This document shows, one piece after another, positions 1 to 64,000 of a stretch of 64,000 nucleotides of DNA. This DNA comes from Clostridium sp. CX1. GTDB taxonomy: Bacteria; Bacillota; Clostridia; Clostridiales; Clostridiaceae. Positions within the stretch are counted from its first letter, which is position 1. Every line of letters starts with the position of its first letter. The DNA is taken from NCBI RefSeq assembly GCF_025398335.1, contig NZ_JAODOO010000005.1, forward strand, positions 1 to 64,000. Reading direction: 5' to 3'. Position numbers and translations under genes: made by a program. Under the pieces are notes generated by a model. The model was not told the DNA's origin. It saw only the letters and a list, made by a program, of their open reading frames with translations, and made no database searches.

Positions 1-105
1 ATTTTCAATTGACAATCCCTTAAATTTAAGCTTCCAACTCACTATTAAATGCTCTGCTGTCAACCTGATTTCATTTATCGAATTACCAACCGAATTATAA
101 ATTAT
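1..105 (-). other. Open reading stretch downstream of tRNA-Pro, unassigned
   Basis: Read on the minus strand from the last base of the tRNA, all 35 codons to the window edge are open, encoding an amphipathic peptide that includes NEIRLTAEHLIVSW. There is no clear start codon with a ribosome binding site, and the stretch is cut by the window edge. It could be the start or middle of a gene, or simply an open frame by chance. I see no tRNA terminator here. Confidence 0.25.
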
Positions 106-180
106 GGTCGGGGTGACAGGGATTGAACCTGCGACCTCATGGTCCCAAACCACGCGCGCTCCCATCTGCGCCACACCCCG
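105..180 (-). tRNA. tRNA-Pro (anticodon TGG)
   Basis: The 76-nt minus-strand sequence folds as a cloverleaf. The acceptor stem pairs CGGGGTG with CACCCCG, followed by discriminator A and an encoded CCA at positions 105-107. The anticodon loop TTTGGGA carries TGG, which reads proline codons. The T-arm has the usual GGTTCAATCCC. It sits downstream of the phosphodiesterase gene but has its own promoter, so it is probably transcribed separately. Confidence 0.96.
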
Positions 181-241
181 GCATTCAGGAATTTTCCTGA
201 ATTCGTTTCGTCGTTGTTGTTAACTCCTGACGACATAGATT

Positions 242-270
242 ATTCTACACGATATATTTATATTCGTCAA
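242..270 (-). promoter_or_regulatory. Vegetative promoter of tRNA-Pro
   Basis: The minus strand reads TTGACG (265-270), a 17-nt spacer, then TAGAAT (242-247). This is a near-consensus sigma-A promoter whose start would lie about 55 nt upstream of the mature tRNA. The leader contains a perfect palindrome, ATTCAGGA/TCCTGAAT (183-202), directly before the tRNA 5' end. It is not followed by a T-run, so it is more likely a precursor hairpin than a terminator. Confidence 0.75.
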
Positions 271-311
271 CACTTATTTTAAATTTTTTTGTATTTTTTT
301 ATTTTTTTGTT

Positions 312-782
312 CTAAATGCCTTTAATGCTTGGATTAATTTTGCCCTCTGTTATTTTAACAGTAGCTACACTGTTGAAGCCATCTCTTGATAAAGCTGGAC
401 TCCCAGGGTTCACAAACCATACTCCATTTTCATAAGCTATTTTTGATACATGTGTATGTCCAAAAAGTACTATATCCGCTTCTAACTCTAAGGCTTTATA
501 TTTTAGTCTAGATAGGTCGTATTTAACATCATACCTATGACCATGGGTTATAAATACTCTTTTGCCTTCTATAACCTCTAGCCTTTCACCCGGTACATCT
601 ACTGAAAAATCACAGTTTCCTTTAACGTTTATAATTGGCCCCTTATAATATTTAGCTATTTCATTAATATCCTGAACGTTATCTCCTAAGTGTATAATGA
701 TATCTGAGTCTTCCAGCTTTTTTACGGCACTTTCGATAACCCAGGTATATCTATGTGTATCACTTATTACTCCAATTAACAA
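312..782 (-). CDS. YfcE/MJ0936-family metallophosphoesterase
   Basis: This 156-aa protein has the full calcineurin-like metal-binding set: D8-x-H10, GDN around 33-35, GNCD at 55-58, HGH at 80-82 and GHTH at 108-111. The length is typical of the single-domain YfcE/YsnB group, manganese-dependent phosphodiesterases with unclear physiological substrates. The start is a TTG preceded at good spacing by GGAGGGG, which overlaps the end of the upstream rdgB gene. It is the third gene of an rph-rdgB-yfcE operon, an arrangement also found in Bacillus (rph-ysnA-ysnB). Confidence 0.9.
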   Translation of the reverse strand: MLIGVISDTHRYTWVIESAVKKLEDSDIIIHLGDNVQDINEIAKYYKGPIINVKGNCDFSVDVPGERLEVIEGKRVFITHGHRYDVKYDLSRLKYKALELEADIVLFGHTHVSKIAYENGVWFVNPGSPALSRDGFNSVATVKITEGKINPSIKGI

Positions 783-785
783 CTA

Positions 786-1391
786 TTACCCCTCCATCAT
801 TAGTTCTTTCATTCTTCCTTCTAGCTTCTTTAATGCTTTTGCCCTGTGGCTAATGGAGTTCTTTAGTACAGCATCCATTTCTGCAAAGGTGACTTTATGT
901 TCAGGTACATAAAATAGCGGATCATATCCAAATCCGTTTTCTCCTTTTTCTTCTTCTAAAATTATTCCTTCTACTTCTCCTTGAACCTTAATTACATTGT
1001 TAGAATCTATTATCAATACTATTGCACAAACAAACTTTCCTTTTCTCTCCTCTGTTTTTTTTCCTTGTAATAAGCCTATTAGTTTTTCGTTGTTCTTTTT
1101 ATCATTTCCGTGTTCCCCTGCAAATCTAGCTGAATAAACTCCTGGTGCCCCTCCTAGGCAATCTACCATTAGTCCAGAATCATCTGCTAATACCATAGCA
1201 TTATCAACCATCTTATAGATTTCATTAGCTTTAATGTAGGCGTTTTCTATAAAAGTCTCACCATTTTCTTCTACGTCAACATTTATTCCTGCCTCTTTTA
1301 AAGAAACTATCTCTATAGGGTATTTAGAAAGAATCTCCTTAATCTCTTTTATCTTTTTTACATTATTGCTTGCTACAATTAATTTCTTCAT
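786..1391 (-). CDS. rdgB: XTP/dITP diphosphatase (HAM1/RdgB family)
   Basis: This 201-aa house-cleaning nucleotidase hydrolyses non-canonical purine triphosphates (ITP, dITP, XTP) to monophosphates and pyrophosphate, keeping deaminated purines out of nucleic acids. Visible motifs are SNN at 8-10, the LADDSGL catalytic segment at 69-74, [12 protein letters not shown] at 81-92, GFGYDPLF at 153-160 and SHRA at 181-184. The ATG overlaps the rph stop as ATGA (4 bp), indicating translational coupling, with AGGTGA just upstream as the ribosome binding site. Confidence 0.96.
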
Positions 1392-2137
1392 TTTCTTTCA
1401 CCTGTTCCTATCCATAATGAATCCATTTTTAAACTTTCCTTCTGAACCTGAATCATATGCTTAGCACCCTTTTCTGCTAAGTTCAATAAATCATTTAAAT
1501 CAGCTCTTGAAAATGGACTCTGCTCACCAGTGCCTTGAACTTCTATAAACTCACCAGCACTTGTCATAACTACATTCATATCCACTTTTGCACGAGAATC
1601 TTCCTCATAGCATAAATCTAACATCTTTATATTATCTACAATTCCTACGCTTACTGCACTTACAAAATCCCTGATTGGATATACTGTAAATGGGGTTTGT
1701 TTGTGAAGTTTGTTAACAGCATCTACTAATGCCACGAATGCACCTGAAATGGATGCAGTTCTTGTACCTCCATCTGCTTGTATTACATCACAATCTATCC
1801 AGATAGTTTTTTCTCCGATTGCTTTTAGATCAACTATAGATCTTAGAGCTCTCCCTATGAGCCTTTGTATTTCCATTGTTCTGCCGTCTACTTTTCCTTT
1901 AGTTGAATCTCTAACTTTTCTAACCTGAGTTGCTCTAGGTATCATATTGTATTCACAAGTTATCCAGCCCTCTCCCTTGCCTTTTAGAAAAGGAGGAACT
2001 TTATCCTCTATTGAAGCTGTGCATATTACTTTTGTGTCTCCAGTCTCTATTAAAACTGATCCTTCTGCATATTTTGTATAGTTTCTTGTTATTTTTATAT
2101 GCCTTGTTTGATCATTTTTTCTACTACCAATTCTCAT
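1388..2137 (-). CDS. rph: Ribonuclease PH
   Basis: This 249-aa phosphorolytic 3'-to-5' exoribonuclease trims tRNA 3' ends using phosphate. The N-terminus carries the family signature (R2, SRKNDQTR at 5-12), GEGW at 55-58 and CEYNM at 61-65. The active-site segment [19 protein letters not shown] spans roughly 115-133. Length is normal. It is the promoter-proximal gene of the rph-rdgB-yfcE operon. Confidence 0.97.
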
Positions 2138-2229
2138 TTTTTACCTCCAAAATAAACATAATAGTTCGTTACTTTCCACCTAATTATTATACAATATCTA
2201 GATAATATTGTGCATCTAATTTAAAATAA

Positions 2230-3222
2230 TCACTCTACCTTTTCCTCTAATACGAATAACTCATCCCTCTCTGGTGGAATCACTACCTCTTCCACACCAC
2301 TAGTATTTACTAAAACACCTTTTCCTTTAGTAATTTTACCGATTATTGAAGCTTTGATACCTTCTTCCTGTAATAACTTTACTAACTTACTGCCATCTCT
2401 AGTGGTTATCAACATACTTCCAGATGATATAAGTCTTAGTGGGTCTATAGAGTATTTATCACATATCTTTGAGGTTATACTGCTTATTGGCATCTTATCT
2501 CTATAAACCTTAAAGCCTAGATTACTAGCCTCTGCAACTTCCCATAAAGCTCCTAAGACTCCCCCTTCTGTTATATCATGCATAGAGTTAACCCCTAGCT
2601 TTCCTGCAACGATTCCCTCTTTTACTACACTTATGTATTTAACATATTCCTTTGCTTCAGTTATCTCCTCTTCTGTAAGGATATCCTTAATACTATTTTC
2701 GTAATCATTTACTATTATACTTGTGCCCTCAAGACATAGTAATTTTGTAACTACTATATCATCTCCCTCATTTGCACCTGATGTAGCTACAGCTCTATTT
2801 TTTTCACCTTTTCCAATAACAGTACAAGATATAATCATTTTATTAACAGCCTTAGTAATTTCAGTATGACCACCTAATATCTCAATATTAAGCTTTACCG
2901 TCTCCTCTTTGATTTCATTCATAACCTTTTTTATATCTTCTATTGATGTATTTTCTGGTGCTAGTATAGTCACTAATATTCCTAAAGGTTCAATTCCACT
3001 AGATGCTATATCATTACAATTTATATGTACTGCCAACCGTCCAGCATTGGTTTCTGCGCCTGTTATAGGGTCAGTAGAAAGAACACAGTCATAATCTCCA
3101 AAACTCACCACACTGCAGTCCTCTCCTATTCCACTTCTAATTCTTACATCCTCCCTTCTAACCTGTCTGCTATCTTCTATTATACTCTTTAAATCATCCC
3201 AGTTTAATTTTCCAGCTTTCAT
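2230..3222 (-). CDS. AIR synthase-related (PurM/HypE-like) protein
   Basis: This 330-aa protein belongs to the PurM/HypE/ThiL/SelD ATP-binding superfamily. It has the N-terminal GIGEDCSV glycine/acid segment near residue 32, STDPITG near 50, the HINCNDIASSG helix near 67-77, the GGHTE motif near 117, and the MHDITEGG segment of the C-terminal domain near 214. It is not PurM itself and lacks the HypE C-terminal PRxC-type tail: it ends in a Glu/Lys/Val tail. It lies 92 bp upstream of rph and divergent from the 480-aa unknown gene. The substrate is unknown; the ATP-dependent family assignment is firm, the function is not. Confidence 0.8.
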   Translation of the reverse strand: MKAGKLNWDDLKSIIEDSRQVRREDVRIRSGIGEDCSVVSFGDYDCVLSTDPITGAETNAGRLAVHINCNDIASSGIEPLGILVTILAPENTSIEDIKKVMNEIKEETVKLNIEILGGHTEITKAVNKMIISCTVIGKGEKNRAVATSGANEGDDIVVTKLLCLEGTSIIVNDYENSIKDILTEEEITEAKEYVKYISVVKEGIVAGKLGVNSMHDITEGGVLGALWEVAEASNLGFKVYRDKMPISSITSKICDKYSIDPLRLISSGSMLITTRDGSKLVKLLQEEGIKASIIGKITKGKGVLVNTSGVEEVVIPPERDELFVLEEKVE

Positions 3223-3311
3223 AAAATTCTCTCCTTCTCACTAAAATAAACTAGCACTATTTTATAACCTACTTCATATTATTTATATAAGGATTAATTT
3301 ATGGTAGGTGT

Positions 3312-4754
3312 ATGTTTTTGAAATATATAGGACCTTTTCTAAGAATCAATAAATTAAAAAAAGAAAATATTGAGGAACAGCTTTTTTACCTAGCAAAAGA
3401 ATCTCTAAATCAAATTGTACTTTACTCCAAATGTGGAGTGTGCACTTCTCTTAAGGATCTTAAGATAAAAAAGATATCCAACTTTGATATTAACACATTT
3501 AAAGATCTTTCTCCACTTCTATGCATATACAAAAAAGCAAGTCCAAAACTACTAAACGTCGATGACAAGCTTTGTTGGAATGAAGATAAATTTAAGAGAG
3601 AAGTAAACATAGATAGTAACTCCTACATGACATTATGTCTTTTAGAACTTTGTAGTTATTATGATAGTTTTAAAAACATAGATACAAATAAATGTAACCT
3701 AGGAAAAATATACAGATCAGTTTGCAAAAGCCAATTAGAGTTTTATGCCACATATTTGAGAAACGACGAGGGAGTATTTATTGACAAAGGAATCCAAAAT
3801 AATATATACGATGAGGAGTTAAAGTTTGAGGAAAAAAACAAGAAATTCAGCTTTGCATCTCAAGCATTGCTTATGGCTGCATATTACAAATGTGCTCTAC
3901 TAGTAGATGATGATAAAGAGAGCTATATGAACTTTTCCATAGATATATTAAACATGCTCATTCAGTATAAAGAAGATCTATATGAACTAAGTTCAGAAGA
4001 GCTGGTAAAGCTGTGCTTTGCATTAAATCTTTTCTACAAGTATTCAGAAAATGAAGCTTGTAAGCTTTTACTACTAGATTTGTCAGAACTCTTATGTGAA
4101 GAGAATTTATATGAAAGTCATATTATTTCAGCAGAAAAAGTGGATCTATCCTCAATGAAGTATATGAACTATATTTTGTTTTACAGGAACACAGGTATCA
4201 TAAAATTTAAAGATAAAGCTGAAGCATTATATAAAAAGCTTCTAACTTTGTATGACCCTGAAAAAGGAATATTTATTAAAGAAACTGAGGATAAGGATAT
4301 CAATTTTTCTTGTTTAGAAATTATGTCATATCTTTTAACTTGTCTAATCCATTCACATATAGCTGATGATAAAAACAAAAGTGAATCTATAGCTACTGAT
4401 ATTTTTAAACGTCAAGTTTTAGATTCGGGACTTGTGCTAAGCTGGCCTGAAGCTCCTAGTTTAAATGATGTTGAACGGTACAGAAACTTTTCTCTAAGAC
4501 CTGAAGATTTAGTAGAGGAGCAGAATTTCAGAATGCCGTCAATACCAACTCCTGAAAGCTGTGAACTTGCTCCTGTATTTGCAAAACATGTTACCTATAA
4601 CAAGAAGAAAGAAATTTTTAAAAATCCAAAGTCCTCCTTTGATGCAAATAAAAACTTATTAATATTTTTCTTAATTATAAGCTTTTTTAAACCAGAATGT
4701 ATTCAAAGGTCAAATGATATAGATGAGGAGGAATGTAAAGATAAACCAAAATAA
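3312..4754 (+). CDS. Conserved-looking protein of unknown function (480 aa)
   Basis: I do not recognise this protein. It starts at an ATG preceded by GGTAGGTG and has no signal peptide or membrane segment. It is rich in Leu, Lys and Glu, with many scattered cysteines (for example C40, C43), and appears almost wholly alpha-helical, with paired helices reminiscent of alpha/alpha-toroid folds. The C-terminal third contains a Pro-rich segment (LSWPEAPSLNDVERYRNFSL, then MPSIPTPESCELAPVF) that looks like an ordered interaction region. It is transcribed divergently from the PurM-like gene and is followed by a Cys-rich microprotein. Base composition matches its neighbours. Confidence 0.6.
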   Translation: MFLKYIGPFLRINKLKKENIEEQLFYLAKESLNQIVLYSKCGVCTSLKDLKIKKISNFDINTFKDLSPLLCIYKKASPKLLNVDDKLCWNEDKFKREVNIDSNSYMTLCLLELCSYYDSFKNIDTNKCNLGKIYRSVCKSQLEFYATYLRNDEGVFIDKGIQNNIYDEELKFEEKNKKFSFASQALLMAAYYKCALLVDDDKESYMNFSIDILNMLIQYKEDLYELSSEELVKLCFALNLFYKYSENEACKLLLLDLSELLCEENLYESHIISAEKVDLSSMKYMNYILFYRNTGIIKFKDKAEALYKKLLTLYDPEKGIFIKETEDKDINFSCLEIMSYLLTCLIHSHIADDKNKSESIATDIFKRQVLDSGLVLSWPEAPSLNDVERYRNFSLRPEDLVEEQNFRMPSIPTPESCELAPVFAKHVTYNKKKEIFKNPKSSFDANKNLLIFFLIISFFKPECIQRSNDIDEEECKDKPK

Positions 4755-4847
4755 ACCTTCCTGTTTCTGCACATAATAATATAACCATCTCACATCAACT
4801 ATACAACTAATGAAAAATCACCGGATTTATAAGGAGGTATGTACATT

Positions 4848-5006
4848 ATGATGAACATAAACTGTTCTGAGAACTGCATACACGAAAAAAACGGTAAGTG
4901 TAATCTGAATCATGTAACGCCCCTTTCAAGTATTATCAATACAGAAATTGATTGTGCTTATTTTACTCCAAAGCACTCTATAAAAAAAGCTCCCTCTTCA
5001 AAATAA
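4848..5006 (+). CDS. Cys-rich microprotein (52 aa)
   Basis: This short gene starts at ATG 4848, or at the second ATG at 4851, behind a near-perfect AAGGAGGT at 4831-4838. The product begins MMNINCSENCIHEKNGKCNL and has a later DCAYF segment, giving four cysteines spaced as C-x3-C-x7-C and a distant fourth. This pattern resembles small clostridial proteins often mislabelled hydroxymyristoyl-ACP dehydratase and suggests a metal-binding or redox knuckle. The stop codon lies inside the terminator stem. No function can be assigned. Confidence 0.7.
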   Translation: MMNINCSENCIHEKNGKCNLNHVTPLSSIINTEIDCAYFTPKHSIKKAPSSK

Positions 5007-5020
5007 GAGGGACTTTTTAT
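4982..5020. terminator. Bidirectional terminator between convergent genes
   Basis: The inverted repeat TCCCTCTT (4991-4998) / AAGAGGGA (5005-5012) is followed by a T-run on the plus strand and preceded by an A-run (4982-4988) that gives T's on the minus strand. It can serve both the microprotein gene and the convergent peptide-binding lipoprotein gene. Confidence 0.75.
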
Positions 5021-5028
5021 TCTCCTAC

Positions 5029-6630
5029 TTAAGCTTCAACTTTGATGTATACTTTATCCAGCTTTATGTTTCCCCTTTTATTTGTATATATACCGTCAAT
5101 ATTATTCTTTTTACATATTACACTATTAGTAAAATATAGTGGCACTATAGGCATGTCATCCATTAAAATATTTTCCGCTTCTCTTAGATCCTGAACTTTT
5201 TTAACCATATCCTTTTCTCTTTTGGCCCTTTCCACCCTTGTATCAAATTCAGCATTTTTATATCCAAATAAATTCATTTCTGATTCTGAAGTATATCTTT
5301 CTAGAAAGGATAGTGGATAGTCATAACTGCTTTCATAATTAACTTTAGCTATGTCGTAATCATTTTCTCTTATCACTTGAGAAAATTCCTCTAAACTATA
5401 GCCTTTACACTGTACTTTTAGTTTTAGATTCTCTCTTAACTGTTTAGCTATAGTGTCACAGATCTTTTTATTTTCCACTGAATCTAAGTATATTAACTTC
5501 AACTCTTCTTTGTTATTTTCATATTTACTTTTACTTATTAGGTCTAAAGCCTTAGCTTTTTCTGGTTCTACCGTAAAAATTTCTTTATTTAAATATTGAC
5601 CATTCATTCCATCACTAACATTAGGTGGAATATAAGCAGTAGCAGGTTTAACTGTGTCATTTAATGCTTCTTTTGATATTTCTTTTCTGCTTACGGCTGC
5701 AGAAATGGATTTTCTGAGATTGGAATCCTGGATAACTCCTTCTTTTCTCAGATTAAAAACCAAGGTTCCTATACCATAGAATGGTATTTTACTTATCCTT
5801 CCAGAGGCTGAAAGATTACTTAATTCGCTTATAGGAGGATTGGTGAATATATCAATTTTACTGCTTTCAAAAGCAGCCAGTGAAGCTTCACTACTGTCAA
5901 TAAATGTAACCATAATATCCTCACTCTTTACTGAACTATTATTCCAGTATTCTTCATTCTTTTTTAACCTTGCATCTCCGTTATCTAAGATATTATCAAT
6001 TTTATAACAGCCTGAATATAGTATGTTCTTATAATTTTTCTTCCAACTCACTAAGTCTTCATTTATCTTTCTAAGAGAATATATAGGTTCTGCTAGTATG
6101 TTTAAAAAATAGTTACAGGGATAATTTAGTCTTATTTCAAGAGTCTTTTCATCTAGTGCACGAACAGCAACATTGCTAAAGTCACCCTTGCCTTTTTTAT
6201 AATCCTCTGCACCAAATATACAGTAGAGTTGCTTTGCATATACGTTATCTCTGTCTTTGTTTAGCACTTGAGAAAAGAAGGTTACAAAATCTTCAGCAGT
6301 AATATCTTCCCCATTATTCCAAGTTGCAGTCTTCCTAATTTTAAAGGTATAACAGGTTTCATCTTTATTTAAACTCCAGCTTTCCGCTATAGCAGGTTTT
6401 ATTTTCCCTTTTTCATCAGAAGTGACTAACCCTTCAAAAAGATTGATTAGCAAATCTTGTTGTCTAAAATCGTGATTATTAAGCATAATTAGGTCCTCTG
6501 GTGATTTTCCAATATTATAAACAACATAGTTTCTAGTGCCTTCACTTTTTGTTCCTTGCACACTTTTTTCTACGCACCCATTAAATAATAGATTACTTAG
6601 AATTAATATATAACAAATAAGTTTTCTCAT
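5029..6630 (-). CDS. Peptide/oligopeptide ABC transporter substrate-binding lipoprotein (SBP family 5)
   Basis: This 533-aa family 5 extracellular solute-binding protein (OppA/DppA type) has a hydrophobic signal and a lipobox ending LFNGC, with the lipidated Cys at residue 19. It would therefore be anchored outside the membrane. Family landmarks are the NLFEGLVTSDEKGKIKPAIAESW opening (about 64-86), FKIRKTATWNNGEDITAEDF (about 95-115) and the C-terminal DDMPIVPLYF. No permease or ATPase genes are adjacent, so it is an orphan that must use a transporter encoded elsewhere or act as a sensor. The start has GGGAGG at good spacing. Confidence 0.9.
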   Translation of the reverse strand: MRKLICYILILSNLLFNGCVEKSVQGTKSEGTRNYVVYNIGKSPEDLIMLNNHDFRQQDLLINLFEGLVTSDEKGKIKPAIAESWSLNKDETCYTFKIRKTATWNNGEDITAEDFVTFFSQVLNKDRDNVYAKQLYCIFGAEDYKKGKGDFSNVAVRALDEKTLEIRLNYPCNYFLNILAEPIYSLRKINEDLVSWKKNYKNILYSGCYKIDNILDNGDARLKKNEEYWNNSSVKSEDIMVTFIDSSEASLAAFESSKIDIFTNPPISELSNLSASGRISKIPFYGIGTLVFNLRKEGVIQDSNLRKSISAAVSRKEISKEALNDTVKPATAYIPPNVSDGMNGQYLNKEIFTVEPEKAKALDLISKSKYENNKEELKLIYLDSVENKKICDTIAKQLRENLKLKVQCKGYSLEEFSQVIRENDYDIAKVNYESSYDYPLSFLERYTSESEMNLFGYKNAEFDTRVERAKREKDMVKKVQDLREAENILMDDMPIVPLYFTNSVICKKNNIDGIYTNKRGNIKLDKVYIKVEA

Positions 6631-6713
6631 AATGCCTCCCTTATCTACCTATTTATTTAGTTATCTAAATTATTAACATATAAGGTATAAAATAAACAAT
6701 TAGTAAAAAAAAT

Positions 6714-6752
6714 CGGCAATTAACAATTGGTTATTGTTAATTGCCGTCTTTT
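6714..6752. terminator. Bidirectional terminator
   Basis: A perfect 13-bp stem CGGCAATTAACAA (6714-6726) / TTGTTAATTGCCG (6734-6746) has TCTTTTT following on the plus strand and an A-run (6705-6712) on the other side. It terminates the 6756-7202 gene on the minus strand. Confidence 0.8.
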
Positions 6753-6755
6753 TAT

Positions 6756-7202
6756 TTATTGAGGTAAATACTCTAAAAAACTTAATTTGTTAAACTTTAA
6801 CTGTCTTTTAATAAGTTTTATGCCATCTACCTTTTTTACTCTTTTACTAAATATACCCTTTTCATCTTTATTTATATTTTCCTCAAATACTCCTGTAGTG
6901 ATATATATTCCTCTTTCAACTTTGCATATATCTAAGCGATTCAAAAATTCTCTATAATCTCTTAATAATACCCTATCCTTCTTATGATATTTGAATAATA
7001 TAGTTCTTTCTATCCCTATAAGTTTTATAATTAATAAATTTGATGTCTTCAAGAATATTTCGTATTGTATATTATAATTCCAACAATCTTTTGTTATATC
7101 TTCTGTTATAGAATCTATATTTATTTTCTTTAATTTTAACTTTCTTCTATAGAGTTCATCCTGCCTAATCCTTAGATATGCTTTTTCTACTATACCACCC
7201 AT
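6756..7202 (-). CDS. Small unknown protein with weak Mrr-like C-terminal half
   Basis: The protein is 148 aa from the ATG at 7202, which sits 7 nt after GGAGGGGG. It is very basic and has no membrane segment. Residues about 85-135 resemble the C-terminal part of Mrr-type restriction endonuclease domains: a strand-helix ending RDYREFL, then the RGIYITTG strand, a variable loop, and a VDGIKLI motif like the usual DGxxL. The catalytic D...(E/Q)xK residues are not evident, so it would be an inactive relative at best. It is a single gene with its own terminator. Confidence 0.45.
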   Translation of the reverse strand: MGGIVEKAYLRIRQDELYRRKLKLKKINIDSITEDITKDCWNYNIQYEIFLKTSNLLIIKLIGIERTILFKYHKKDRVLLRDYREFLNRLDICKVERGIYITTGVFEENINKDEKGIFSKRVKKVDGIKLIKRQLKFNKLSFLEYLPQ

Positions 7203-7410
7203 CAAGCCCCCTCCTGAAAAATACTTACGTTATTTCATTATATGAGAGGATATTAAATTTTGATACAAATTACTGAATGAACTTTTATTGTCAAACTTAT
7301 GTTTAGACTTTGATTTTTATGGTATAATATTTACGTATCTCAAAAACTTACACAAAATTCAAGATACTGCCACAAAAGTAAATTATTAAAGGTTATACGG
7401 AGGAGTTAGA

Positions 7411-7608
7411 ATGATACTTGCCATAGAAATATTAGGTATACTTACTATGTGTACCATAATGTTTGTTTTAATATGGGGTTTTATACTTCTTAATCAAATA
7501 TTAAACCAATTAAGATATAAGAATTATCTAATGGAAAAGCTTACCCAGCATATATATACTTTGGCACAAAAAGAAGAAGAGTTATCTGCAAACAACAATG
7601 CTGAGTAA
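7411..7608 (+). CDS. Small single-pass membrane protein (65 aa)
   Basis: Residues about 4-32 form one long hydrophobic segment, followed by a basic stretch (NQLRYKNYLMEKL) and an acidic C-terminal tail. The likely topology is N-terminus out or embedded, with a short cytoplasmic helix. The ATG is preceded by ACGGAGGAG. An extended -10 promoter element, TGGTATAAT, lies near 7320-7328, and a strong hairpin follows the gene. I cannot assign a function. Confidence 0.65.
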   Translation: MILAIEILGILTMCTIMFVLIWGFILLNQILNQLRYKNYLMEKLTQHIYTLAQKEEELSANNNAE

Positions 7609-7663
7609 TCGCTATAGCTTTCTTATTTATAATAACTACATACTTGTGTTTCAATAGTAAATA

Positions 7664-7712
7664 ATACACCCGGCTATGTTAAAAACAACATAACCGGGTG
7701 TATTTAAAAGGA
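7664..7712 (+). terminator. Terminator-like hairpin
   Basis: The 17-bp near-perfect stem at 7664-7680 / 7687-7703 contains CCGG. The following tract is only ATTTAAAA, so it may act as a terminator or as a stabilising 3' hairpin for the 65-aa gene. Confidence 0.55.
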
Positions 7713-7762
7713 TTAAATTAATAACAAATCCACTTCAATCTCATCAAAGTAACAAACTTTCA

Positions 7763-8032
7763 CTAGTATACCTTCATAAATATAAAAAATATGGTTCCAA
7801 AAGCTATTACCATACATGCTATAGGGTACAGCTTACTTCTAAGAGTATTATTTATTTCAAACATCTTGATAGACCAAAAAATCATCGTAAAAAATATACA
7901 CCATTGTAATGTATAATAACTATCAAAATACTTTACATACATAAATTGATATGTAGTCAGAAGTGTTAATATTAGTGTAAGGATGGTAAAAGATACCCCT
8001 ATCCATCCTAAGAAATTTATAGCCCTTCTCAT
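7763..8032 (-). CDS. Small integral membrane protein (89 aa)
   Basis: The product has about three hydrophobic segments (approximately 5-30, 42-57, 68-87) and a basic N-terminus, MRRAINFLG. The longer frame opens at a GTG inside the ribosome binding site, so the ATG at 8032, placed 6 nt after GGAGG, is the better start. It is encoded just downstream of ligA on the same strand. I do not recognise a family; a small membrane protein of unknown function is the safe call. Confidence 0.6.
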   Translation of the reverse strand: MRRAINFLGWIGVSFTILTLILTLLTTYQFMYVKYFDSYYTLQWCIFFTMIFWSIKMFEINNTLRSKLYPIACMVIAFGTIFFIFMKVY

Positions 8033-8145
8033 TTTTCTCCTCCACACTAAAGTGCCTCATTCTCTGCACAAATCAGATCACTCTTATAATAGTCTTTTTT
8101 TAGGTTTTTGTAAATACCACTTTTTACAAACGACTCTTATAGTTC

Positions 8146-12452
<4,307 letters not shown>

Positions 12453-12524
12453 AAGTACTCACTCCCTAGTTTTTTTACTGCTTTTATGTTTAATATTATA
12501 ACATTTTACTAATGGTTTAATCAT

Positions 12525-12580
12525 TAAAAAAACAAAAAATGTGCTGATTTACCCACTGGCTATCAATGGCATCAACACAT
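12525..12580 (-). terminator. Terminator of the yerC-like gene
   Basis: On the minus strand TGTGTTGAT (12571-12579) pairs with ATCAGCACA (12540-12548) with one mismatch, and is followed by ATTTTTTGTTTTTTT. This is a convincing intrinsic terminator between the regulator gene and pcrA. Confidence 0.7.
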
Positions 12581-12643
12581 ATTTATGTATATAAATTACT
12601 ATATTAATACAGTTCTCGTAAATGTATTTTCGTTATTTAATGT

Positions 12644-12946
12644 TTACTCTTTACTATCTATTCTTTCTAATACTATAGTATATCCATCACTACCATAATT
12701 TAAGCATCTGTTTACCCTACTTATAGTGGCAGTACTAGCTCCCGTAGCTGCTGCAATTTCAAGGTAGGTTTTCTTATCTCTCAGCATTTTTGCAACCTGA
12801 AGTCGCTGCTCCAATGCTTTTATTTCATTTATTGTACATATGTCATCGAAAAATCTATAGCACTCCTCTTTACTTTTTAAAGATAATATAGCTTCGCATA
12901 AAAAATCCATTGCTTCACTTTGTAACTTGGATTTATATTCGTCCAT
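12644..12946 (-). CDS. YerC/YecD-family TrpR-like DNA-binding protein
   Basis: This 100-aa protein belongs to the TrpR-related YerC family found next to pcrA-ligA in Firmicutes. The helix-turn-helix lies at about 60-90 (KKTYLEIAAATGASTATISR followed by NRCLNYG). The DICTINEIKALEQRL helix at about 45-60 matches the TrpR-like dimerisation core. The start has AAGGAG at good spacing. No tryptophan-binding role is implied; its operator and ligand are unknown. Confidence 0.9.
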   Translation of the reverse strand: MDEYKSKLQSEAMDFLCEAILSLKSKEECYRFFDDICTINEIKALEQRLQVAKMLRDKKTYLEIAAATGASTATISRVNRCLNYGSDGYTIVLERIDSKE

Positions 12947-13119
12947 GAGCTCAACTCCTTATTTAATTATAGATATCTTAAGTATTGCCTTTTTCAATTC
13001 AATTCTATCACGTATTAAAGCATTAATCTATAACAATTACGATAATTTATCTGAATTGAATTAAATTTATTTTAAATACAAGTTAACTGTCAATAAGGAT
13101 ACATTATTAATTCTATTTT

Positions 13120-13203
13120 ATGCAATAAAAAACAGCCCATTGGGGCATGGGCCGTTTACAATAAATAAAAAGGGGGCTATTTATTCCTTTTATTTATCCT
13201 TAC
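13120..13203 (-). ncRNA. Candidate small regulatory RNA (about 80 nt)
   Basis: Between the YerC-like gene and the RsuA-like gene, a transcription unit without an open frame is visible on the minus strand. A 17-nt-spaced promoter is followed about 7 nt later by a predicted start near 13203. A first hairpin pairs ATAAATAAAAGG with CCTTTTTATTTAT (13161-13197) and carries a C-rich loop and shoulder (TAGCCCCC). A GC-rich terminator hairpin ends the unit: AACGGCCCAT (13147-13156) / ATGGGCTGTT (13131-13140), followed by T's. I do not recognise it as a known RNA family. It could alternatively be the processed 3' UTR of the upstream pseudouridine synthase mRNA. Confidence 0.55.
13131..13156 (-). terminator. 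Intrinsic terminator of the candidate small RNA
   Basis: A 10-bp stem (one G-U pair) with loop GCCCCA is followed on the minus strand by a run of T's (13127-13132). It would also end read-through from the upstream rsuA-like gene. Confidence 0.8.
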
Positions 13204-13209
13204 AAAATA

Positions 13210-13238
13210 ATTATATTAAAGGTTGTTTTAAATTTCAA
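13210..13238 (-). promoter_or_regulatory. Consensus promoter of the candidate small RNA
   Basis: The minus strand reads TTGAAA (13233-13238), a 17-nt spacer and a perfect TATAAT (13210-13215). It lies about 90 bp downstream of the pseudouridine synthase stop codon and points away from it. The rest of the 12947-13328 gap, upstream of the YerC-like gene, shows no other gene. Confidence 0.7.
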
Positions 13239-13328
13239 GCTGTTTTGCAAATTTAATTGTAAAAAATATATTAATATGATTAAATTCAATTCATATTGTA
13301 TTCATTTTTATATATTCTTATATTTAAA

Positions 13329-14045
13329 CTAAACTTTTTTAAGAGTTTCGATTTCCTCTTGTGATAGCTCCCTATATTCTCCCTCTGCTAACTCTTCATC
13401 TAATCCAAGAGGACCAAACTTTATCCTTCTAAGGTAGATAACATTTTTGTCTCTGCTATTAAACATCCTCTTAACTTGGTGAAACTTTCCTTCCTGTATA
13501 GTTACATGAACTTTTGAACCATGTTCATCTGCTTGCAAAATTTCTAATTTAGCAGGCAGACACTCATAACCATCATCTAAAGTTATTCCTTCTTTAAAAG
13601 CTCTAATATCTTTTTCATCTACAGCCTTATCTATTTCTGCATAATAAACTTTATCTACGTGCCACTTAGGTGATAACAGTCTATGATTTAGCTCACCATC
13701 ATTTGTAAGCAGTAATAATCCTACTGTATCTTTATCCAGTCTACCTACTGGAAAGGGTTTAAACACCTGATGTTCTGGTTCTAACAAATCTACCACTGTT
13801 TCGTCGTAGTTATCAAAGGTTGCAGAAACCACCCCATCTGGTTTGTTCATCATTAGATATATATGTTTTCTATAGTTAACTATTTCTCCAGATACTTTTA
13901 TTTCACTGATTTCCGGGTCTATTTTCATACCACTATCACTAGCTGTTACATCATCAACCTCTACCATACCATCCTTTACAAGAGCTTTTACCTCTTTTCT
14001 TGTTCCATATCCAAGATTGGACAAAACCTTATCTAATCTATCCAT
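13329..14045 (-). CDS. RsuA-type 16S rRNA pseudouridine synthase
   Basis: This 238-aa protein has an N-terminal S4 RNA-binding domain (about 1-55, MDRLDKVLSNLGYGTRKEV) and a catalytic domain with GRLDKDTVGLLLLTNDG (101-117), in which D104 is the nucleophilic aspartate. The MMNKPDGVVSAT segment (65-76) and overall length match the RsuA/YtzG group, which modifies the equivalent of U516 in 16S rRNA. RluB/RluE relatives share the fold, so the exact target uridine is inferred. It has no operon partner. Confidence 0.9.
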   Translation of the reverse strand: MDRLDKVLSNLGYGTRKEVKALVKDGMVEVDDVTASDSGMKIDPEISEIKVSGEIVNYRKHIYLMMNKPDGVVSATFDNYDETVVDLLEPEHQVFKPFPVGRLDKDTVGLLLLTNDGELNHRLLSPKWHVDKVYYAEIDKAVDEKDIRAFKEGITLDDGYECLPAKLEILQADEHGSKVHVTIQEGKFHQVKRMFNSRDKNVIYLRRIKFGPLGLDEELAEGEYRELSQEEIETLKKV

Positions 14046-14106
14046 GCCAAATCCTCCTAGCGCTTCTTATTCTATTATGTATTATAACCTTTAAATTGCA
14101 AAATAA

Positions 14107-14130
14107 AAACAGTCTAGTTAAAGACTGTTT
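14107..14130 (-). terminator. Terminator of the lytic transglycosylase gene
   Basis: The stem AAACAGTCT (14107-14115) / AGACTGTTT (14122-14130) is followed by T's and A/T on the minus strand and abuts the stop codon at 14130-14132. Confidence 0.75.
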
Positions 14131-14786
14131 TACTTTCCGTAATATTTCATGACTTTTTGTACATAATCTCTTGTTTCATAAGGAAGTCTGGAAATTCCGC
14201 TGGTATCTTTTACCCCTCTATTTTGCAGAGTTCCTGGACCTGCGTTATATGCTGCTAATGCTAATTCCTTAGAATTTCCGTACATATCCAATAAGCCCTT
14301 TAAATACTTAGTTCCTCCCTCTACATTCTGCTGAACATCATAGGCATTAGAAACCCCCAATGACCTTGCGGTACCAGGCATAAGTTGCATAAGCCCCATT
14401 GCTCCCGCATGAGATGTAGCTTTAGGATCAAAGCTTGATTCCTGTTTTATAACTGCCAATATAAGCTCTTTATCTACTCCATATTTTTTAGATGCTCTAT
14501 TAACTGCTTCATCTATACTTATATTTCCGCTGCTAATATCACCCTTTACATCTTTATATAGAGAGTTTAGTCTTTGACCAGCTCCATAGCCTAACTTGCT
14601 AAGATCTTCTTCTCCTAGCCCAAAACTACTTAAATCTATATTTCCATCACTATCTGACATTGCTTTAGTTAAACTTTCCATAATAAGTGAAAAAGAATCC
14701 GAGTCTCCCGCAGCTTGCTTGAGAATTTGAGTCATCAATTGAAACTGCAAGAGCTGCTCCGCATTTTTATTATTATCTACTTTCAT
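14130..14786 (-). CDS. Lytic transglycosylase (SLT domain)
   Basis: This 218-aa protein has a C-terminal goose-type/SLT domain (about 95-218): catalytic E116 in KQESSFDP, the GLMQLMP motif at 131-137 and AAYNAGPG near 187. It should cleave the MurNAc-GlcNAc bond of peptidoglycan. The first 90 residues are polar, with no signal peptide or membrane segment, so export would need a non-classical route. Similar leaderless SLT proteins occur in Bacillus and clostridia. It stands alone with its own terminator. Confidence 0.88.
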   Translation of the reverse strand: MKVDNNKNAEQLLQFQLMTQILKQAAGDSDSFSLIMESLTKAMSDSDGNIDLSSFGLGEEDLSKLGYGAGQRLNSLYKDVKGDISSGNISIDEAVNRASKKYGVDKELILAVIKQESSFDPKATSHAGAMGLMQLMPGTARSLGVSNAYDVQQNVEGGTKYLKGLLDMYGNSKELALAAYNAGPGTLQNRGVKDTSGISRLPYETRDYVQKVMKYYGK

Positions 14787-14897
14787 CGTTTCACCAACCT
14801 CTTTATTCTTTACACTTATATGTTATCGTATCTTTTTATTAAATACTTTATATGCAAAAACTGTATATAATTAAATGGTTATCTATTATTAATATTG

Positions 14898-16901
14898 TTA
14901 TTCTACTAAAAAAGCAAATGTATCATAATCCTCATAGGAAACCTTACTCTGCTGACTTTTAGCAAGTACTAGTATTTTATATTCATCCTTACTAAATGGA
15001 ATAAAGGTGTAGTAATTTTTTTTGCTGTAGTTTTGCACTAAATTCCAATCTCCTTTTTCCATAAGATAAAATTCATATACTACATCTTTTCCCCCTTCAC
15101 TATGAACGGTGAAGGTTATAGACTCATTACATGAAAATTTAACTTTATCGCAGGTAACTTTAGTGTTGGTTACCGGAAAGGCTTCATGAACTTCTATTTT
15201 AACTTCTTTTTTACAATCGAAAGGCTTGTTACTTTTTACACTCTTAGCAAAAATCTCTACAGTATATATTCCATTACATTTAGGCGTGAATACATATCCT
15301 TTTTCTTTTACAAAGTCTGTTTCCTCTACTTTATGGTTATTTATTTTCAATACATAATTTACAAGTACCTCTTTTGAATTTTGTGTTATTACGTTAAGGT
15401 TTATTCTATCTCCTACAACATGATATTCTCCTAAGGAAAAAATAACATGATCTAGGCTTGCAGGAATATAATCTAACACTTCTATGCTTATCAATTCATG
15501 ACAGTCATACTCCCTGTCAGAATATCTGTCCTTTACCATTATCTCTAGCTTATACTGCCCCTGTTCCTTAGGCATAAAATTCATCCAGTTACAAGTTCCA
15601 TAATCTATTCTATCTAATTCTTCATTGTTCCTACTTACAATAAAAGAATATCTTAAATCAGTTCCTCCACTGGCATTGACAATTACCTGAATTTTTTCAT
15701 TTACTAAAACTCTATCCTTCTTGTCAATTAATACGTCATTAATAGCCACTGGTTCCTCGCTTTGCTCATCAATTACAAAGTCAAAACACTCTTCTACCTC
15801 GTAATTTCCTTCAAAAGATTTGTCCTTTGCCCATAACTTTATTTTATATTCTCCAGAAACCTTACCTCTCCATATATAGGTATTACTTCTAATGTATCCA
15901 GAGTCCTCAGTGTACTCTCCTTCAACTATATATCTATATAAAAGTTCCTTTCCTCCAATAACATCTGCTTTTAATGTTATTGGAGTATCTACTAGCTGGG
16001 GAGAACTTAAATCACCAGTAAAACTTTTTATAATTAACTCTTTATATTTTTTTACCTTAAAATTTATCACTGCCCTTGTATCGAAACTGTTAGTAGAATA
16101 CATATCTTTTGCTAAACACAAAAGCTTATAGTCGCCACTATTAGTTTCTACATAACTAACGACTTTCTTTGTAGAGTAATCCTGTACACATTTAACTTCT
16201 CCATTGGAACTTATCCTAAGAAATTTATATAATATATTTCTCCCCTCTTCATAAGAAGCCTCTACTTTAAAAATAAGCTCGGAATCTTCTACTAACTCTG
16301 AAGTTAAACACTTGAAGCTAATTATTTCGATTTCCTTTAAAGGAAGTACTTCAAATTCTACAATCTTGAAGTCATCACAGTTGCTCTCAGAATCAATATT
16401 TTTACATTCTACTAAAAGCTCTCCTTTTCCTTCAAACTTAGCCACCCAGGAGAGTGTATTATCTGCGGAATAATCTTTTATAATTTCCCAATCATCCTTA
16501 ACTTTTAAGCAATATCTAAACATTAATGGTACTTTATCTGTATCTACAAACAAATTCAGCTTATCTCCTATCCTCAATTCGTACTGATCTAAGCTAACTG
16601 AATTTATAAGTTTTCCCTCACTCTTTCCTATTATATAGTCTACTCTAGATACGTAATCAAAGCTTTTGTCTCCATCTTTTCTCTTACCTTGTATCATTAT
16701 TATATATTTCCCGTCTTCCTCTGGAATCCATTCTGCACTACTTTCCTCACTAAAATCCTTCAGTGTATCCCAAGTTCCATTACTGCCTATCATATACTTA
16801 TATAGTAAATCTTCTTCTAAGTTGTTAATTATACTTATTGCTATTTTTGTATTCTTTTCTTGTGGACTCTCTAAATTACAACTTATAGTTAGTTCATTCA
16901 T
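14898..16901 (-). CDS. Seven-repeat Y_Y_Y (triple-tyrosine) domain protein
   Basis: The 667-aa product consists almost wholly of seven tandem beta-sandwich modules of about 90-97 residues (starting near 1, 94, 186, 282, 377, 475 and 570). Each follows a pattern of an extended strand, a conserved lead-in such as LLYKY/LMFRY/ILYKF/LLYRY, a W/Y-rich middle, then GKYIIMIQGK or GDYKLLCLAKD. This matches the Y_Y_Y repeats of clostridial triple-tyrosine proteins. There is no signal peptide, anchor or catalytic domain, so a cytoplasmic or non-classically exported binding scaffold is likely. It is divergent from the pullulanase gene across a 157-bp promoter region. Confidence 0.8.
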   Translation of the reverse strand: MNELTISCNLESPQEKNTKIAISIINNLEEDLLYKYMIGSNGTWDTLKDFSEESSAEWIPEEDGKYIIMIQGKRKDGDKSFDYVSRVDYIIGKSEGKLINSVSLDQYELRIGDKLNLFVDTDKVPLMFRYCLKVKDDWEIIKDYSADNTLSWVAKFEGKGELLVECKNIDSESNCDDFKIVEFEVLPLKEIEIISFKCLTSELVEDSELIFKVEASYEEGRNILYKFLRISSNGEVKCVQDYSTKKVVSYVETNSGDYKLLCLAKDMYSTNSFDTRAVINFKVKKYKELIIKSFTGDLSSPQLVDTPITLKADVIGGKELLYRYIVEGEYTEDSGYIRSNTYIWRGKVSGEYKIKLWAKDKSFEGNYEVEECFDFVIDEQSEEPVAINDVLIDKKDRVLVNEKIQVIVNASGGTDLRYSFIVSRNNEELDRIDYGTCNWMNFMPKEQGQYKLEIMVKDRYSDREYDCHELISIEVLDYIPASLDHVIFSLGEYHVVGDRINLNVITQNSKEVLVNYVLKINNHKVEETDFVKEKGYVFTPKCNGIYTVEIFAKSVKSNKPFDCKKEVKIEVHEAFPVTNTKVTCDKVKFSCNESITFTVHSEGGKDVVYEFYLMEKGDWNLVQNYSKKNYYTFIPFSKDEYKILVLAKSQQSKVSYEDYDTFAFLVE

Positions 16902-17058
16902 ATCTACTACACATCCCCTGTTTATAATATCTCTAGATTACATTATACTATAGTTCCATATTTTGTAATAGGTTTTTATTAACATTTATATTACATTTTT
17001 ATAATATAGTTATTATATAGTTTAAACTTTATATAGATTTTCACTGGAGGTTATTTTG

Positions 17059-19164
17059 ATGATAATTTTTAATGCAGTTCTAAAAAACTTTAATAAAGTA
17101 AAAGTTTCTGTAGATGATTTTTCCCAGTTTAGATCTTATAAATTTGAAATTAAAAATGGAAATTCTAAATTATCTATAGAAAAGTACTCTGTAGTAGATA
17201 ACAACGTAACTCTTTTGCTAAAAGAAGAAGTAAATATAAAAAGTGAATGTTATATAAGCCACGAAAATCTGCATAAAAAGATACTATTTCACCCCCTATT
17301 CTCCACAAAGGATTTTGATAACAGATTTTATCATGATTTAGCCTTAGGTGCTATTTATAACCATGAATATACAATATTTAGAATATGGTCTCCTGCTGCA
17401 TCCAATATTAATCTACTTCTCTATAGTAATGGAGAACCCTCTATTGAAGAGGATAAGAAAGTGATAAATATGAAAGAAAGCAATGGACTTTGGTCTGTTT
17501 TAGTTAAGGGAGACTTGAATGGGTATTACTATAATTATGAAGTTGAAGTATACAATAAAGTAAACGAAGTAGTTGACCCCTATGCAAAATCAGTAAGTAT
17601 CAATGGACTTAGGGGATTTATAGTGGATTTGTCAAAAACAAATCCCCATGGTTGGTACAAGGATACTAGTCCTAGTCTCGAAAATTATACAGACGCTATA
17701 ATTTACGAAACTAGTATACGTGACATATCTATTCACCATGAAAGTAGGGTAAACCATAAAGGAAAATTTCTAGCACTTACAGAAGACTCTACATTCTCCA
17801 GCAATAATCTACCTACTTGTTTAGATCATATTAAAGACTTAGGCATAACCCACCTACAACTTATGCCAATCTTTGATTTTAGCTACATCAGTGTAGATGA
17901 AAAACAGCCTTATAAATATAATTGGGGCTATGATCCTCAAAACTATAACGTTCCTGAAGGAAGCTATTCTACCAATCCCTACGACCCTATATGCAGAATA
18001 TATGAATTAAAGAAACTAATTTATCACCTACACCAGAATAATATAGCTGTAAATATGGATGTAGTATATAATCATGTTTTCGATGCTGCAAACAGTAACT
18101 TTGAAAAAATATTTCCTGAGTACTATCTTAGATATTCACAAAATGGAGCTCTCTCAAACGGAAGTGGCTGTGGAAACGATACTGCCTCTGAGCATTCCAT
18201 GATGAGAAAGTTTATTATAGACTCCGTTCTCTACTGGTGCAAAGAATATCATATCGATGGCTTTAGATTTGATTTAATGGGATTACAGGATATAGATACA
18301 ATGAACTCTCTACGTAAAAAACTTAGTGAATTCAAGAAAAATGTAATGATATATGGGGAAGGTTGGAACCTAAATACTTGTTTAGATGAAAGTGAAAAAG
18401 CTACCTATAACAATTCTAAAAAACTGCCTGGCATCGCATTTTTTAATGATAGAATAAGGGATTGCATAAAAGGAGATGTCTTTAATGCTGAAGAAAAAGG
18501 CTTTGCTACAGGGAAATCTCATAGTAATAAAGATCTTATTAAACTTATTTGCTGTGACTTTCTAGCTCCTTCTCAGTCGGTGAACTATATATCATGTCAT
18601 GATAATCTTACATTGTGGGATAAGATAGATTCCAGTTGTAAATCTGAAAGCTTTGATACTAAAAAGAGAATGACAAAATTGTGTGCTGCAATTATTCTCA
18701 CTTCCCCAGGTATTCCTTTTATATATTCTGGAGAGGAATTTTGCAGAACCAAATATGGAGAGCATAATAGTTATAATAAGCCTGATAATATAAACTGGGT
18801 AGATTGGGCTAGAAAGGCTGAATTTATAGACGTTTTTAATTATTATAAAAAACTCATAAGCATAAGAAATAACCATCCTGCCTTTAGAATTGACACTGTT
18901 GATAAAATTAAAAAACACCTGTTGATTCTGGATTATTATCCTGATAATACTATTGGTTTTATTTTAAAGGACTATGCTAACAATGATTCTTGGAAGGATA
19001 TATTAGTTGTTTTTAATGCTAATAAAAAAGATGTAATTATTGATCTTCCTGAAGGAAGATGGTATGTGGCATTAAAAGACAATACAGATATAAAGAAAAA
19101 AATTTCATATGAGGATACTATAGTTATACCTAGAATTTCAACCTGCATATTGTTTAAAATGTAG
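17059..19164 (+). CDS. pulA: Type I pullulanase (GH13), cytoplasmic
   Basis: This 701-aa debranching enzyme hydrolyses alpha-1,6 links in pullulan, limit dextrins or glycogen. An N-terminal beta domain and a CBM48-like domain (about 95-190, FRIWSPAASNINLLLY) precede the GH13 barrel. It has the type I signature YNWGYDP at 288-294, DVVYNH at 335-340, nucleophile D406 in GFRFDLMG, acid/base E435 in IYGEGW, and SCHDN near 512-516. No signal peptide is present, so it acts on internal glycogen or imported maltodextrin. The ATG at 17059, 8 nt from GGAGG, is preferred over a TTG one codon earlier. Confidence 0.94.
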   Translation: MIIFNAVLKNFNKVKVSVDDFSQFRSYKFEIKNGNSKLSIEKYSVVDNNVTLLLKEEVNIKSECYISHENLHKKILFHPLFSTKDFDNRFYHDLALGAIYNHEYTIFRIWSPAASNINLLLYSNGEPSIEEDKKVINMKESNGLWSVLVKGDLNGYYYNYEVEVYNKVNEVVDPYAKSVSINGLRGFIVDLSKTNPHGWYKDTSPSLENYTDAIIYETSIRDISIHHESRVNHKGKFLALTEDSTFSSNNLPTCLDHIKDLGITHLQLMPIFDFSYISVDEKQPYKYNWGYDPQNYNVPEGSYSTNPYDPICRIYELKKLIYHLHQNNIAVNMDVVYNHVFDAANSNFEKIFPEYYLRYSQNGALSNGSGCGNDTASEHSMMRKFIIDSVLYWCKEYHIDGFRFDLMGLQDIDTMNSLRKKLSEFKKNVMIYGEGWNLNTCLDESEKATYNNSKKLPGIAFFNDRIRDCIKGDVFNAEEKGFATGKSHSNKDLIKLICCDFLAPSQSVNYISCHDNLTLWDKIDSSCKSESFDTKKRMTKLCAAIILTSPGIPFIYSGEEFCRTKYGEHNSYNKPDNINWVDWARKAEFIDVFNYYKKLISIRNNHPAFRIDTVDKIKKHLLILDYYPDNTIGFILKDYANNDSWKDILVVFNANKKDVIIDLPEGRWYVALKDNTDIKKKISYEDTIVIPRISTCILFKM

Positions 19165-19272
19165 CTGCTGAAGCATCCTCTATATTAACACTATTTTGTA
19201 AAAATATTCTCATTAGTACTAAGGATAAGAACATATGTCTTAGGAAAAAATACTTTTGAGGAGAGTGATAGT

Positions 19273-19455
19273 ATGTCTCATAAAATAGATAGATATGATC
19301 CAGAATATCCATACAAAAAGGAAGGTATAGATACAGGATTTTCTATAGAAGGATACCCTATAATTGAAAGAACCTCTAATGGGTTACTTTATCCGGAAGG
19401 TCCTAGGAATACTGTGGATATGAATTCCGTCAAAGATTCTATTAGTACCTCTTAG
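19273..19455 (+). CDS. Small Tyr/Pro-rich protein of unknown function (60 aa)
   Basis: The ORF opens with ATG behind GAGGAG and encodes a polar peptide (MSHKIDRYDPEYPYKKEG, later EGYPIIERTSNGLLYPEGP). It has no hydrophobic segment and no cysteine. Tyr-Pro pairs recur three times, suggesting a structural or interaction peptide. It follows pulA by 108 bp on the same strand and could be cotranscribed. I do not recognise the family. Confidence 0.55.
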   Translation: MSHKIDRYDPEYPYKKEGIDTGFSIEGYPIIERTSNGLLYPEGPRNTVDMNSVKDSISTS

Positions 19456-19489
19456 GTTTGAGTTTTATACTAAAACCTAAATTAAACTG

Positions 19490-19523
19490 TACCCTAATAG
19501 TAATATCATTACTGATTAGGGTA
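19490..19523. terminator. Hairpin between convergent genes
   Basis: TACCCTAATAGTAAT (19490-19504) pairs with ATTACTGATTAGGGTA (19508-19523) with one bulged base. T-runs on either side are weak, but its place between convergent genes, overlapping the yaiI stop, fits a bidirectional terminator. Confidence 0.5.
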
Positions 19524-19964
19524 TAGTTCTTTAGCCTGATTTATTAGTTTCAATAGATTATAATAAAGTCTTTCATCATCTTCCTTATTTCGTTTTTTAG
19601 GATTCGAGGTTCTGCCGCCACCTTTCCTAACTTTCGCAGAAATATGTCTTTCAAATAAAAGTTTCTCAATATTATTGTCATCATAAATATACCCTTTAGG
19701 GCTTATAGCATAAGCTTTTTTACCAAGAACCATTGCTGCAACACCATAGTCCTGACTAACTACTATATCTCCTTTTTTAGCCTCGTTAGCTACAGCCATA
19801 TCTACGCTTTGAAAACCCTTGTCCATATATTTTACTGTACTATAATTAGTAGTTATAATGTGGCTTATGTCACAAAACATAACAACCTCTAGACCATTTT
19901 CTTTGGCTGCTTTCTCTATTAAATCTTTACCTGGACAGGCATCTGCATCTACTAAAATTTTCAT
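19509..19964 (-). CDS. YaiI/YqxD family protein (DUF188)
   Basis: This 151-aa protein has the PIN-like YaiI fold signature: N-terminal ILVDADACPGKDLIEKAA, central GDIVVSQDYGVAAMVLGKKA and the basic KGGGRTSNPKKRN near 118-130. Asp clusters could bind metal for a nuclease role, but no activity has been established for the family. The start has AAGGAGG. It lies 102 bp downstream of pgi, separated by a hairpin. Confidence 0.9.
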   Translation of the reverse strand: MKILVDADACPGKDLIEKAAKENGLEVVMFCDISHIITTNYSTVKYMDKGFQSVDMAVANEAKKGDIVVSQDYGVAAMVLGKKAYAISPKGYIYDDNNIEKLLFERHISAKVRKGGGRTSNPKKRNKEDDERLYYNLLKLINQAKELYPNQ

Positions 19965-20008
19965 AGCCTACCTCCTTTTAATTTAATATGATTTTAGAAA
20001 AATAACTC

Positions 20009-20044
20009 GACCTATAGTAGCTATGGAATCGCTAACTGTAGGTC
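20009..20044 (-). terminator. Terminator of pgi
   Basis: On the minus strand GACCTACAGT (20035-20044) pairs with ACTATAGGTC (20009-20018), with an internal AGC/GCT extension. It is followed by TTATTTTTCT. Confidence 0.6.
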
Positions 20045-20066
20045 AAGGTTATCTTCTTCTAATCTA

Positions 20067-21422
20067 TTACTTAAGTCTTGCTTCTAACTGGGCTTTCATC
20101 TCTTCGTATCCTGGCTTACCAAGTAGAGCAAACATATTCTTTTTATAGGCTTCAACTCCTGGTTGATCAAATGGATTTACTCCCATTAGGTATCCACTAA
20201 TTCCACAAGCTTTTTCAAAGAAATATACTACATAACCAAAATAGTATGCAGTTAGTTCTGGTATATTTACAACAAAGGCTGGAACATCTCCGTCACTATG
20301 AGCTAAAACTGTTCCTCTTAAAGCTTGATGGTTTACAAAATCCATAGTTTTATCTGCTAAGAAGTTTAATCCATCTAGATTATCTTCATTCTTCTCTATA
20401 GTCACATCTTTTCTTGGTTTTTCAACATTTATAAATGTTTCAAATAGAACTCTTAAGCCTTCTTGTATATACTGACCCATAGAGTGTAGATCCGTTGAGA
20501 AGTCCGCAGCTGCTGGGAATATTCCCTTATTGTCTTTTCCTTCACTTTCTCCAAATAATTGTTTCCACCACTCACCAAAGTAATGCAAGCAAGGTTCAAA
20601 GTTAACTAACATTTCTGTAGTCTTACCTTTTCTGTATAACGCATTTCTAGCTGCAGCATATTTATAAGCATCATTGCTATTAATATCTGGATTACTATAA
20701 GTCTCTCTTGCATCTGCCGCACCTTTCATCATTTCTTCAATGTCAATTCCTGCTGCTGCTATTGGTAGAAGCCCAACTGGTGTTAAAACTGAATATCTTC
20801 CTCCAACATCATCAGGAATTATAAAGGTTTCATAGCCTTCTGCATCAGCTAAAGTTTTTAATGCTCCTCTAGCTTTATCAGTTGTTGCAAATATTCTTTC
20901 CTTTGCACCTTCTTTTCCATATTTCTTTTCCATCAAATCTTTGAAAATTCTGAAGGCAATAGCTGGTTCTGTAGTAGTACCAGATTTAGATATAACATTA
21001 ACGGATATATCCATTCCATCAATAGTTTCTAATAAATCTGTCATATATGTAGAGCTTATGTTATTTCCTACATAGAATATAGCTGGTCCTTTTCTCTTAT
21101 CCTTTGATAAGCTTCCGTAGAAGGTATGTGTAAGCATTTCTATTGCGGCTCTAGCTCCTAAATATGAGCCACCTATTCCTACAACAATAAGAGCATCAGA
21201 ATTACTTCTTATCTTTTCAGCAGCTTTCTTTATTCTATTAAATTCATCTTTATCATAATTAACAGGTAGATCGACCCAACCTAAATAATCATTACCTGCA
21301 CCTGTTCCTTCATGAAGCATTTTATGAGCCTCATTAACAAATGGTTGTAAACCTGTAACTTCATGCTCTTGTAGATAAGGCATTGCATTGCTTAAATCTA
21401 AAGTTAAACCTTTTTTTGACAT
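20067..21422 (-). CDS. pgi: Glucose-6-phosphate isomerase
   Basis: This 451-aa enzyme interconverts glucose-6-phosphate and fructose-6-phosphate in glycolysis and gluconeogenesis. Visible motifs are [16 protein letters not shown] near 80-95, [16 protein letters not shown] (phosphosugar-binding SIS motif) near 144-159, [14 protein letters not shown] near 207-220 and the ESEGKDNKG active-site region near 289-297. The length is that of the short bacterial form. The start is supported by GGGAGG. It is monocistronic here. Confidence 0.97.
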
Positions 21423-21687
21423 AACTCTACCTCCCTGTTGAATATTAAGACTCAGTTTTAAATATAACTATTTAAAGTTCATTTATATTGAATAATTAGT
21501 ATTCCCTTTTAAAATTTATCTTTTACTTAAACTAGTCCTAATTGAAATTCTATTCTAATATTATATATAAATCAAGCCATGACAATACATATTTTACAAA
21601 TAAAGTATTTGTAACCATTTACAGCAGAAATATTTTTAACTTTATAAAGACTAAGTTTATTATTCGCCTTCAATGGTTTTTTTAAAC
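21423..21687. other. Intergenic, no gene seen
   Basis: This AT-rich gap between pgi and the guaA terminator should contain the pgi promoter (minus strand). I see no RNA element, repeat or open frame that I can support. Confidence 0.5.
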
Positions 21688-21738
21688 AAAAAAGTGCTTT
21701 TGATTATTTATATTTAGAAATAATCAAAAACACTTTTT
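21688..21738. terminator. Strong terminator of guaBA
   Basis: A 21-bp stem, 21688-21709 with 21718-21738 (one G-U pair), is flanked by A- and T-runs on both sides, so it can work in both directions. It lies just downstream of guaA. Confidence 0.8.
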
Positions 21739-21772
21739 ATATTATGCAAGTATTGGATTTACTATGTTTATT

Positions 21773-23305
21773 CTATTCCCACTCAATAGTTGCTGGTGGT
21801 TTTGAAGTTATGTCATAAACAATTCTGTTTACTCCCTTAACTTCGTTTACTATTCTTCTTGATACCTTATCTAAAATTTCATAAGGTATTCTAGCAAACT
21901 CTGAAGTCATTGCATCAGATGAAGTTACTGCTCTTAGTGCTATTGTATGACAATAAGTTCTTTCATCTCCCATAACTCCAACTGAACGTATATTAGGAAG
22001 GCAAGCAAAATACTGCCATATACTTTCATCAAGTTTTGCAATAGCTATTTCATCTCTAAAAATAGCATCTGCTTCTCTTACGATTTCTAATTTTTCTTCT
22101 GTTATTTCACCAAGAACTCTTATAGCAAGACCTGGTCCTGGGAACGGCTGTCTCCAAACTAGTTTATGAGGAATTCCTAGTTCTTCCCCTACAGCTCTTA
22201 CCTCGTCCTTGAATAATTCTCTTAGTGGCTCTATAAGCTTAAATTGCATGTCTTCTGGAAGTCCTCCAACATTGTGGTGACTCTTTATTGTTGCAGATGT
22301 ATCTGTTCCACTTTCAACTATATCTGGATATATAGTACCTTGAACTAAAAAACTAATCTCTCCTAAATTATTAGCTTCTTCTTCAAATACTCTTATAAAT
22401 TCTTCTCCTATAATTTTTCTCTTTTTCTCAGGGTCTGATACTCCTGCAAGCTTTCCTAAGAACCTATCCTTTGCATCTACTCTTATTAAATTCATATCAA
22501 ATTGTTTTCTGAAGATATTTTCAACCTGATCTCCTTCATCTTTTCTAAGAAGACCATGATCTACAAATATACAAGTTAATTGCTTTCCAATAGCCTTATG
22601 AACAAGCACCGCTGCTACTGATGAATCAACTCCACCGGATAGAGCACAAATTACTTTTTTATCTCCAACCTTTTCTTTTATAGCTTTAATTTGTTCCTCT
22701 GCAAAGGAAGACATAGACCAATCTCCCTTTAACTCACAAATTCTAAAAAGGAAGTTTGAAAGCATCTTCTTTCCGAAAGGTGTGTGCTCAACTTCTGGAT
22801 GAAATTGAACGCCATATATCTTCTTTTCTACATTTTCCATAGCTGCTACCGGTGTCTGTGTTGTTGTTCCAATTATTCTAAAACCATCCGGTGCATTTTC
22901 TACATAATCCGTATGACTCATCCAGCAAATTTCATTCTCTTCTATTCCGTCAAATAATGTACAGGAGTTATCTAATTTAACTTCTGTTTTACCATATTCT
23001 CTTACCTCTGGACTTTTAACATTTCCTCCAAGAGTGTGAGCAATAAGCTGCTCACCGTAGCATATTCCAAGCACTGGTACACCTAATTCAAATATTTCCT
23101 TATCAATTCTAGGAGCACCCTCTCCATAAACGCTGTTAGGCCCACCTGTGAAAATTATTCCTCTAGGGCTTTTTTCCTTTATTTTATCTATTGAGTATGT
23201 GTATGGAACTATCTCACAGTACACATTATTTTCTCTAACTCTTCTTGCTATAAGTTGATTATATTGTCCACCAAAGTCTATTATTAAAACTAATTCTCTT
23301 TTCAT
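21773..23305 (-). CDS. guaA: GMP synthase (glutamine-hydrolysing)
   Basis: This 510-aa enzyme aminates XMP to GMP using glutamine and ATP. It has a class I glutamine amidotransferase domain (1-195) with catalytic C82 in GICYGEQL and the H/E pair in FHPEVEHT near 170. The ATP pyrophosphatase domain has the PP-loop SGGVDSSV near 223-230, and the C-terminal dimerisation domain ends in [10 protein letters not shown]. The gene follows guaB by 18 bp and shares its guanine-riboswitch leader. Confidence 0.98.
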
Positions 23306-23323
23306 CAGTTACCTCCAAGTTTT

Positions 23324-24859
<1,536 letters not shown>

Positions 24860-24878
24860 TTAGCCGTACCACAATAAC

Positions 24879-24949
24879 TTCACTCATAGTCAGGAATTTA
24901 CGGCTCCCGGTAGATACTCCCTGCCATATTCAGGGTATATACGAGTAAA
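24879..24949 (-). ncRNA. Purine riboswitch aptamer, guanine type
   Basis: On the minus strand P1 is TTTACTC / GAGTGAA. The core has the conserved loops and junction: CTCGTATATACCC, GAATATGG, CTACCGGG, GCCGTAAATTCC, then GACTATG. The junction base equivalent to C74 is C (GACTATG rather than GATTATG), predicting guanine or hypoxanthine binding, not adenine. The 3' P1 strand and the next bases (24868-24883) can pair at 15 of 16 positions with the terminator 5' strand (24843-24858). Ligand binding should therefore favour the terminator, an OFF switch for guaBA. Confidence 0.95.
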
Positions 24950-24996
24950 TTTAAAATCATTCAATTTTTCTTTCTTTCAAATTCATTGTTTACATT

Positions 24997-25025
24997 ATTT
25001 TATTCAATTTTTATGCTTTTGTCAA
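24997..25025 (-). promoter_or_regulatory. Promoter of the guaBA leader
   Basis: The minus strand shows a perfect TTGACA (25020-25025), a 17-nt spacer and TAAAAT (24997-25002). The predicted start is about 40 nt ahead of the riboswitch aptamer. Confidence 0.75.
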
Positions 25026-25044
25026 TTAATTTATGACGAAATTT

Positions 25045-25800
25045 TTAGAATATGCCATACCAAAGGAGTATTTTGTCTCCGAAAAACACGGTAAAGACTG
25101 CTGCCAGGGCAATAAAAGGCCCAAAGGGAATATAGTCTTTTCTATTTTTTTTCTTTAAAGCTATAAGTATTAAGCTAATTACTGAGCCGAAGATAAAGGA
25201 GAAAAACAACATAACTATGGTTAGTTTTAATCCTAGGAATAACCCGCTGTAAAGACATATCTCTGCATCTCCCCAGCCCATGCCTTTGGTAAGGACTATT
25301 ATTAGGGCTATAACTCCCCCACCTAGTAACCCTCCATATATATACTGTTTGAAATCGCTATATAAATATCCACTGGCTGCTATAAATGATAGAGCAAGTA
25401 CAACTCCTACAATGGTTGTACTAAAATACACATCTGTAGTATCCAAATCAATAATTCCAACTACAATGAGAATGGTTATGAAAGCTATATATTTTAATGT
25501 TGTTAGGGTTAGTCCATATTTTATATATATTACAAGATACAATACTCCTGTTATAAATTCAATTACTGGATACCTTATAGATATCTTTTCTCCGCAGTGT
25601 CTGCATTTGCCTTTTAGTAAGAATATGTAGCTAAATATAGGAACTAGATCGTACCATTTTATTTCTCTGTCACAGTTAGTACAGTGAGATGGTGGATACG
25701 CTATAGATTGTCCTTTTGGTATTCTGTATATGCAGACGTTTAGGAAGCTTCCTATTATGAAGCCGAATATCATTATAAATATTCTAATTAATGTGTTCAT
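25045..25800 (-). CDS. pilD: Type IV prepilin peptidase
   Basis: This polytopic aspartyl protease (251 aa from ATG 25800) cleaves prepilin leader peptides and N-methylates the new N-terminus. The cytoplasmic loop has two CxxC pairs (CTNCDRE and CRHCGEK), typical of bifunctional PilD. The catalytic Asp motifs are IDLDTTD and GMGWGDAE, and several hydrophobic segments follow. The apparent ATG 12 nt upstream lies in the ribosome binding site GGAGGG, so the start at 25800 is preferred. It is the last gene of the pilus locus, 236 bp after the last minor pilin. Confidence 0.95.
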   Translation of the reverse strand: MNTLIRIFIMIFGFIIGSFLNVCIYRIPKGQSIAYPPSHCTNCDREIKWYDLVPIFSYIFLLKGKCRHCGEKISIRYPVIEFITGVLYLVIYIKYGLTLTTLKYIAFITILIVVGIIDLDTTDVYFSTTIVGVVLALSFIAASGYLYSDFKQYIYGGLLGGGVIALIIVLTKGMGWGDAEICLYSGLFLGLKLTIVMLFFSFIFGSVISLILIALKKKNRKDYIPFGPFIALAAVFTVFFGDKILLWYGIF

Positions 25801-26036
25801 TTTTCCCTCCATAAGTTTCTACTATATTATCATTTTACCATAAAATCATTAATCTAATTCATAGGCATAAAAATAAAAACAGAAGCAACTTATACTCCTA
25901 TTTTTACTCATAATCTAATGGTATTTTATCCCCCATACTTAGCCAGTTTATTGTTTTTCCTCAACTTACACTACTTTTCTCTGCTCACAAATATCTTGTC
26001 TTATTTATCCTTAAATCTTTATAGATTTTTTAAGCC

Positions 26037-26528
26037 CTAACCCCTATAAACTTTCTTAGATTTTATAGAATAAGATGCATAGTTATAATTTATATTATCA
26101 TTACTTTTATAAATAACAGATACATTTGCAACTATAACATATCCCTGAGAACCATAGCTGCCAGAGGAATAAAGATCAAAAGTATACTCCTTCGTATAAG
26201 TTATTGGGTTACCTATCTGAGTAACTTTATTGGTGATTTCATTCATAAGAGTAACATTATAAAATGACATGTTATCACCATAAAGACCACCAGCGTTATG
26301 AAGATTAGTCATTATAGTTCCGCTAGATACATCACAATTTTTGCTATTAATATAATTTATAGAATCATAAATCCCTGCTTCAGCACTATAGTAAGCTTTA
26401 GTTCTATTAGATGTATCTGAGGCTAATCTATTATTTTTAATACTAGCATCTAGTATTAATGCTGCTAGTACAAAGGTTAACATCATAATAATAATAACAA
26501 TCAAAAGAGCAGAACCTTTCTTTTTCAT
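26037..26528 (-). CDS. PilX/GspK-like minor pilin
   Basis: This 163-aa protein has the short basic leader MKKKG, then SALLIVIIIMMLTFVLAALI, the hydrophobic N-terminal helix. It lacks the glutamate at mature position +5 that true pilins carry. Loss of E5 is characteristic of GspK/PilX-type initiators at the tip of the pilus. The rest (RTKAYYSAEAGIYDSINYI, then beta strands) matches the PilX N-terminal family. RBS GGAGGT. It follows two other minor pilins. Confidence 0.85.
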   Translation of the reverse strand: MKKKGSALLIVIIIMMLTFVLAALILDASIKNNRLASDTSNRTKAYYSAEAGIYDSINYINSKNCDVSSGTIMTNLHNAGGLYGDNMSFYNVTLMNEITNKVTQIGNPITYTKEYTFDLYSSGSYGSQGYVIVANVSVIYKSNDNINYNYASYSIKSKKVYRG

Positions 26529-26590
26529 AAAACTCTATACCTCCGCTTGGTGCCCCATGCAGCATAAAAATAACAACATTGGATTGTTCT

Positions 26591-27067
26591 CTATTTATTT
26601 ATATTCACAGCAGTAGAGCTTGTGCTCTTAGTATCTCCCTCTGAAGCTGAAATAGTAATCAGCATCAGTTCATTTTCGTCATTTGAACCTCTTTCAATTT
26701 TAATTGAGTCTATATTAGAACACTGGTTACCACTGCTGTCACTTAGAATCTTATTTGTACTATTATAATATAATATTATATCGGTATTTGAAGTATTTAC
26801 TACGGTTGAATCTAGGTCTATTATAACCTTTCCTCCGGAAAGCACTTTAGTTCCATTTACACTTATATTAGTAAAGCTGTAATTTCTAATTTGATCAGTT
26901 ATCATATTTAAAGCTTTATTTCCATTATACTGAATATCTATATTGTTATTAAAATTAAAGGACTGTTTTACTTGAGAAAAAAAAGTCTGGTAAAGATACA
27001 TAGAGAATATGGTAAAAACCGCTATAGCTATCATTAGTTCAATTAATGTAAATCCTTTTTTCTTCAT
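26591..27067 (-). CDS. Minor pilin (PilW/GspJ-like)
   Basis: This 158-aa prepilin has leader MKKKG and then FTLIELMIAIAVFTIFSMYL; mature F+1 and E+5 are intact. The C-terminal half is a polar beta domain. A GTG three codons upstream overlaps the ribosome binding site AAGGTGAAG, so the ATG at 27067 is the likely start. Position and size suggest the PilW/GspJ role in priming pilus assembly. Confidence 0.85.
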   Translation of the reverse strand: MKKKGFTLIELMIAIAVFTIFSMYLYQTFFSQVKQSFNFNNNIDIQYNGNKALNMITDQIRNYSFTNISVNGTKVLSGGKVIIDLDSTVVNTSNTDIILYYNSTNKILSDSSGNQCSNIDSIKIERGSNDENELMLITISASEGDTKSTSSTAVNINK

Positions 27068-27077
27068 GAACTTCACC

Positions 27078-27440
27078 TTACTTTTTTAAAAAATGTGATG
27101 TTAACACTACTTCATTATTTTTATCAGCAATATTTTTACGTACTCTTATAGTCACTTCTAAAAGTTTTGGTGGCCCTTCACTGACAGTTTTAGATTGCAC
27201 CACAACATAATAGTTATCAACTTTCTCATAGTCTCCATTATTATAGTTACCAACGTCTGTAGTAGCGGTTTTAAATTTTTCTAAAAGTTTTTGTGCTTCC
27301 ATCGTCATATTTTGTCTCTCAATTTGTAGCCTTATATTTTTATTTGCTGTAATATTGATTCTCACAATAAAAATAGACAATATCAAAAATATGGTTGTGG
27401 CAATCATGATTTCTATATAAGTAAAACCTTCTTTTCTCAT
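27078..27440 (-). CDS. Minor pilin (PilV/GspI-like)
   Basis: This 120-aa prepilin has leader MRKEG and mature start FTYIEIMIATTIFLILSIFI, with E+5 present. The globular part is short and ends in a beta-rich segment with a basic tail. Size and order (before PilW-like and PilX-like) fit the PilV/GspI minor pilin. It is separated by 167 bp from the large pilin fusion gene upstream. Confidence 0.85.
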   Translation of the reverse strand: MRKEGFTYIEIMIATTIFLILSIFIVRINITANKNIRLQIERQNMTMEAQKLLEKFKTATTDVGNYNNGDYEKVDNYYVVVQSKTVSEGPPKLLEVTIRVRKNIADKNNEVVLTSHFLKK

Positions 27441-27607
27441 TTTAAACCTCTATTTTTGTATAGATTTATAACTTAGAACCTTCAAAACCTAAAGATATGT
27501 TAATTAATCTTTCAAGTATTTCTTATTTATTACTTTCTAACACCAAAACTCCTACACTGATGAAGCTAATAATTTATTAATCAAATTTAGTTTCACTAAT
27601 GTAAAAC

Positions 27608-29584
27608 TTATCGAAAATATTTTTCAAAACAATTATTGATCTTTCTCTTAATATTTTCAGTATATTGATTACTACTTAACTGTGTCATAGTAAAGTGAGC
27701 ATTTGTATCAGCATTTTTAGTGATTATAGCCGAATTATTAAATGTTATACTATTAATATTATTAGCAAACGTCATCTTACCTGTGCAGTAGATTATGAAA
27801 TTATTAAATACTAAATCTTTAGTTCCCCAATTATTTATACTTCCTTCAATAGAACAATCTCCATCAATTATAAGCAATTTATAAATATTAGGATTTATAT
27901 TTTCACTTGTAGGTGCTAGTGCTTGCTTTAATGCATTATTATCTGATCCTCGAATTACACGAAAAGCTAAATCATTATAAGTTGTAACGTCATAAGCATT
28001 GCTATGTACAATACCACTTTTGGTAGTCTTAATTTGATTAGGTGTAGTAATACGTGTAATAGGTGTTGGCTGCACTGCTGGTTCACTTGGCTCTTGATGA
28101 GCAGATACAAGTACTGGATTTGGGTATATTGAATTACCTTTAATGAAATTATTTATATAAGTCTTTAAGCTAGTTGTATAAATACTAGCATTTTTGTAGT
28201 CAAACGTATTAGCCTCTATATACGTATCCCCAAAGGCTACATTCTTGTTTATACTTACTGTATTTCCTTTAAGGTAAGTGCCGGCATTTATATTTATACT
28301 TTGACCATTATTACCAAAATCTAAATTATTTGTTGAAATCATTGTTATTGGACCCTTTGAATCTAATTTATAGTAGAAATCCATATCGTTTTTAGATTGT
28401 ATATATGCCGAACTATTTCTATCTAAATTAAAATTCCTACCTCTATTAGTGAATTCAACATTTCCTTCAGATATTGTAGAAAACTTACTATTTGTTAAGC
28501 TTATATCACTGGAAAAGATAGCCTCATTATCACTCTCAATTTGAACATTACCATTGCTAAAACTTGTATTAATACTTGAATTACCAAAGTTAACTTTATT
28601 ATTAGCCAAGATAGAAACATTGTTATTTGATTGAAAATTACTATTTAAATCAATATTATATGCTTGAAAATTTACTATTCCATTAACGATTTGATTCTGA
28701 CCACTCCCATTCCCAATATTAATACTATTTTGCCCTCCAACACCTAAAATTGAAAAATTACCATTAATATCTGAATTCTGTTTAAGTGTAATCTGTTGGC
28801 CTTGTAAATATACAGAACCTGTAATGCTCATTGTGGTGCTATTACCTAAATTAACTTGAGTACTACTATCACCTAGTACATTAAAACAGTTCGTAGCTAA
28901 TAAATCTGCAATTGTATTACCGTTAGTGTCTTCTCCGTCATCTCCTCCATCACCTGGTGTAACACCTCCCTTAACAATAGGCGGTGTTGGTGGAAATTTA
29001 ATAATATATATGTTAACCATTTCTCCGCTGTTATCCACACCATATAAGACATATCCCGTACTATAAACAACAATTACTACATTTCCTTTAAAGTCTACCC
29101 CTTTAGGCATCATTGAATTATTAATTACAGAATTATTATCTGAAGGCAAATTACCAGTGCTATAATACACTAAAACCGATGAAGTCGAAGAGGGGCTTTT
29201 ATTTGTTATATTGCCTTGAGAATATACAATAGAATTATTGCTAGTAAAAGGATTTGTCAAGGCATTACTACCTGAAAAATTAGAAGTCATATCTGGTCCA
29301 ATCCCAATATAACTAGTATTATCATTATTATTGCTTTTCAGAATACTATCAAGAGCCTGTTCCTGTGTCTTTCCGCCGATAGTGATCACTTTATACTGAA
29401 TACCATCTTTTCCCGATCTATTCTCAAGATAACTTCTAACTAACATCACATTAGTAGTTACATTTTTATTTTTTGATTGAAGCTTAATAGCTCCTACCTT
29501 TGGTACTAATACTACAGACAGCAAAGCTATAATCGCCAAAACTATCATAATCTCTATTAGTGTAAATCCTCTTTTTCTAACCAC
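27608..29584 (-). CDS. Giant pilin fused to a beta-solenoid-like domain (putative pilus-tip adhesin)
   Basis: The 658-aa product begins with a class III-type prepilin signal (MVRKRG, then FTLIEIMIVLAIIALLSVVL; E11 is +5). Residues 1-195 align in order with the pilin at 35094-35594, sharing SSVL, a hydrophobic VVIVV strand and YGVD. A Pro/Gly/Asp linker follows (about 196-225, including GDGGDDGEDTNGN). About 240-500 is Asn/Ser-rich with repeating short strands (for example VNFQAYNIDLNSNF, NNLDFGNNGQSININAGTYL), typical of a beta-helix. A Pro-rich spacer (about 505-520) and a C-terminal beta domain end in a basic tail. It starts at GTG after GGGGGGAG. An adhesin or tip role is inferred. Confidence 0.8.
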   Translation of the reverse strand: MVRKRGFTLIEIMIVLAIIALLSVVLVPKVGAIKLQSKNKNVTTNVMLVRSYLENRSGKDGIQYKVITIGGKTQEQALDSILKSNNNDNTSYIGIGPDMTSNFSGSNALTNPFTSNNSIVYSQGNITNKSPSSTSSVLVYYSTGNLPSDNNSVINNSMMPKGVDFKGNVVIVVYSTGYVLYGVDNSGEMVNIYIIKFPPTPPIVKGGVTPGDGGDDGEDTNGNTIADLLATNCFNVLGDSSTQVNLGNSTTMSITGSVYLQGQQITLKQNSDINGNFSILGVGGQNSINIGNGSGQNQIVNGIVNFQAYNIDLNSNFQSNNNVSILANNKVNFGNSSINTSFSNGNVQIESDNEAIFSSDISLTNSKFSTISEGNVEFTNRGRNFNLDRNSSAYIQSKNDMDFYYKLDSKGPITMISTNNLDFGNNGQSININAGTYLKGNTVSINKNVAFGDTYIEANTFDYKNASIYTTSLKTYINNFIKGNSIYPNPVLVSAHQEPSEPAVQPTPITRITTPNQIKTTKSGIVHSNAYDVTTYNDLAFRVIRGSDNNALKQALAPTSENINPNIYKLLIIDGDCSIEGSINNWGTKDLVFNNFIIYCTGKMTFANNINSITFNNSAIITKNADTNAHFTMTQLSSNQYTENIKRKINNCFEKYFR

Positions 29585-29612
29585 ATTCTCCCCCCTTCAT
29601 AAAAAGTTTTCA

Positions 29613-30431
29613 CTACTTAAACATCTCTGAAAAACTTCCAAACCCTTTATCATTCTCATCAAAGAATGGATAACTTTTAAACTGTTCATAACTCTTATTA
29701 CTAATCTGTATGTACTGAACAAAAGTTATATTCGCCATCATCTCATAGAGGTTAGTCATAGTCACTCCATTTCCTCCTTGTACAGATGGTTCATTTTGTG
29801 CATTTTGTACATTGTTTGGTATTTTAACATCCTGAGAGTTGCCATTAATGTTGTTATTTTGATGACCTTCTTCACTTTGCTGCATTTCAGCTGGAGCAAG
29901 AACTATATTTTTAACATTAAGCTTTCTATCAGTTATACTATTAAGGTTATTTAACATATTACCTATATTTTGCTTGTTTCCTTTTATAGACAAATCTATA
30001 GTAAGACTTACCAATACTAAATCTGAGTTTTTTTCTGAATTATTATTGTTATTAGTATCAGTATTTTCATTATTATTTTCTGTTTCAGAAGTTGCTTCCA
30101 GTTGAAACTTAATACTATCTCCAGTTACTCCATAAAGCCTGCAAAAGTTGTAAAAGTCATAAATAAGCTTTGGAGTATCAATTTCCCTAGGAGCCATATC
30201 ATCTAATTTTTCACTTTCAACTTTGAGATTAGAAACATTCTCTTTTAGGCTGTGTATACTAGCTTTTTCTTTTTCTAAGGAGTTCAGTTTATTTAACTTT
30301 TGTTCATAGCTTTTCTTTAAATCTATTATTTTCTGCAATCGAGGATTTATATAATAAGTATATATACTATAATTAGCTATAAATGCTAGTAGGCAAATTA
30401 AAATTATAATTTGTCTTTTATTTTTGTCCAT
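29613..30431 (-). CDS. pilO: PilO-like type IV pilus alignment protein
   Basis: This 272-aa protein has one N-terminal transmembrane helix (about 8-26), a coiled coil (about 30-75) and a ferredoxin-like C-terminal domain (SIKGNKQNIGNMLNNLNSI). The domain is interrupted by an Asn/Glu/Gln-rich low-complexity insertion near 118-135 and another near 185-215. It should partner the PilN part of the upstream fusion protein. ATG overlaps the upstream stop by one base (TAATG). Confidence 0.85.
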   Translation of the reverse strand: MDKNKRQIIILICLLAFIANYSIYTYYINPRLQKIIDLKKSYEQKLNKLNSLEKEKASIHSLKENVSNLKVESEKLDDMAPREIDTPKLIYDFYNFCRLYGVTGDSIKFQLEATSETENNNENTDTNNNNNSEKNSDLVLVSLTIDLSIKGNKQNIGNMLNNLNSITDRKLNVKNIVLAPAEMQQSEEGHQNNNINGNSQDVKIPNNVQNAQNEPSVQGGNGVTMTNLYEMMANITFVQYIQISNKSYEQFKSYPFFDENDKGFGSFSEMFK

Positions 30432-31900
30432 TATTTAGCCTCCGATTCCTTTATCTTCAGATTAAAGCTTGCTTCAGACACTGAATCATCAAGTTTTACC
30501 TCATCTACTTCAACAGGTTCAAATATATTCATTTCATTTATAGCTATGACAAGTCTTGCTACATCAATCGTACTATTTTGTATATTGAATATAACAATTG
30601 CATCTGCATTATTAAGCGTTATGGATTTTATAGTTACCTTTTTAGGCAGGCCTTTTTGCAATGTTTCTATTATAGCCACATAATCGAATTGTTCATTTGC
30701 TACTTGATTTATATACTTAATTTTGGTCTCATAAAAATTCTTCTGATTATTTAAATCACTTATAGTTTTTTCTACATAACTTAAAGACGCTATTTTATTT
30801 TCTATTTCAGCTGTATTATATTTTCTTTCTTTCTGAAAAAAATATATACTAGTGGCTGATGTCCAGATAATAGTAATTAGTAAGGCAATTGCTGCTACCT
30901 TTATTAATATATTTTTATCATTAGTAATGCTTTTACTTTTATTCTTTTCAAGTCTTCTTGCAAAATTAATACTGTATTCTCTTTTTCTGAAAGGTTTAAT
31001 AGAGTTTGCTATAATGTCTGCAAAAATATTTATATTCTCATTTACCTTTGAAGTAATTTTTGTACCTATTCCCTCAATTCCAACAGTAGGCTCTATACCA
31101 AAGCTGTTTTTAATAGCTTGATATAATTCTCTGTTATCCCAAAACTCTCCTGTAATAAATATATTCTGCACCCTATTCCCAAAGTGTCTTGTATCATAAA
31201 AGTTAAGAAAATATCCAAAGTTCTCTACCATATCTTGAAAGCTGTTTTCCTCACTATGACTTTCTGATAGTATATTAGAATATAAAAATAACTTATTATT
31301 ATCAAATATAGTTACATTACTTTTTTCTTTATCTGTATCTAATATTGCAATACTTGTATTTCTATAATCATCAACTATATTTTTAATAACTTGAGGATAT
31401 ATCCTTATATTTTTTACAATAAGACCACAAATGTTTATAAACTCCAATATATTATCTAACTTATACTTGGGTACTGCAGCTAATATTATGTGAAACCTGC
31501 CTTTTTTATCCTTGTTTTCGGCTTTTTCTTTTTCAATAATTTCAAAGTCATAATAGTATTCACCAAGATTTACTGCAAAATAATCATTTATATTGTTTTT
31601 TATAAAGCTTTCAAGTTCTTTTCTTTTCATTATAGGCGTTTCTATATTTCTTGTTATAATACCATCTACTGAAAGAACTAAGTCTACTTCCTTAGTTTTT
31701 ACCCTGCTTTTATTACGAATAGTCTTTATTATATTTGAATTTTCATCACTGTTATAGGATATATCAACAGTATTTATAACAGTATGTGGTTTAATTGTTG
31801 CTACTCTTAAAAGCTTTACTTCCCCTATTCTTTTAGCTATCGCAACTATGTCTATACTGTTATCTTTTATACTAAATATAAGCTTTCTATTAGAACTCAA
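30431..31900 (-). CDS. pilMN: PilM-PilN fusion protein
   Basis: This 489-aa protein joins an actin-like PilM domain (about 1-305: FSIKDNSIDIVAI at 9-21, SVDG at 77-80, TGEFWDN at 250-256) to a PilN-like part. Residues 311-316 (INFARR) stand where PilN carries its PilM-binding INLLP motif, followed by a transmembrane helix (about 331-355), a coiled coil and a ferredoxin-like domain. In most bacteria PilM and PilN are separate proteins held together by that motif; here both are one polypeptide. Start is TTG behind AGGGGAG. Confidence 0.88.
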   Translation of the reverse strand: MSSNRKLIFSIKDNSIDIVAIAKRIGEVKLLRVATIKPHTVINTVDISYNSDENSNIIKTIRNKSRVKTKEVDLVLSVDGIITRNIETPIMKRKELESFIKNNINDYFAVNLGEYYYDFEIIEKEKAENKDKKGRFHIILAAVPKYKLDNILEFINICGLIVKNIRIYPQVIKNIVDDYRNTSIAILDTDKEKSNVTIFDNNKLFLYSNILSESHSEENSFQDMVENFGYFLNFYDTRHFGNRVQNIFITGEFWDNRELYQAIKNSFGIEPTVGIEGIGTKITSKVNENINIFADIIANSIKPFRKREYSINFARRLEKNKSKSITNDKNILIKVAAIALLITIIWTSATSIYFFQKERKYNTAEIENKIASLSYVEKTISDLNNQKNFYETKIKYINQVANEQFDYVAIIETLQKGLPKKVTIKSITLNNADAIVIFNIQNSTIDVARLVIAINEMNIFEPVEVDEVKLDDSVSEASFNLKIKESEAK

Positions 31901-32007
31901 TTTATTTCTCCCCTTAGTTTGTCACGCCTAAATTTTATCCTATATTCTAACTTTAATAATATTCTTCAAATTATCTCTAATATTCTATACAGAATGAATA
32001 TTATTCT

Positions 32008-33204
32008 TTACTGTAACCCCTGAGACATTTGCATAATTGGCAATGTTACTGCAACGATAACTGTTCCTACTATGAGTCCTATTAACAGAGTAAGCACAGG
32101 TTCTACTAAAGATGTAAGTCTGCTTATACTTGTTTCAACTCTTATATCATATCTATCTGCCAAGCTAAAAAGCATCTCTTCAAGCTTTCCTGTTTCTTCT
32201 CCAACTCTTATCATTTGAATTACAAGAGGTTCAAACATCTTTTCATTTTCTAATGAATCTGCAATTTTATTTCCATTTATTATCTCACGCTTTACATTCT
32301 CAATTTTTGTTGCTGCAAACTCATTTCCTAAAATATATTTTAGGTTATCTAGTATTTCAAGCATAGGTACTGCTGATTTTAAAAATATACCCATAGTTCT
32401 TGTAAATCTTGCTGTCATTATATTCATTTTAGCATCCCTAATAATAGGTAGTTTAAGTAGTATTTTATCATAACTATATCTAACTTTAGGTAAAGTTTTT
32501 GCATAAATAACAAGTATAATTATTGCAAAGATAAGTATAGTAATTATAAGCATATTATTATTAATATAGTCCATGCATATTAACAAAAGCTTTGTAATAG
32601 CAGGAAGATTTGTATTATCTTTAAACAATTCCTCAACTTCCCCAAAAATATAGAAATTAAAAAATGCCATCATGGCTATAGCTACAACTAAAATTAGTAC
32701 TGGATATATAGATGCACTTTTTATCTTAGTCTTTACACTTGCCTCTTTTTTATAGTAGCTTTCCATATTAAAAAGAATAGTATCAATTTCTCCACTTAAT
32801 TCTCCGGTTCTTACCATATCCGTTAATAGCCTTGGAAAAACTCCTGCGGCTTCCATAGCAGCTGTAAGAGTTCTTCCCTCTCTTACTCTTGTAAGTACCC
32901 CTTGAATAACCTTTTTCATATTTTTCTTTTTAGTTTGTTCATATAATATTTCAAGACCTCTTACAATGCTGACACCGGAGTTTACAATTATAGCAATTTG
33001 TCCACAAAAATCTGATAAATTTTCATCACTTAAGGTCATTTTGAAAAGTTTCAGCTGAAATATGTCGTTCTTTTCTTTAATGTATATAAGTTTTAGTCCC
33101 CTATCCCTTAATCTTTCTTCTGCAATATCCCCATCATCTTCTTCGATAACACCCTTAATTATATTAAAGTTTTCATCATAAGCTTTATATAGATACTTTT
33201 TCAT
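32008..33204 (-). CDS. pilC: PilC/GspF inner-membrane platform protein
   Basis: This 398-aa protein has two tandem GspF domains. The first helical bundle (about 60-170) is followed by a hydrophobic pair near 165-235, and the second bundle (about 255-370) by a C-terminal membrane helix (TLLIGLIVGTVIVAVTLPIM). Signature segments are FPRLLTDMVRTGELSG and FEPLVIQMIRVGEETGKLEEML. It forms the membrane platform on which PilB acts. It starts 9 bp after the pilB stop. Confidence 0.95.
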   Translation of the reverse strand: MKKYLYKAYDENFNIIKGVIEEDDGDIAEERLRDRGLKLIYIKEKNDIFQLKLFKMTLSDENLSDFCGQIAIIVNSGVSIVRGLEILYEQTKKKNMKKVIQGVLTRVREGRTLTAAMEAAGVFPRLLTDMVRTGELSGEIDTILFNMESYYKKEASVKTKIKSASIYPVLILVVAIAMMAFFNFYIFGEVEELFKDNTNLPAITKLLLICMDYINNNMLIITILIFAIIILVIYAKTLPKVRYSYDKILLKLPIIRDAKMNIMTARFTRTMGIFLKSAVPMLEILDNLKYILGNEFAATKIENVKREIINGNKIADSLENEKMFEPLVIQMIRVGEETGKLEEMLFSLADRYDIRVETSISRLTSLVEPVLTLLIGLIVGTVIVAVTLPIMQMSQGLQ

Positions 33205-33213
33205 AGTATACTC

Positions 33214-34887
33214 CTAATATCCATAAGTTACCCTAAGCATTTCTTCTACAGTAGTAATTCCACTTAAAACCTTTTTCTTACAGGAATCCTTCAAAAGAAT
33301 CATACCTTTTTCTACTGCCTTTTCTTCAATCTCCATCTCACTAGCCTTATTATCTATAAGTATTCTTATACCTTTATCCATAGTCATTATTTCAAATACT
33401 GCAATTCTTCCTTTATATCCTGTATTATTACACATACTGCAGCCTTTTCCCTTTTTTATTTTAACAGGATGATCTAAGCCAAGTATTTTTGTTTCTCTCT
33501 CATCACTTAAATATTCCTCAGCGCAATTAGGACATATTCTTCTAACTAATCTTTGAGCTATAACTCCACCCAAGGTGGAAGAAAGTAAAAATGGCTCAAT
33601 TCCCATATCTAGTAATCTTGTTATTGTCCCCGCTGCATTATTTGTATGAACTGTAGAAAAAACTAAGTGTCCTGTAAGGGCGGACCTTATTGAAATTTCT
33701 GCAGTTTCATTATCTCTTGTTTCTCCTACTAGTATAATATCTGGGTCCTGTCTTAATATACTTCTAAGACCGCTTGCAAAGCCAAAACCAATCTTTGTAT
33801 TAACTTGCATTTGGTTTATTCCTTTTAGGTTATACTCTACAGGATCTTCTATGGTTATTATATTTTTATATTCGTCATTTAAAACATTAAGTATTGAATA
33901 TAAGGTGGTAGTTTTACCACTTCCTGTAGGTCCTGATACCAATATTATACCATAAGGCTTCGTGATAATATCGATTACTTTTTCATATTCTTCAACTCCA
34001 AGTCCAATTTTCTCAATACTTACTGAAAAATTACTCTTGTCTAAGATTCTCATAACAACTTTTTCCCCAGTAATAGTAGGAATAATTGATACTCTTAAGT
34101 CAATATTTTTTTGTTTTGCTCTATAAGCTATTCTTCCGTCCTGAGGGAGCCTTGTTTCTGCAATATTCAAGTTAGCCATAATCTTTATTCTACTAAGTAC
34201 TGGAGTTAACATCCCAATATCTGATCTCATAATCTCTCTGAGTACACCGTCTACCCTAAATCTAACTCGCAGTTCCTTTTCTTCAGGCTCTATATGAATA
34301 TCTGAAGCTCCATAAAGAATTGCATTTTCTACAATGCTATTGATAAACTTTATAATTGGAGCTGCATTTTCATCCTCTATTTCTTTTTCTTGAATATCTG
34401 ATGATTTAATTCCATATATCTTATTATAATTTTGAGCTGCTTCCTGTGCTCTGCTCTTTCCATAGTATTTTTCGATATTTTCTAGTATACTTTCTCTTAG
34501 TGAAATAGAAGGTTTCACAGCATATCCCGTAGCCACTCTTATATCCTCAATGGCAAAGTAGTTTAAAGGGTCACTCATAGCCACATGTAATATTCCATTT
34601 ATGATATCCACAGGAATTGCTTCATCTTTTCTTGCAATACTTTCAGGAATAACGTCTATGACATCTTGTCTTATGTTAAGGTTGTCCAAGTTTATTGACG
34701 GTATTCCAAGCTGGCTTTTAACAGCTTCTATTATCTGTTCATTAGTAGTAAAGCCCTTACTTACAAGTATTTCACCAAGTTTTTCACCTGTGTTCTTTTG
34801 TAGAGTAAGGACCTTTTGTAGAATTTCTTCTGTTATAACATTTGCATCTATTAAAATTTCTCCGAGACGTTTTCTTACTCTTGTCAT
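33214..34887 (-). CDS. pilB: PilB/GspE assembly ATPase with MshEN-like N-terminal domain
   Basis: This hexameric extension motor (557 aa) has Walker A GPTGSGKTTT, an Asp box, Walker B ILVGE, a His box, and a tetra-Cys zinc site (CPNC and CSMC). The N-terminus (residues about 4-55) carries two copies of RLG/KLG-x2-L-x9-12-I/L-x3-L/V-x2-Q (RLGEILIDANVITEEILQ, then KLGEILVSKGFTTNEQII). This is the pattern of c-di-GMP-binding MshEN domains. The ATG at 34887 has GGGAAG upstream; an ATG five codons earlier has no ribosome binding site. No PilT retraction ATPase is in this locus. Confidence 0.95.
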   Translation of the reverse strand: MTRVRKRLGEILIDANVITEEILQKVLTLQKNTGEKLGEILVSKGFTTNEQIIEAVKSQLGIPSINLDNLNIRQDVIDVIPESIARKDEAIPVDIINGILHVAMSDPLNYFAIEDIRVATGYAVKPSISLRESILENIEKYYGKSRAQEAAQNYNKIYGIKSSDIQEKEIEDENAAPIIKFINSIVENAILYGASDIHIEPEEKELRVRFRVDGVLREIMRSDIGMLTPVLSRIKIMANLNIAETRLPQDGRIAYRAKQKNIDLRVSIIPTITGEKVVMRILDKSNFSVSIEKIGLGVEEYEKVIDIITKPYGIILVSGPTGSGKTTTLYSILNVLNDEYKNIITIEDPVEYNLKGINQMQVNTKIGFGFASGLRSILRQDPDIILVGETRDNETAEISIRSALTGHLVFSTVHTNNAAGTITRLLDMGIEPFLLSSTLGGVIAQRLVRRICPNCAEEYLSDERETKILGLDHPVKIKKGKGCSMCNNTGYKGRIAVFEIMTMDKGIRILIDNKASEMEIEEKAVEKGMILLKDSCKKKVLSGITTVEEMLRVTYGY

Positions 34888-35060
34888 TACTTCACTTCCC
34901 ATATTATTTTAATATTTATTATGGTTGCTAGTTATTTTTTACATAAGAATGATCTTTTTTAATATTGTATCTGAAATTGTAAGTATCACAATATTAAAAA
35001 ACCTGTACCTTTATTCAAGCTTTTATAGAAATCAGCCAGATTAACTCATAGTTACAAAAA

Positions 35061-35081
35061 CATGGATGATTTACACCCATG
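35061..35081 (-). terminator. Intra-operon terminator after the pilin gene
   Basis: On the minus strand the 8-bp stem CATGGGTG (35074-35081) / CATCCATG (35061-35068), with loop TAAAT and one G-U pair, is followed by TTTTTG. It lies 13 bp past the pilin stop and before pilB, so it probably makes pilin mRNA more abundant than mRNA for the assembly genes. Confidence 0.7.
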
Positions 35082-35093
35082 CCTTTGCAATAA

Positions 35094-35594
35094 TTATTTA
35101 CCTATTTCGTAATTATTCTTTAACACGTTACCATCCATATCTACACCATAAACTTTATATTTATTACTTTCAACAACAATAATAACTGCTCCATTATACT
35201 CATGATCACCTGCAATCACAGAATCTCCTGGCATGCTATTCATTATTAAAACTGAAGATTTCGCTGGCGCATTAGTAGACGTCAAATCCGGAATACCTGT
35301 TCCCTCATTTGCTGGATTAATAATTTGTTCACTCTTGTCAGTATCTAAGGTACTAGTACTTTTAAAATTTTTCTCCATAGCATCTTGTAAATTCTCTTTT
35401 GACATAAAATTGTCTCCAGTCTTTGTTTCTAAATAAGCCCTAACAGTATTCATGTTAGTTGTAACCCCTGACACCTTCGCATTTTTTTTGAATATTCCTG
35501 ACTTAGGTATAAGTACAACTGCTAGTATAGCTATAATAGCTAATACTATCATAAGCTCAATCAAGGTAAAACCTTTTTTCTTAGTAATGTCCAT
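35094..35594 (-). CDS. pilA: Type IV pilin (probable major pilin)
   Basis: This 166-aa prepilin has an 8-residue leader (MDITKKKG) and mature start FTLIELMIVLAIIAILAVVL, with E at +5. The globular domain has no disulphide pair and contains SSVLIMNSMPG, then GAVIIVVESNKYKVYGVD. The strong RBS AGGAGG, first position in the operon, a terminator right after it and a c-di-GMP riboswitch upstream all point to the main structural subunit. It is homologous to the N-terminal 195 residues of the giant pilin at 27608-29584. Confidence 0.9.
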   Translation of the reverse strand: MDITKKKGFTLIELMIVLAIIAILAVVLIPKSGIFKKNAKVSGVTTNMNTVRAYLETKTGDNFMSKENLQDAMEKNFKSTSTLDTDKSEQIINPANEGTGIPDLTSTNAPAKSSVLIMNSMPGDSVIAGDHEYNGAVIIVVESNKYKVYGVDMDGNVLKNNYEIGK

Positions 35595-35870
35595 AATTCC
35601 ATCCTCCTAAAACTTGTCTTAGAATTAAATATTTAAACAAAATTTATATAAAACTTGTTAGCTCTACATAAACAGTGTTTTTGAATCCTAATGGCTAATA
35701 CTAAATTAATTAATACTCTAAATCAGTATTAGTTCTTTTACTGAATTTAATATTCCTTTTTTATAGCTACAAAATGTTTTATTCACAAAATAATAATATA
35801 ATATCTACTATAAAAATCCTATAGTGAGCTTATACCTAAAATAACTAATTCTCCCTCCATATATTTAGGT
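35595..35870 (-). other. Pilin mRNA leader after the riboswitch
   Basis: About 275 nt of AT-rich untranslated leader lies between the riboswitch terminator and the pilin start. A weak hairpin pairs TTTAGGT with ACCTAAA around a purine-rich GGAGGGAG (about 35835-35871). No open frame with a good start is seen. A secondary promoter or RNA-stability element may lie here, but I cannot define one. Confidence 0.4.
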
Positions 35871-35871
35871 T

Positions 35872-35915
35872 AAAACAAACCCCTATATTCATAAACACCT
35901 TTACGAATACAGGGG
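35872..35915 (-). terminator. Riboswitch-controlled terminator upstream of pilA
   Basis: CCCCTGTATTC (35905-35915) pairs with GAATATAGGGG (35880-35890) and is followed by TTTGTTTT. The 5' strand includes the 3' strand of aptamer helix P1, so aptamer folding and termination compete. Confidence 0.85.
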
Positions 35916-35981
35916 TGGTTGCATCACTAACTCCATACATCCAAGATGCCCAAATAAAGCATGTACTTCACAGTTTCCCTA
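35910..35981 (-). ncRNA. c-di-GMP-II riboswitch aptamer
   Basis: On the minus strand the conserved class II features appear in order: TAGGGAAAC, TGTGAAGTACATGC, TTTATTTGGGCATCTTGG, a hairpin with GGAGTTAGT, then GATGCAACC and CCCTG closing P1. This parallels the C. acetobutylicum class II aptamer, which has GGAAAC, AUUGGGCAC, GAGUUAGU and GUGCAACC at the matching places. P1 (TAGGG / CCCTG) overlaps the terminator 5' strand, so c-di-GMP should block termination: an ON switch for the pilus operon. Confidence 0.9.
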
Positions 35982-36003
35982 AACTATTCATTTTATTGAT
36001 TTA

Positions 36004-36032
36004 ATTTTATCACCTCATCTAAATTTATTCAA
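36004..36032 (-). promoter_or_regulatory. Promoter of the riboswitch-pilA transcript
   Basis: The minus strand has TTGAAT (36027-36032), a 17-nt spacer and TAAAAT (36004-36009). The start is predicted near 35997, about 15 nt before the aptamer. Confidence 0.7.
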
Positions 36033-36092
36033 TATAAATTTACCAATCCTGTAATATATAGGTATGACCACCATCCTAGTTATAAATAAAAA

Positions 36093-36118
36093 ACGCCACG
36101 TGCATAAGCACATGACGT
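36093..36118 (-). terminator. Terminator of groESL
   Basis: ACGTCATGTGC (36108-36118) pairs with GCACGTGGCGT (36093-36103) with two G-U pairs and is followed by TTTTTTATTTA on the minus strand. Confidence 0.8.
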
Positions 36119-36131
36119 TTTAATTATAATC

Positions 36132-37793
<1,662 letters not shown>

Positions 37794-37823
37794 TCAATTC
37801 TTAAATTCTTAAATGTTTTAAAA

Positions 37824-38141
<318 letters not shown>

Positions 38142-38172
38142 TTATTTAAATTCATTTATTAACAATTAGTTG

Positions 38173-38199
38173 TTAGCACTCACTCCTATCGAGTGCTAA
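38173..38199 (-). promoter_or_regulatory. CIRCE operator (HrcA binding site) of groESL
   Basis: The perfect inverted repeat TTAGCACTC-N9-GAGTGCTAA matches the CIRCE consensus. It lies in the transcribed leader just after the promoter, so HrcA should repress groESL until heat shock. Confidence 0.97.
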
Positions 38200-38209
38200 T
38201 ACAATTATT

Positions 38210-38238
38210 ATAATAATGAATTGTATTTACATTTTCAA
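38210..38238 (-). promoter_or_regulatory. Promoter of groESL
   Basis: TTGAAA (38233-38238), a 17-nt spacer and TATTAT (38210-38215) on the minus strand place the start near 38203, immediately before CIRCE. The remaining gap to 38468 is AT-rich and should hold the divergent promoter for the next gene; nothing else is seen. Confidence 0.65.
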
Positions 38239-38468
38239 ATGCTAATTTCATAGCTAATAATTTGTTTTAAGTGAATTAGGGCAATTTACCACACTTTAGA
38301 TATTTTTTTCTCCTTATTTCTAAGAATTACATTAATATACTATTTATTTAGAATTTTTTTACACAAAATCATACTTTTATATTATTATCTAATAATATAA
38401 ATATAATACAAGTACAGTAAAACTTTTTTAACTTAGGAATAATTTTTAAAAGGAAGAGATTAAAGGAT

Positions 38469-39110
38469 ATGAAAACTATTGCTAGATTATTACTAACATT
38501 TTCGCTATTATTATTTATTACCGCTTCTTCTGTAAAAATAGCTTTAAACTTCAAGGCTCTTTATTATTGGGATATAGAGCATCTAAATATAAAAAGTTAT
38601 ACAACCTTAAGCAAAGAAGAAATAAGGTCTACCTATGATTACCTTATAAACTTCATAAATACAGATAAAACTGATGAGTTTAGGATTCCTTTACTTCCAT
38701 CCTCCAAAGAAGCAGCTATTCACTTTCAGGAGGTGAAAAGTTTATTTATAAAATTGAACTATATTTTATTTTCTTCTGCAATAGTATCTGCTGCAGGAAT
38801 TTACTATATGAAAAAGTATAGAGATTTTTCACCTTTAAAATGGTGCTCAATTATGATTTGGTTAAGTTTTATTGTTTTATCTGGAACCTTCTATATAAAC
38901 TTTGATAAGTCTTTTAACTTTTTTCACAAAGTGCTTTTTAATAACGACTACTGGCTTTTTAGTCCTAAAACTGACCCGGTTATCAATATTCTTCCTCAAG
39001 AGTTCTTCCTCCATTGTGCTATTTTAATTCTACTATTAATAGTCTTATGGAGTGCATTTTTACTAATAATATTTAGGAAATTAAATAAAGATAAAAGAGT
39101 ATCGATATAA
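38469..39110 (+). CDS. TIGR01906/DUF1461-family integral membrane protein
   Basis: This 213-aa membrane protein has four hydrophobic segments (about 5-25, 92-112, 124-142, 180-203) and a large extracytoplasmic loop between the first two. The loop motif of the family, seen here as YDYLINFIN and FRIPLLPSS followed by AAIHFQEVK, is present. Function is unknown for the family, which is widespread in clostridia. RBS AAAGG. It is transcribed divergently from groESL. Confidence 0.85.
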   Translation: MKTIARLLLTFSLLLFITASSVKIALNFKALYYWDIEHLNIKSYTTLSKEEIRSTYDYLINFINTDKTDEFRIPLLPSSKEAAIHFQEVKSLFIKLNYILFSSAIVSAAGIYYMKKYRDFSPLKWCSIMIWLSFIVLSGTFYINFDKSFNFFHKVLFNNDYWLFSPKTDPVINILPQEFFLHCAILILLLIVLWSAFLLIIFRKLNKDKRVSI

Positions 39111-39190
39111 AAATAGTATATCGATATTCCTTTATCTGTAATTAGCTGTAGCATTAAATAAAACCTTTAAGCACTTGCTAACATCGATTT

Positions 39191-39913
39191 TTACTCTTCT
39201 CTTCTTGATTTTGTTCTAACCATTCCAGATATTATCTTTTCCCCTTTAAATAATCCTACAATAAATAGAACTATTGCCACAATGGCTATCACTATTAGTA
39301 CTACCTTATTTTCTACATTAAACTTTGCACCAAAGTATGCAGACATAAATATTCCAGGGACTCTTCCTAAAGTAGAGTAAATAATGAAATTTTTAAACGT
39401 TATATTGGATATTCCACACATATAAGCCAAAACATCTTTAGGTATACCTGGTATTAGGTATAATAAAAATACTATATAATTTACACTTCCCATCCTTAGT
39501 GCCTTTTCAAAAAATTTAAAATCCTTTGCAGATATGATTTTATTTATTAAAGGCTTTCCATAAAATCTAGAAATGCTGTATACAACCATACTTCCTGTAG
39601 TTATTCCTAAAAGTGACAGAATACTACCCCAAAGCGTCCCATATATATATCCTCCTGCAATCTGTACAACTTCTCCTGGTATAAAAAAAGCAATTACCTG
39701 AATAATTTGCAGAATATAAAAAGCCAATATACTATATTCTCCATAAGACATGATTGTCTTTTTAATTCTATCGGGATTCTTAAGTATATAAAAATATCTG
39801 TGATAATATTCATAGGCTATAAAAAGCAAAATTGCAAATATAATACCAAGGACTATATGAGACTTGTATTCATGCAGCTTATCCTTAACCCTTTCCCAAA
39901 ACTTTTTATCCAT
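39191..39913 (-). CDS. TVP38/TMEM64 (DedA-superfamily) membrane protein
   Basis: This 240-aa polytopic protein has the VTT/SNARE-associated domain: re-entrant AFFIPGEVVQIAGGYIYG near 74-91, GSILSLLGITTGSMVVYSIS near 96-115, and the LIPGIPKDVLAYMCG motif near 153-167. Relatives are proposed to be lipid scramblases or undecaprenyl/phospholipid transporters; the specific substrate is unknown. RBS AAGGTG. Monocistronic. Confidence 0.88.
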   Translation of the reverse strand: MDKKFWERVKDKLHEYKSHIVLGIIFAILLFIAYEYYHRYFYILKNPDRIKKTIMSYGEYSILAFYILQIIQVIAFFIPGEVVQIAGGYIYGTLWGSILSLLGITTGSMVVYSISRFYGKPLINKIISAKDFKFFEKALRMGSVNYIVFLLYLIPGIPKDVLAYMCGISNITFKNFIIYSTLGRVPGIFMSAYFGAKFNVENKVVLIVIAIVAIVLFIVGLFKGEKIISGMVRTKSRREE

Positions 39914-40017
39914 CTTTTCACCTTAATTCTCTGTTTACTCTATAATAGTATTTTTCAACAAAAATCTTACTTTTATAGTATCAACTAGATTATTTAAAGT
40001 AAACCTATAAAATAAAA

Positions 40018-40056
40018 AATCAGTTTTCAGACTATAATTTAATCTCAAAACTGATT
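40018..40056 (-). terminator. Terminator of the hydrogenase gene
   Basis: The 10-bp stem AATCAGTTTT (40018-40027) / AAAACTGATT (40047-40056) is followed by TTTTTATTTTATA on the minus strand. Confidence 0.75.
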
Positions 40057-40063
40057 CTATTGA

Positions 40064-41551
40064 TTATCTTTCTAAATTTACACCTTCAAATTTTTCTAAG
40101 TTTTCATTTGAAAGCACAGATTTCTTAGGAGATTGTCCACTAAATTTGTTAAGCTGTGGTTTAGATTTCATTATAGAAACGATAGTAGCTGGTCCACCTA
40201 TACATCCACCTTCACACATCATACCTTCTATAAAATTACCTTGAAGTCTGCCTGCCTTAGCCATTGTCATAGTTCTCTTTATTTCGTCCATTCCACTTAC
40301 CTTAACAGGTTTAAACTCTACTTCAACATTCTTTTCCTTAACATAGTTCTCTATAGCTGCTGTAAGTCCTCCACCTTGAGCAAAACCTCTTCCAAATACA
40401 GAAGCATCATCAATAGCTATATCTTCACAAGCTTCAGGATCTATTTCGAAAGCTGCCATAATAGCTGCTATTTCTTCAAAAGTTAAAACATAATCTACTG
40501 CATCTTGTATTGTAGGTCTTAAGATTTCACTTTTCTTAGCTGTACATGGACCTACAAACACTACTAAGGCATCCTGATCATACTTTTTAATCATTCTTCC
40601 TGCTGCAATCATTGGAGATACTGTTCCTGAAATTCTTTCTGCTTGATCTGGGAATTTCTTCTCAATATAATTCATAAATCCAGGACAGCAAGAGTTGGCC
40701 ATGTATTTGTCTCCCTCTTCTATTCTTTCAACAAATTCATTACTCTCATGAACTGTTACCGCATCAGCTCCACAAGCTGCCTCAACCATATCTTCAAAAC
40801 CTAGTTTCTTAAAGGCATCTTTAACCTGTCCAACTGTTACCTTTGGTCCAAACTGTCCAGTTATTGCTGGTGCTACTACTGCATATATTTTCTTGCTATT
40901 TACTAGCTCTCTAGTAACTTCTGTAATATAACTTCTGTCAGATATTGCGCCAAAGGGACATCCTGCCATACATGCTCCACAGTTTATACAATCCTCATTA
41001 TTTATTACTGCTATCTTACTATCAGAGTTAATTTCTAGCGCGCCAGTAGGACAAGATCTCTTACAAGGTCTCATTACCTCTGCAATAGCGTTATAAGGAC
41101 ATGCCTTTTTACACATTCCACACTCTTTACATAATTCTTGATTTATATAAGCTCTTCCTGCTACTCTAGCTACTGCCTGTGCTGGACATACTTCCATACA
41201 CTTATGTTCAATACATCCTCTACAAGCCTCAGTTACAGTATACTTATCTATAGGACACTTATCACAAGCTGCTTCTAATATAAATACCATTTGATTTTTA
41301 TCGTCAATTTCTGCTAATTTTGAGTTTATACCATTATTTGGGGAATATCCCGATGCTAAAACTGCTCTCTCATATACAATTGCTCTTTCCTTATAAACAC
41401 AGCATCTATATTGTGCCTTATCCCCTTCAATTATGTTGTAAGGGATTTTTTCAAGTTCTTCCTTGTTAAGTCTATTTTCCTTAGTCATAGTAGCTACTTC
41501 TTTTAGAACTAAGTGTTTAAGTTTTTTTAACTGGGTTTCAAACGTTATCAT
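40064..41551 (-). CDS. [FeFe] hydrogenase, group B-like
   Basis: This 495-aa enzyme couples ferredoxin and H+/H2. The N-terminal half is rich in cluster motifs (CDKCPIDKYT with CRGCIEHKCMEVCP, CKECGMCKKACP, CKRSCP and CINCGACMAGCP). The H-cluster motifs are L1 NSCCPGF, L2 GPCTAKK and L3 EGMMCEGGCIGGP. L2 has GPC where group A enzymes have MPC, and L3 ends GGP rather than GGG, both features of the group B hydrogenases found beside group A enzymes in Clostridium. No maturase or diaphorase subunit genes are adjacent. RBS GGGAG. Confidence 0.93.
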   Translation of the reverse strand: MITFETQLKKLKHLVLKEVATMTKENRLNKEELEKIPYNIIEGDKAQYRCCVYKERAIVYERAVLASGYSPNNGINSKLAEIDDKNQMVFILEAACDKCPIDKYTVTEACRGCIEHKCMEVCPAQAVARVAGRAYINQELCKECGMCKKACPYNAIAEVMRPCKRSCPTGALEINSDSKIAVINNEDCINCGACMAGCPFGAISDRSYITEVTRELVNSKKIYAVVAPAITGQFGPKVTVGQVKDAFKKLGFEDMVEAACGADAVTVHESNEFVERIEEGDKYMANSCCPGFMNYIEKKFPDQAERISGTVSPMIAAGRMIKKYDQDALVVFVGPCTAKKSEILRPTIQDAVDYVLTFEEIAAIMAAFEIDPEACEDIAIDDASVFGRGFAQGGGLTAAIENYVKEKNVEVEFKPVKVSGMDEIKRTMTMAKAGRLQGNFIEGMMCEGGCIGGPATIVSIMKSKPQLNKFSGQSPKKSVLSNENLEKFEGVNLER

Positions 41552-41692
41552 TTTATTTCTCCCTTCTGTTATAAAGCATCTATTAATTTATAGTAAAAGC
41601 CACTAAATATTAAATTTACATCATATATTAATATAAAATATCTGCAACTATTCGATCTTTTTCTTAATAATATTATTACAGGCGTAAAAATT

Positions 41693-41725
41693 TAGAACTA
41701 TACTAATTTTTATAATACAGTTCTA
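41693..41725 (-). terminator. Possible terminator in the ogg-hydrogenase gap
   Basis: TAGAACT (41719-41725) pairs with AGTTCTA (41693-41699), followed by AATTTTTACG on the minus strand. It is short and AT-rich, so it is a tentative call. Confidence 0.4.
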
Positions 41726-41781
41726 ATTTTTTTCTAATATTCCTTACCGATATATTATAACAGATTATTATTTTAAATGTA

Positions 41782-41820
41782 ACAGAATTTTATTGGTAAA
41801 ATAAATCAACAAAATTCTGT
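41782..41820 (-). terminator. Hairpin after the glycosylase gene
   Basis: The 10-bp stem ACAGAATTTT (41782-41791) / AAAATTCTGT (41811-41820) lies 16 bp after the ogg stop. The downstream T-run is poor, so it may be a weak terminator. Confidence 0.45.
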
Positions 41821-41835
41821 AAAATCAGACAATCT

Positions 41836-42747
41836 TTACTCTACATTTATGTTGTTTTCTCTTGCATAGTAGAATAAATATTGCTGAGCAAACCCAGATA
41901 ACTGTCCAAACTTATTTACTCCAAAATCCCTTATCTTTTTTAGGGAGACATCTGGTGCTAAATAAAAATGCTGCATAGCTCTTTTTACCCATACATCTAC
42001 AGGAAAAGCTGAGTACTTTTGCATTGAAAATAGCATTATACAGTCTGCTACTTTAGGTCCTATTCCCATGAATTTCTGAAGTTCCTTATGACAGCTGTCA
42101 TCCTCCTGAGATTTAATCCAATCTATATCGTAGGTCTTATCATAGTTATCTTCTAAAGCTGTCTTATTCATGTAAATCTTATCCACAGTGTCCTTTATAT
42201 ACTTAGCTCTAAATCCAGTTCCACAGTCTTCAAGCTCCTCTTTAGGTGCTGTGCTCAGCTTCTCTATAGTTGGGAATGCATAATATTTTTTTCCCTTATA
42301 TTCTAGTTCTTCTCCCCACTTAGCACTTATTTTCTCAATAGCTCTTCTTATCATAGGTATCCTGTTGTTGGCTGATATTATAAAGGATACAATAAGCTCA
42401 AAGGGATCTTGTTTTAGAAGCCTTATACCATATCCAAATTCCACAGCCTTCTCTAGAAGTGGATCTCTGCTTAATAGCTCTTTTATTTCACTATAATCCC
42501 TCTGCAAATGAAAATAATCTTCCCATATATTTTTGAAATCTTCCATATTTGTATTGTATAGCACTACATCCTCTTCTCTTTTTTCTACTTCAACTACCTT
42601 CCCAAAGGCTACACCTATATAGTTACCATTTTCCTGCTTGTGCCACCTGAAACACTGACCACAGTCAAATATATGCTCTAGCTGAAAATTTTCCACTTCT
42701 TTTATTATTACTCCATTTTCAAATTCTTCTACAGATCTATAATCCAT
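41836..42747 (-). CDS. ogg: OGG1-like 8-oxoguanine DNA glycosylase/lyase
   Basis: This 303-aa HhH-GPD base-excision enzyme has an N-terminal OGG_N domain with FDCGQCFRW (27-35) and the hairpin-helix-GPD core MGIGPKVADCIMLF (227-240). K232 is the Schiff-base lysine, and the D251 of PVDVW is the GPD aspartate. The KVADC sequence and presence of OGG_N indicate the OGG1 type (8-oxoguanine removal with AP lyase) rather than AlkA. It is preceded by AAGGAG and followed by the hydrogenase gene. Confidence 0.93.
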   Translation of the reverse strand: MDYRSVEEFENGVIIKEVENFQLEHIFDCGQCFRWHKQENGNYIGVAFGKVVEVEKREEDVVLYNTNMEDFKNIWEDYFHLQRDYSEIKELLSRDPLLEKAVEFGYGIRLLKQDPFELIVSFIISANNRIPMIRRAIEKISAKWGEELEYKGKKYYAFPTIEKLSTAPKEELEDCGTGFRAKYIKDTVDKIYMNKTALEDNYDKTYDIDWIKSQEDDSCHKELQKFMGIGPKVADCIMLFSMQKYSAFPVDVWVKRAMQHFYLAPDVSLKKIRDFGVNKFGQLSGFAQQYLFYYARENNINVE

Positions 42748-42810
42748 TTCAATCAGCTCCTTTTATGGGAGATTAACTTTCTAATTTAAAGTTTCTACAA
42801 CGCTTTTATC

Positions 42811-43221
42811 CTATTGGTTATCCTTCTCCCTTATAATAATTTTCTCTAAAACTTCCGCTGCAGTATAGACAATTTCACTACACCTAACATCATCATTTCT
42901 ATACATTTCTTTTAATGACTTACAGTTATTACTTTTTAGTTTTTCTTCAAAGCTCTTAAAGAATTCTTGGGAAAGTAATTTTATCCTATCACTTTCGTGA
43001 GCTTTTTCCTTTGTAAAAATAATTCCTAAAATAGCTAATGAACCAGACACTACACCACAAGTGCCTTCAATTCCCATACCACCACCAAAGGCAGACATTG
43101 TCTTTAAAGTGTTCTTATCCAAATTCAAGTTATATTCCTCATTAGCAGCATAAACTATAGTTTCAGCACAATTTAAGTCATATTCCTCACTATAATACTT
43201 TTTAACCTTATCTAATAACAT
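42811..43221 (-). CDS. C_GCAxxG_C_C family protein
   Basis: This family (TIGR01909-type) is a probable redox-active or metal-binding protein of unknown role. In the 136-aa form the conserved cysteines lie in NCAET (near 17), GTCG (near 54), SNNC (near 98) and VRCSE (near 111). Glycine-rich AFGGGMG precedes the second Cys. A GTG three codons upstream overlaps AAGGGGTGA, so the ATG at 43221 is preferred. Confidence 0.85.
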   Translation of the reverse strand: MLLDKVKKYYSEEYDLNCAETIVYAANEEYNLNLDKNTLKTMSAFGGGMGIEGTCGVVSGSLAILGIIFTKEKAHESDRIKLLSQEFFKSFEEKLKSNNCKSLKEMYRNDDVRCSEIVYTAAEVLEKIIIREKDNQ

Positions 43222-43283
43222 ACTATTCACCCCTTATTATGTTATATTTTTATTAATTATACACTATTACATTAATTTAAAAA

Positions 43284-43314
43284 AGGCTACATTAAGTTTA
43301 CCTTAATGTAGCCT
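43284..43314 (-). terminator. Terminator of nfnAB
   Basis: A perfect 13-bp stem AGGCTACATTAAG (43302-43314) / CTTAATGTAGCCT (43284-43296) is followed by TTTTTTAAATT on the minus strand. Confidence 0.9.
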
Positions 43315-43330
43315 AATTATTATACAATTA

Positions 43331-44713
43331 TTATTTACTTAAGAACTCGTCAATAGCCTTAGCAGCTTTCTTTCCAGCTCCCATAGCTAATATTACTGTA
43401 GCAGCTCCAGTTACAGCATCTCCACCAGCATATACTGCTTCTCTTGATGTTAAACCAGTTTCTTCCTGTGCTACTATACACTTATGCTTGTTTATTTCTA
43501 ATCCTTTTGTAGTTGATGATATTAATGGGTTTGGTGATGTTCCAAGGGACATGATAACTGTATCTACGTCCATTACAAACTCTGAACCTTCTACTACTAC
43601 AGGCTTTCTTCTTCCTGAAGCATCTGGCTCACCAAGCTCCATCTTCACACATTTCATTCCTTTAACCCAGCCATTTTCATCTCCTAAGATTTCAGTTGGG
43701 TTTGTAAGTACATCCATTATTACGCCTTCTTCTTTTGCATGATGTACTTCTTCAACTCTAGCTGGAAGTTCTGATTCTGATCTTCTGTATACTATATGAA
43801 CCTCAGCTCCAAGTCTTAAAGCTGTTCTAGCTGCGTCCATAGCAACGTTTCCGCCTCCAACTACTGCTACCTTTGTGCCAACCTTTATAGGTGTATCGAA
43901 ATCTTCCTTAAAGGCTTTCATTAGGTTATTTCTTGTTAAGAACTCGTTAGCAGAGAATACTCCATTTAGGTTTTCTCCTGGTATTCCCATAAACTTAGGA
44001 AGTCCAGCTCCTGATCCTATAAATATAGCATCAAAATTTTCTTCTTCCATTAACTGATCTATTGTAACAGTTCTTCCTACGATTACGTTTGTCTCTATTT
44101 TAACGCCAAGCTTTTTAACGTTTTCAACTTCATGCTTAACTACTGTATCCTTTGGAAGTCTGAATTCTGGTATTCCATAAACTAAAACTCCGCCTGCTTC
44201 GTGTAATGCTTCAAATATAGTTACATCATAACCAAGCTTAGCTAAGTCTCCTGCACAAGTTAATCCTGCAGGACCACTTCCTATAACAGCAACTTTCTTT
44301 CCATTGCTTGGCTTTCTTTCTGATAAATCCACATTATTCTCTCTTGACCAGTCAGCTACAAATCTTTCAAGCTTACCTATAGCTACTGCCTCACCTTTTA
44401 TTCCAAGTACACATACACCTTCGCATTGGCTTTCTTGCGGACATACTCTTCCACATACTGCTGGAAGTGCACTTGATTTAGCTATAACCTTAGCAGCCTC
44501 TTCAAAGTTTCCTTCTTTAACCTGCTGTATAAATTCTGGTATATGTATAGATACAGGGCAATCCCCTACACATTTAGGATTTTTACAATTTAAACATCTA
44601 GCAGCTTCTTGGATAGCTTCTTCTTTTGTATATCCTAAACAAACTTCTTCAAAGTTAGTTGCTCTTACCTTTGCATCCTGTTCTTGTATTGGCGTTCTCT
44701 TCATTCTATCCAT
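43331..44713 (-). CDS. nfnB: NADH-dependent reduced ferredoxin:NADP+ oxidoreductase, large subunit
   Basis: This 460-aa protein resembles the small subunit of glutamate synthase (GltD). It has an N-terminal [4Fe-4S] domain (CLNCKNPKCVGDCP near 41-54), an FAD site (GSGPAGLTCAGDL near 146) and an NADPH site (GGGNVAMDAARTA near 286). There is no GltB glutamate synthase large subunit nearby, while the partner is NfnA, so electron-bifurcating transhydrogenase is the better call: NADH + 2 reduced ferredoxin + 2 NADP+ to 2 NADPH. Translation is coupled to nfnA (TAATG). Confidence 0.92.
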   Translation of the reverse strand: MDRMKRTPIQEQDAKVRATNFEEVCLGYTKEEAIQEAARCLNCKNPKCVGDCPVSIHIPEFIQQVKEGNFEEAAKVIAKSSALPAVCGRVCPQESQCEGVCVLGIKGEAVAIGKLERFVADWSRENNVDLSERKPSNGKKVAVIGSGPAGLTCAGDLAKLGYDVTIFEALHEAGGVLVYGIPEFRLPKDTVVKHEVENVKKLGVKIETNVIVGRTVTIDQLMEEENFDAIFIGSGAGLPKFMGIPGENLNGVFSANEFLTRNNLMKAFKEDFDTPIKVGTKVAVVGGGNVAMDAARTALRLGAEVHIVYRRSESELPARVEEVHHAKEEGVIMDVLTNPTEILGDENGWVKGMKCVKMELGEPDASGRRKPVVVEGSEFVMDVDTVIMSLGTSPNPLISSTTKGLEINKHKCIVAQEETGLTSREAVYAGGDAVTGAATVILAMGAGKKAAKAIDEFLSK

Positions 44714-45603
44714 TACTTGTCACCTCCGCAGCCACAGCCTTTTCTATGGTGAGTATCTCCCTCTTCTTGTCTAAGAAGTTTTTTACCTTCTTCTGTTTTG
44801 TACATAGCTTGTCTTCTCATTGACTCATCGAAATCTACTAGATGTCCATCAAATTCTGGTCCATCTACACAAGCAAACTTAACTTCTCCACCTACAGAAA
44901 CTCTGCAAGCTCCGCACATTCCTGTTCCATCTACCATTATAGGATTTAAGCTTACAACTGTATGTATTCCATATTCCTTTGTAAGCTTAGCTACGAATTT
45001 CATCATTATCATAGGTCCTATAGCAATTACATGGTCATATTTCTTTCCTTCATTATCTATAAGCTCTTTTAATAAGTTTGTAACTAATCCTTTATATCCA
45101 TAACTTCCGTCATCTGTTGCTACGTATAAGTTACCACATACAGCTTTCATTTCTTCTTCAAGTAGTACGTATTCCTTTGACTTAGCTCCAACGATTACAT
45201 CTACATCTACACCGTTTTCATGAAGCCACTTAACCTGTGGATATACTGGTGCTGCACCAACTCCACCTGCTATAAATATCATTTTTTGTTTCTTTAAGTC
45301 TTCTATATTTTCATGTACAAACTCTGAAGGTTGTCCAAGTGGTCCTACAAAATCTGTAAAGCTTTCGCCTACTTCATATTTAGCCATTTTTTGTGTTGAT
45401 CCACCAAGAGTTTGATACACTATAGTAACTGAGCCTTTCTCAGCATCATAGTCACAGATTGTAAGAGGTACTCTCTCACCTTTTTCATCAGTTTTTACTA
45501 TAACAAATTGTCCTGGTAAACAAGACTTTGCAACTCTTTTAGCCTCAATATCCATTAAGAATATATTCGGCGCAAGCTCTCTTTTGCTCAAAATTTTATA
45601 CAT
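44713..45603 (-). CDS. nfnA: NADH-dependent reduced ferredoxin:NADP+ oxidoreductase, small subunit
   Basis: This 296-aa ferredoxin-NADP+ reductase-like protein has an FAD domain (GQFVIVKTDEKGERVPLTIC), an NAD domain (IFIAGGVGAAPVYPQVKWL) and a [2Fe-2S] site in DGTGMCGACRVSV plus FACVDGP. The Asp in front of the Cys set matches the unusual Asp ligand known for NfnA. A His/Gly/Cys-rich C-terminal tail (HHRKGCGCGGDK) is notable and might bind metal. It forms an operon with nfnB. Confidence 0.92.
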   Translation of the reverse strand: MYKILSKRELAPNIFLMDIEAKRVAKSCLPGQFVIVKTDEKGERVPLTICDYDAEKGSVTIVYQTLGGSTQKMAKYEVGESFTDFVGPLGQPSEFVHENIEDLKKQKMIFIAGGVGAAPVYPQVKWLHENGVDVDVIVGAKSKEYVLLEEEMKAVCGNLYVATDDGSYGYKGLVTNLLKELIDNEGKKYDHVIAIGPMIMMKFVAKLTKEYGIHTVVSLNPIMVDGTGMCGACRVSVGGEVKFACVDGPEFDGHLVDFDESMRRQAMYKTEEGKKLLRQEEGDTHHRKGCGCGGDK

Positions 45604-45660
45604 TTTGGTTCCTCCCCGAAATGAAAGTTTTAATTTTAATTACTCCTAAACCCTGTTACT

Positions 45661-45666
45661 ATTATA
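45661..45666 (-). promoter_or_regulatory. Probable -10 of nfnAB
   Basis: A perfect TATAAT preceded by TGT (extended -10, TGTTATAAT) lies 58 bp before the nfnA ATG. No canonical -35 at 17 bp is evident. Confidence 0.5.
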
Positions 45667-45736
45667 ACACATTAAAACAAAAATTGCACAACTAATCATC
45701 ATTTTCTATAAATTTTTAATAGTATACAAGTTTATA

Positions 45737-45766
45737 GAATTATATTTTAATAATAAAATATAATTC
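45737..45766. promoter_or_regulatory. Perfect palindrome upstream of nfnAB
   Basis: GAATTATATTTTA (45737-45749), loop ATAA, then the exact reverse complement (45754-45766). It is not followed by a T-run, so it is not a typical terminator. It may be an operator or RNA hairpin for the nfnAB transcript. Confidence 0.45.
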
Positions 45767-45829
45767 CGTCACATATACTAGTCCTATATGACAAAGCATA
45801 CTCATATTACAACAAATTTAAACAAAAAA

Positions 45830-45856
45830 AATAACTGAAGCATAACTTCAATTATT
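45830..45856 (-). terminator. Terminator of rex
   Basis: AATAATTGAAG (45846-45856) pairs with CTTCAGTTATT (45830-45840), with one mismatch, and is followed by TTTTTTG on the minus strand. Confidence 0.75.
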
Positions 45857-45864
45857 TTCATATG

Positions 45865-46497
45865 TTACTCTATATCAGTTAACAAGCAACTTAAAGTAAG
45901 TAAACTATCACTTAAATGAACATTTTCAACCTTTACATCCTCTGGTACCACAAGGTCAACATATGCAAAATTCCAAATTCCTTTAACACCATTTTTCACT
46001 AAAGTATCACAAACCTTTTGTGCATTATTACTTGGAACACATATAATTCCTATATCTATTGGGTTTTCCTTTAAAAAGTCTGATAGAAAATCTATATCTT
46101 TTATTTCTACATCCCTTATTCTAAGTCCGATAACCTTTGGATTTACATCGAAAATAGCCTCAAGACTGAATCCAAGTTTTTCAAATCTAGTATAATTTGC
46201 AATAGCCTGACCTATATTTCCTGCACCTATTATTGCTGTTTTATATACCTTCGTCAGACCAAGTATATTGCTTATTTGTCCATGTAACTCTCTTACATTA
46301 TAGCCATAACCTTGCTGTCCAAAGTCACCGAAACAGTTTAAATCTTGTCTTATCTGGGAAGCTGTAAAGCCTATTTTTTCACTTAATTCCTTTGAAGATA
46401 TTCTATCTACATCATTGTTCATTAATTCTCCTAAATATCTGTGGTACTTAGGTAATCTCTTTATAACTGCCATTGAAATATTCTTTTTCTTCTCCAT
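45865..46497 (-). CDS. rex: Redox-sensing transcriptional repressor Rex
   Basis: This 210-aa dimer senses NADH/NAD+ and represses fermentation genes. It has an N-terminal winged helix (about 1-80, SSKELSEKIGFTASQIRQD), a Rossmann domain with GAGNIGQAIANY near 92-103, and a C-terminal swapped helix. Neighbouring nfnAB, hydrogenase and pyc are plausible regulon members, but I could not find a convincing TTGTTAA-N4-TTAACAA site near them. Confidence 0.97.
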   Translation of the reverse strand: MEKKKNISMAVIKRLPKYHRYLGELMNNDVDRISSKELSEKIGFTASQIRQDLNCFGDFGQQGYGYNVRELHGQISNILGLTKVYKTAIIGAGNIGQAIANYTRFEKLGFSLEAIFDVNPKVIGLRIRDVEIKDIDFLSDFLKENPIDIGIICVPSNNAQKVCDTLVKNGVKGIWNFAYVDLVVPEDVKVENVHLSDSLLTLSCLLTDIE

Positions 46498-46874
46498 ACC
46501 GCACCTCTTATATATATTTTAAAAAGCTATATTTTAAAAAGCTATATTTTAAACTAATCACTTTGTCTATATTTTATCATTTTATAATAATTTTGTCCTA
46601 CTTTTTATAGTATTATTTAAATATATAATATGTCAATAATATATTTTTTATTACTTTCTTTTTCTTTACGCTATTAGCAAAATTTTTTATGTTCTTTCAC
46701 TTATTTTTTTACATTTTTTAGCCTTGATTGTAACTTTTTGTTTTGCTTGTAAAGTGAAATTAATATCATATAAACTGAGCTTGTACTAAATTATTCCAAG
46801 ATAAATTCTTAAATTCCACTACAAAAAATTTCTCTTACATAGTAAAATATTAATGATTAAGGAAGGTGAAACTT
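46498..46874. other. Divergent intergenic region with 15-bp tandem repeats
   Basis: This gap between rex (minus) and the ABC-F gene (plus) should contain both promoters. At 46514-46553 a 15-bp unit (ATATTTTAAAAAGCT) is repeated 2.7 times head to tail, 17 bp upstream of the rex start codon. No other gene or RNA element is seen. Confidence 0.5.
46514..46553. repeat. 15-bp tandem repeat in the rex leader
   Basis: Exact copies of ATATTTTAAAAAGCT occupy 46514-46528 and 46529-46543; a partial third copy runs to 46553. They lie in the rex promoter or 5' leader. Confidence 0.85.
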
Positions 46875-48788
46875 ATGATAATTTTAGGTTGTAAAGATAT
46901 AAAAAAAAGTTATGGAATAGATGTTATCTTGGAAAACTTGACCTTTAATATAAATGAAGGGGAAAAAGTAGGCTTAATAGGTCCAAATGGCGCTGGTAAA
47001 TCTACTCTTTTTAAAATCATTACCAATCAAATGGAACAAGATACTGGAGATTTATTTATAGATAAAAATAAAACCGTAGGCTACCTAGCACAGCATTTAT
47101 CTCTTGATTCTTCAAGCACAATATATGATGAACTACTACTTGTATTTCAAGATCTATTGAACTTAGAAAACAAATTGAAAAAACTAGAAAATTTAATGAA
47201 CGAACCCTATGATCCTGAAAAAGAAGATTATCACAACAAATTAATTAAAGATTATACTACTTGCTCTGAACTATACACAAATAGAGGAGGGTATACTTAT
47301 AAAGCTGAAATAGGCAAAGTCTTAAAAGGATTAGGTTTTTCTGAAGATGATTACAATAAGGCCATAAGTATTCTGAGCGGAGGTCAGAAAACTAGAATAG
47401 CTCTATGTAAGCTGCTTTTAACCAAGCCAGATATTCTTCTATTAGATGAGCCTACAAATCACTTAGATTTAGATGCTATAGAATGGTTAGAAGAATACTT
47501 AAAAGCATACAAAGGTACAATCTTGATTATATCTCACGATAGATATTTCTTAGATGCAATTACTTCTAAAACATTAGAACTTATAAACGGACATGTTAAC
47601 TGCTACAATGGCAATTACACTACCTACTTGGACTTAAAAGAAAAAAATTATGAAATCCAATTAAAGGCTTACAATATTCAACAATCTGAACTGAAAAGAC
47701 AGGAAGAAATAATAGAGAGATACCGTTCCTTCAACAGAGAAAAGAGTGTAAGAGCTGCTGAAAGCAGACAAAAGGCCTTAGATAAAATTGAAAGGATAAA
47801 GGCACCGGATAAGGAAAGGAAAATTAAAAATGTAGTCTTTGAAACTCAGATAAAAAGCGGAAACGATGTTTTACATGTAGAAAACCTTAGTAAAAGCTTT
47901 GGAGATAAAGTTCTTTTTAATAATCTAGATATAGATATTAAAAAAGGAGAAAAAACAGCTCTTATAGGTGAAAATGGTAGAGGTAAAACAACTTTATTTA
48001 AAATAATAATGGATGACATAGAGCCTAATACGGGGATAAGCGTACTTGGTAAAAATGTTTTTATAGGATATTATGATCAGGAACAATCCAACTTGACTTC
48101 AGAAAAAACAGTAATTGATGAGGTCTGGGACGACTTTCCAGAATTAACTACTACTGAAATTAGAAATGCCCTTGCTTCTTTCCTCTTTACAGGAGATGAT
48201 GTATTTAAAAAAATTTCATCCTTAAGCGGTGGAGAGAAATGTAGAATTAATCTCTTAAAGCTCATTCTTTCAAAGTCAAACTTTTTATTAATGGATGAGC
48301 CTACAAACCATCTTGATATAGTTTCCCGTGAAGCCTTGGAGAATGCAATCTTAGGGTATGATGGTACTGTTCTCGTAATATCTCATGATAGATACTTTTT
48401 AAATAAAGTTGTCGACAAAATCTATGAATTAGATATAGATGGTGTTAAAGAGTATCTGGGTAATTATAGTTATTATGTTGAGAAGAAAAAAAACCCACTT
48501 AGGTATCAAGAGGAAGAGGAAGCCGCTGGCAAAACTAAGACTCAGATACAAAATGAGAAGAGAAAGAAAAGAGAACTAGAAAAAGCGGAGAAAGAAAAAA
48601 AATCTAAAGTTAAAAACTTAGAAACAGAAATTTCAAACTTAGAAGAGTTAATAACAAAACTTCAAGATGAGCTTTGTCTAGAAGAAGTTTATTCAAGTCC
48701 CGAAAAAAGTGAGAATGTAAATAAGCAATTAGCAGACGCCCAAACCAAGTTAGATGAACTTTATGAGCAGTGGGAAACTCTTATTTAG
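46875..48788 (+). CDS. ABC-F family ATPase
   Basis: This 637-aa protein has two ABC nucleotide-binding domains (Walker A GPNGAGKST near 37 and GENGRGKTT near 365; signature LSGGQ and LSGGE; both with DEPTNHLD), no membrane domain, and a linker between them (about 240-320, RSFNREKSVRAAESRQKALD). A C-terminal Lys/Glu coiled coil (about 545-637) is present. ABC-F proteins act on the ribosome, as translation factors or antibiotic-protection proteins; the coiled coil and length fit the YfmR/Uup type. The start at ATG 46875 follows AAGGAAGGTGA; a GTG three codons earlier is in the RBS. Confidence 0.92.
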   Translation: MIILGCKDIKKSYGIDVILENLTFNINEGEKVGLIGPNGAGKSTLFKIITNQMEQDTGDLFIDKNKTVGYLAQHLSLDSSSTIYDELLLVFQDLLNLENKLKKLENLMNEPYDPEKEDYHNKLIKDYTTCSELYTNRGGYTYKAEIGKVLKGLGFSEDDYNKAISILSGGQKTRIALCKLLLTKPDILLLDEPTNHLDLDAIEWLEEYLKAYKGTILIISHDRYFLDAITSKTLELINGHVNCYNGNYTTYLDLKEKNYEIQLKAYNIQQSELKRQEEIIERYRSFNREKSVRAAESRQKALDKIERIKAPDKERKIKNVVFETQIKSGNDVLHVENLSKSFGDKVLFNNLDIDIKKGEKTALIGENGRGKTTLFKIIMDDIEPNTGISVLGKNVFIGYYDQEQSNLTSEKTVIDEVWDDFPELTTTEIRNALASFLFTGDDVFKKISSLSGGEKCRINLLKLILSKSNFLLMDEPTNHLDIVSREALENAILGYDGTVLVISHDRYFLNKVVDKIYELDIDGVKEYLGNYSYYVEKKKNPLRYQEEEEAAGKTKTQIQNEKRKKRELEKAEKEKKSKVKNLETEISNLEELITKLQDELCLEEVYSSPEKSENVNKQLADAQTKLDELYEQWETLI

Positions 48789-48799
48789 TTAAAAGTTAA

Positions 48800-48832
48800 A
48801 AAACCTTGAAGCAATTCATACTTCAAGGTTTT
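48800..48832 (+). terminator. Terminator of the ABC-F gene
   Basis: A perfect 12-bp stem AAAACCTTGAAG (48800-48811) / CTTCAAGGTTTT (48821-48832) runs into T's. The A-run on the other side lets it serve the convergent gene too. Confidence 0.85.
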
Positions 48833-48854
48833 TTAGTATAATGAAAAATTTTTC

Positions 48855-49430
48855 TTATTTTAGTTTTTGTCCACAGAAAGGGCAGAATAAAAAGTTAGTA
48901 ACTTCTTCCGTAAACTTTCCACCACAGTAAGGGCAGAATAAAAACTTACTAGGTAATTTGACGTTTGTTTCTTCGTTCAATACTAAAGCAGTTTTTTCAT
49001 TTTTATTCTCTTTTAAGTTTTCTCTAGTTAATCCTTTAAAATCTTTTTCTATATTCTTATACTCATCATGTCTACTATAAAACTTGTCCAAGGCTTCATC
49101 CAAAATCTCTGATAACTTAGATCTGGTTACTGGTGTATGAATAACCTCATCTACCTTACTTTGGATAAAATCTTGAAGTTTTATAGAATCACAGGATGAA
49201 AGTAAACATAGAATACCCGGATAGTTGTTCTTTATATTATTAATTAACCTATCTCCTCTGTTATCTTTCATTATTAAATTCACTATTATTATATCTGGCT
49301 GAAAAACTTTTATCTGAATAAATGTATCATATTCATTGGTGACTTGTACATTATATCCAATATCGCTTAAAAAATCTTTCATTATCATACTTTCAAATCT
49401 GCAATCATTTACTACAAGAACTCTTTTCAT
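48855..49430 (-). CDS. Degenerate receiver domain with C-terminal zinc ribbon
   Basis: The 191-aa protein (ATG 49430, behind GGTGGTGA) has a CheY-like receiver fold at 1-120 and a C-terminal zinc ribbon with CPYCGG and CPFCGQ, 17 residues apart. The usual phospho-acceptor Asp is replaced by N51 (IIIVNLIMKD), and the conserved Lys before Pro is Thr (IHTPV), so normal phosphorylation is unlikely. A charged linker (about 125-165) joins the two domains. It is probably a phosphorylation-independent adaptor or nucleic acid/protein-binding module. No kinase is adjacent. Confidence 0.75.
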   Translation of the reverse strand: MKRVLVVNDCRFESMIMKDFLSDIGYNVQVTNEYDTFIQIKVFQPDIIIVNLIMKDNRGDRLINNIKNNYPGILCLLSSCDSIKLQDFIQSKVDEVIHTPVTRSKLSEILDEALDKFYSRHDEYKNIEKDFKGLTRENLKENKNEKTALVLNEETNVKLPSKFLFCPYCGGKFTEEVTNFLFCPFCGQKLK

Positions 49431-49555
49431 GGTTTCACCACCACATAACAATCTAATCTGATTTTAACCCATTAACTACTATTTTTCAACGGATTTTATA
49501 CATATTTAATTAAAGGATCATTGAATATTTTATATTTTATAAATATATTCTACTA

Positions 49556-49846
49556 TTATCCTCTATACTTACCTACTTTTTCTTCCATAGTAACTCCCTC
49601 TGGTTTATAATCTATCTTTACTACAGACACCACCCTTACAGCACCATTATCTACGCATATCTGTTGTGCTATTTTAACTATATCCAAGAGCTTATCAATA
49701 TCTCCTTCCATTGTGGTTTCCATTGCTCCTACTTCATACTTTACACCGGTTGAATCTATATATTCTATTACCTTATCAACCACTCCATATAATTCTTCTT
49801 CACCTACAACAGGTAACACCTGTAAACTTACATTAGCAAGCACCAT
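49556..49846 (-). CDS. MTH1187-family thiamine-binding-like protein
   Basis: This 96-aa ferredoxin-like-fold protein of the DUF77/MTH1187 family has the typical N-terminal LANVSLQVLPV strand, EVGAMETTMEGD (about 38-49) and VKIDYKPE near the C-terminus. Some members bind thiamine or related pyrimidines; direct evidence for the role is limited. No TPP riboswitch or thiamine genes are nearby. RBS AAGGAGG. Confidence 0.85.
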   Translation of the reverse strand: MVLANVSLQVLPVVGEEELYGVVDKVIEYIDSTGVKYEVGAMETTMEGDIDKLLDIVKIAQQICVDNGAVRVVSVVKIDYKPEGVTMEEKVGKYRG

Positions 49847-49922
49847 TTAATTCTCCTCCTTAAATATACTACTATAGCATTCTTTCATGTATTAAACCTT
49901 AAACCGTAAGCTGAATATATAG

Positions 49923-50327
49923 TTATAGCTTATCTCTTAGAAACTCACCTAGCCTGCTGTCTATATCTGAAATATGTGTTACAAATCCCTCTGCAAAAAA
50001 TTCATTTGCCTCCATCAGTTTTGTAAAAGGTATAAAACCTCCTTTAAATGCACTATCTAAAGCTTGGAGTTTTAACATAAAAATATTATGTCTTTCTTTA
50101 TGTACTTCATATTCTGGATAACTATATGTAACCATATAGTCCTCTTCACTTTTAAAGTGCTCCTCAAGAGAACCCTTTAAAACTCTAAATATCTCTAATA
50201 TCCTATCCTTATTCTTTCCATTCATACATTCACTATAAAATTCTTCCACAATTTCAAATATCCTTCTGTGCTGTTCATCAATATCCTCAACATGTATTAG
50301 CAACCTATCCGTGAATAAATTCGCCAT
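49923..50327 (-). CDS. Bacteriohemerythrin
   Basis: This 134-aa four-helix bundle has a full set of di-iron ligands: H20, H57, E61, H76, H80, H118 and D123 (DEQH, EEHFKSEE, HKERH, THISDID). In anaerobes such single-domain hemerythrins bind O2 for sensing or detoxification. Size is normal. It is a single gene just upstream of the thiamine-binding-like gene on the same strand; the 76-bp gap leaves cotranscription possible. Confidence 0.93.
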   Translation of the reverse strand: MANLFTDRLLIHVEDIDEQHRRIFEIVEEFYSECMNGKNKDRILEIFRVLKGSLEEHFKSEEDYMVTYSYPEYEVHKERHNIFMLKLQALDSAFKGGFIPFTKLMEANEFFAEGFVTHISDIDSRLGEFLRDKL

Positions 50328-50406
50328 AATCTTATTATTCCTCCTAATTTGTAAGCCTATAGATATGAACTATATTATCTTCATTAAAACCTACTGTCAA
50401 CGATAT

Positions 50407-51180
50407 TTAGATTTCAAGCAGCTCCTTTAACTTTTTAACATTATTACGGCTTATAGGCACTTCTGATTTTTCATTATCATTCATTACTAATTTATAAGTA
50501 CCGTTGAACCAAGAATACATCTCTCTAATGTTATCCATATTCACTAAATAACTTCTATGGGCTCTAAAAAAGTTAGTTTTTTCCTCTATTTGATGAAGAG
50601 TATATCCTACTAAGTATTGTTCAGCTTTAGTCTTAATATAGGTCTTTTCATCCTCAATAAAACAAAAATATATATCCTTTACATCTACTAATATAATTTT
50701 ACCTTTTCTTTCACAGGGGATCTTTTTTACTAATTTCTCTACTCTATCTATTTTGTTTATTATTTCATTTATTATATTCGGAATGTTATCCTGATCCACT
50801 TTTTTAACGTTGAGTTTGCTAATAAGCCTATCTATTGTAACTGCTATTCTTTTATCGTCAAAAGGTTTTAGAATATAATCTAAGGCATCTACTTCAAAAG
50901 CTTTTATAGCGTGCTCCTCATAAGCAGTTACAAAAATCACCTCAATAGAGTTATCAAACCTTTTTATTTCTTCTGCTAATTTTATACCGTTCTGAAGCGG
51001 CATATTTATATCTAAGAAAACAGCATTAGGTTTCTTTTCTTTAATAAGCTCTAACCCTTTTTGTCCATCATGTGCAACTCCTTCCACATGAATAAAATCA
51101 TACTGAGATATAATAAATTTAAGTTCCTCTGCCGCTGGCAGCTCATCTTCAACAATAATTACCCTTAATTTATTAACCAA
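50407..51180 (-). CDS. LytTR-family response regulator
   Basis: This 257-aa protein has a receiver domain (about 5-120; VEDELPAAEELK, phospho-Asp in NAVFLDINMP near 55, KPFDD at the K109 position) and a C-terminal LytTR DNA-binding domain (about 155-255, FFRAHRSYLVN). It starts at TTG immediately after the kinase stop codon, with GAAGGAGG at good spacing. It pairs with the LytS-like kinase and, by gene order, probably controls the divergent cstA genes. Confidence 0.93.
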   Translation of the reverse strand: MVNKLRVIIVEDELPAAEELKFIISQYDFIHVEGVAHDGQKGLELIKEKKPNAVFLDINMPLQNGIKLAEEIKRFDNSIEVIFVTAYEEHAIKAFEVDALDYILKPFDDKRIAVTIDRLISKLNVKKVDQDNIPNIINEIINKIDRVEKLVKKIPCERKGKIILVDVKDIYFCFIEDEKTYIKTKAEQYLVGYTLHQIEEKTNFFRAHRSYLVNMDNIREMYSWFNGTYKLVMNDNEKSEVPISRNNVKKLKELLEI

Positions 51181-52815
51181 TTACTTATCCTCCTTCGGTA
51201 ATGAAAAACTAACCTTTGTTCCTTTATTTAAGGCTGTAACTATTTTTACTTCATATCTTTCCCCATATAAAAGTTTTAGTCTCTCATTTACATTTTTGAG
51301 GCCTATGCCTGGCCATTCATTTATAACTTCTTTTAATTTTTCTTCACTCATTCCAACTCCTGTATCCTCAACAGAAATTGATATGTCTTGTTTCACATAA
51401 CATGCCTTGACATAAACACTCCCCCCTTCTGGCTTAGGGAGTATTCCATGTTTAATAGAATTCTCTATAATTGGCTGCAACACAAAAGATGGTATTATCA
51501 TATTCATCATATCCTCTGGTATATCCACAATTAGCTGAAGTCTTTCTCCAAACCTTGCCTTTTCAATGGATAAATAAGATTGGATAAATTCAAGTTCATC
51601 TTTAAGAGCAACAAAATCCTCTTGCTTTTTTAGCGTTTGTCTAAAATAATTAGAAAGATCTATTATTAGCTCTCTTGCTCTAGTAGGGCTAGTTCTACAA
51701 AATGATGCTATTGTATTTAATGCATTAAATAAGAAATGAGGTTCTATTTGCGCTCTTAACGCTTTAAATTTTGCCGTTGACGCCTCCTGAGCTAACTTAT
51801 TCAACTTATATAGCTCTAATTGAGTAGATAGCAACTCACTTAATGCTTTTGCGAACTCCCAAAAATATAAGTCTATATTCTTCTCTGACTTTACCCTTAA
51901 TCCTATTAGACCTTCAAACTTATCACCAGATACTAAAAAAGGTGTACAAACAAATAATGCTTGTCTATTATGATTATTGACCTTAATAACCCTATAGTTA
52001 GGCAGTTTATAATAACTATATAAATTTTCCTTTAAGGCTTCTTCGTTTACTTCCTCTCCATAGTATGCAAGAAGGCCAGTTTTATCTCCTATAAAGACTC
52101 CTTTAATATCTGATATTTCATATATAATTTTAGCTACCTCTTCAGCAGTATCCTTGTTTAAACCTTTTCTTATATGTCCCATAGTTCTCTTAGCAATGTT
52201 TAGTGCCTTTTGCGCTTGTATCGCTCCAATCCTGTTATAATCATTTCTGGCATTTTGTATTATATTTATGAATATAAGAACTCCAAAAGAATTTATAATA
52301 ATCATAGGTAGAGATATAAATCCTACCAACTTTACTGCACTTTCTAGTGGCCTAGCAAAAATTAAAAGCATAAGCATCTGCATACACTCTGCAACTATCC
52401 CACCTATAAAAGCACTTCTTACGCTAAAAGCGCCATCCTTAGAATATTTCCTAGCTAGAGCTCCTGTAAGCCCCTCAACAACTGCCGCTATACCACAGGC
52501 CAAAGCTGTAAACCCTCCCAGCAAGTATCTGTGTGTTCCTGAAATTGCCCCTACAATTACTCCTACTATAGGGCCCCCTACATACCCAGCAACTATTGCT
52601 CCAATTGGTCTTGTATTGGCTATTGCATAGGGCTCTAATTCTATACCTGTATAAGTACCTATTATTCCTAACAAACTAAAAAATACAATCATCCCTACTT
52701 TGTCTGTAACTGTTAATTCGTCCTTAATTAGATTTTTAAAAATGTGAGATTGATTATATATATATGCTGCTAGGGCAATCAGTGCCATTCGCTCTAGCAT
52801 TTGTATATAAATCAA
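51181..52815 (-). CDS. LytS-type sensor histidine kinase
   Basis: This 544-aa kinase has an N-terminal 5TM-5TMR_LYT membrane sensor (about 1-190), a GAF-like domain (about 210-335), a His_kinase domain with phospho-accepting His in QIEPHFLFNALN (near 365), and a HATPase domain (GIGLKNVNERL near 507). LytS-type kinases with this sensor often detect pyruvate or related metabolites and regulate its transport. The start is a TTG, the codon 5-6 nt after GGGAGGG; the next ATG is too far from the RBS. Confidence 0.93.
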   Translation of the reverse strand: MIYIQMLERMALIALAAYIYNQSHIFKNLIKDELTVTDKVGMIVFFSLLGIIGTYTGIELEPYAIANTRPIGAIVAGYVGGPIVGVIVGAISGTHRYLLGGFTALACGIAAVVEGLTGALARKYSKDGAFSVRSAFIGGIVAECMQMLMLLIFARPLESAVKLVGFISLPMIIINSFGVLIFINIIQNARNDYNRIGAIQAQKALNIAKRTMGHIRKGLNKDTAEEVAKIIYEISDIKGVFIGDKTGLLAYYGEEVNEEALKENLYSYYKLPNYRVIKVNNHNRQALFVCTPFLVSGDKFEGLIGLRVKSEKNIDLYFWEFAKALSELLSTQLELYKLNKLAQEASTAKFKALRAQIEPHFLFNALNTIASFCRTSPTRARELIIDLSNYFRQTLKKQEDFVALKDELEFIQSYLSIEKARFGERLQLIVDIPEDMMNMIIPSFVLQPIIENSIKHGILPKPEGGSVYVKACYVKQDISISVEDTGVGMSEEKLKEVINEWPGIGLKNVNERLKLLYGERYEVKIVTALNKGTKVSFSLPKEDK

Positions 52816-53096
52816 ATAGCCCTCCCCCTTGTTTTATAATTATAAATATTCTTTATACATTATATTATATAACAAAATAAAAATATTAAAATAATTATAT
52901 TCTTTTAATGCTAATTAAGGATTAATTTCTGCTGTTCATTGTCGACTTTTACCTATTTAGCACATTTTTGTGTATATACAGATAATAAAATAGTATTATA
53001 GTATTCGTAATCGATACCAAAAATCATTTTAATATTTACATTGTTTTTTTAATTACTAAATCTTATACAATAAATATTTTAAAAGGGGGAAATTAT
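52816..53096. other. Divergent promoter region of the LytS/LytTR and cstA genes
   Basis: The gap contains AT-rich promoter-like elements such as GATAATAAAATAG and TATTATAGTATT (around 52980-53005), but I could not identify clean LytTR direct repeats. No RNA element is seen. The cstA1 ribosome binding site AAAAGGGGG lies at 53081-53089. Confidence 0.4.
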
Positions 53097-54890
53097 ATGA
53101 ATTCTATCATTCTAGTTATTATCGCTGCCCTTGTATTAAGCTTAGGTTACAGACTTTACGGTGCATTCATAGCAGCAAAGGTTCTAGCTTTAGATGAATC
53201 TAGAGATGTGCCCGCAAAAGTTCACGAGGATGGTCGAGATTACGTGCCTACAAACAAATGGGTGTTACTAGGACATCACTTCGCTGCTATAGCTGGTGCT
53301 GGACCACTTATAGGACCAGTTCTTGCAGCACAATACGGTTACCTTCCAGGCACACTTTGGATTTTAATCGGTGGTGTAGTTGCTGGTGCAGTTCACGATA
53401 TGATTTTATTGTTTGCATCAGTTAGACATGATGGACAATCCATTGCTGAAATTGCTAAAGCCAATCTAGGCAAAAGAATGGGACTCATAACATCTTTAGC
53501 AGTTATATTCATTCTAATAATTACTATGGCAGGACTCGGACTTCCTGTTGTTAACTCACTTTATAACAGCCCTTGGGGCACCTTTACTGTTGGATTCACA
53601 ATTCCAGTTGCTATGCTTATTGGTATATACCTAAGATTTTTAAGACCTGGTAAGATTGGTGAATCTACAATTATAGGTATGGCATTAATTTTATTCGGTG
53701 TTATTGTTGGACCATATATTCAACACACAGCTTTGGCTCCTTACTTAACTTTCAATGCTAAACAGTTATCAATTATACTAGCTATTTACGGTTTCTGTGC
53801 AGCAGCCCTTCCAGTATGGCTACTGCTACTTCCTAGGGATTACTTAAGTACATATATGAAACTAGGAGTTATAGGTGCTCTTGCCGTTGGTATAGTAATT
53901 GTTCGGCCAACAGTTCAGATGCCTGCTGTTACTCAATTTGTCCATGGTGGTGGCCCAATTGTTCCAGGTAAAGTATTTCCATTCCTATTTATAACAATAG
54001 CCTGTGGTGCTTTATCAGGTTTCCACGCTCTTATAAGCTCTGGTACAACACCAAAACTCATTGCCAATGAAAAGGATATACTTCCAATAGGTTTTGGCTC
54101 AATGGTTATTGAATCTTTTATAGCTTTAATGGCACTAATCGCTGCAACTTGTCTTCCAACTGCCGATTATTTTGCTATAAATTCAGCTCCTGCTTTATTT
54201 GCTAAACTTAATATGATTCCAAAGGAATTGCCAATGCTCTCTCAAATGGTTGGAGAAGAGCTTGCTGGAAGACCTGGTGGTTCAGTATCTCTTGCTGTAG
54301 GTATGTCTTATATCTTCTACAAAATTCCTGGGTTCAAAGGACTTATGGCTTACTGGTACCATTTCTGCATAATGTTTGAAGCTCTATTTATATTAACTAC
54401 AATAGATTCTGGTACTAGAATAGGAAGATATCTATTACAGGATTTATTCGGTCAAGCTTACAAACCATTAGCTCGAAAAGATTCCTGGTTTAATATAATA
54501 TTCTTTAGTGCACTTATGTCCTTTACTTGGGGATACCTGCTATTTACAGGAAATATATCAACGATATGGCCACTTTTTGGTACAGCAAATCAGACCCTTG
54601 CAACTATAGCCTTTGCAATAAGTACAACAGTACTGATTAAAATGGGTAAGCAAAAATATGCTCCTATAACTATAATTCCTATGACTTTCGTTGCTATAAC
54701 AACTTTAACGGCTATCGTTACTAATATATTCTCAAATTATTTACCAAAACATCAAAATCTACTAGCAGGTCTTTCCGGAGTACTTATAATAATGATGATT
54801 ATAATTATTGTGGAGAGTGTAAAGGTTTGGATTAAAGAACTTAGCAATCAATCTTCAAATAACATTAAAAATAGTAACCAAGCAGTTTAG
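53097..54890 (+). CDS. cstA: CstA-family transporter (first copy)
   Basis: This 597-aa polytopic protein of the carbon starvation CstA family has RDYVPTNKWVLLGHHFA (about 43-59) and AGAGPLIGPVLAAQYGYLPG (about 62-81), followed by about 15 hydrophobic segments. Family members CstA and BtsT import peptides and pyruvate with protons. It has RBS AAAAGGGGG and sits divergent from the LytS/LytTR system that resembles pyruvate-sensing regulators, so pyruvate uptake is the working hypothesis. It is very similar to the second copy. Confidence 0.92.
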   Translation: MNSIILVIIAALVLSLGYRLYGAFIAAKVLALDESRDVPAKVHEDGRDYVPTNKWVLLGHHFAAIAGAGPLIGPVLAAQYGYLPGTLWILIGGVVAGAVHDMILLFASVRHDGQSIAEIAKANLGKRMGLITSLAVIFILIITMAGLGLPVVNSLYNSPWGTFTVGFTIPVAMLIGIYLRFLRPGKIGESTIIGMALILFGVIVGPYIQHTALAPYLTFNAKQLSIILAIYGFCAAALPVWLLLLPRDYLSTYMKLGVIGALAVGIVIVRPTVQMPAVTQFVHGGGPIVPGKVFPFLFITIACGALSGFHALISSGTTPKLIANEKDILPIGFGSMVIESFIALMALIAATCLPTADYFAINSAPALFAKLNMIPKELPMLSQMVGEELAGRPGGSVSLAVGMSYIFYKIPGFKGLMAYWYHFCIMFEALFILTTIDSGTRIGRYLLQDLFGQAYKPLARKDSWFNIIFFSALMSFTWGYLLFTGNISTIWPLFGTANQTLATIAFAISTTVLIKMGKQKYAPITIIPMTFVAITTLTAIVTNIFSNYLPKHQNLLAGLSGVLIIMMIIIIVESVKVWIKELSNQSSNNIKNSNQAV

Positions 54891-54931
54891 TAAACAAATC
54901 TATCCTTTTAGTTAATTTCTAACAATTAAAA

Positions 54932-54966
54932 TCCCCCCTATACTTTCGCAGAAAGTATAGGGGGGA
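54932..54966. terminator. Terminator between the two cstA genes
   Basis: A perfect 16-bp stem (54932-54947 / 54951-54966) with a 3-nt loop and six G-C pairs is followed by TTTTTA. The two cstA genes can therefore be expressed separately. Confidence 0.92.
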
Positions 54967-55122
54967 TTTTTATAACTGCTAAACGGAATAGCTATTTAAC
55001 CATTCACCCCCTTTTTTTACCTAATCACCCAATAAATATATTTTGCTACCTTCAAAAGTAATATCATTATTATAGTAAGAATTATTAGAATATTCTACTT
55101 AATAACTAAAGGGGGGTTTTTT

Positions 55123-56904
55123 ATGAATTCAATAGTTCTTGTAATAATAGCTGCTCTTGTCTTAATTTTAGGTTATAGACTTTATGGTGCATTTATAGCA
55201 GCAAAGGTATTGGTTACTGATGAAACTAGAGAAGTTCCATCGAAAGTTCATGAGGATGGTCGAGATTACGTACCTACAAACAAATGGGTACTCCTTGGTC
55301 ACCACTTCGCAGCTATAGCTGGTGCTGGACCACTGATAGGACCAGTCCTTGCAGCACAATACGGTTACCTTCCAGGTACACTTTGGATTTTAATCGGTGG
55401 TGTTTTTGCTGGTGCTGTTCACGATATGGTTTTATTGTTTGCTTCTGTTAGACAGGATGGACAATCCATAGCTGAAATCGCTAGAGCAAATTTTGGTGCA
55501 AAAATGGGCTTTGTTACATCAATTGCAGTTCTATTTATATTAATAATTGCAATGGCTGGTCTTGGACTTCCAGTTGTTAACTCACTTTATAACAGTCCTT
55601 GGGGTACCTTCACCGTTGGATTCACTATCCCAGTTGCTATACTAATTGGATTATACTTAAAATTCTTAAGACCTGGTAAAATTGCTGAAGCTACTGTAAT
55701 TGGTATGGCTCTTATACTACTAGGCGTTATACTAGGACCATTTATTCAACATACTGCCTTAGCTCCATTTTTAACCTTTAATGCTAAACAAATGTCAATT
55801 ATACTAGCATTATACGGTTTTTGTGCAGCAGCCCTTCCTGTATGGCTACTACTACTTCCTAGAGACTATTTAAGCACATACATGAAGCTTGGTGTTGTAG
55901 GTTTCTTAGCTATTGGTATATTGATTGTTAGACCAGTTGTTCAAATGCCAGCTGTAACTAGTTTTATACATGGTGGCGGACCTGTTATCCCTGGTAAAGT
56001 ATTCCCGTTCCTATTTATAACAATAGCCTGCGGTGCTTTATCCGGCTTCCATGCATTAATAAGTTCTGGTACAACTCCTAAATTAATTTCAAGCGAAAAG
56101 GATATACTTCCAATAGGTTTTGGTGCTATGCTTTTGGAATGCTTCGTAGGAATGATGGCATTAATTGCAGCAACTTGTCTTCCAACTGCTGATTATTTTG
56201 CTATAAACTCAACTCCTGCTGTATTTGCTAAGCTTGGCATGGTTCCTAGTGAACTTCCAATGCTTTCACAAATGGTTGGTGAGAACCTTGCCGGTAGACC
56301 TGGTGGAGCGGTATCTCTTGCTGTAGGTATGTCCTATGTATTCTATAAGATTCCAGGACTTGAACATTTAATGTCCTACTGGTATCACTTCTGTATAATG
56401 TTTGAAGCGTTATTTATATTGACTACAATAGACGCTGGTACTAGAATAGGAAGATATCTTCTTCAAGATTTATGCGGAAAGTTTTATAAACCTTTTGAAA
56501 ATAAAAATTCAGTATTTAACATGGTACTCTTTAGTGCATTAATTTCCTTTAGTTGGGGCTATCTATTGTATACCGGAAACGTATCAACTATATGGCCTCT
56601 ATTTGGAACAGCAAACCAGATGCTTGCAGCTATAGCCTTTGCTATAGGCACTACAGTTATAATAAGGCATAGCAAACCTATATACGGCCTTATTACTGCA
56701 ATACCAATGGTTATCATAACTATAATAACTGTAGATGCAGCATTACTAAATATATTCCAAAATTACCTACCACAAGGTAAGATGCTTCTAGCAGTGCTTT
56801 CCTTCGTGCTGATAATTATGGTTTTATTTATAATAATAGAAAGCGTAAGAGCATGGATAAAAGACTTGAAGAATATGAATTCCTCTGGTAGCCACGCTAT
56901 TTAA
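55123..56904 (+). CDS. cstA: CstA-family transporter (second copy)
   Basis: This 593-aa protein is a close tandem paralogue of the preceding transporter. Nearly all of the first 140 residues match, including GHHFAAIAGAGPL, and the two diverge mainly in the C-terminal 60 residues (here LPQGKMLLAVLSF). It has its own RBS (GGGGGG) and upstream region, and a terminator separates it from the first copy. Separate control or different affinity is likely. The C-terminal helix and tail are complete. Confidence 0.92.
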   Translation: MNSIVLVIIAALVLILGYRLYGAFIAAKVLVTDETREVPSKVHEDGRDYVPTNKWVLLGHHFAAIAGAGPLIGPVLAAQYGYLPGTLWILIGGVFAGAVHDMVLLFASVRQDGQSIAEIARANFGAKMGFVTSIAVLFILIIAMAGLGLPVVNSLYNSPWGTFTVGFTIPVAILIGLYLKFLRPGKIAEATVIGMALILLGVILGPFIQHTALAPFLTFNAKQMSIILALYGFCAAALPVWLLLLPRDYLSTYMKLGVVGFLAIGILIVRPVVQMPAVTSFIHGGGPVIPGKVFPFLFITIACGALSGFHALISSGTTPKLISSEKDILPIGFGAMLLECFVGMMALIAATCLPTADYFAINSTPAVFAKLGMVPSELPMLSQMVGENLAGRPGGAVSLAVGMSYVFYKIPGLEHLMSYWYHFCIMFEALFILTTIDAGTRIGRYLLQDLCGKFYKPFENKNSVFNMVLFSALISFSWGYLLYTGNVSTIWPLFGTANQMLAAIAFAIGTTVIIRHSKPIYGLITAIPMVIITIITVDAALLNIFQNYLPQGKMLLAVLSFVLIIMVLFIIIESVRAWIKDLKNMNSSGSHAI

Positions 56905-56919
56905 CTTATTAAAAAGAGA

Positions 56920-56959
56920 AATCCACAATGTGAATATAAAAAGATTCACATTGTGGATT
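56920..56959. terminator. Bidirectional terminator
   Basis: A perfect 16-bp stem AATCCACAATGTGAAT (56920-56935) / ATTCACATTGTGGATT (56944-56959) is followed by TTTTTAC on the plus strand. Because T's also follow on the minus strand it should end both cstA2 and the convergent peptidase gene. Confidence 0.92.
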
Positions 56960-56962
56960 TTT

Positions 56963-59884
56963 TTACTCGAATAATGTTACTAATTCATTAAAGAGTTCTT
57001 TATTTTCTTTGATTCTATCTTCATTTCCTAATACACATAGGTAATTTTGTCTCATTACATCTGAAACTAGATCTCCGAATTTGCGTATATCTTCAACCTT
57101 AGTGGCTAATATCTCTTCTCTTTCTCTTTGTATATCTTCATGTGTAAAATGTTTTATATAGTTTTCAGCTGCACGTTCACCTTTCATTGAAGGAGTTAAC
57201 GGAAAATCTAAATCTGATATAGTTCCAATAATATACTTAGTCATCTGTCTATCATCTGCCTCAAATTTCTTGAAGTAATCCCCTGCTTCTTGGTAAACCT
57301 TTAGTGTATTATCTAAGTTTGGATCACGGTAAGAAGTAAAGAAGGTATTACCGTTTCTTTGGAAGGAAGAAAAACTACCGTATGCTCCTCCCTGTACACG
57401 TACTCTATTCCATAGATAATCATAGTTTGCTATAGCTCTTAGAACCTGAAGACTTCCATTATAAGAATATCCTAACTTCATAAAGTTATAAGCTTTAGCA
57501 ACATACTGAACCTTTCCCGAGGTCATTAAGCCTTCATTTTTGGCTTCAAATTTGAATTTATATTCTGTTGGTTTTATATATTCATTTCCCAACTCACTGT
57601 ATAATGATCCAAAGTTTTTATTAAATTCTTCGTAGTCTTTTTCTTCAAGAGTAACACTTAAAAGCAAGTTATTTTTATTGAAAATAACTTTAGACACTTC
57701 TTGTAGGTTTTTAACTAATTCTTCTACCCTATCGTCAAAGTTTTTTTCTAATTCTACAATAAACTTATAGAAAGACAACCCACTGAGTATATCCTCATAC
57801 CTGCCTATTGGAGAAAAATATGAGAATAGATGATTTGCCGCTACTACATGACCTCTATCAAAAATTATCATCTCCATACGTGATTTTGTTTCCTGGATTA
57901 TTTCTTTTAAGCGTTTATGTTCATCAAATCTAGTATGGCTAATTATTTCACCTAGTAACTGTGATAGCTTTGATATATTTTCTAATAGAACCTTAGACCT
58001 TATTACAAACTTAGGGTAAAACTTCTCAGCATCACCAGTCTCATAATAAGCCTGAGCAGTATGTCTTATACCACCAGTGTTAATATTAATTTCTTTAGCT
58101 AAGTCCTCATAATTATATTTTTCAGTGCTTACTTTACCCATTATAGTACTTAATAGTGATATATAAGGTATTTGTTCTTCGTTAACTCCCTGTGTATCAA
58201 AGTACATATTTACATAGGCTATTCCATTAGTAAATACAGAGTGGTGAAGTATCTTTATTCCCTGCTCCTCTTTCTCCTCTAAAGGTAATCTCTTTGCCTT
58301 AGGATCAATATCCTTTATTGATAATAGTGGTATCTTTGTTAACTCCTCCGGAGAATCAGAAGTAGTCTGTCTTTTTTCTAGCAGCTTAGTATTATTTATA
58401 ATTTCTTCAATTTCCTTATCACTTAAACTTTTTCTATATTCTTCTAACCTTTTCTTTAAATCTGCTTCTTTCTTTTCTGCTAATCCCTTTGCAGGTTTTA
58501 CAATAAGAACTGAACTATGATTATTATTAAGTAAATACTTTTCTATCATACTTTCAAAGTAATTTGTAGTTAAAGCAGTTTTTATCTTCTTTAGTATATT
58601 TTCAAAAGCTAAATGCTCCCAAGGCTTTTCATCATAAAGCCAGCTATCCATAGCCTTCATGCTATATATAAGTCCTGTAGGATATCCATGATAGTCAGCT
58701 TCCCTTAGTTTGAATTCCTTTATATTTATAGAAGCTTCTATGAGCTTTTTATCTATACCCTCTTTAACAAGCTTAGTTAGAGTTTCTGTAATGATACTCT
58801 TAAACTTATCTTTTTCTTTTTCATTTGAACTTTTTACAACAATACTGAACATAGGCTGAAGCATACCACCTTCAAAAGACCCAAAAACATCCTTACCTAT
58901 ATTCGCATCGATTAACGCCTTCTTAAGTGGTGATGATGGTGTCTCTAGTAAAAGATGTTCAAGAATATCAAAGGCTAAGTACAATTCATCATCTGTTGCT
59001 TTTCCAACTGCAAAGTTCATACTTAAAAATGTCTTATCTTCTTCCTTTTCAGTACTAGATATAGGATATTCTATAATTACCTCTCTCTGCTTTTCAAAAG
59101 GTTTTTGAATGTTTAATTGAGAATCCACCTGAATCTTTTCAAAATTATTTAGATACTCTTCATCTATAAACTTTAATTTTTCTGATATATCTATATTACC
59201 GTACAGATATATATAACTATTAGATGGGTGATAGTATCTTTTGTGAAAATCTAGAAACTGCTGCTGCGTTAACTCTGGTATAACATCAGGATCTCCACCG
59301 GATTCAACTCCATATTGAGTATCTGGGAAAAGTGATTCTGATATTTTTCTAAACAGTATTGATTCTGGAGATGAGAAAGCTCCCTTCATTTCGTTATAAA
59401 CTACACCCTTATAGGTAAGTTCTCCATCCTTATCCTGCAAATCATAATGCCATCCTTCCTGCATCATAATCTCCGGATACTTATATATGTTTGGATAGAA
59501 AACAGCATCTAAATATACATCCATCAAATTTTTGAAGTCCTTGTCATTCGTGCTTGCTACTGGATACATAGTTTTATCCGGGAACGTAAAAGCATTTAAA
59601 AAGGTATTTAAAGAACCTTTTACTAGCTCTACAAAGGGTTCCTTCACAGGAAACTTTCTTGATCCACAAAGTACAGAGTGCTCTAGTATATGCGGTACCC
59701 CTGTACTATCCGTAGGCGGTGTTCTAAAGCTTATAGAAAACACCTTGTTATCATCATCATTCTTTAAGTAAAATAGTTTAGCTCCTGTTTTCTCATGTTC
59801 AAACAACATACCTGTAGAATTAATTTCATCAATATTGTTCTCTTCTAATAATTTAAACCCGTTATAAATATTCCCTAGTTCCAT
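56963..59884 (-). CDS. PreP-type M16C zinc metalloprotease
   Basis: This 973-aa peptidase belongs to the insulinase (M16C) presequence-protease family. It has an inverted zinc motif HILEH (65-69), the third metal ligand in the NEMKGAFSS region (about 165), and a second half that is catalytically silent but structurally required. No signal peptide is seen, so it probably degrades peptides in the cytoplasm. Length and HILEHSVLCGS signature are typical. The start follows AAAGGGG. Confidence 0.94.
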   Translation of the reverse strand: MELGNIYNGFKLLEENNIDEINSTGMLFEHEKTGAKLFYLKNDDDNKVFSISFRTPPTDSTGVPHILEHSVLCGSRKFPVKEPFVELVKGSLNTFLNAFTFPDKTMYPVASTNDKDFKNLMDVYLDAVFYPNIYKYPEIMMQEGWHYDLQDKDGELTYKGVVYNEMKGAFSSPESILFRKISESLFPDTQYGVESGGDPDVIPELTQQQFLDFHKRYYHPSNSYIYLYGNIDISEKLKFIDEEYLNNFEKIQVDSQLNIQKPFEKQREVIIEYPISSTEKEEDKTFLSMNFAVGKATDDELYLAFDILEHLLLETPSSPLKKALIDANIGKDVFGSFEGGMLQPMFSIVVKSSNEKEKDKFKSIITETLTKLVKEGIDKKLIEASINIKEFKLREADYHGYPTGLIYSMKAMDSWLYDEKPWEHLAFENILKKIKTALTTNYFESMIEKYLLNNNHSSVLIVKPAKGLAEKKEADLKKRLEEYRKSLSDKEIEEIINNTKLLEKRQTTSDSPEELTKIPLLSIKDIDPKAKRLPLEEKEEQGIKILHHSVFTNGIAYVNMYFDTQGVNEEQIPYISLLSTIMGKVSTEKYNYEDLAKEININTGGIRHTAQAYYETGDAEKFYPKFVIRSKVLLENISKLSQLLGEIISHTRFDEHKRLKEIIQETKSRMEMIIFDRGHVVAANHLFSYFSPIGRYEDILSGLSFYKFIVELEKNFDDRVEELVKNLQEVSKVIFNKNNLLLSVTLEEKDYEEFNKNFGSLYSELGNEYIKPTEYKFKFEAKNEGLMTSGKVQYVAKAYNFMKLGYSYNGSLQVLRAIANYDYLWNRVRVQGGAYGSFSSFQRNGNTFFTSYRDPNLDNTLKVYQEAGDYFKKFEADDRQMTKYIIGTISDLDFPLTPSMKGERAAENYIKHFTHEDIQREREEILATKVEDIRKFGDLVSDVMRQNYLCVLGNEDRIKENKELFNELVTLFE

Positions 59885-60014
59885 TACTCTGCCCCTTTCA
59901 AAGACTTAATGTTATTAATTTCAAATCTTACTATATATTCTAATTTATTATGAACCTACTTTTTTTTATTTTTTCCTTTTGAATTGAAATATATTAAAGA
60001 TATTCAGCTTTTCT

Positions 60015-60836
60015 TTATTTATTTTTAGACATATCAATTATCTTTTCAGTGCATTTCTCCATAGCCTCTATAATAGTTCCCTTAAAATTATTTTTCTCAA
60101 GACTATATACTGAAGCTATAGTAGTTCCTCCAGGAGAACAAACCTTATCTCTCAATACAGCTGGATGCTCCCCTGTTTCTAATACCATTTTTGCTGAACC
60201 TAGTACAGCCTGAGCTGCTAACTTATATGCTTGATCCCAAGTCAATCCTCTTAGAACACCGCCTTCTGCTAAAGCTTCGATAAACATATACACATAGGCA
60301 GGGGATGAACCACTTACAGCAGGAATTACATCCATAAGTTTTTCATCTATTATCTGAACCTTTCCAAAGCTCTCCAGAATTTTAATAACCTGTTCCAACT
60401 CCTCCTTGCATATCTCATCATTATGGCATACTGCTGTCATACCCTCGCCTACAAGTGCAGGAGTATTTGGCATTGTTCTAACAACTTTTATCTTTTTATC
60501 AAAGAAAACTTCCATATCCTTAGTACTTATTCCTGGTGCCATTGTTACTATGATGATTTCATCTTTTATAGCTTCTTTTATTTCTTCTGCTACAATTTCG
60601 TATTTTTCTGGTTTTACTGCTAAAAACAATATATCAGAAAACTGAGCCAGTTCTTTATTATCATCAGTAGCTCTGATACCATATTTCTCTTTTATCTTTC
60701 TTAACTGTTCCTCACGAACACCACTAGCAGCAACGTTATCACAATTTACTAATTTAGATCTTATTATTCCTCCTATAATAGCCTGAGCCATATTTCCACA
60801 GCCTAAAAATCCTACTTTCTTATCCAAATTTACCAC
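60015..60836 (-). CDS. proC: Pyrroline-5-carboxylate reductase
   Basis: This 273-aa enzyme reduces P5C to proline with NAD(P)H. It has the Rossmann motif GFLGCGNMAQAI near 9-20, TMAPGIS near 98, VRTMPNTPALVG near 118-129 and the C-terminal dimerisation domain with SGSSPAY and CSPGGTTIAS near 176 and 233. The start is uncertain: a GTG at 60836 is immediately after GGAGA, while a TTG at 60827 has better spacing (270 aa). It is a single gene. Confidence 0.95.
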   Translation of the reverse strand: MVNLDKKVGFLGCGNMAQAIIGGIIRSKLVNCDNVAASGVREEQLRKIKEKYGIRATDDNKELAQFSDILFLAVKPEKYEIVAEEIKEAIKDEIIIVTMAPGISTKDMEVFFDKKIKVVRTMPNTPALVGEGMTAVCHNDEICKEELEQVIKILESFGKVQIIDEKLMDVIPAVSGSSPAYVYMFIEALAEGGVLRGLTWDQAYKLAAQAVLGSAKMVLETGEHPAVLRDKVCSPGGTTIASVYSLEKNNFKGTIIEAMEKCTEKIIDMSKNK

Positions 60837-61070
60837 TCTCCATATTTCTTAAGTTAAGATATATCACTTAGGAATTTACTACTTCTTCTTTTACTGCTAC
60901 TAGACATTTTTTCTTACTACTGCGTAAGTAATATGTCAACTGACCTATGTATTATTATTCCTAACTGTCTTATGATATATTATATTCTATCATACATTGG
61001 TTCTGGTTAAATATACCTAAATTTATATCCATTTAAGCATATTTTAATATAACATTGATTATTTTCCAAT
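60837..61070. other. Intergenic, no gene seen
   Basis: The region between proC and the pyc terminator is AT-rich and should contain the proC promoter (minus strand). I see no structured RNA or repeat beyond a short TTAAGATATATCA-like stretch. Confidence 0.4.
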
Positions 61071-61110
61071 AAAAAAGACCTTACTCTTTAATTAGAGCAA
61101 AGTCTTTTTT
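61071..61110 (-). terminator. Terminator of pyc
   Basis: AAAAAAGAC (61071-61079) pairs with GTCTTTTTT (61102-61110), with inner CTCT/AGAG, and flanking A/T-runs on both sides. Confidence 0.7.
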
Positions 61111-61136
61111 GGTATATCTGTTATTATATAAAATTT

Positions 61137-64000
61137 TTATTTAAGTTTAATTAATAACTGTCCTGACTTAGCCTGTTGTCCTTCCTTAACAAATATTGTT
61201 TCAACAACTCCTGAAACAGCTGCCGCAATATTGGTTTCCATCTTCATAGCTTCAATTACAATCAAGCTGTCTCCCTCTTTTACTGTATCCCCTTCTTTTA
61301 CAAGTATCTTTAATATATTTCCAGGAATACTTGCACCTATTTCTAGGCTATTTTCTGAATCAGCCATAATCATTGTCTCTTCACGCCCTTGAGCTGCAGA
61401 GTTGCTAGACTTATCTTTTATTTTTATATCCCTTCTGTTACCGTTAACCTCAAAGACCACAGTTCTATTTCCCTGTAAATCAATTTTTCCTATTTCCATA
61501 AGCTGAACAATTAGAGTTTTACCTTCAGCTATTTCAATTTCTGAAGTTTCACCTTCTCGTAAGCCATGGAAGAATACATCACTTCCCATACGGCTAAAAT
61601 CTCCGTTTTCTTTGATGTACTTAAGGTAGTTTTCAAACACATCTGGATATAAAGCATAGCTCAGCGATTCTTTGTTAGTGGCTTCTATTTTGTGCTTTTC
61701 TTCTAGATAATTCTTTATCTTACTAAAATCTTCATCTGGTAACATTTCTCCTGGCCTACATGTGATAGGTTTCTCTTCTTTTAATACTATCTTCTGAAGA
61801 TCCTTTGGAAATCCTCCCATTGGCTGACCCATCATACCTTTAAAGTATGATACAGCAGAATCAGGGAAACTCATATTTTTAGCCTTTTCACATATATTCT
61901 CAGTTGTTAAATCATTTTGCACCATAAATATAGCTAAGTCTCCAACCATCTTAGAAGAAGGAGTAACTTTTACAATATCCCCAACCATATGGTTTACTTC
62001 TCTAAACATCTCTTTTACTTCATCAAATCTATGACCTAAGCCAAAGCTTTCAACTTGAGGTTTAAGGTTAGAATACTGTCCTCCTGGTATTTCATACTTA
62101 TATATTTCTGCACTTCCTGTTTTTAGTCCTGATTCAAACTGACTGTAAACCGGTCTAACAGCACTCCAGTAATCAGATAACTTTTGAAGACCATCTAAAT
62201 CTATACCTGTATCTCTCTCTGTATTTTTTAACGCTGCAACTACAGAGTTTAGTGCTGGTTGACTTGTAAGTCCCGATAAGCTATTAAAAGCAGTATCTAC
62301 AATATCCACTCCTGCATGCGCTGCCATAAGCACTGTTGCTACGCCATTTCCTGTAGTATCATGTGTGTGAAGATGAATTGGTATAGATATTTCATTCTTC
62401 AACGCCCTTATAAGCTTTAGTGCTGCATAAGGCTTTAGTAAAGCTGACATATCCTTTATTCCAAGAATATGAGCTCCTGTCTTCTCAATTTCTTTAGCAA
62501 GCTTTATATAATATTCTAAGGTATATTTATCTCTAGACTCATCAAGAATGTCGCCGGTATAGCACATACATGCTTCTGCTACCTTATTTTGTTTTAAGGT
62601 CTCGTCAATAGCCACTTCCATTCCCTTTAACCAGTTTAATGAGTCAAATATTCTAAATACATCTATTCCTGACTCTGCAGATTCCTTTATAAATTCTCTT
62701 ATTACATTGTCTGGGTAATTCTTATATCCTACAGCATTTGCTCCTCTTATAAGCATTTGGAATAATACGTTAGGAACTTTCTTTCTTAATTCAGTAAGCC
62801 TTTCCCAAGGACACTCCTTTAAGAATCTATAGGCAACATCAAAAGTTGCACCTCCCCACATTTCCATGGAGAATAAATCCTTACCAAGTACTGATTGAGC
62901 TTTTGCAATTTTTAGCATATCCTTTGTTCTCATTCTTGTAGCCATAAGCGATTGATGAGCATCTCTCATTGTTGTATCTGTTAAAAGTAACTTGTTCTGA
63001 TCCTTAATCCAGTTAACAAGTCCTTCAGGACCTTGCTCATCTAGTATTTGTTTTGTTCCTCTTAAAGGTTCACTTATATCTACTTTTGGCACTACAGGAA
63101 CATCAAAATCTGTTTTTTGTCCATGAGTTTCATTAACTACCTTCTCACCAATAAATCTTAGCACTCTTAACTCATCATCTGTTCTTGGTGATATATCAAA
63201 GAGTTCAGGATTATCTGCTATAAAGTTAGTATCACATATACCCTTTGCAAATTGTTCATGGTTTAACACATTTATTAGAAAATCAACATTTGTTTTTACT
63301 CCAGAGATTGTCATCTCCTTTATAGAACGAATTGACTTTCTTATTGCATCCTGGAATGTTCTTGACCATGACGTAGTTTTAACCAAAAGGCTGTCATAGT
63401 AAGGGCTTATAACAGCACCAGTGAACCCATTACCTCCATCAAGTCTTATTCCAAAACCAGATCCTGTTCTATATACATCAATTTTTCCGGTGTCTGGTGC
63501 AAAGTTATTAGAAGGGTCTTCCGTAGTTACTCTACACTGAATAGCGAAACCTCTAGGCTTTATATCTTCCTGTGAGCCTATGCCAAGTTCTTCTGAACCT
63601 AAAGAATAACCTTCTGCTATTAAAATTTGACTTTGAACAATATCTATTCCAGTAACCATTTCTGTTACAGTATGTTCAACCTGTATTCTCGGATTCATCT
63701 CTATAAAATAATGATTTCCATTTTTATCTACAAGAAATTCTAGAGTTCCTGCACTTCTGTATCCTACATATTGAGCTATTTTTAGTGCATCTTCGCATAT
63801 AGCTTTTCTCTTTTCCTCAGGTAAGGCTATAGCTGGAGTAAACTCTACAACCTTTTGATGCCTTCTCTGTATTGAACAATCTCTTTCAAAGAGATGAACC
63901 ACATTGCCATATTTATCTGCAAGTATCTGTACTTCTATATGCTTTGGTTTTTCAAGATACTTTTCGATGAATACATCATCTATTCCAAAAGCCTTTTTTG
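61137..64000 (-). CDS. pyc: Pyruvate carboxylase, 3' part (5' end outside window)
   Basis: This biotin enzyme makes oxaloacetate from pyruvate and bicarbonate. The open frame runs without a stop to the window edge: the codons before 63902 encode KKAFGIDDVFIEKYLEKPKH, the ATP-grasp part of biotin carboxylase, so the true start lies outside. In order, the visible parts are the C-terminal end of biotin carboxylase (EMNPRIQVEHTVTE), the carboxyltransferase barrel (LLTDTTMRDAHQSL) and the C-terminal biotinyl domain (EAMKMETN). About 954 of roughly 1145 residues are present. Terminator follows at 61071-61110. Confidence 0.96.
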   Translation of the reverse strand, partial: KKAFGIDDVFIEKYLEKPKHIEVQILADKYGNVVHLFERDCSIQRRHQKVVEFTPAIALPEEKRKAICEDALKIAQYVGYRSAGTLEFLVDKNGNHYFIEMNPRIQVEHTVTEMVTGIDIVQSQILIAEGYSLGSEELGIGSQEDIKPRGFAIQCRVTTEDPSNNFAPDTGKIDVYRTGSGFGIRLDGGNGFTGAVISPYYDSLLVKTTSWSRTFQDAIRKSIRSIKEMTISGVKTNVDFLINVLNHEQFAKGICDTNFIADNPELFDISPRTDDELRVLRFIGEKVVNETHGQKTDFDVPVVPKVDISEPLRGTKQILDEQGPEGLVNWIKDQNKLLLTDTTMRDAHQSLMATRMRTKDMLKIAKAQSVLGKDLFSMEMWGGATFDVAYRFLKECPWERLTELRKKVPNVLFQMLIRGANAVGYKNYPDNVIREFIKESAESGIDVFRIFDSLNWLKGMEVAIDETLKQNKVAEACMCYTGDILDESRDKYTLEYYIKLAKEIEKTGAHILGIKDMSALLKPYAALKLIRALKNEISIPIHLHTHDTTGNGVATVLMAAHAGVDIVDTAFNSLSGLTSQPALNSVVAALKNTERDTGIDLDGLQKLSDYWSAVRPVYSQFESGLKTGSAEIYKYEIPGGQYSNLKPQVESFGLGHRFDEVKEMFREVNHMVGDIVKVTPSSKMVGDLAIFMVQNDLTTENICEKAKNMSFPDSAVSYFKGMMGQPMGGFPKDLQKIVLKEEKPITCRPGEMLPDEDFSKIKNYLEEKHKIEATNKESLSYALYPDVFENYLKYIKENGDFSRMGSDVFFHGLREGETSEIEIAEGKTLIVQLMEIGKIDLQGNRTVVFEVNGNRRDIKIKDKSSNSAAQGREETMIMADSENSLEIGASIPGNILKILVKEGDTVKEGDSLIVIEAMKMETNIAAAVSGVVETIFVKEGQQAKSGQLLIKLK

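What the first reader, a model, noticed from the sequence alone, without database searches (positions are those of the whole stretch)
27608..29584. Pilin fused to a large beta-solenoid-like domain: a putative pilus-tip adhesin
Seen: residues 1-195 are a complete pilin module homologous to the major pilin in the same locus, followed by a Pro/Gly/Asp linker and about 430 further residues of Asn/Ser-rich repeated strands. Inference: the pilin gene was duplicated and acquired a beta-helix passenger, giving a subunit too large to pack along the shaft and so likely placed at the tip as adhesin or sensor. The Asp/Asn-rich linker (GDGGDDGEDTNGN) could bind calcium. Co-occurrence with a GspK-like minor pilin fits a tip complex.
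Basis: partly seen in the sequence, partly recalled or inferred. Interest (0 to 1): 0.75.

Follow-up and report, generated by a model that had tools for sequence, protein, structure and literature searches.

The report
Pilus subunit carrying a swappable adhesin
A Clostridium-like bacterium makes a type IV pilus subunit with a large beta-helix grafted onto it that resembles known cellulose-binding adhesins, and relatives carry different grafts on the same subunit, so these bacteria may change what their pili stick to by swapping one module.

The parts
27608..29584 (-). large modular pilin, 658 aa
28994..29584 (-). pilin module, residues 1-197, paralogue of PilA
   Evidence: N_methyl 2.9e-7; 35% to PilA, E 7e-23; conserved in 11 homologues. 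Structure not resolved: pLDDT mostly under 50
28919..28993 (-). Pro/Gly/Asp-rich linker, residues 198-222
28040..28918 (-). beta-solenoid, residues 223-515
   Evidence: AlphaFold2, residues 231-490 mostly pLDDT 80-96; 43-residue internal repeat; fold matches
27611..27997 (-). C-terminal cap domain, residues 530-658, part of it homologous to the end of K-type pilins in other T4P operons
27677..27862 (-). mosaic segment, residues about 575-636
27078..27440 (-). I-like minor pilin, 120 aa
   Evidence: weak ComGE/GspI-type hits, below cut-offs; Glu5 present
26591..27076 (-). J-like minor pilin, 161 aa
   Evidence: gspJ 5.3e-6, below the curated cut-off
26037..26528 (-). K-like minor pilin, 163 aa, PilX_N
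   Evidence: PF14341 3.9e-6, over cut-off; lacks Glu5
25045..25812 (-). prepilin peptidase PilD
   Evidence: PF06750 1.5e-36, PF01478 8.9e-12
29613..30431 (-). PilO-like protein, 272 aa
   Evidence: PF04350 0.003, below cut-off; position
30431..31900 (-). PilM-PilN fusion, 489 aa
   Evidence: PilM_2 1.5e-7; PilN 0.043, below cut-off
32008..33204 (-). PilC platform protein, 398 aa (named by eye)
   Evidence: homologues in 9 of the 11 other loci compared
33214..34902 (-). PilB extension ATPase, 562 aa (named by eye)
   Evidence: 178 bits to the pilT_fam model, below its cut-off
35094..35594 (-). PilA, probable major pilin, 166 aa
   Evidence: N_methyl 2.5e-9
35904..35987 (-). c-di-GMP-II riboswitch upstream of pilA
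   Evidence: Rfam RF01786, 69.1 bits, E 2.1e-13

Best explanation
It is a modular minor pilin. A copy of the PilA pilin module, encoded directly before the I-J-K minor pilins, polymerises by its N-terminal helix and displays, on a linker, a beta-solenoid with a C-terminal cap that has the overall fold of a tapirin. The most likely function is adhesion of the retractile pilus to an insoluble polysaccharide (cellulose, another plant glucan or a microbial glycan), switched on with the operon when c-di-GMP is high. The pilin module is a constant socket and the passenger is exchanged between species; the C-terminal segment is exchanged on its own and probably tunes specificity. Shown by computation: architecture, predicted fold, different passengers on homologous modules, mosaic segment, riboswitch, a PilT gene in the genome. 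Inferred: polysaccharide ligand, placement at or near the tip, the sense of riboswitch control, linker flexibility, the segment as specificity determinant.
Confidence: 0.55

Rival explanations
1. An intercalated pilin: it is built into the shaft now and then in place of PilA, the passenger standing out sideways on the linker, as reported for C. difficile PilJ.
For: alpha-1 is on average 52% identical to PilA and 11-25% to K, I, J; Glu5 kept; 14-33-residue linkers in the 11 homologues. PilJ (two pilin folds) is described as intercalated (PMC9556784, PMC13234629, passages), and the relatives' triple-pilin form recalls it.
Against: Gene directly before I-J-K in 10 of 11 loci; the passenger's relatives sit on K-type pilins, the tip-capping kind by published models; each of the 22 pilin clusters read has one bulky minor pilin, as expected if one place can hold it, though most clusters were chosen for having one.
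Confidence: 0.33
2. A DNA receptor like ComZ of Thermus: the solenoid binds extracellular DNA for uptake or biofilm.
For: ComZ is a pilin with a beta-solenoid that binds DNA (PMC6561018, passages); C. difficile PilJ binds DNA (PMC9556784, passages).
Against: ComZ's solenoid is inserted in the pilin sheet, here it is C-terminal after a linker; the best fold matches listed are tapirins, though a fold missing from those lists is not excluded; a relative has a CBM56 passenger.
Confidence: 0.12
3. Structural only: a priming or capping subunit whose bulk matters and not a ligand.
For: One bulky minor pilin per cluster, on the pilin before I-J-K, on J or on K, suggests a required bulky cap.
Against: A cap would not need three unrelated passengers nor a mosaic segment; CBM56 has a binding role by family name.
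Confidence: 0.1
4. The mosaic C-terminus reflects escape from phages or antibodies rather than ligand choice.
For: Exchange limited to an end segment and shared across genera.
Against: No phage or host data; synonymous sites in the shared segments are diverged (6 of 13 and 5 of 11 fourfold sites alike; small counts), so the exchanges between genera look old.
Confidence: 0.15

Closest known systems
Modular type IV pilins (S. sanguinis PilB, PilC; PMC8179133, PMC9934059, passages)
   Same: Pilin module plus a grafted C-terminal module on a linker; PilC's module is a lectin; modular pilins reported as widespread (over 1,200 proteins, 264 architectures)
   Different: Module is a beta-solenoid with tapirin-like fold that hits no Pfam family above cut-off; homologous pilin modules seen with three passengers; mosaic C-terminus
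Tapirins of Caldicellulosiruptor (PDB 4wa0, 6n2b, 6n2c)
   Different: Here fused to a pilin module; no sequence similarity found; cellulose binding not tested. Whether tapirins have a pilin-like N-terminus was not examined
ComZ of Thermus thermophilus (PMC6561018, passages)
   Same: Pilin with a large beta-solenoid, argued by its authors to sit at the tip
   Different: ComZ solenoid is inserted between the last strands of the pilin; here it follows the pilin; ComZ binds DNA
C. difficile PilJ (PMC9556784, passages)
   Same: PilA-like N-terminus with an extra domain; like the triple-pilin form in relatives
   Different: Extra domain of PilJ is a second pilin fold; the window's is a solenoid; PilJ gene lies outside the main pilus cluster (recalled)
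K-type (PilX/GspK-like by position) pilins of other T4P operons in the family
   Same: Homologous passenger, full length in L102 (32%), end domain in L103-L107
   Different: Passenger on a different pilin type

Membership tests
[quoted passage not shown]
   PF07963 2.9e-7, TIGR02532 1.7e-7, both over cut-off
Modular type IV pilin | Pilin module with alpha-1 and a pilin head | tested here: inconclusive
   Sequence homology to PilA; model pLDDT mostly under 50; separate fold job not finished
Modular type IV pilin | Extra folded C-terminal module joined by a linker | tested here: met
Modular type IV pilin | Module has a direct role in a pilus function | not testable with these tools
   needs bench work
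Tapirin | Beta-helix fold of the C-terminal domain | tested here: met
Tapirin | Sequence homology to tapirins | tested here: inconclusive
   profiles A8 and A9 find no tapirin chain in the PDB at E up to 10; few rows in the profiles
Tapirin | Binds microcrystalline cellulose | not testable with these tools
   none
ComZ-type pilin | Solenoid inserted within the pilin beta-sheet | tested here: not met
   The passenger follows the end of the pilin module
PilJ-type dual pilin | Second domain is a pilin fold | tested here: not met
   Window passenger is a solenoid; pilin-like repeats occur in L059, L065-L067
H subunit of an HIJK tip complex | Gene directly before I, J, K | tested here: met
   same order in 9 of the 10 other large-pilin loci, not in L060
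H subunit of an HIJK tip complex | Located at the pilus tip | not testable with these tools
   none

The most novel reading that the evidence does not exclude
A type IV pilin fused to a tapirin-fold polysaccharide adhesin, built as a two-level exchange system: a constant pilin socket that takes whole passengers, and a C-terminal segment shuffled between species on its own. The same adhesin fold moves between the pilin before I-J-K and the K-type pilin of different pilus operons, and stand-alone tapirins may be former pilus-tip modules of this kind.
Probability: 0.35. Interest if true: 0.75.

Novelty: new variant of a known kind. Interest (0 to 1): 0.6.

Why it matters
How type IV pili choose what to bind is poorly known. 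Here homologous pilin modules carry three passengers within one family, two of them in the same operon slot within single genera, and one passenger has the fold of a known cellulose adhesin. That makes pilus ligand choice testable with natural variants. It also links the tapirin fold to pilus subunits, which would bear on how anaerobic bacteria hold on to plant matter.

Tried and rejected
Calcium-binding linker: unsupported (one pattern tried). Pfam gave no family above its cut-off for the solenoid passengers of window, L058, L061 and L064, nor for whole L063 beyond N_methyl (L062 not scanned). hhalign of A8 against two pilins that match DUF7305 gave probabilities under 1%. PDB sequence search of the full protein gave ten pilin or pseudopilin matches at the N-terminus and one phospholipase at E 0.55. 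Hydrophobicity autocorrelation showed no significant period (p 0.26); only the profile self-alignment did. The solenoid passenger was found in 1 of 391 genomes of a class sample, the window's own (E up to 1e-5 and 1e-3). In the window's genome the passenger profile has one match at E up to 0.01, so no second copy; a short silent segment could be missed. Recent transfer of the mosaic segment between genera: not supported, since synonymous sites are diverged (small counts). A scan of the held library for 'tapirin' with 'pilin' gave one unrelated paper; words printed with an accent cannot be searched. The two primary tapirin papers and the C. difficile riboswitch-pilus paper are not held; what I say of them beyond PMC7142884 and reference lists is recalled.

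Full report
Observation. The ORF at 27608-29584(-) encodes 658 aa from a GTG start. It lies in a type IV pilus (T4P) gene cluster on the - strand: pilA 35094-35594, pilB, pilC, pilMN, pilO-like, this gene, then I-, J- and K-like minor pilins and pilD (pilB and pilC named by eye). Residues 1-26 match N_methyl, and residues 3-187 align with PilA at 35% identity, E 7e-23. A 25-residue linker and 436 further residues follow.

Relatives and passengers. With the pilin module as query, 14 of 206 family genomes match at E up to 1e-12, and 11 of 206 hold a large frame of 451-671 aa; a search of 225 genomes of the order returns the same 11 large ones. Read out, the 11 carry three passengers: the solenoid (window, L058, L061-L064), two further pilin-head repeats without, by eye, a second hydrophobic helix (L059, L065, L066, L067; self-alignment probability 97%), and in L060 CHB_HEX_C_1 (2.1e-26, two stretches) plus CBM_56 (6.3e-11). 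The large gene stands directly before I-J-K in 10 of the 11; in L060 it stands before pilA. Both genera with more than one member have two types: g1 has the window and L058 against L059, g2 has L061-L064 against L065. In a tree of PilB+PilC+PilMN (10 rows) the solenoid carriers are not one clade (AU p 2.3e-6); for the two triple-pilin rows p is 0.085. In the pilin-module tree (11 rows) one clade is rejected for the triple-pilin carriers (p 0.023) and not for the solenoid carriers (p 0.11). I take this as at least one exchange or transfer; the direction is not known.

Same fold on another pilin. The passenger profile hits 12 of 206 family genomes at E up to 0.01. Besides the six carriers these are pilins of a second kind of T4P operon that I call K-type by position and N-terminus: L102 end to end (E 2.5e-71; 32% identity), and only the C-terminal part in L103-L107 (E 8.9e-7 to 4.8e-11; hhalign probability 98% for L103 and 95% for L105, the two tried of these five). 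Pfam PilX_N matches only L103 of the six, below its cut-off, so the K label is an inference. A class sample gave 1 of 391, the window's own.

One bulky minor pilin per cluster. PilMN of this type is found in 16 of 206 family genomes. I read the loci of all 16 by hand, and other clusters, 22 in all: window, L058-L067, L102-L107, L110-L114. By my assignment each has one minor pilin of at least 321 aa and the rest at most 279 aa. The large one is the PilA-like one of this report (11), K-type (7: L102-L107, L114) or J-type (4: L110-L113; a J or ComGF model is among the best hits for L110 and L111, while L112 rests on position). Most loci had been chosen for a large pilin or a solenoid; the five of L110-L114 had not. 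DUF7305 is on the J-type of L110 and the K-type of L114. S. sanguinis has two modular pilins (PMC9934059, passages), so this is no general rule.

Mosaic C-terminus. Sliding identity among the six solenoid proteins and a permutation scan of 15 pairs, both directions, 5000 shuffles each: window-L063 peak 0.89 at residues 591-636 (0 of 5000; mean 0.53); L058-L061 peak 0.91 at 564-615 (p 0.0002; mean 0.61); L061-L062 trough 0.44 at 578-627 (0 of 5000; mean 0.82). No other of the 30 scans is below p 0.02. Window and L058 are genus g1, L061, L062 and L063 g2. DNA identity in residues 566-625 is 79% and 82% for the two alike pairs against 62% and 65% in residues 200-565. Fourfold sites in residues 575-636 are alike in 6 of 13 (window-L063), 5 of 11 (L058-L061) and 3 of 7 (L061-L062, against 100 of 126 in residues 222-574). 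I read this as old sequence classes shared across genera, with a replacement in L061 or L062 since they parted. Caveat: shuffling columns ignores local conservation. Protein identity in 566-625 against 200-565 also rises for the five pairs with L064 (by 3 to 21 points), which may be local conservation; the seven remaining pairs change by -17 to +8 points.

Regulation and context. A c-di-GMP-II riboswitch lies at 35904-35987(-) upstream of pilA. It is also found in 6 of 8 of L058-L065 (not L059, L060) and in L102, and not in L066, L067 or L107; L066 and L067 do not hold the head of the operon. The loci L103-L106 and L110-L114 were not scanned. That c-di-GMP raises pilus expression through such a switch in C. 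difficile is recalled. A PilT is encoded elsewhere in the genome (481.8 bits, over cut-off).

Tip or shaft. For the tip: position before I-J-K, homology of the passenger to K-type pilins, published arguments about bulky modules (PMC8179133, PMC9934059, PMC6561018, passages). For the shaft: over six loci the first 53 mature residues are on average 52% identical to PilA, 23% to I, 25% to J and 11% to K, and PilJ of C. difficile is described as intercalated (PMC9556784, PMC13234629, passages); PMC8179133 also says a shaft location cannot be excluded if the linker is flexible enough. I put the tip somewhat ahead.

Verdict. A real, well-supported modular pilin. The class is known. In the held library I found no description of a tapirin-like fold on a pilin, of three passengers on one pilin module or of the mosaic end (search listings; that library lacks most subscription journals).

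Noticed in passing
window 35904-35987 (-): c-di-GMP-II riboswitch upstream of pilA; of 12 related loci scanned, 7 have one (L058, L061-L065, L102).
   Followed up: yes
window 24867-24964 (-): Purine riboswitch upstream of the IMP dehydrogenase gene (23324-24778, named by eye); also in L058 and L102.
   Followed up: no
L059, L065, L066, L067: Triple-pilin proteins: a PilA-like module followed by two pilin-head-like repeats, in the same place before I-J-K.
   Followed up: partly
L060:6567-7904: Pilin carrying chitobiase-C-terminal repeats and a CBM56; gene order of its operon is rearranged.
   Followed up: partly
L110:951-2192, L111:1497-2771, L112:13461-15032, L113:2175-3140: Minor pilins taken as J-type with large extra C-terminal regions, one with DUF7305; L111 also has, by eye, an Asp/Asn-rich calcium-loop-like stretch.
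   Followed up: partly
L063:6782-9316: pilC and pilMN appear split into two frames each in this genome; described only.
   Followed up: no
G000:C34:64316-66918: A second pilin-like frame and a PilB/PilT-like ATPase in the window's genome, perhaps another T4P or competence locus.
   Followed up: no
L061 and L062, residues about 100-165 and 455-490 (window numbering) of the large pilin: Two further stretches of lowered identity between these otherwise closely alike proteins.
   Followed up: no
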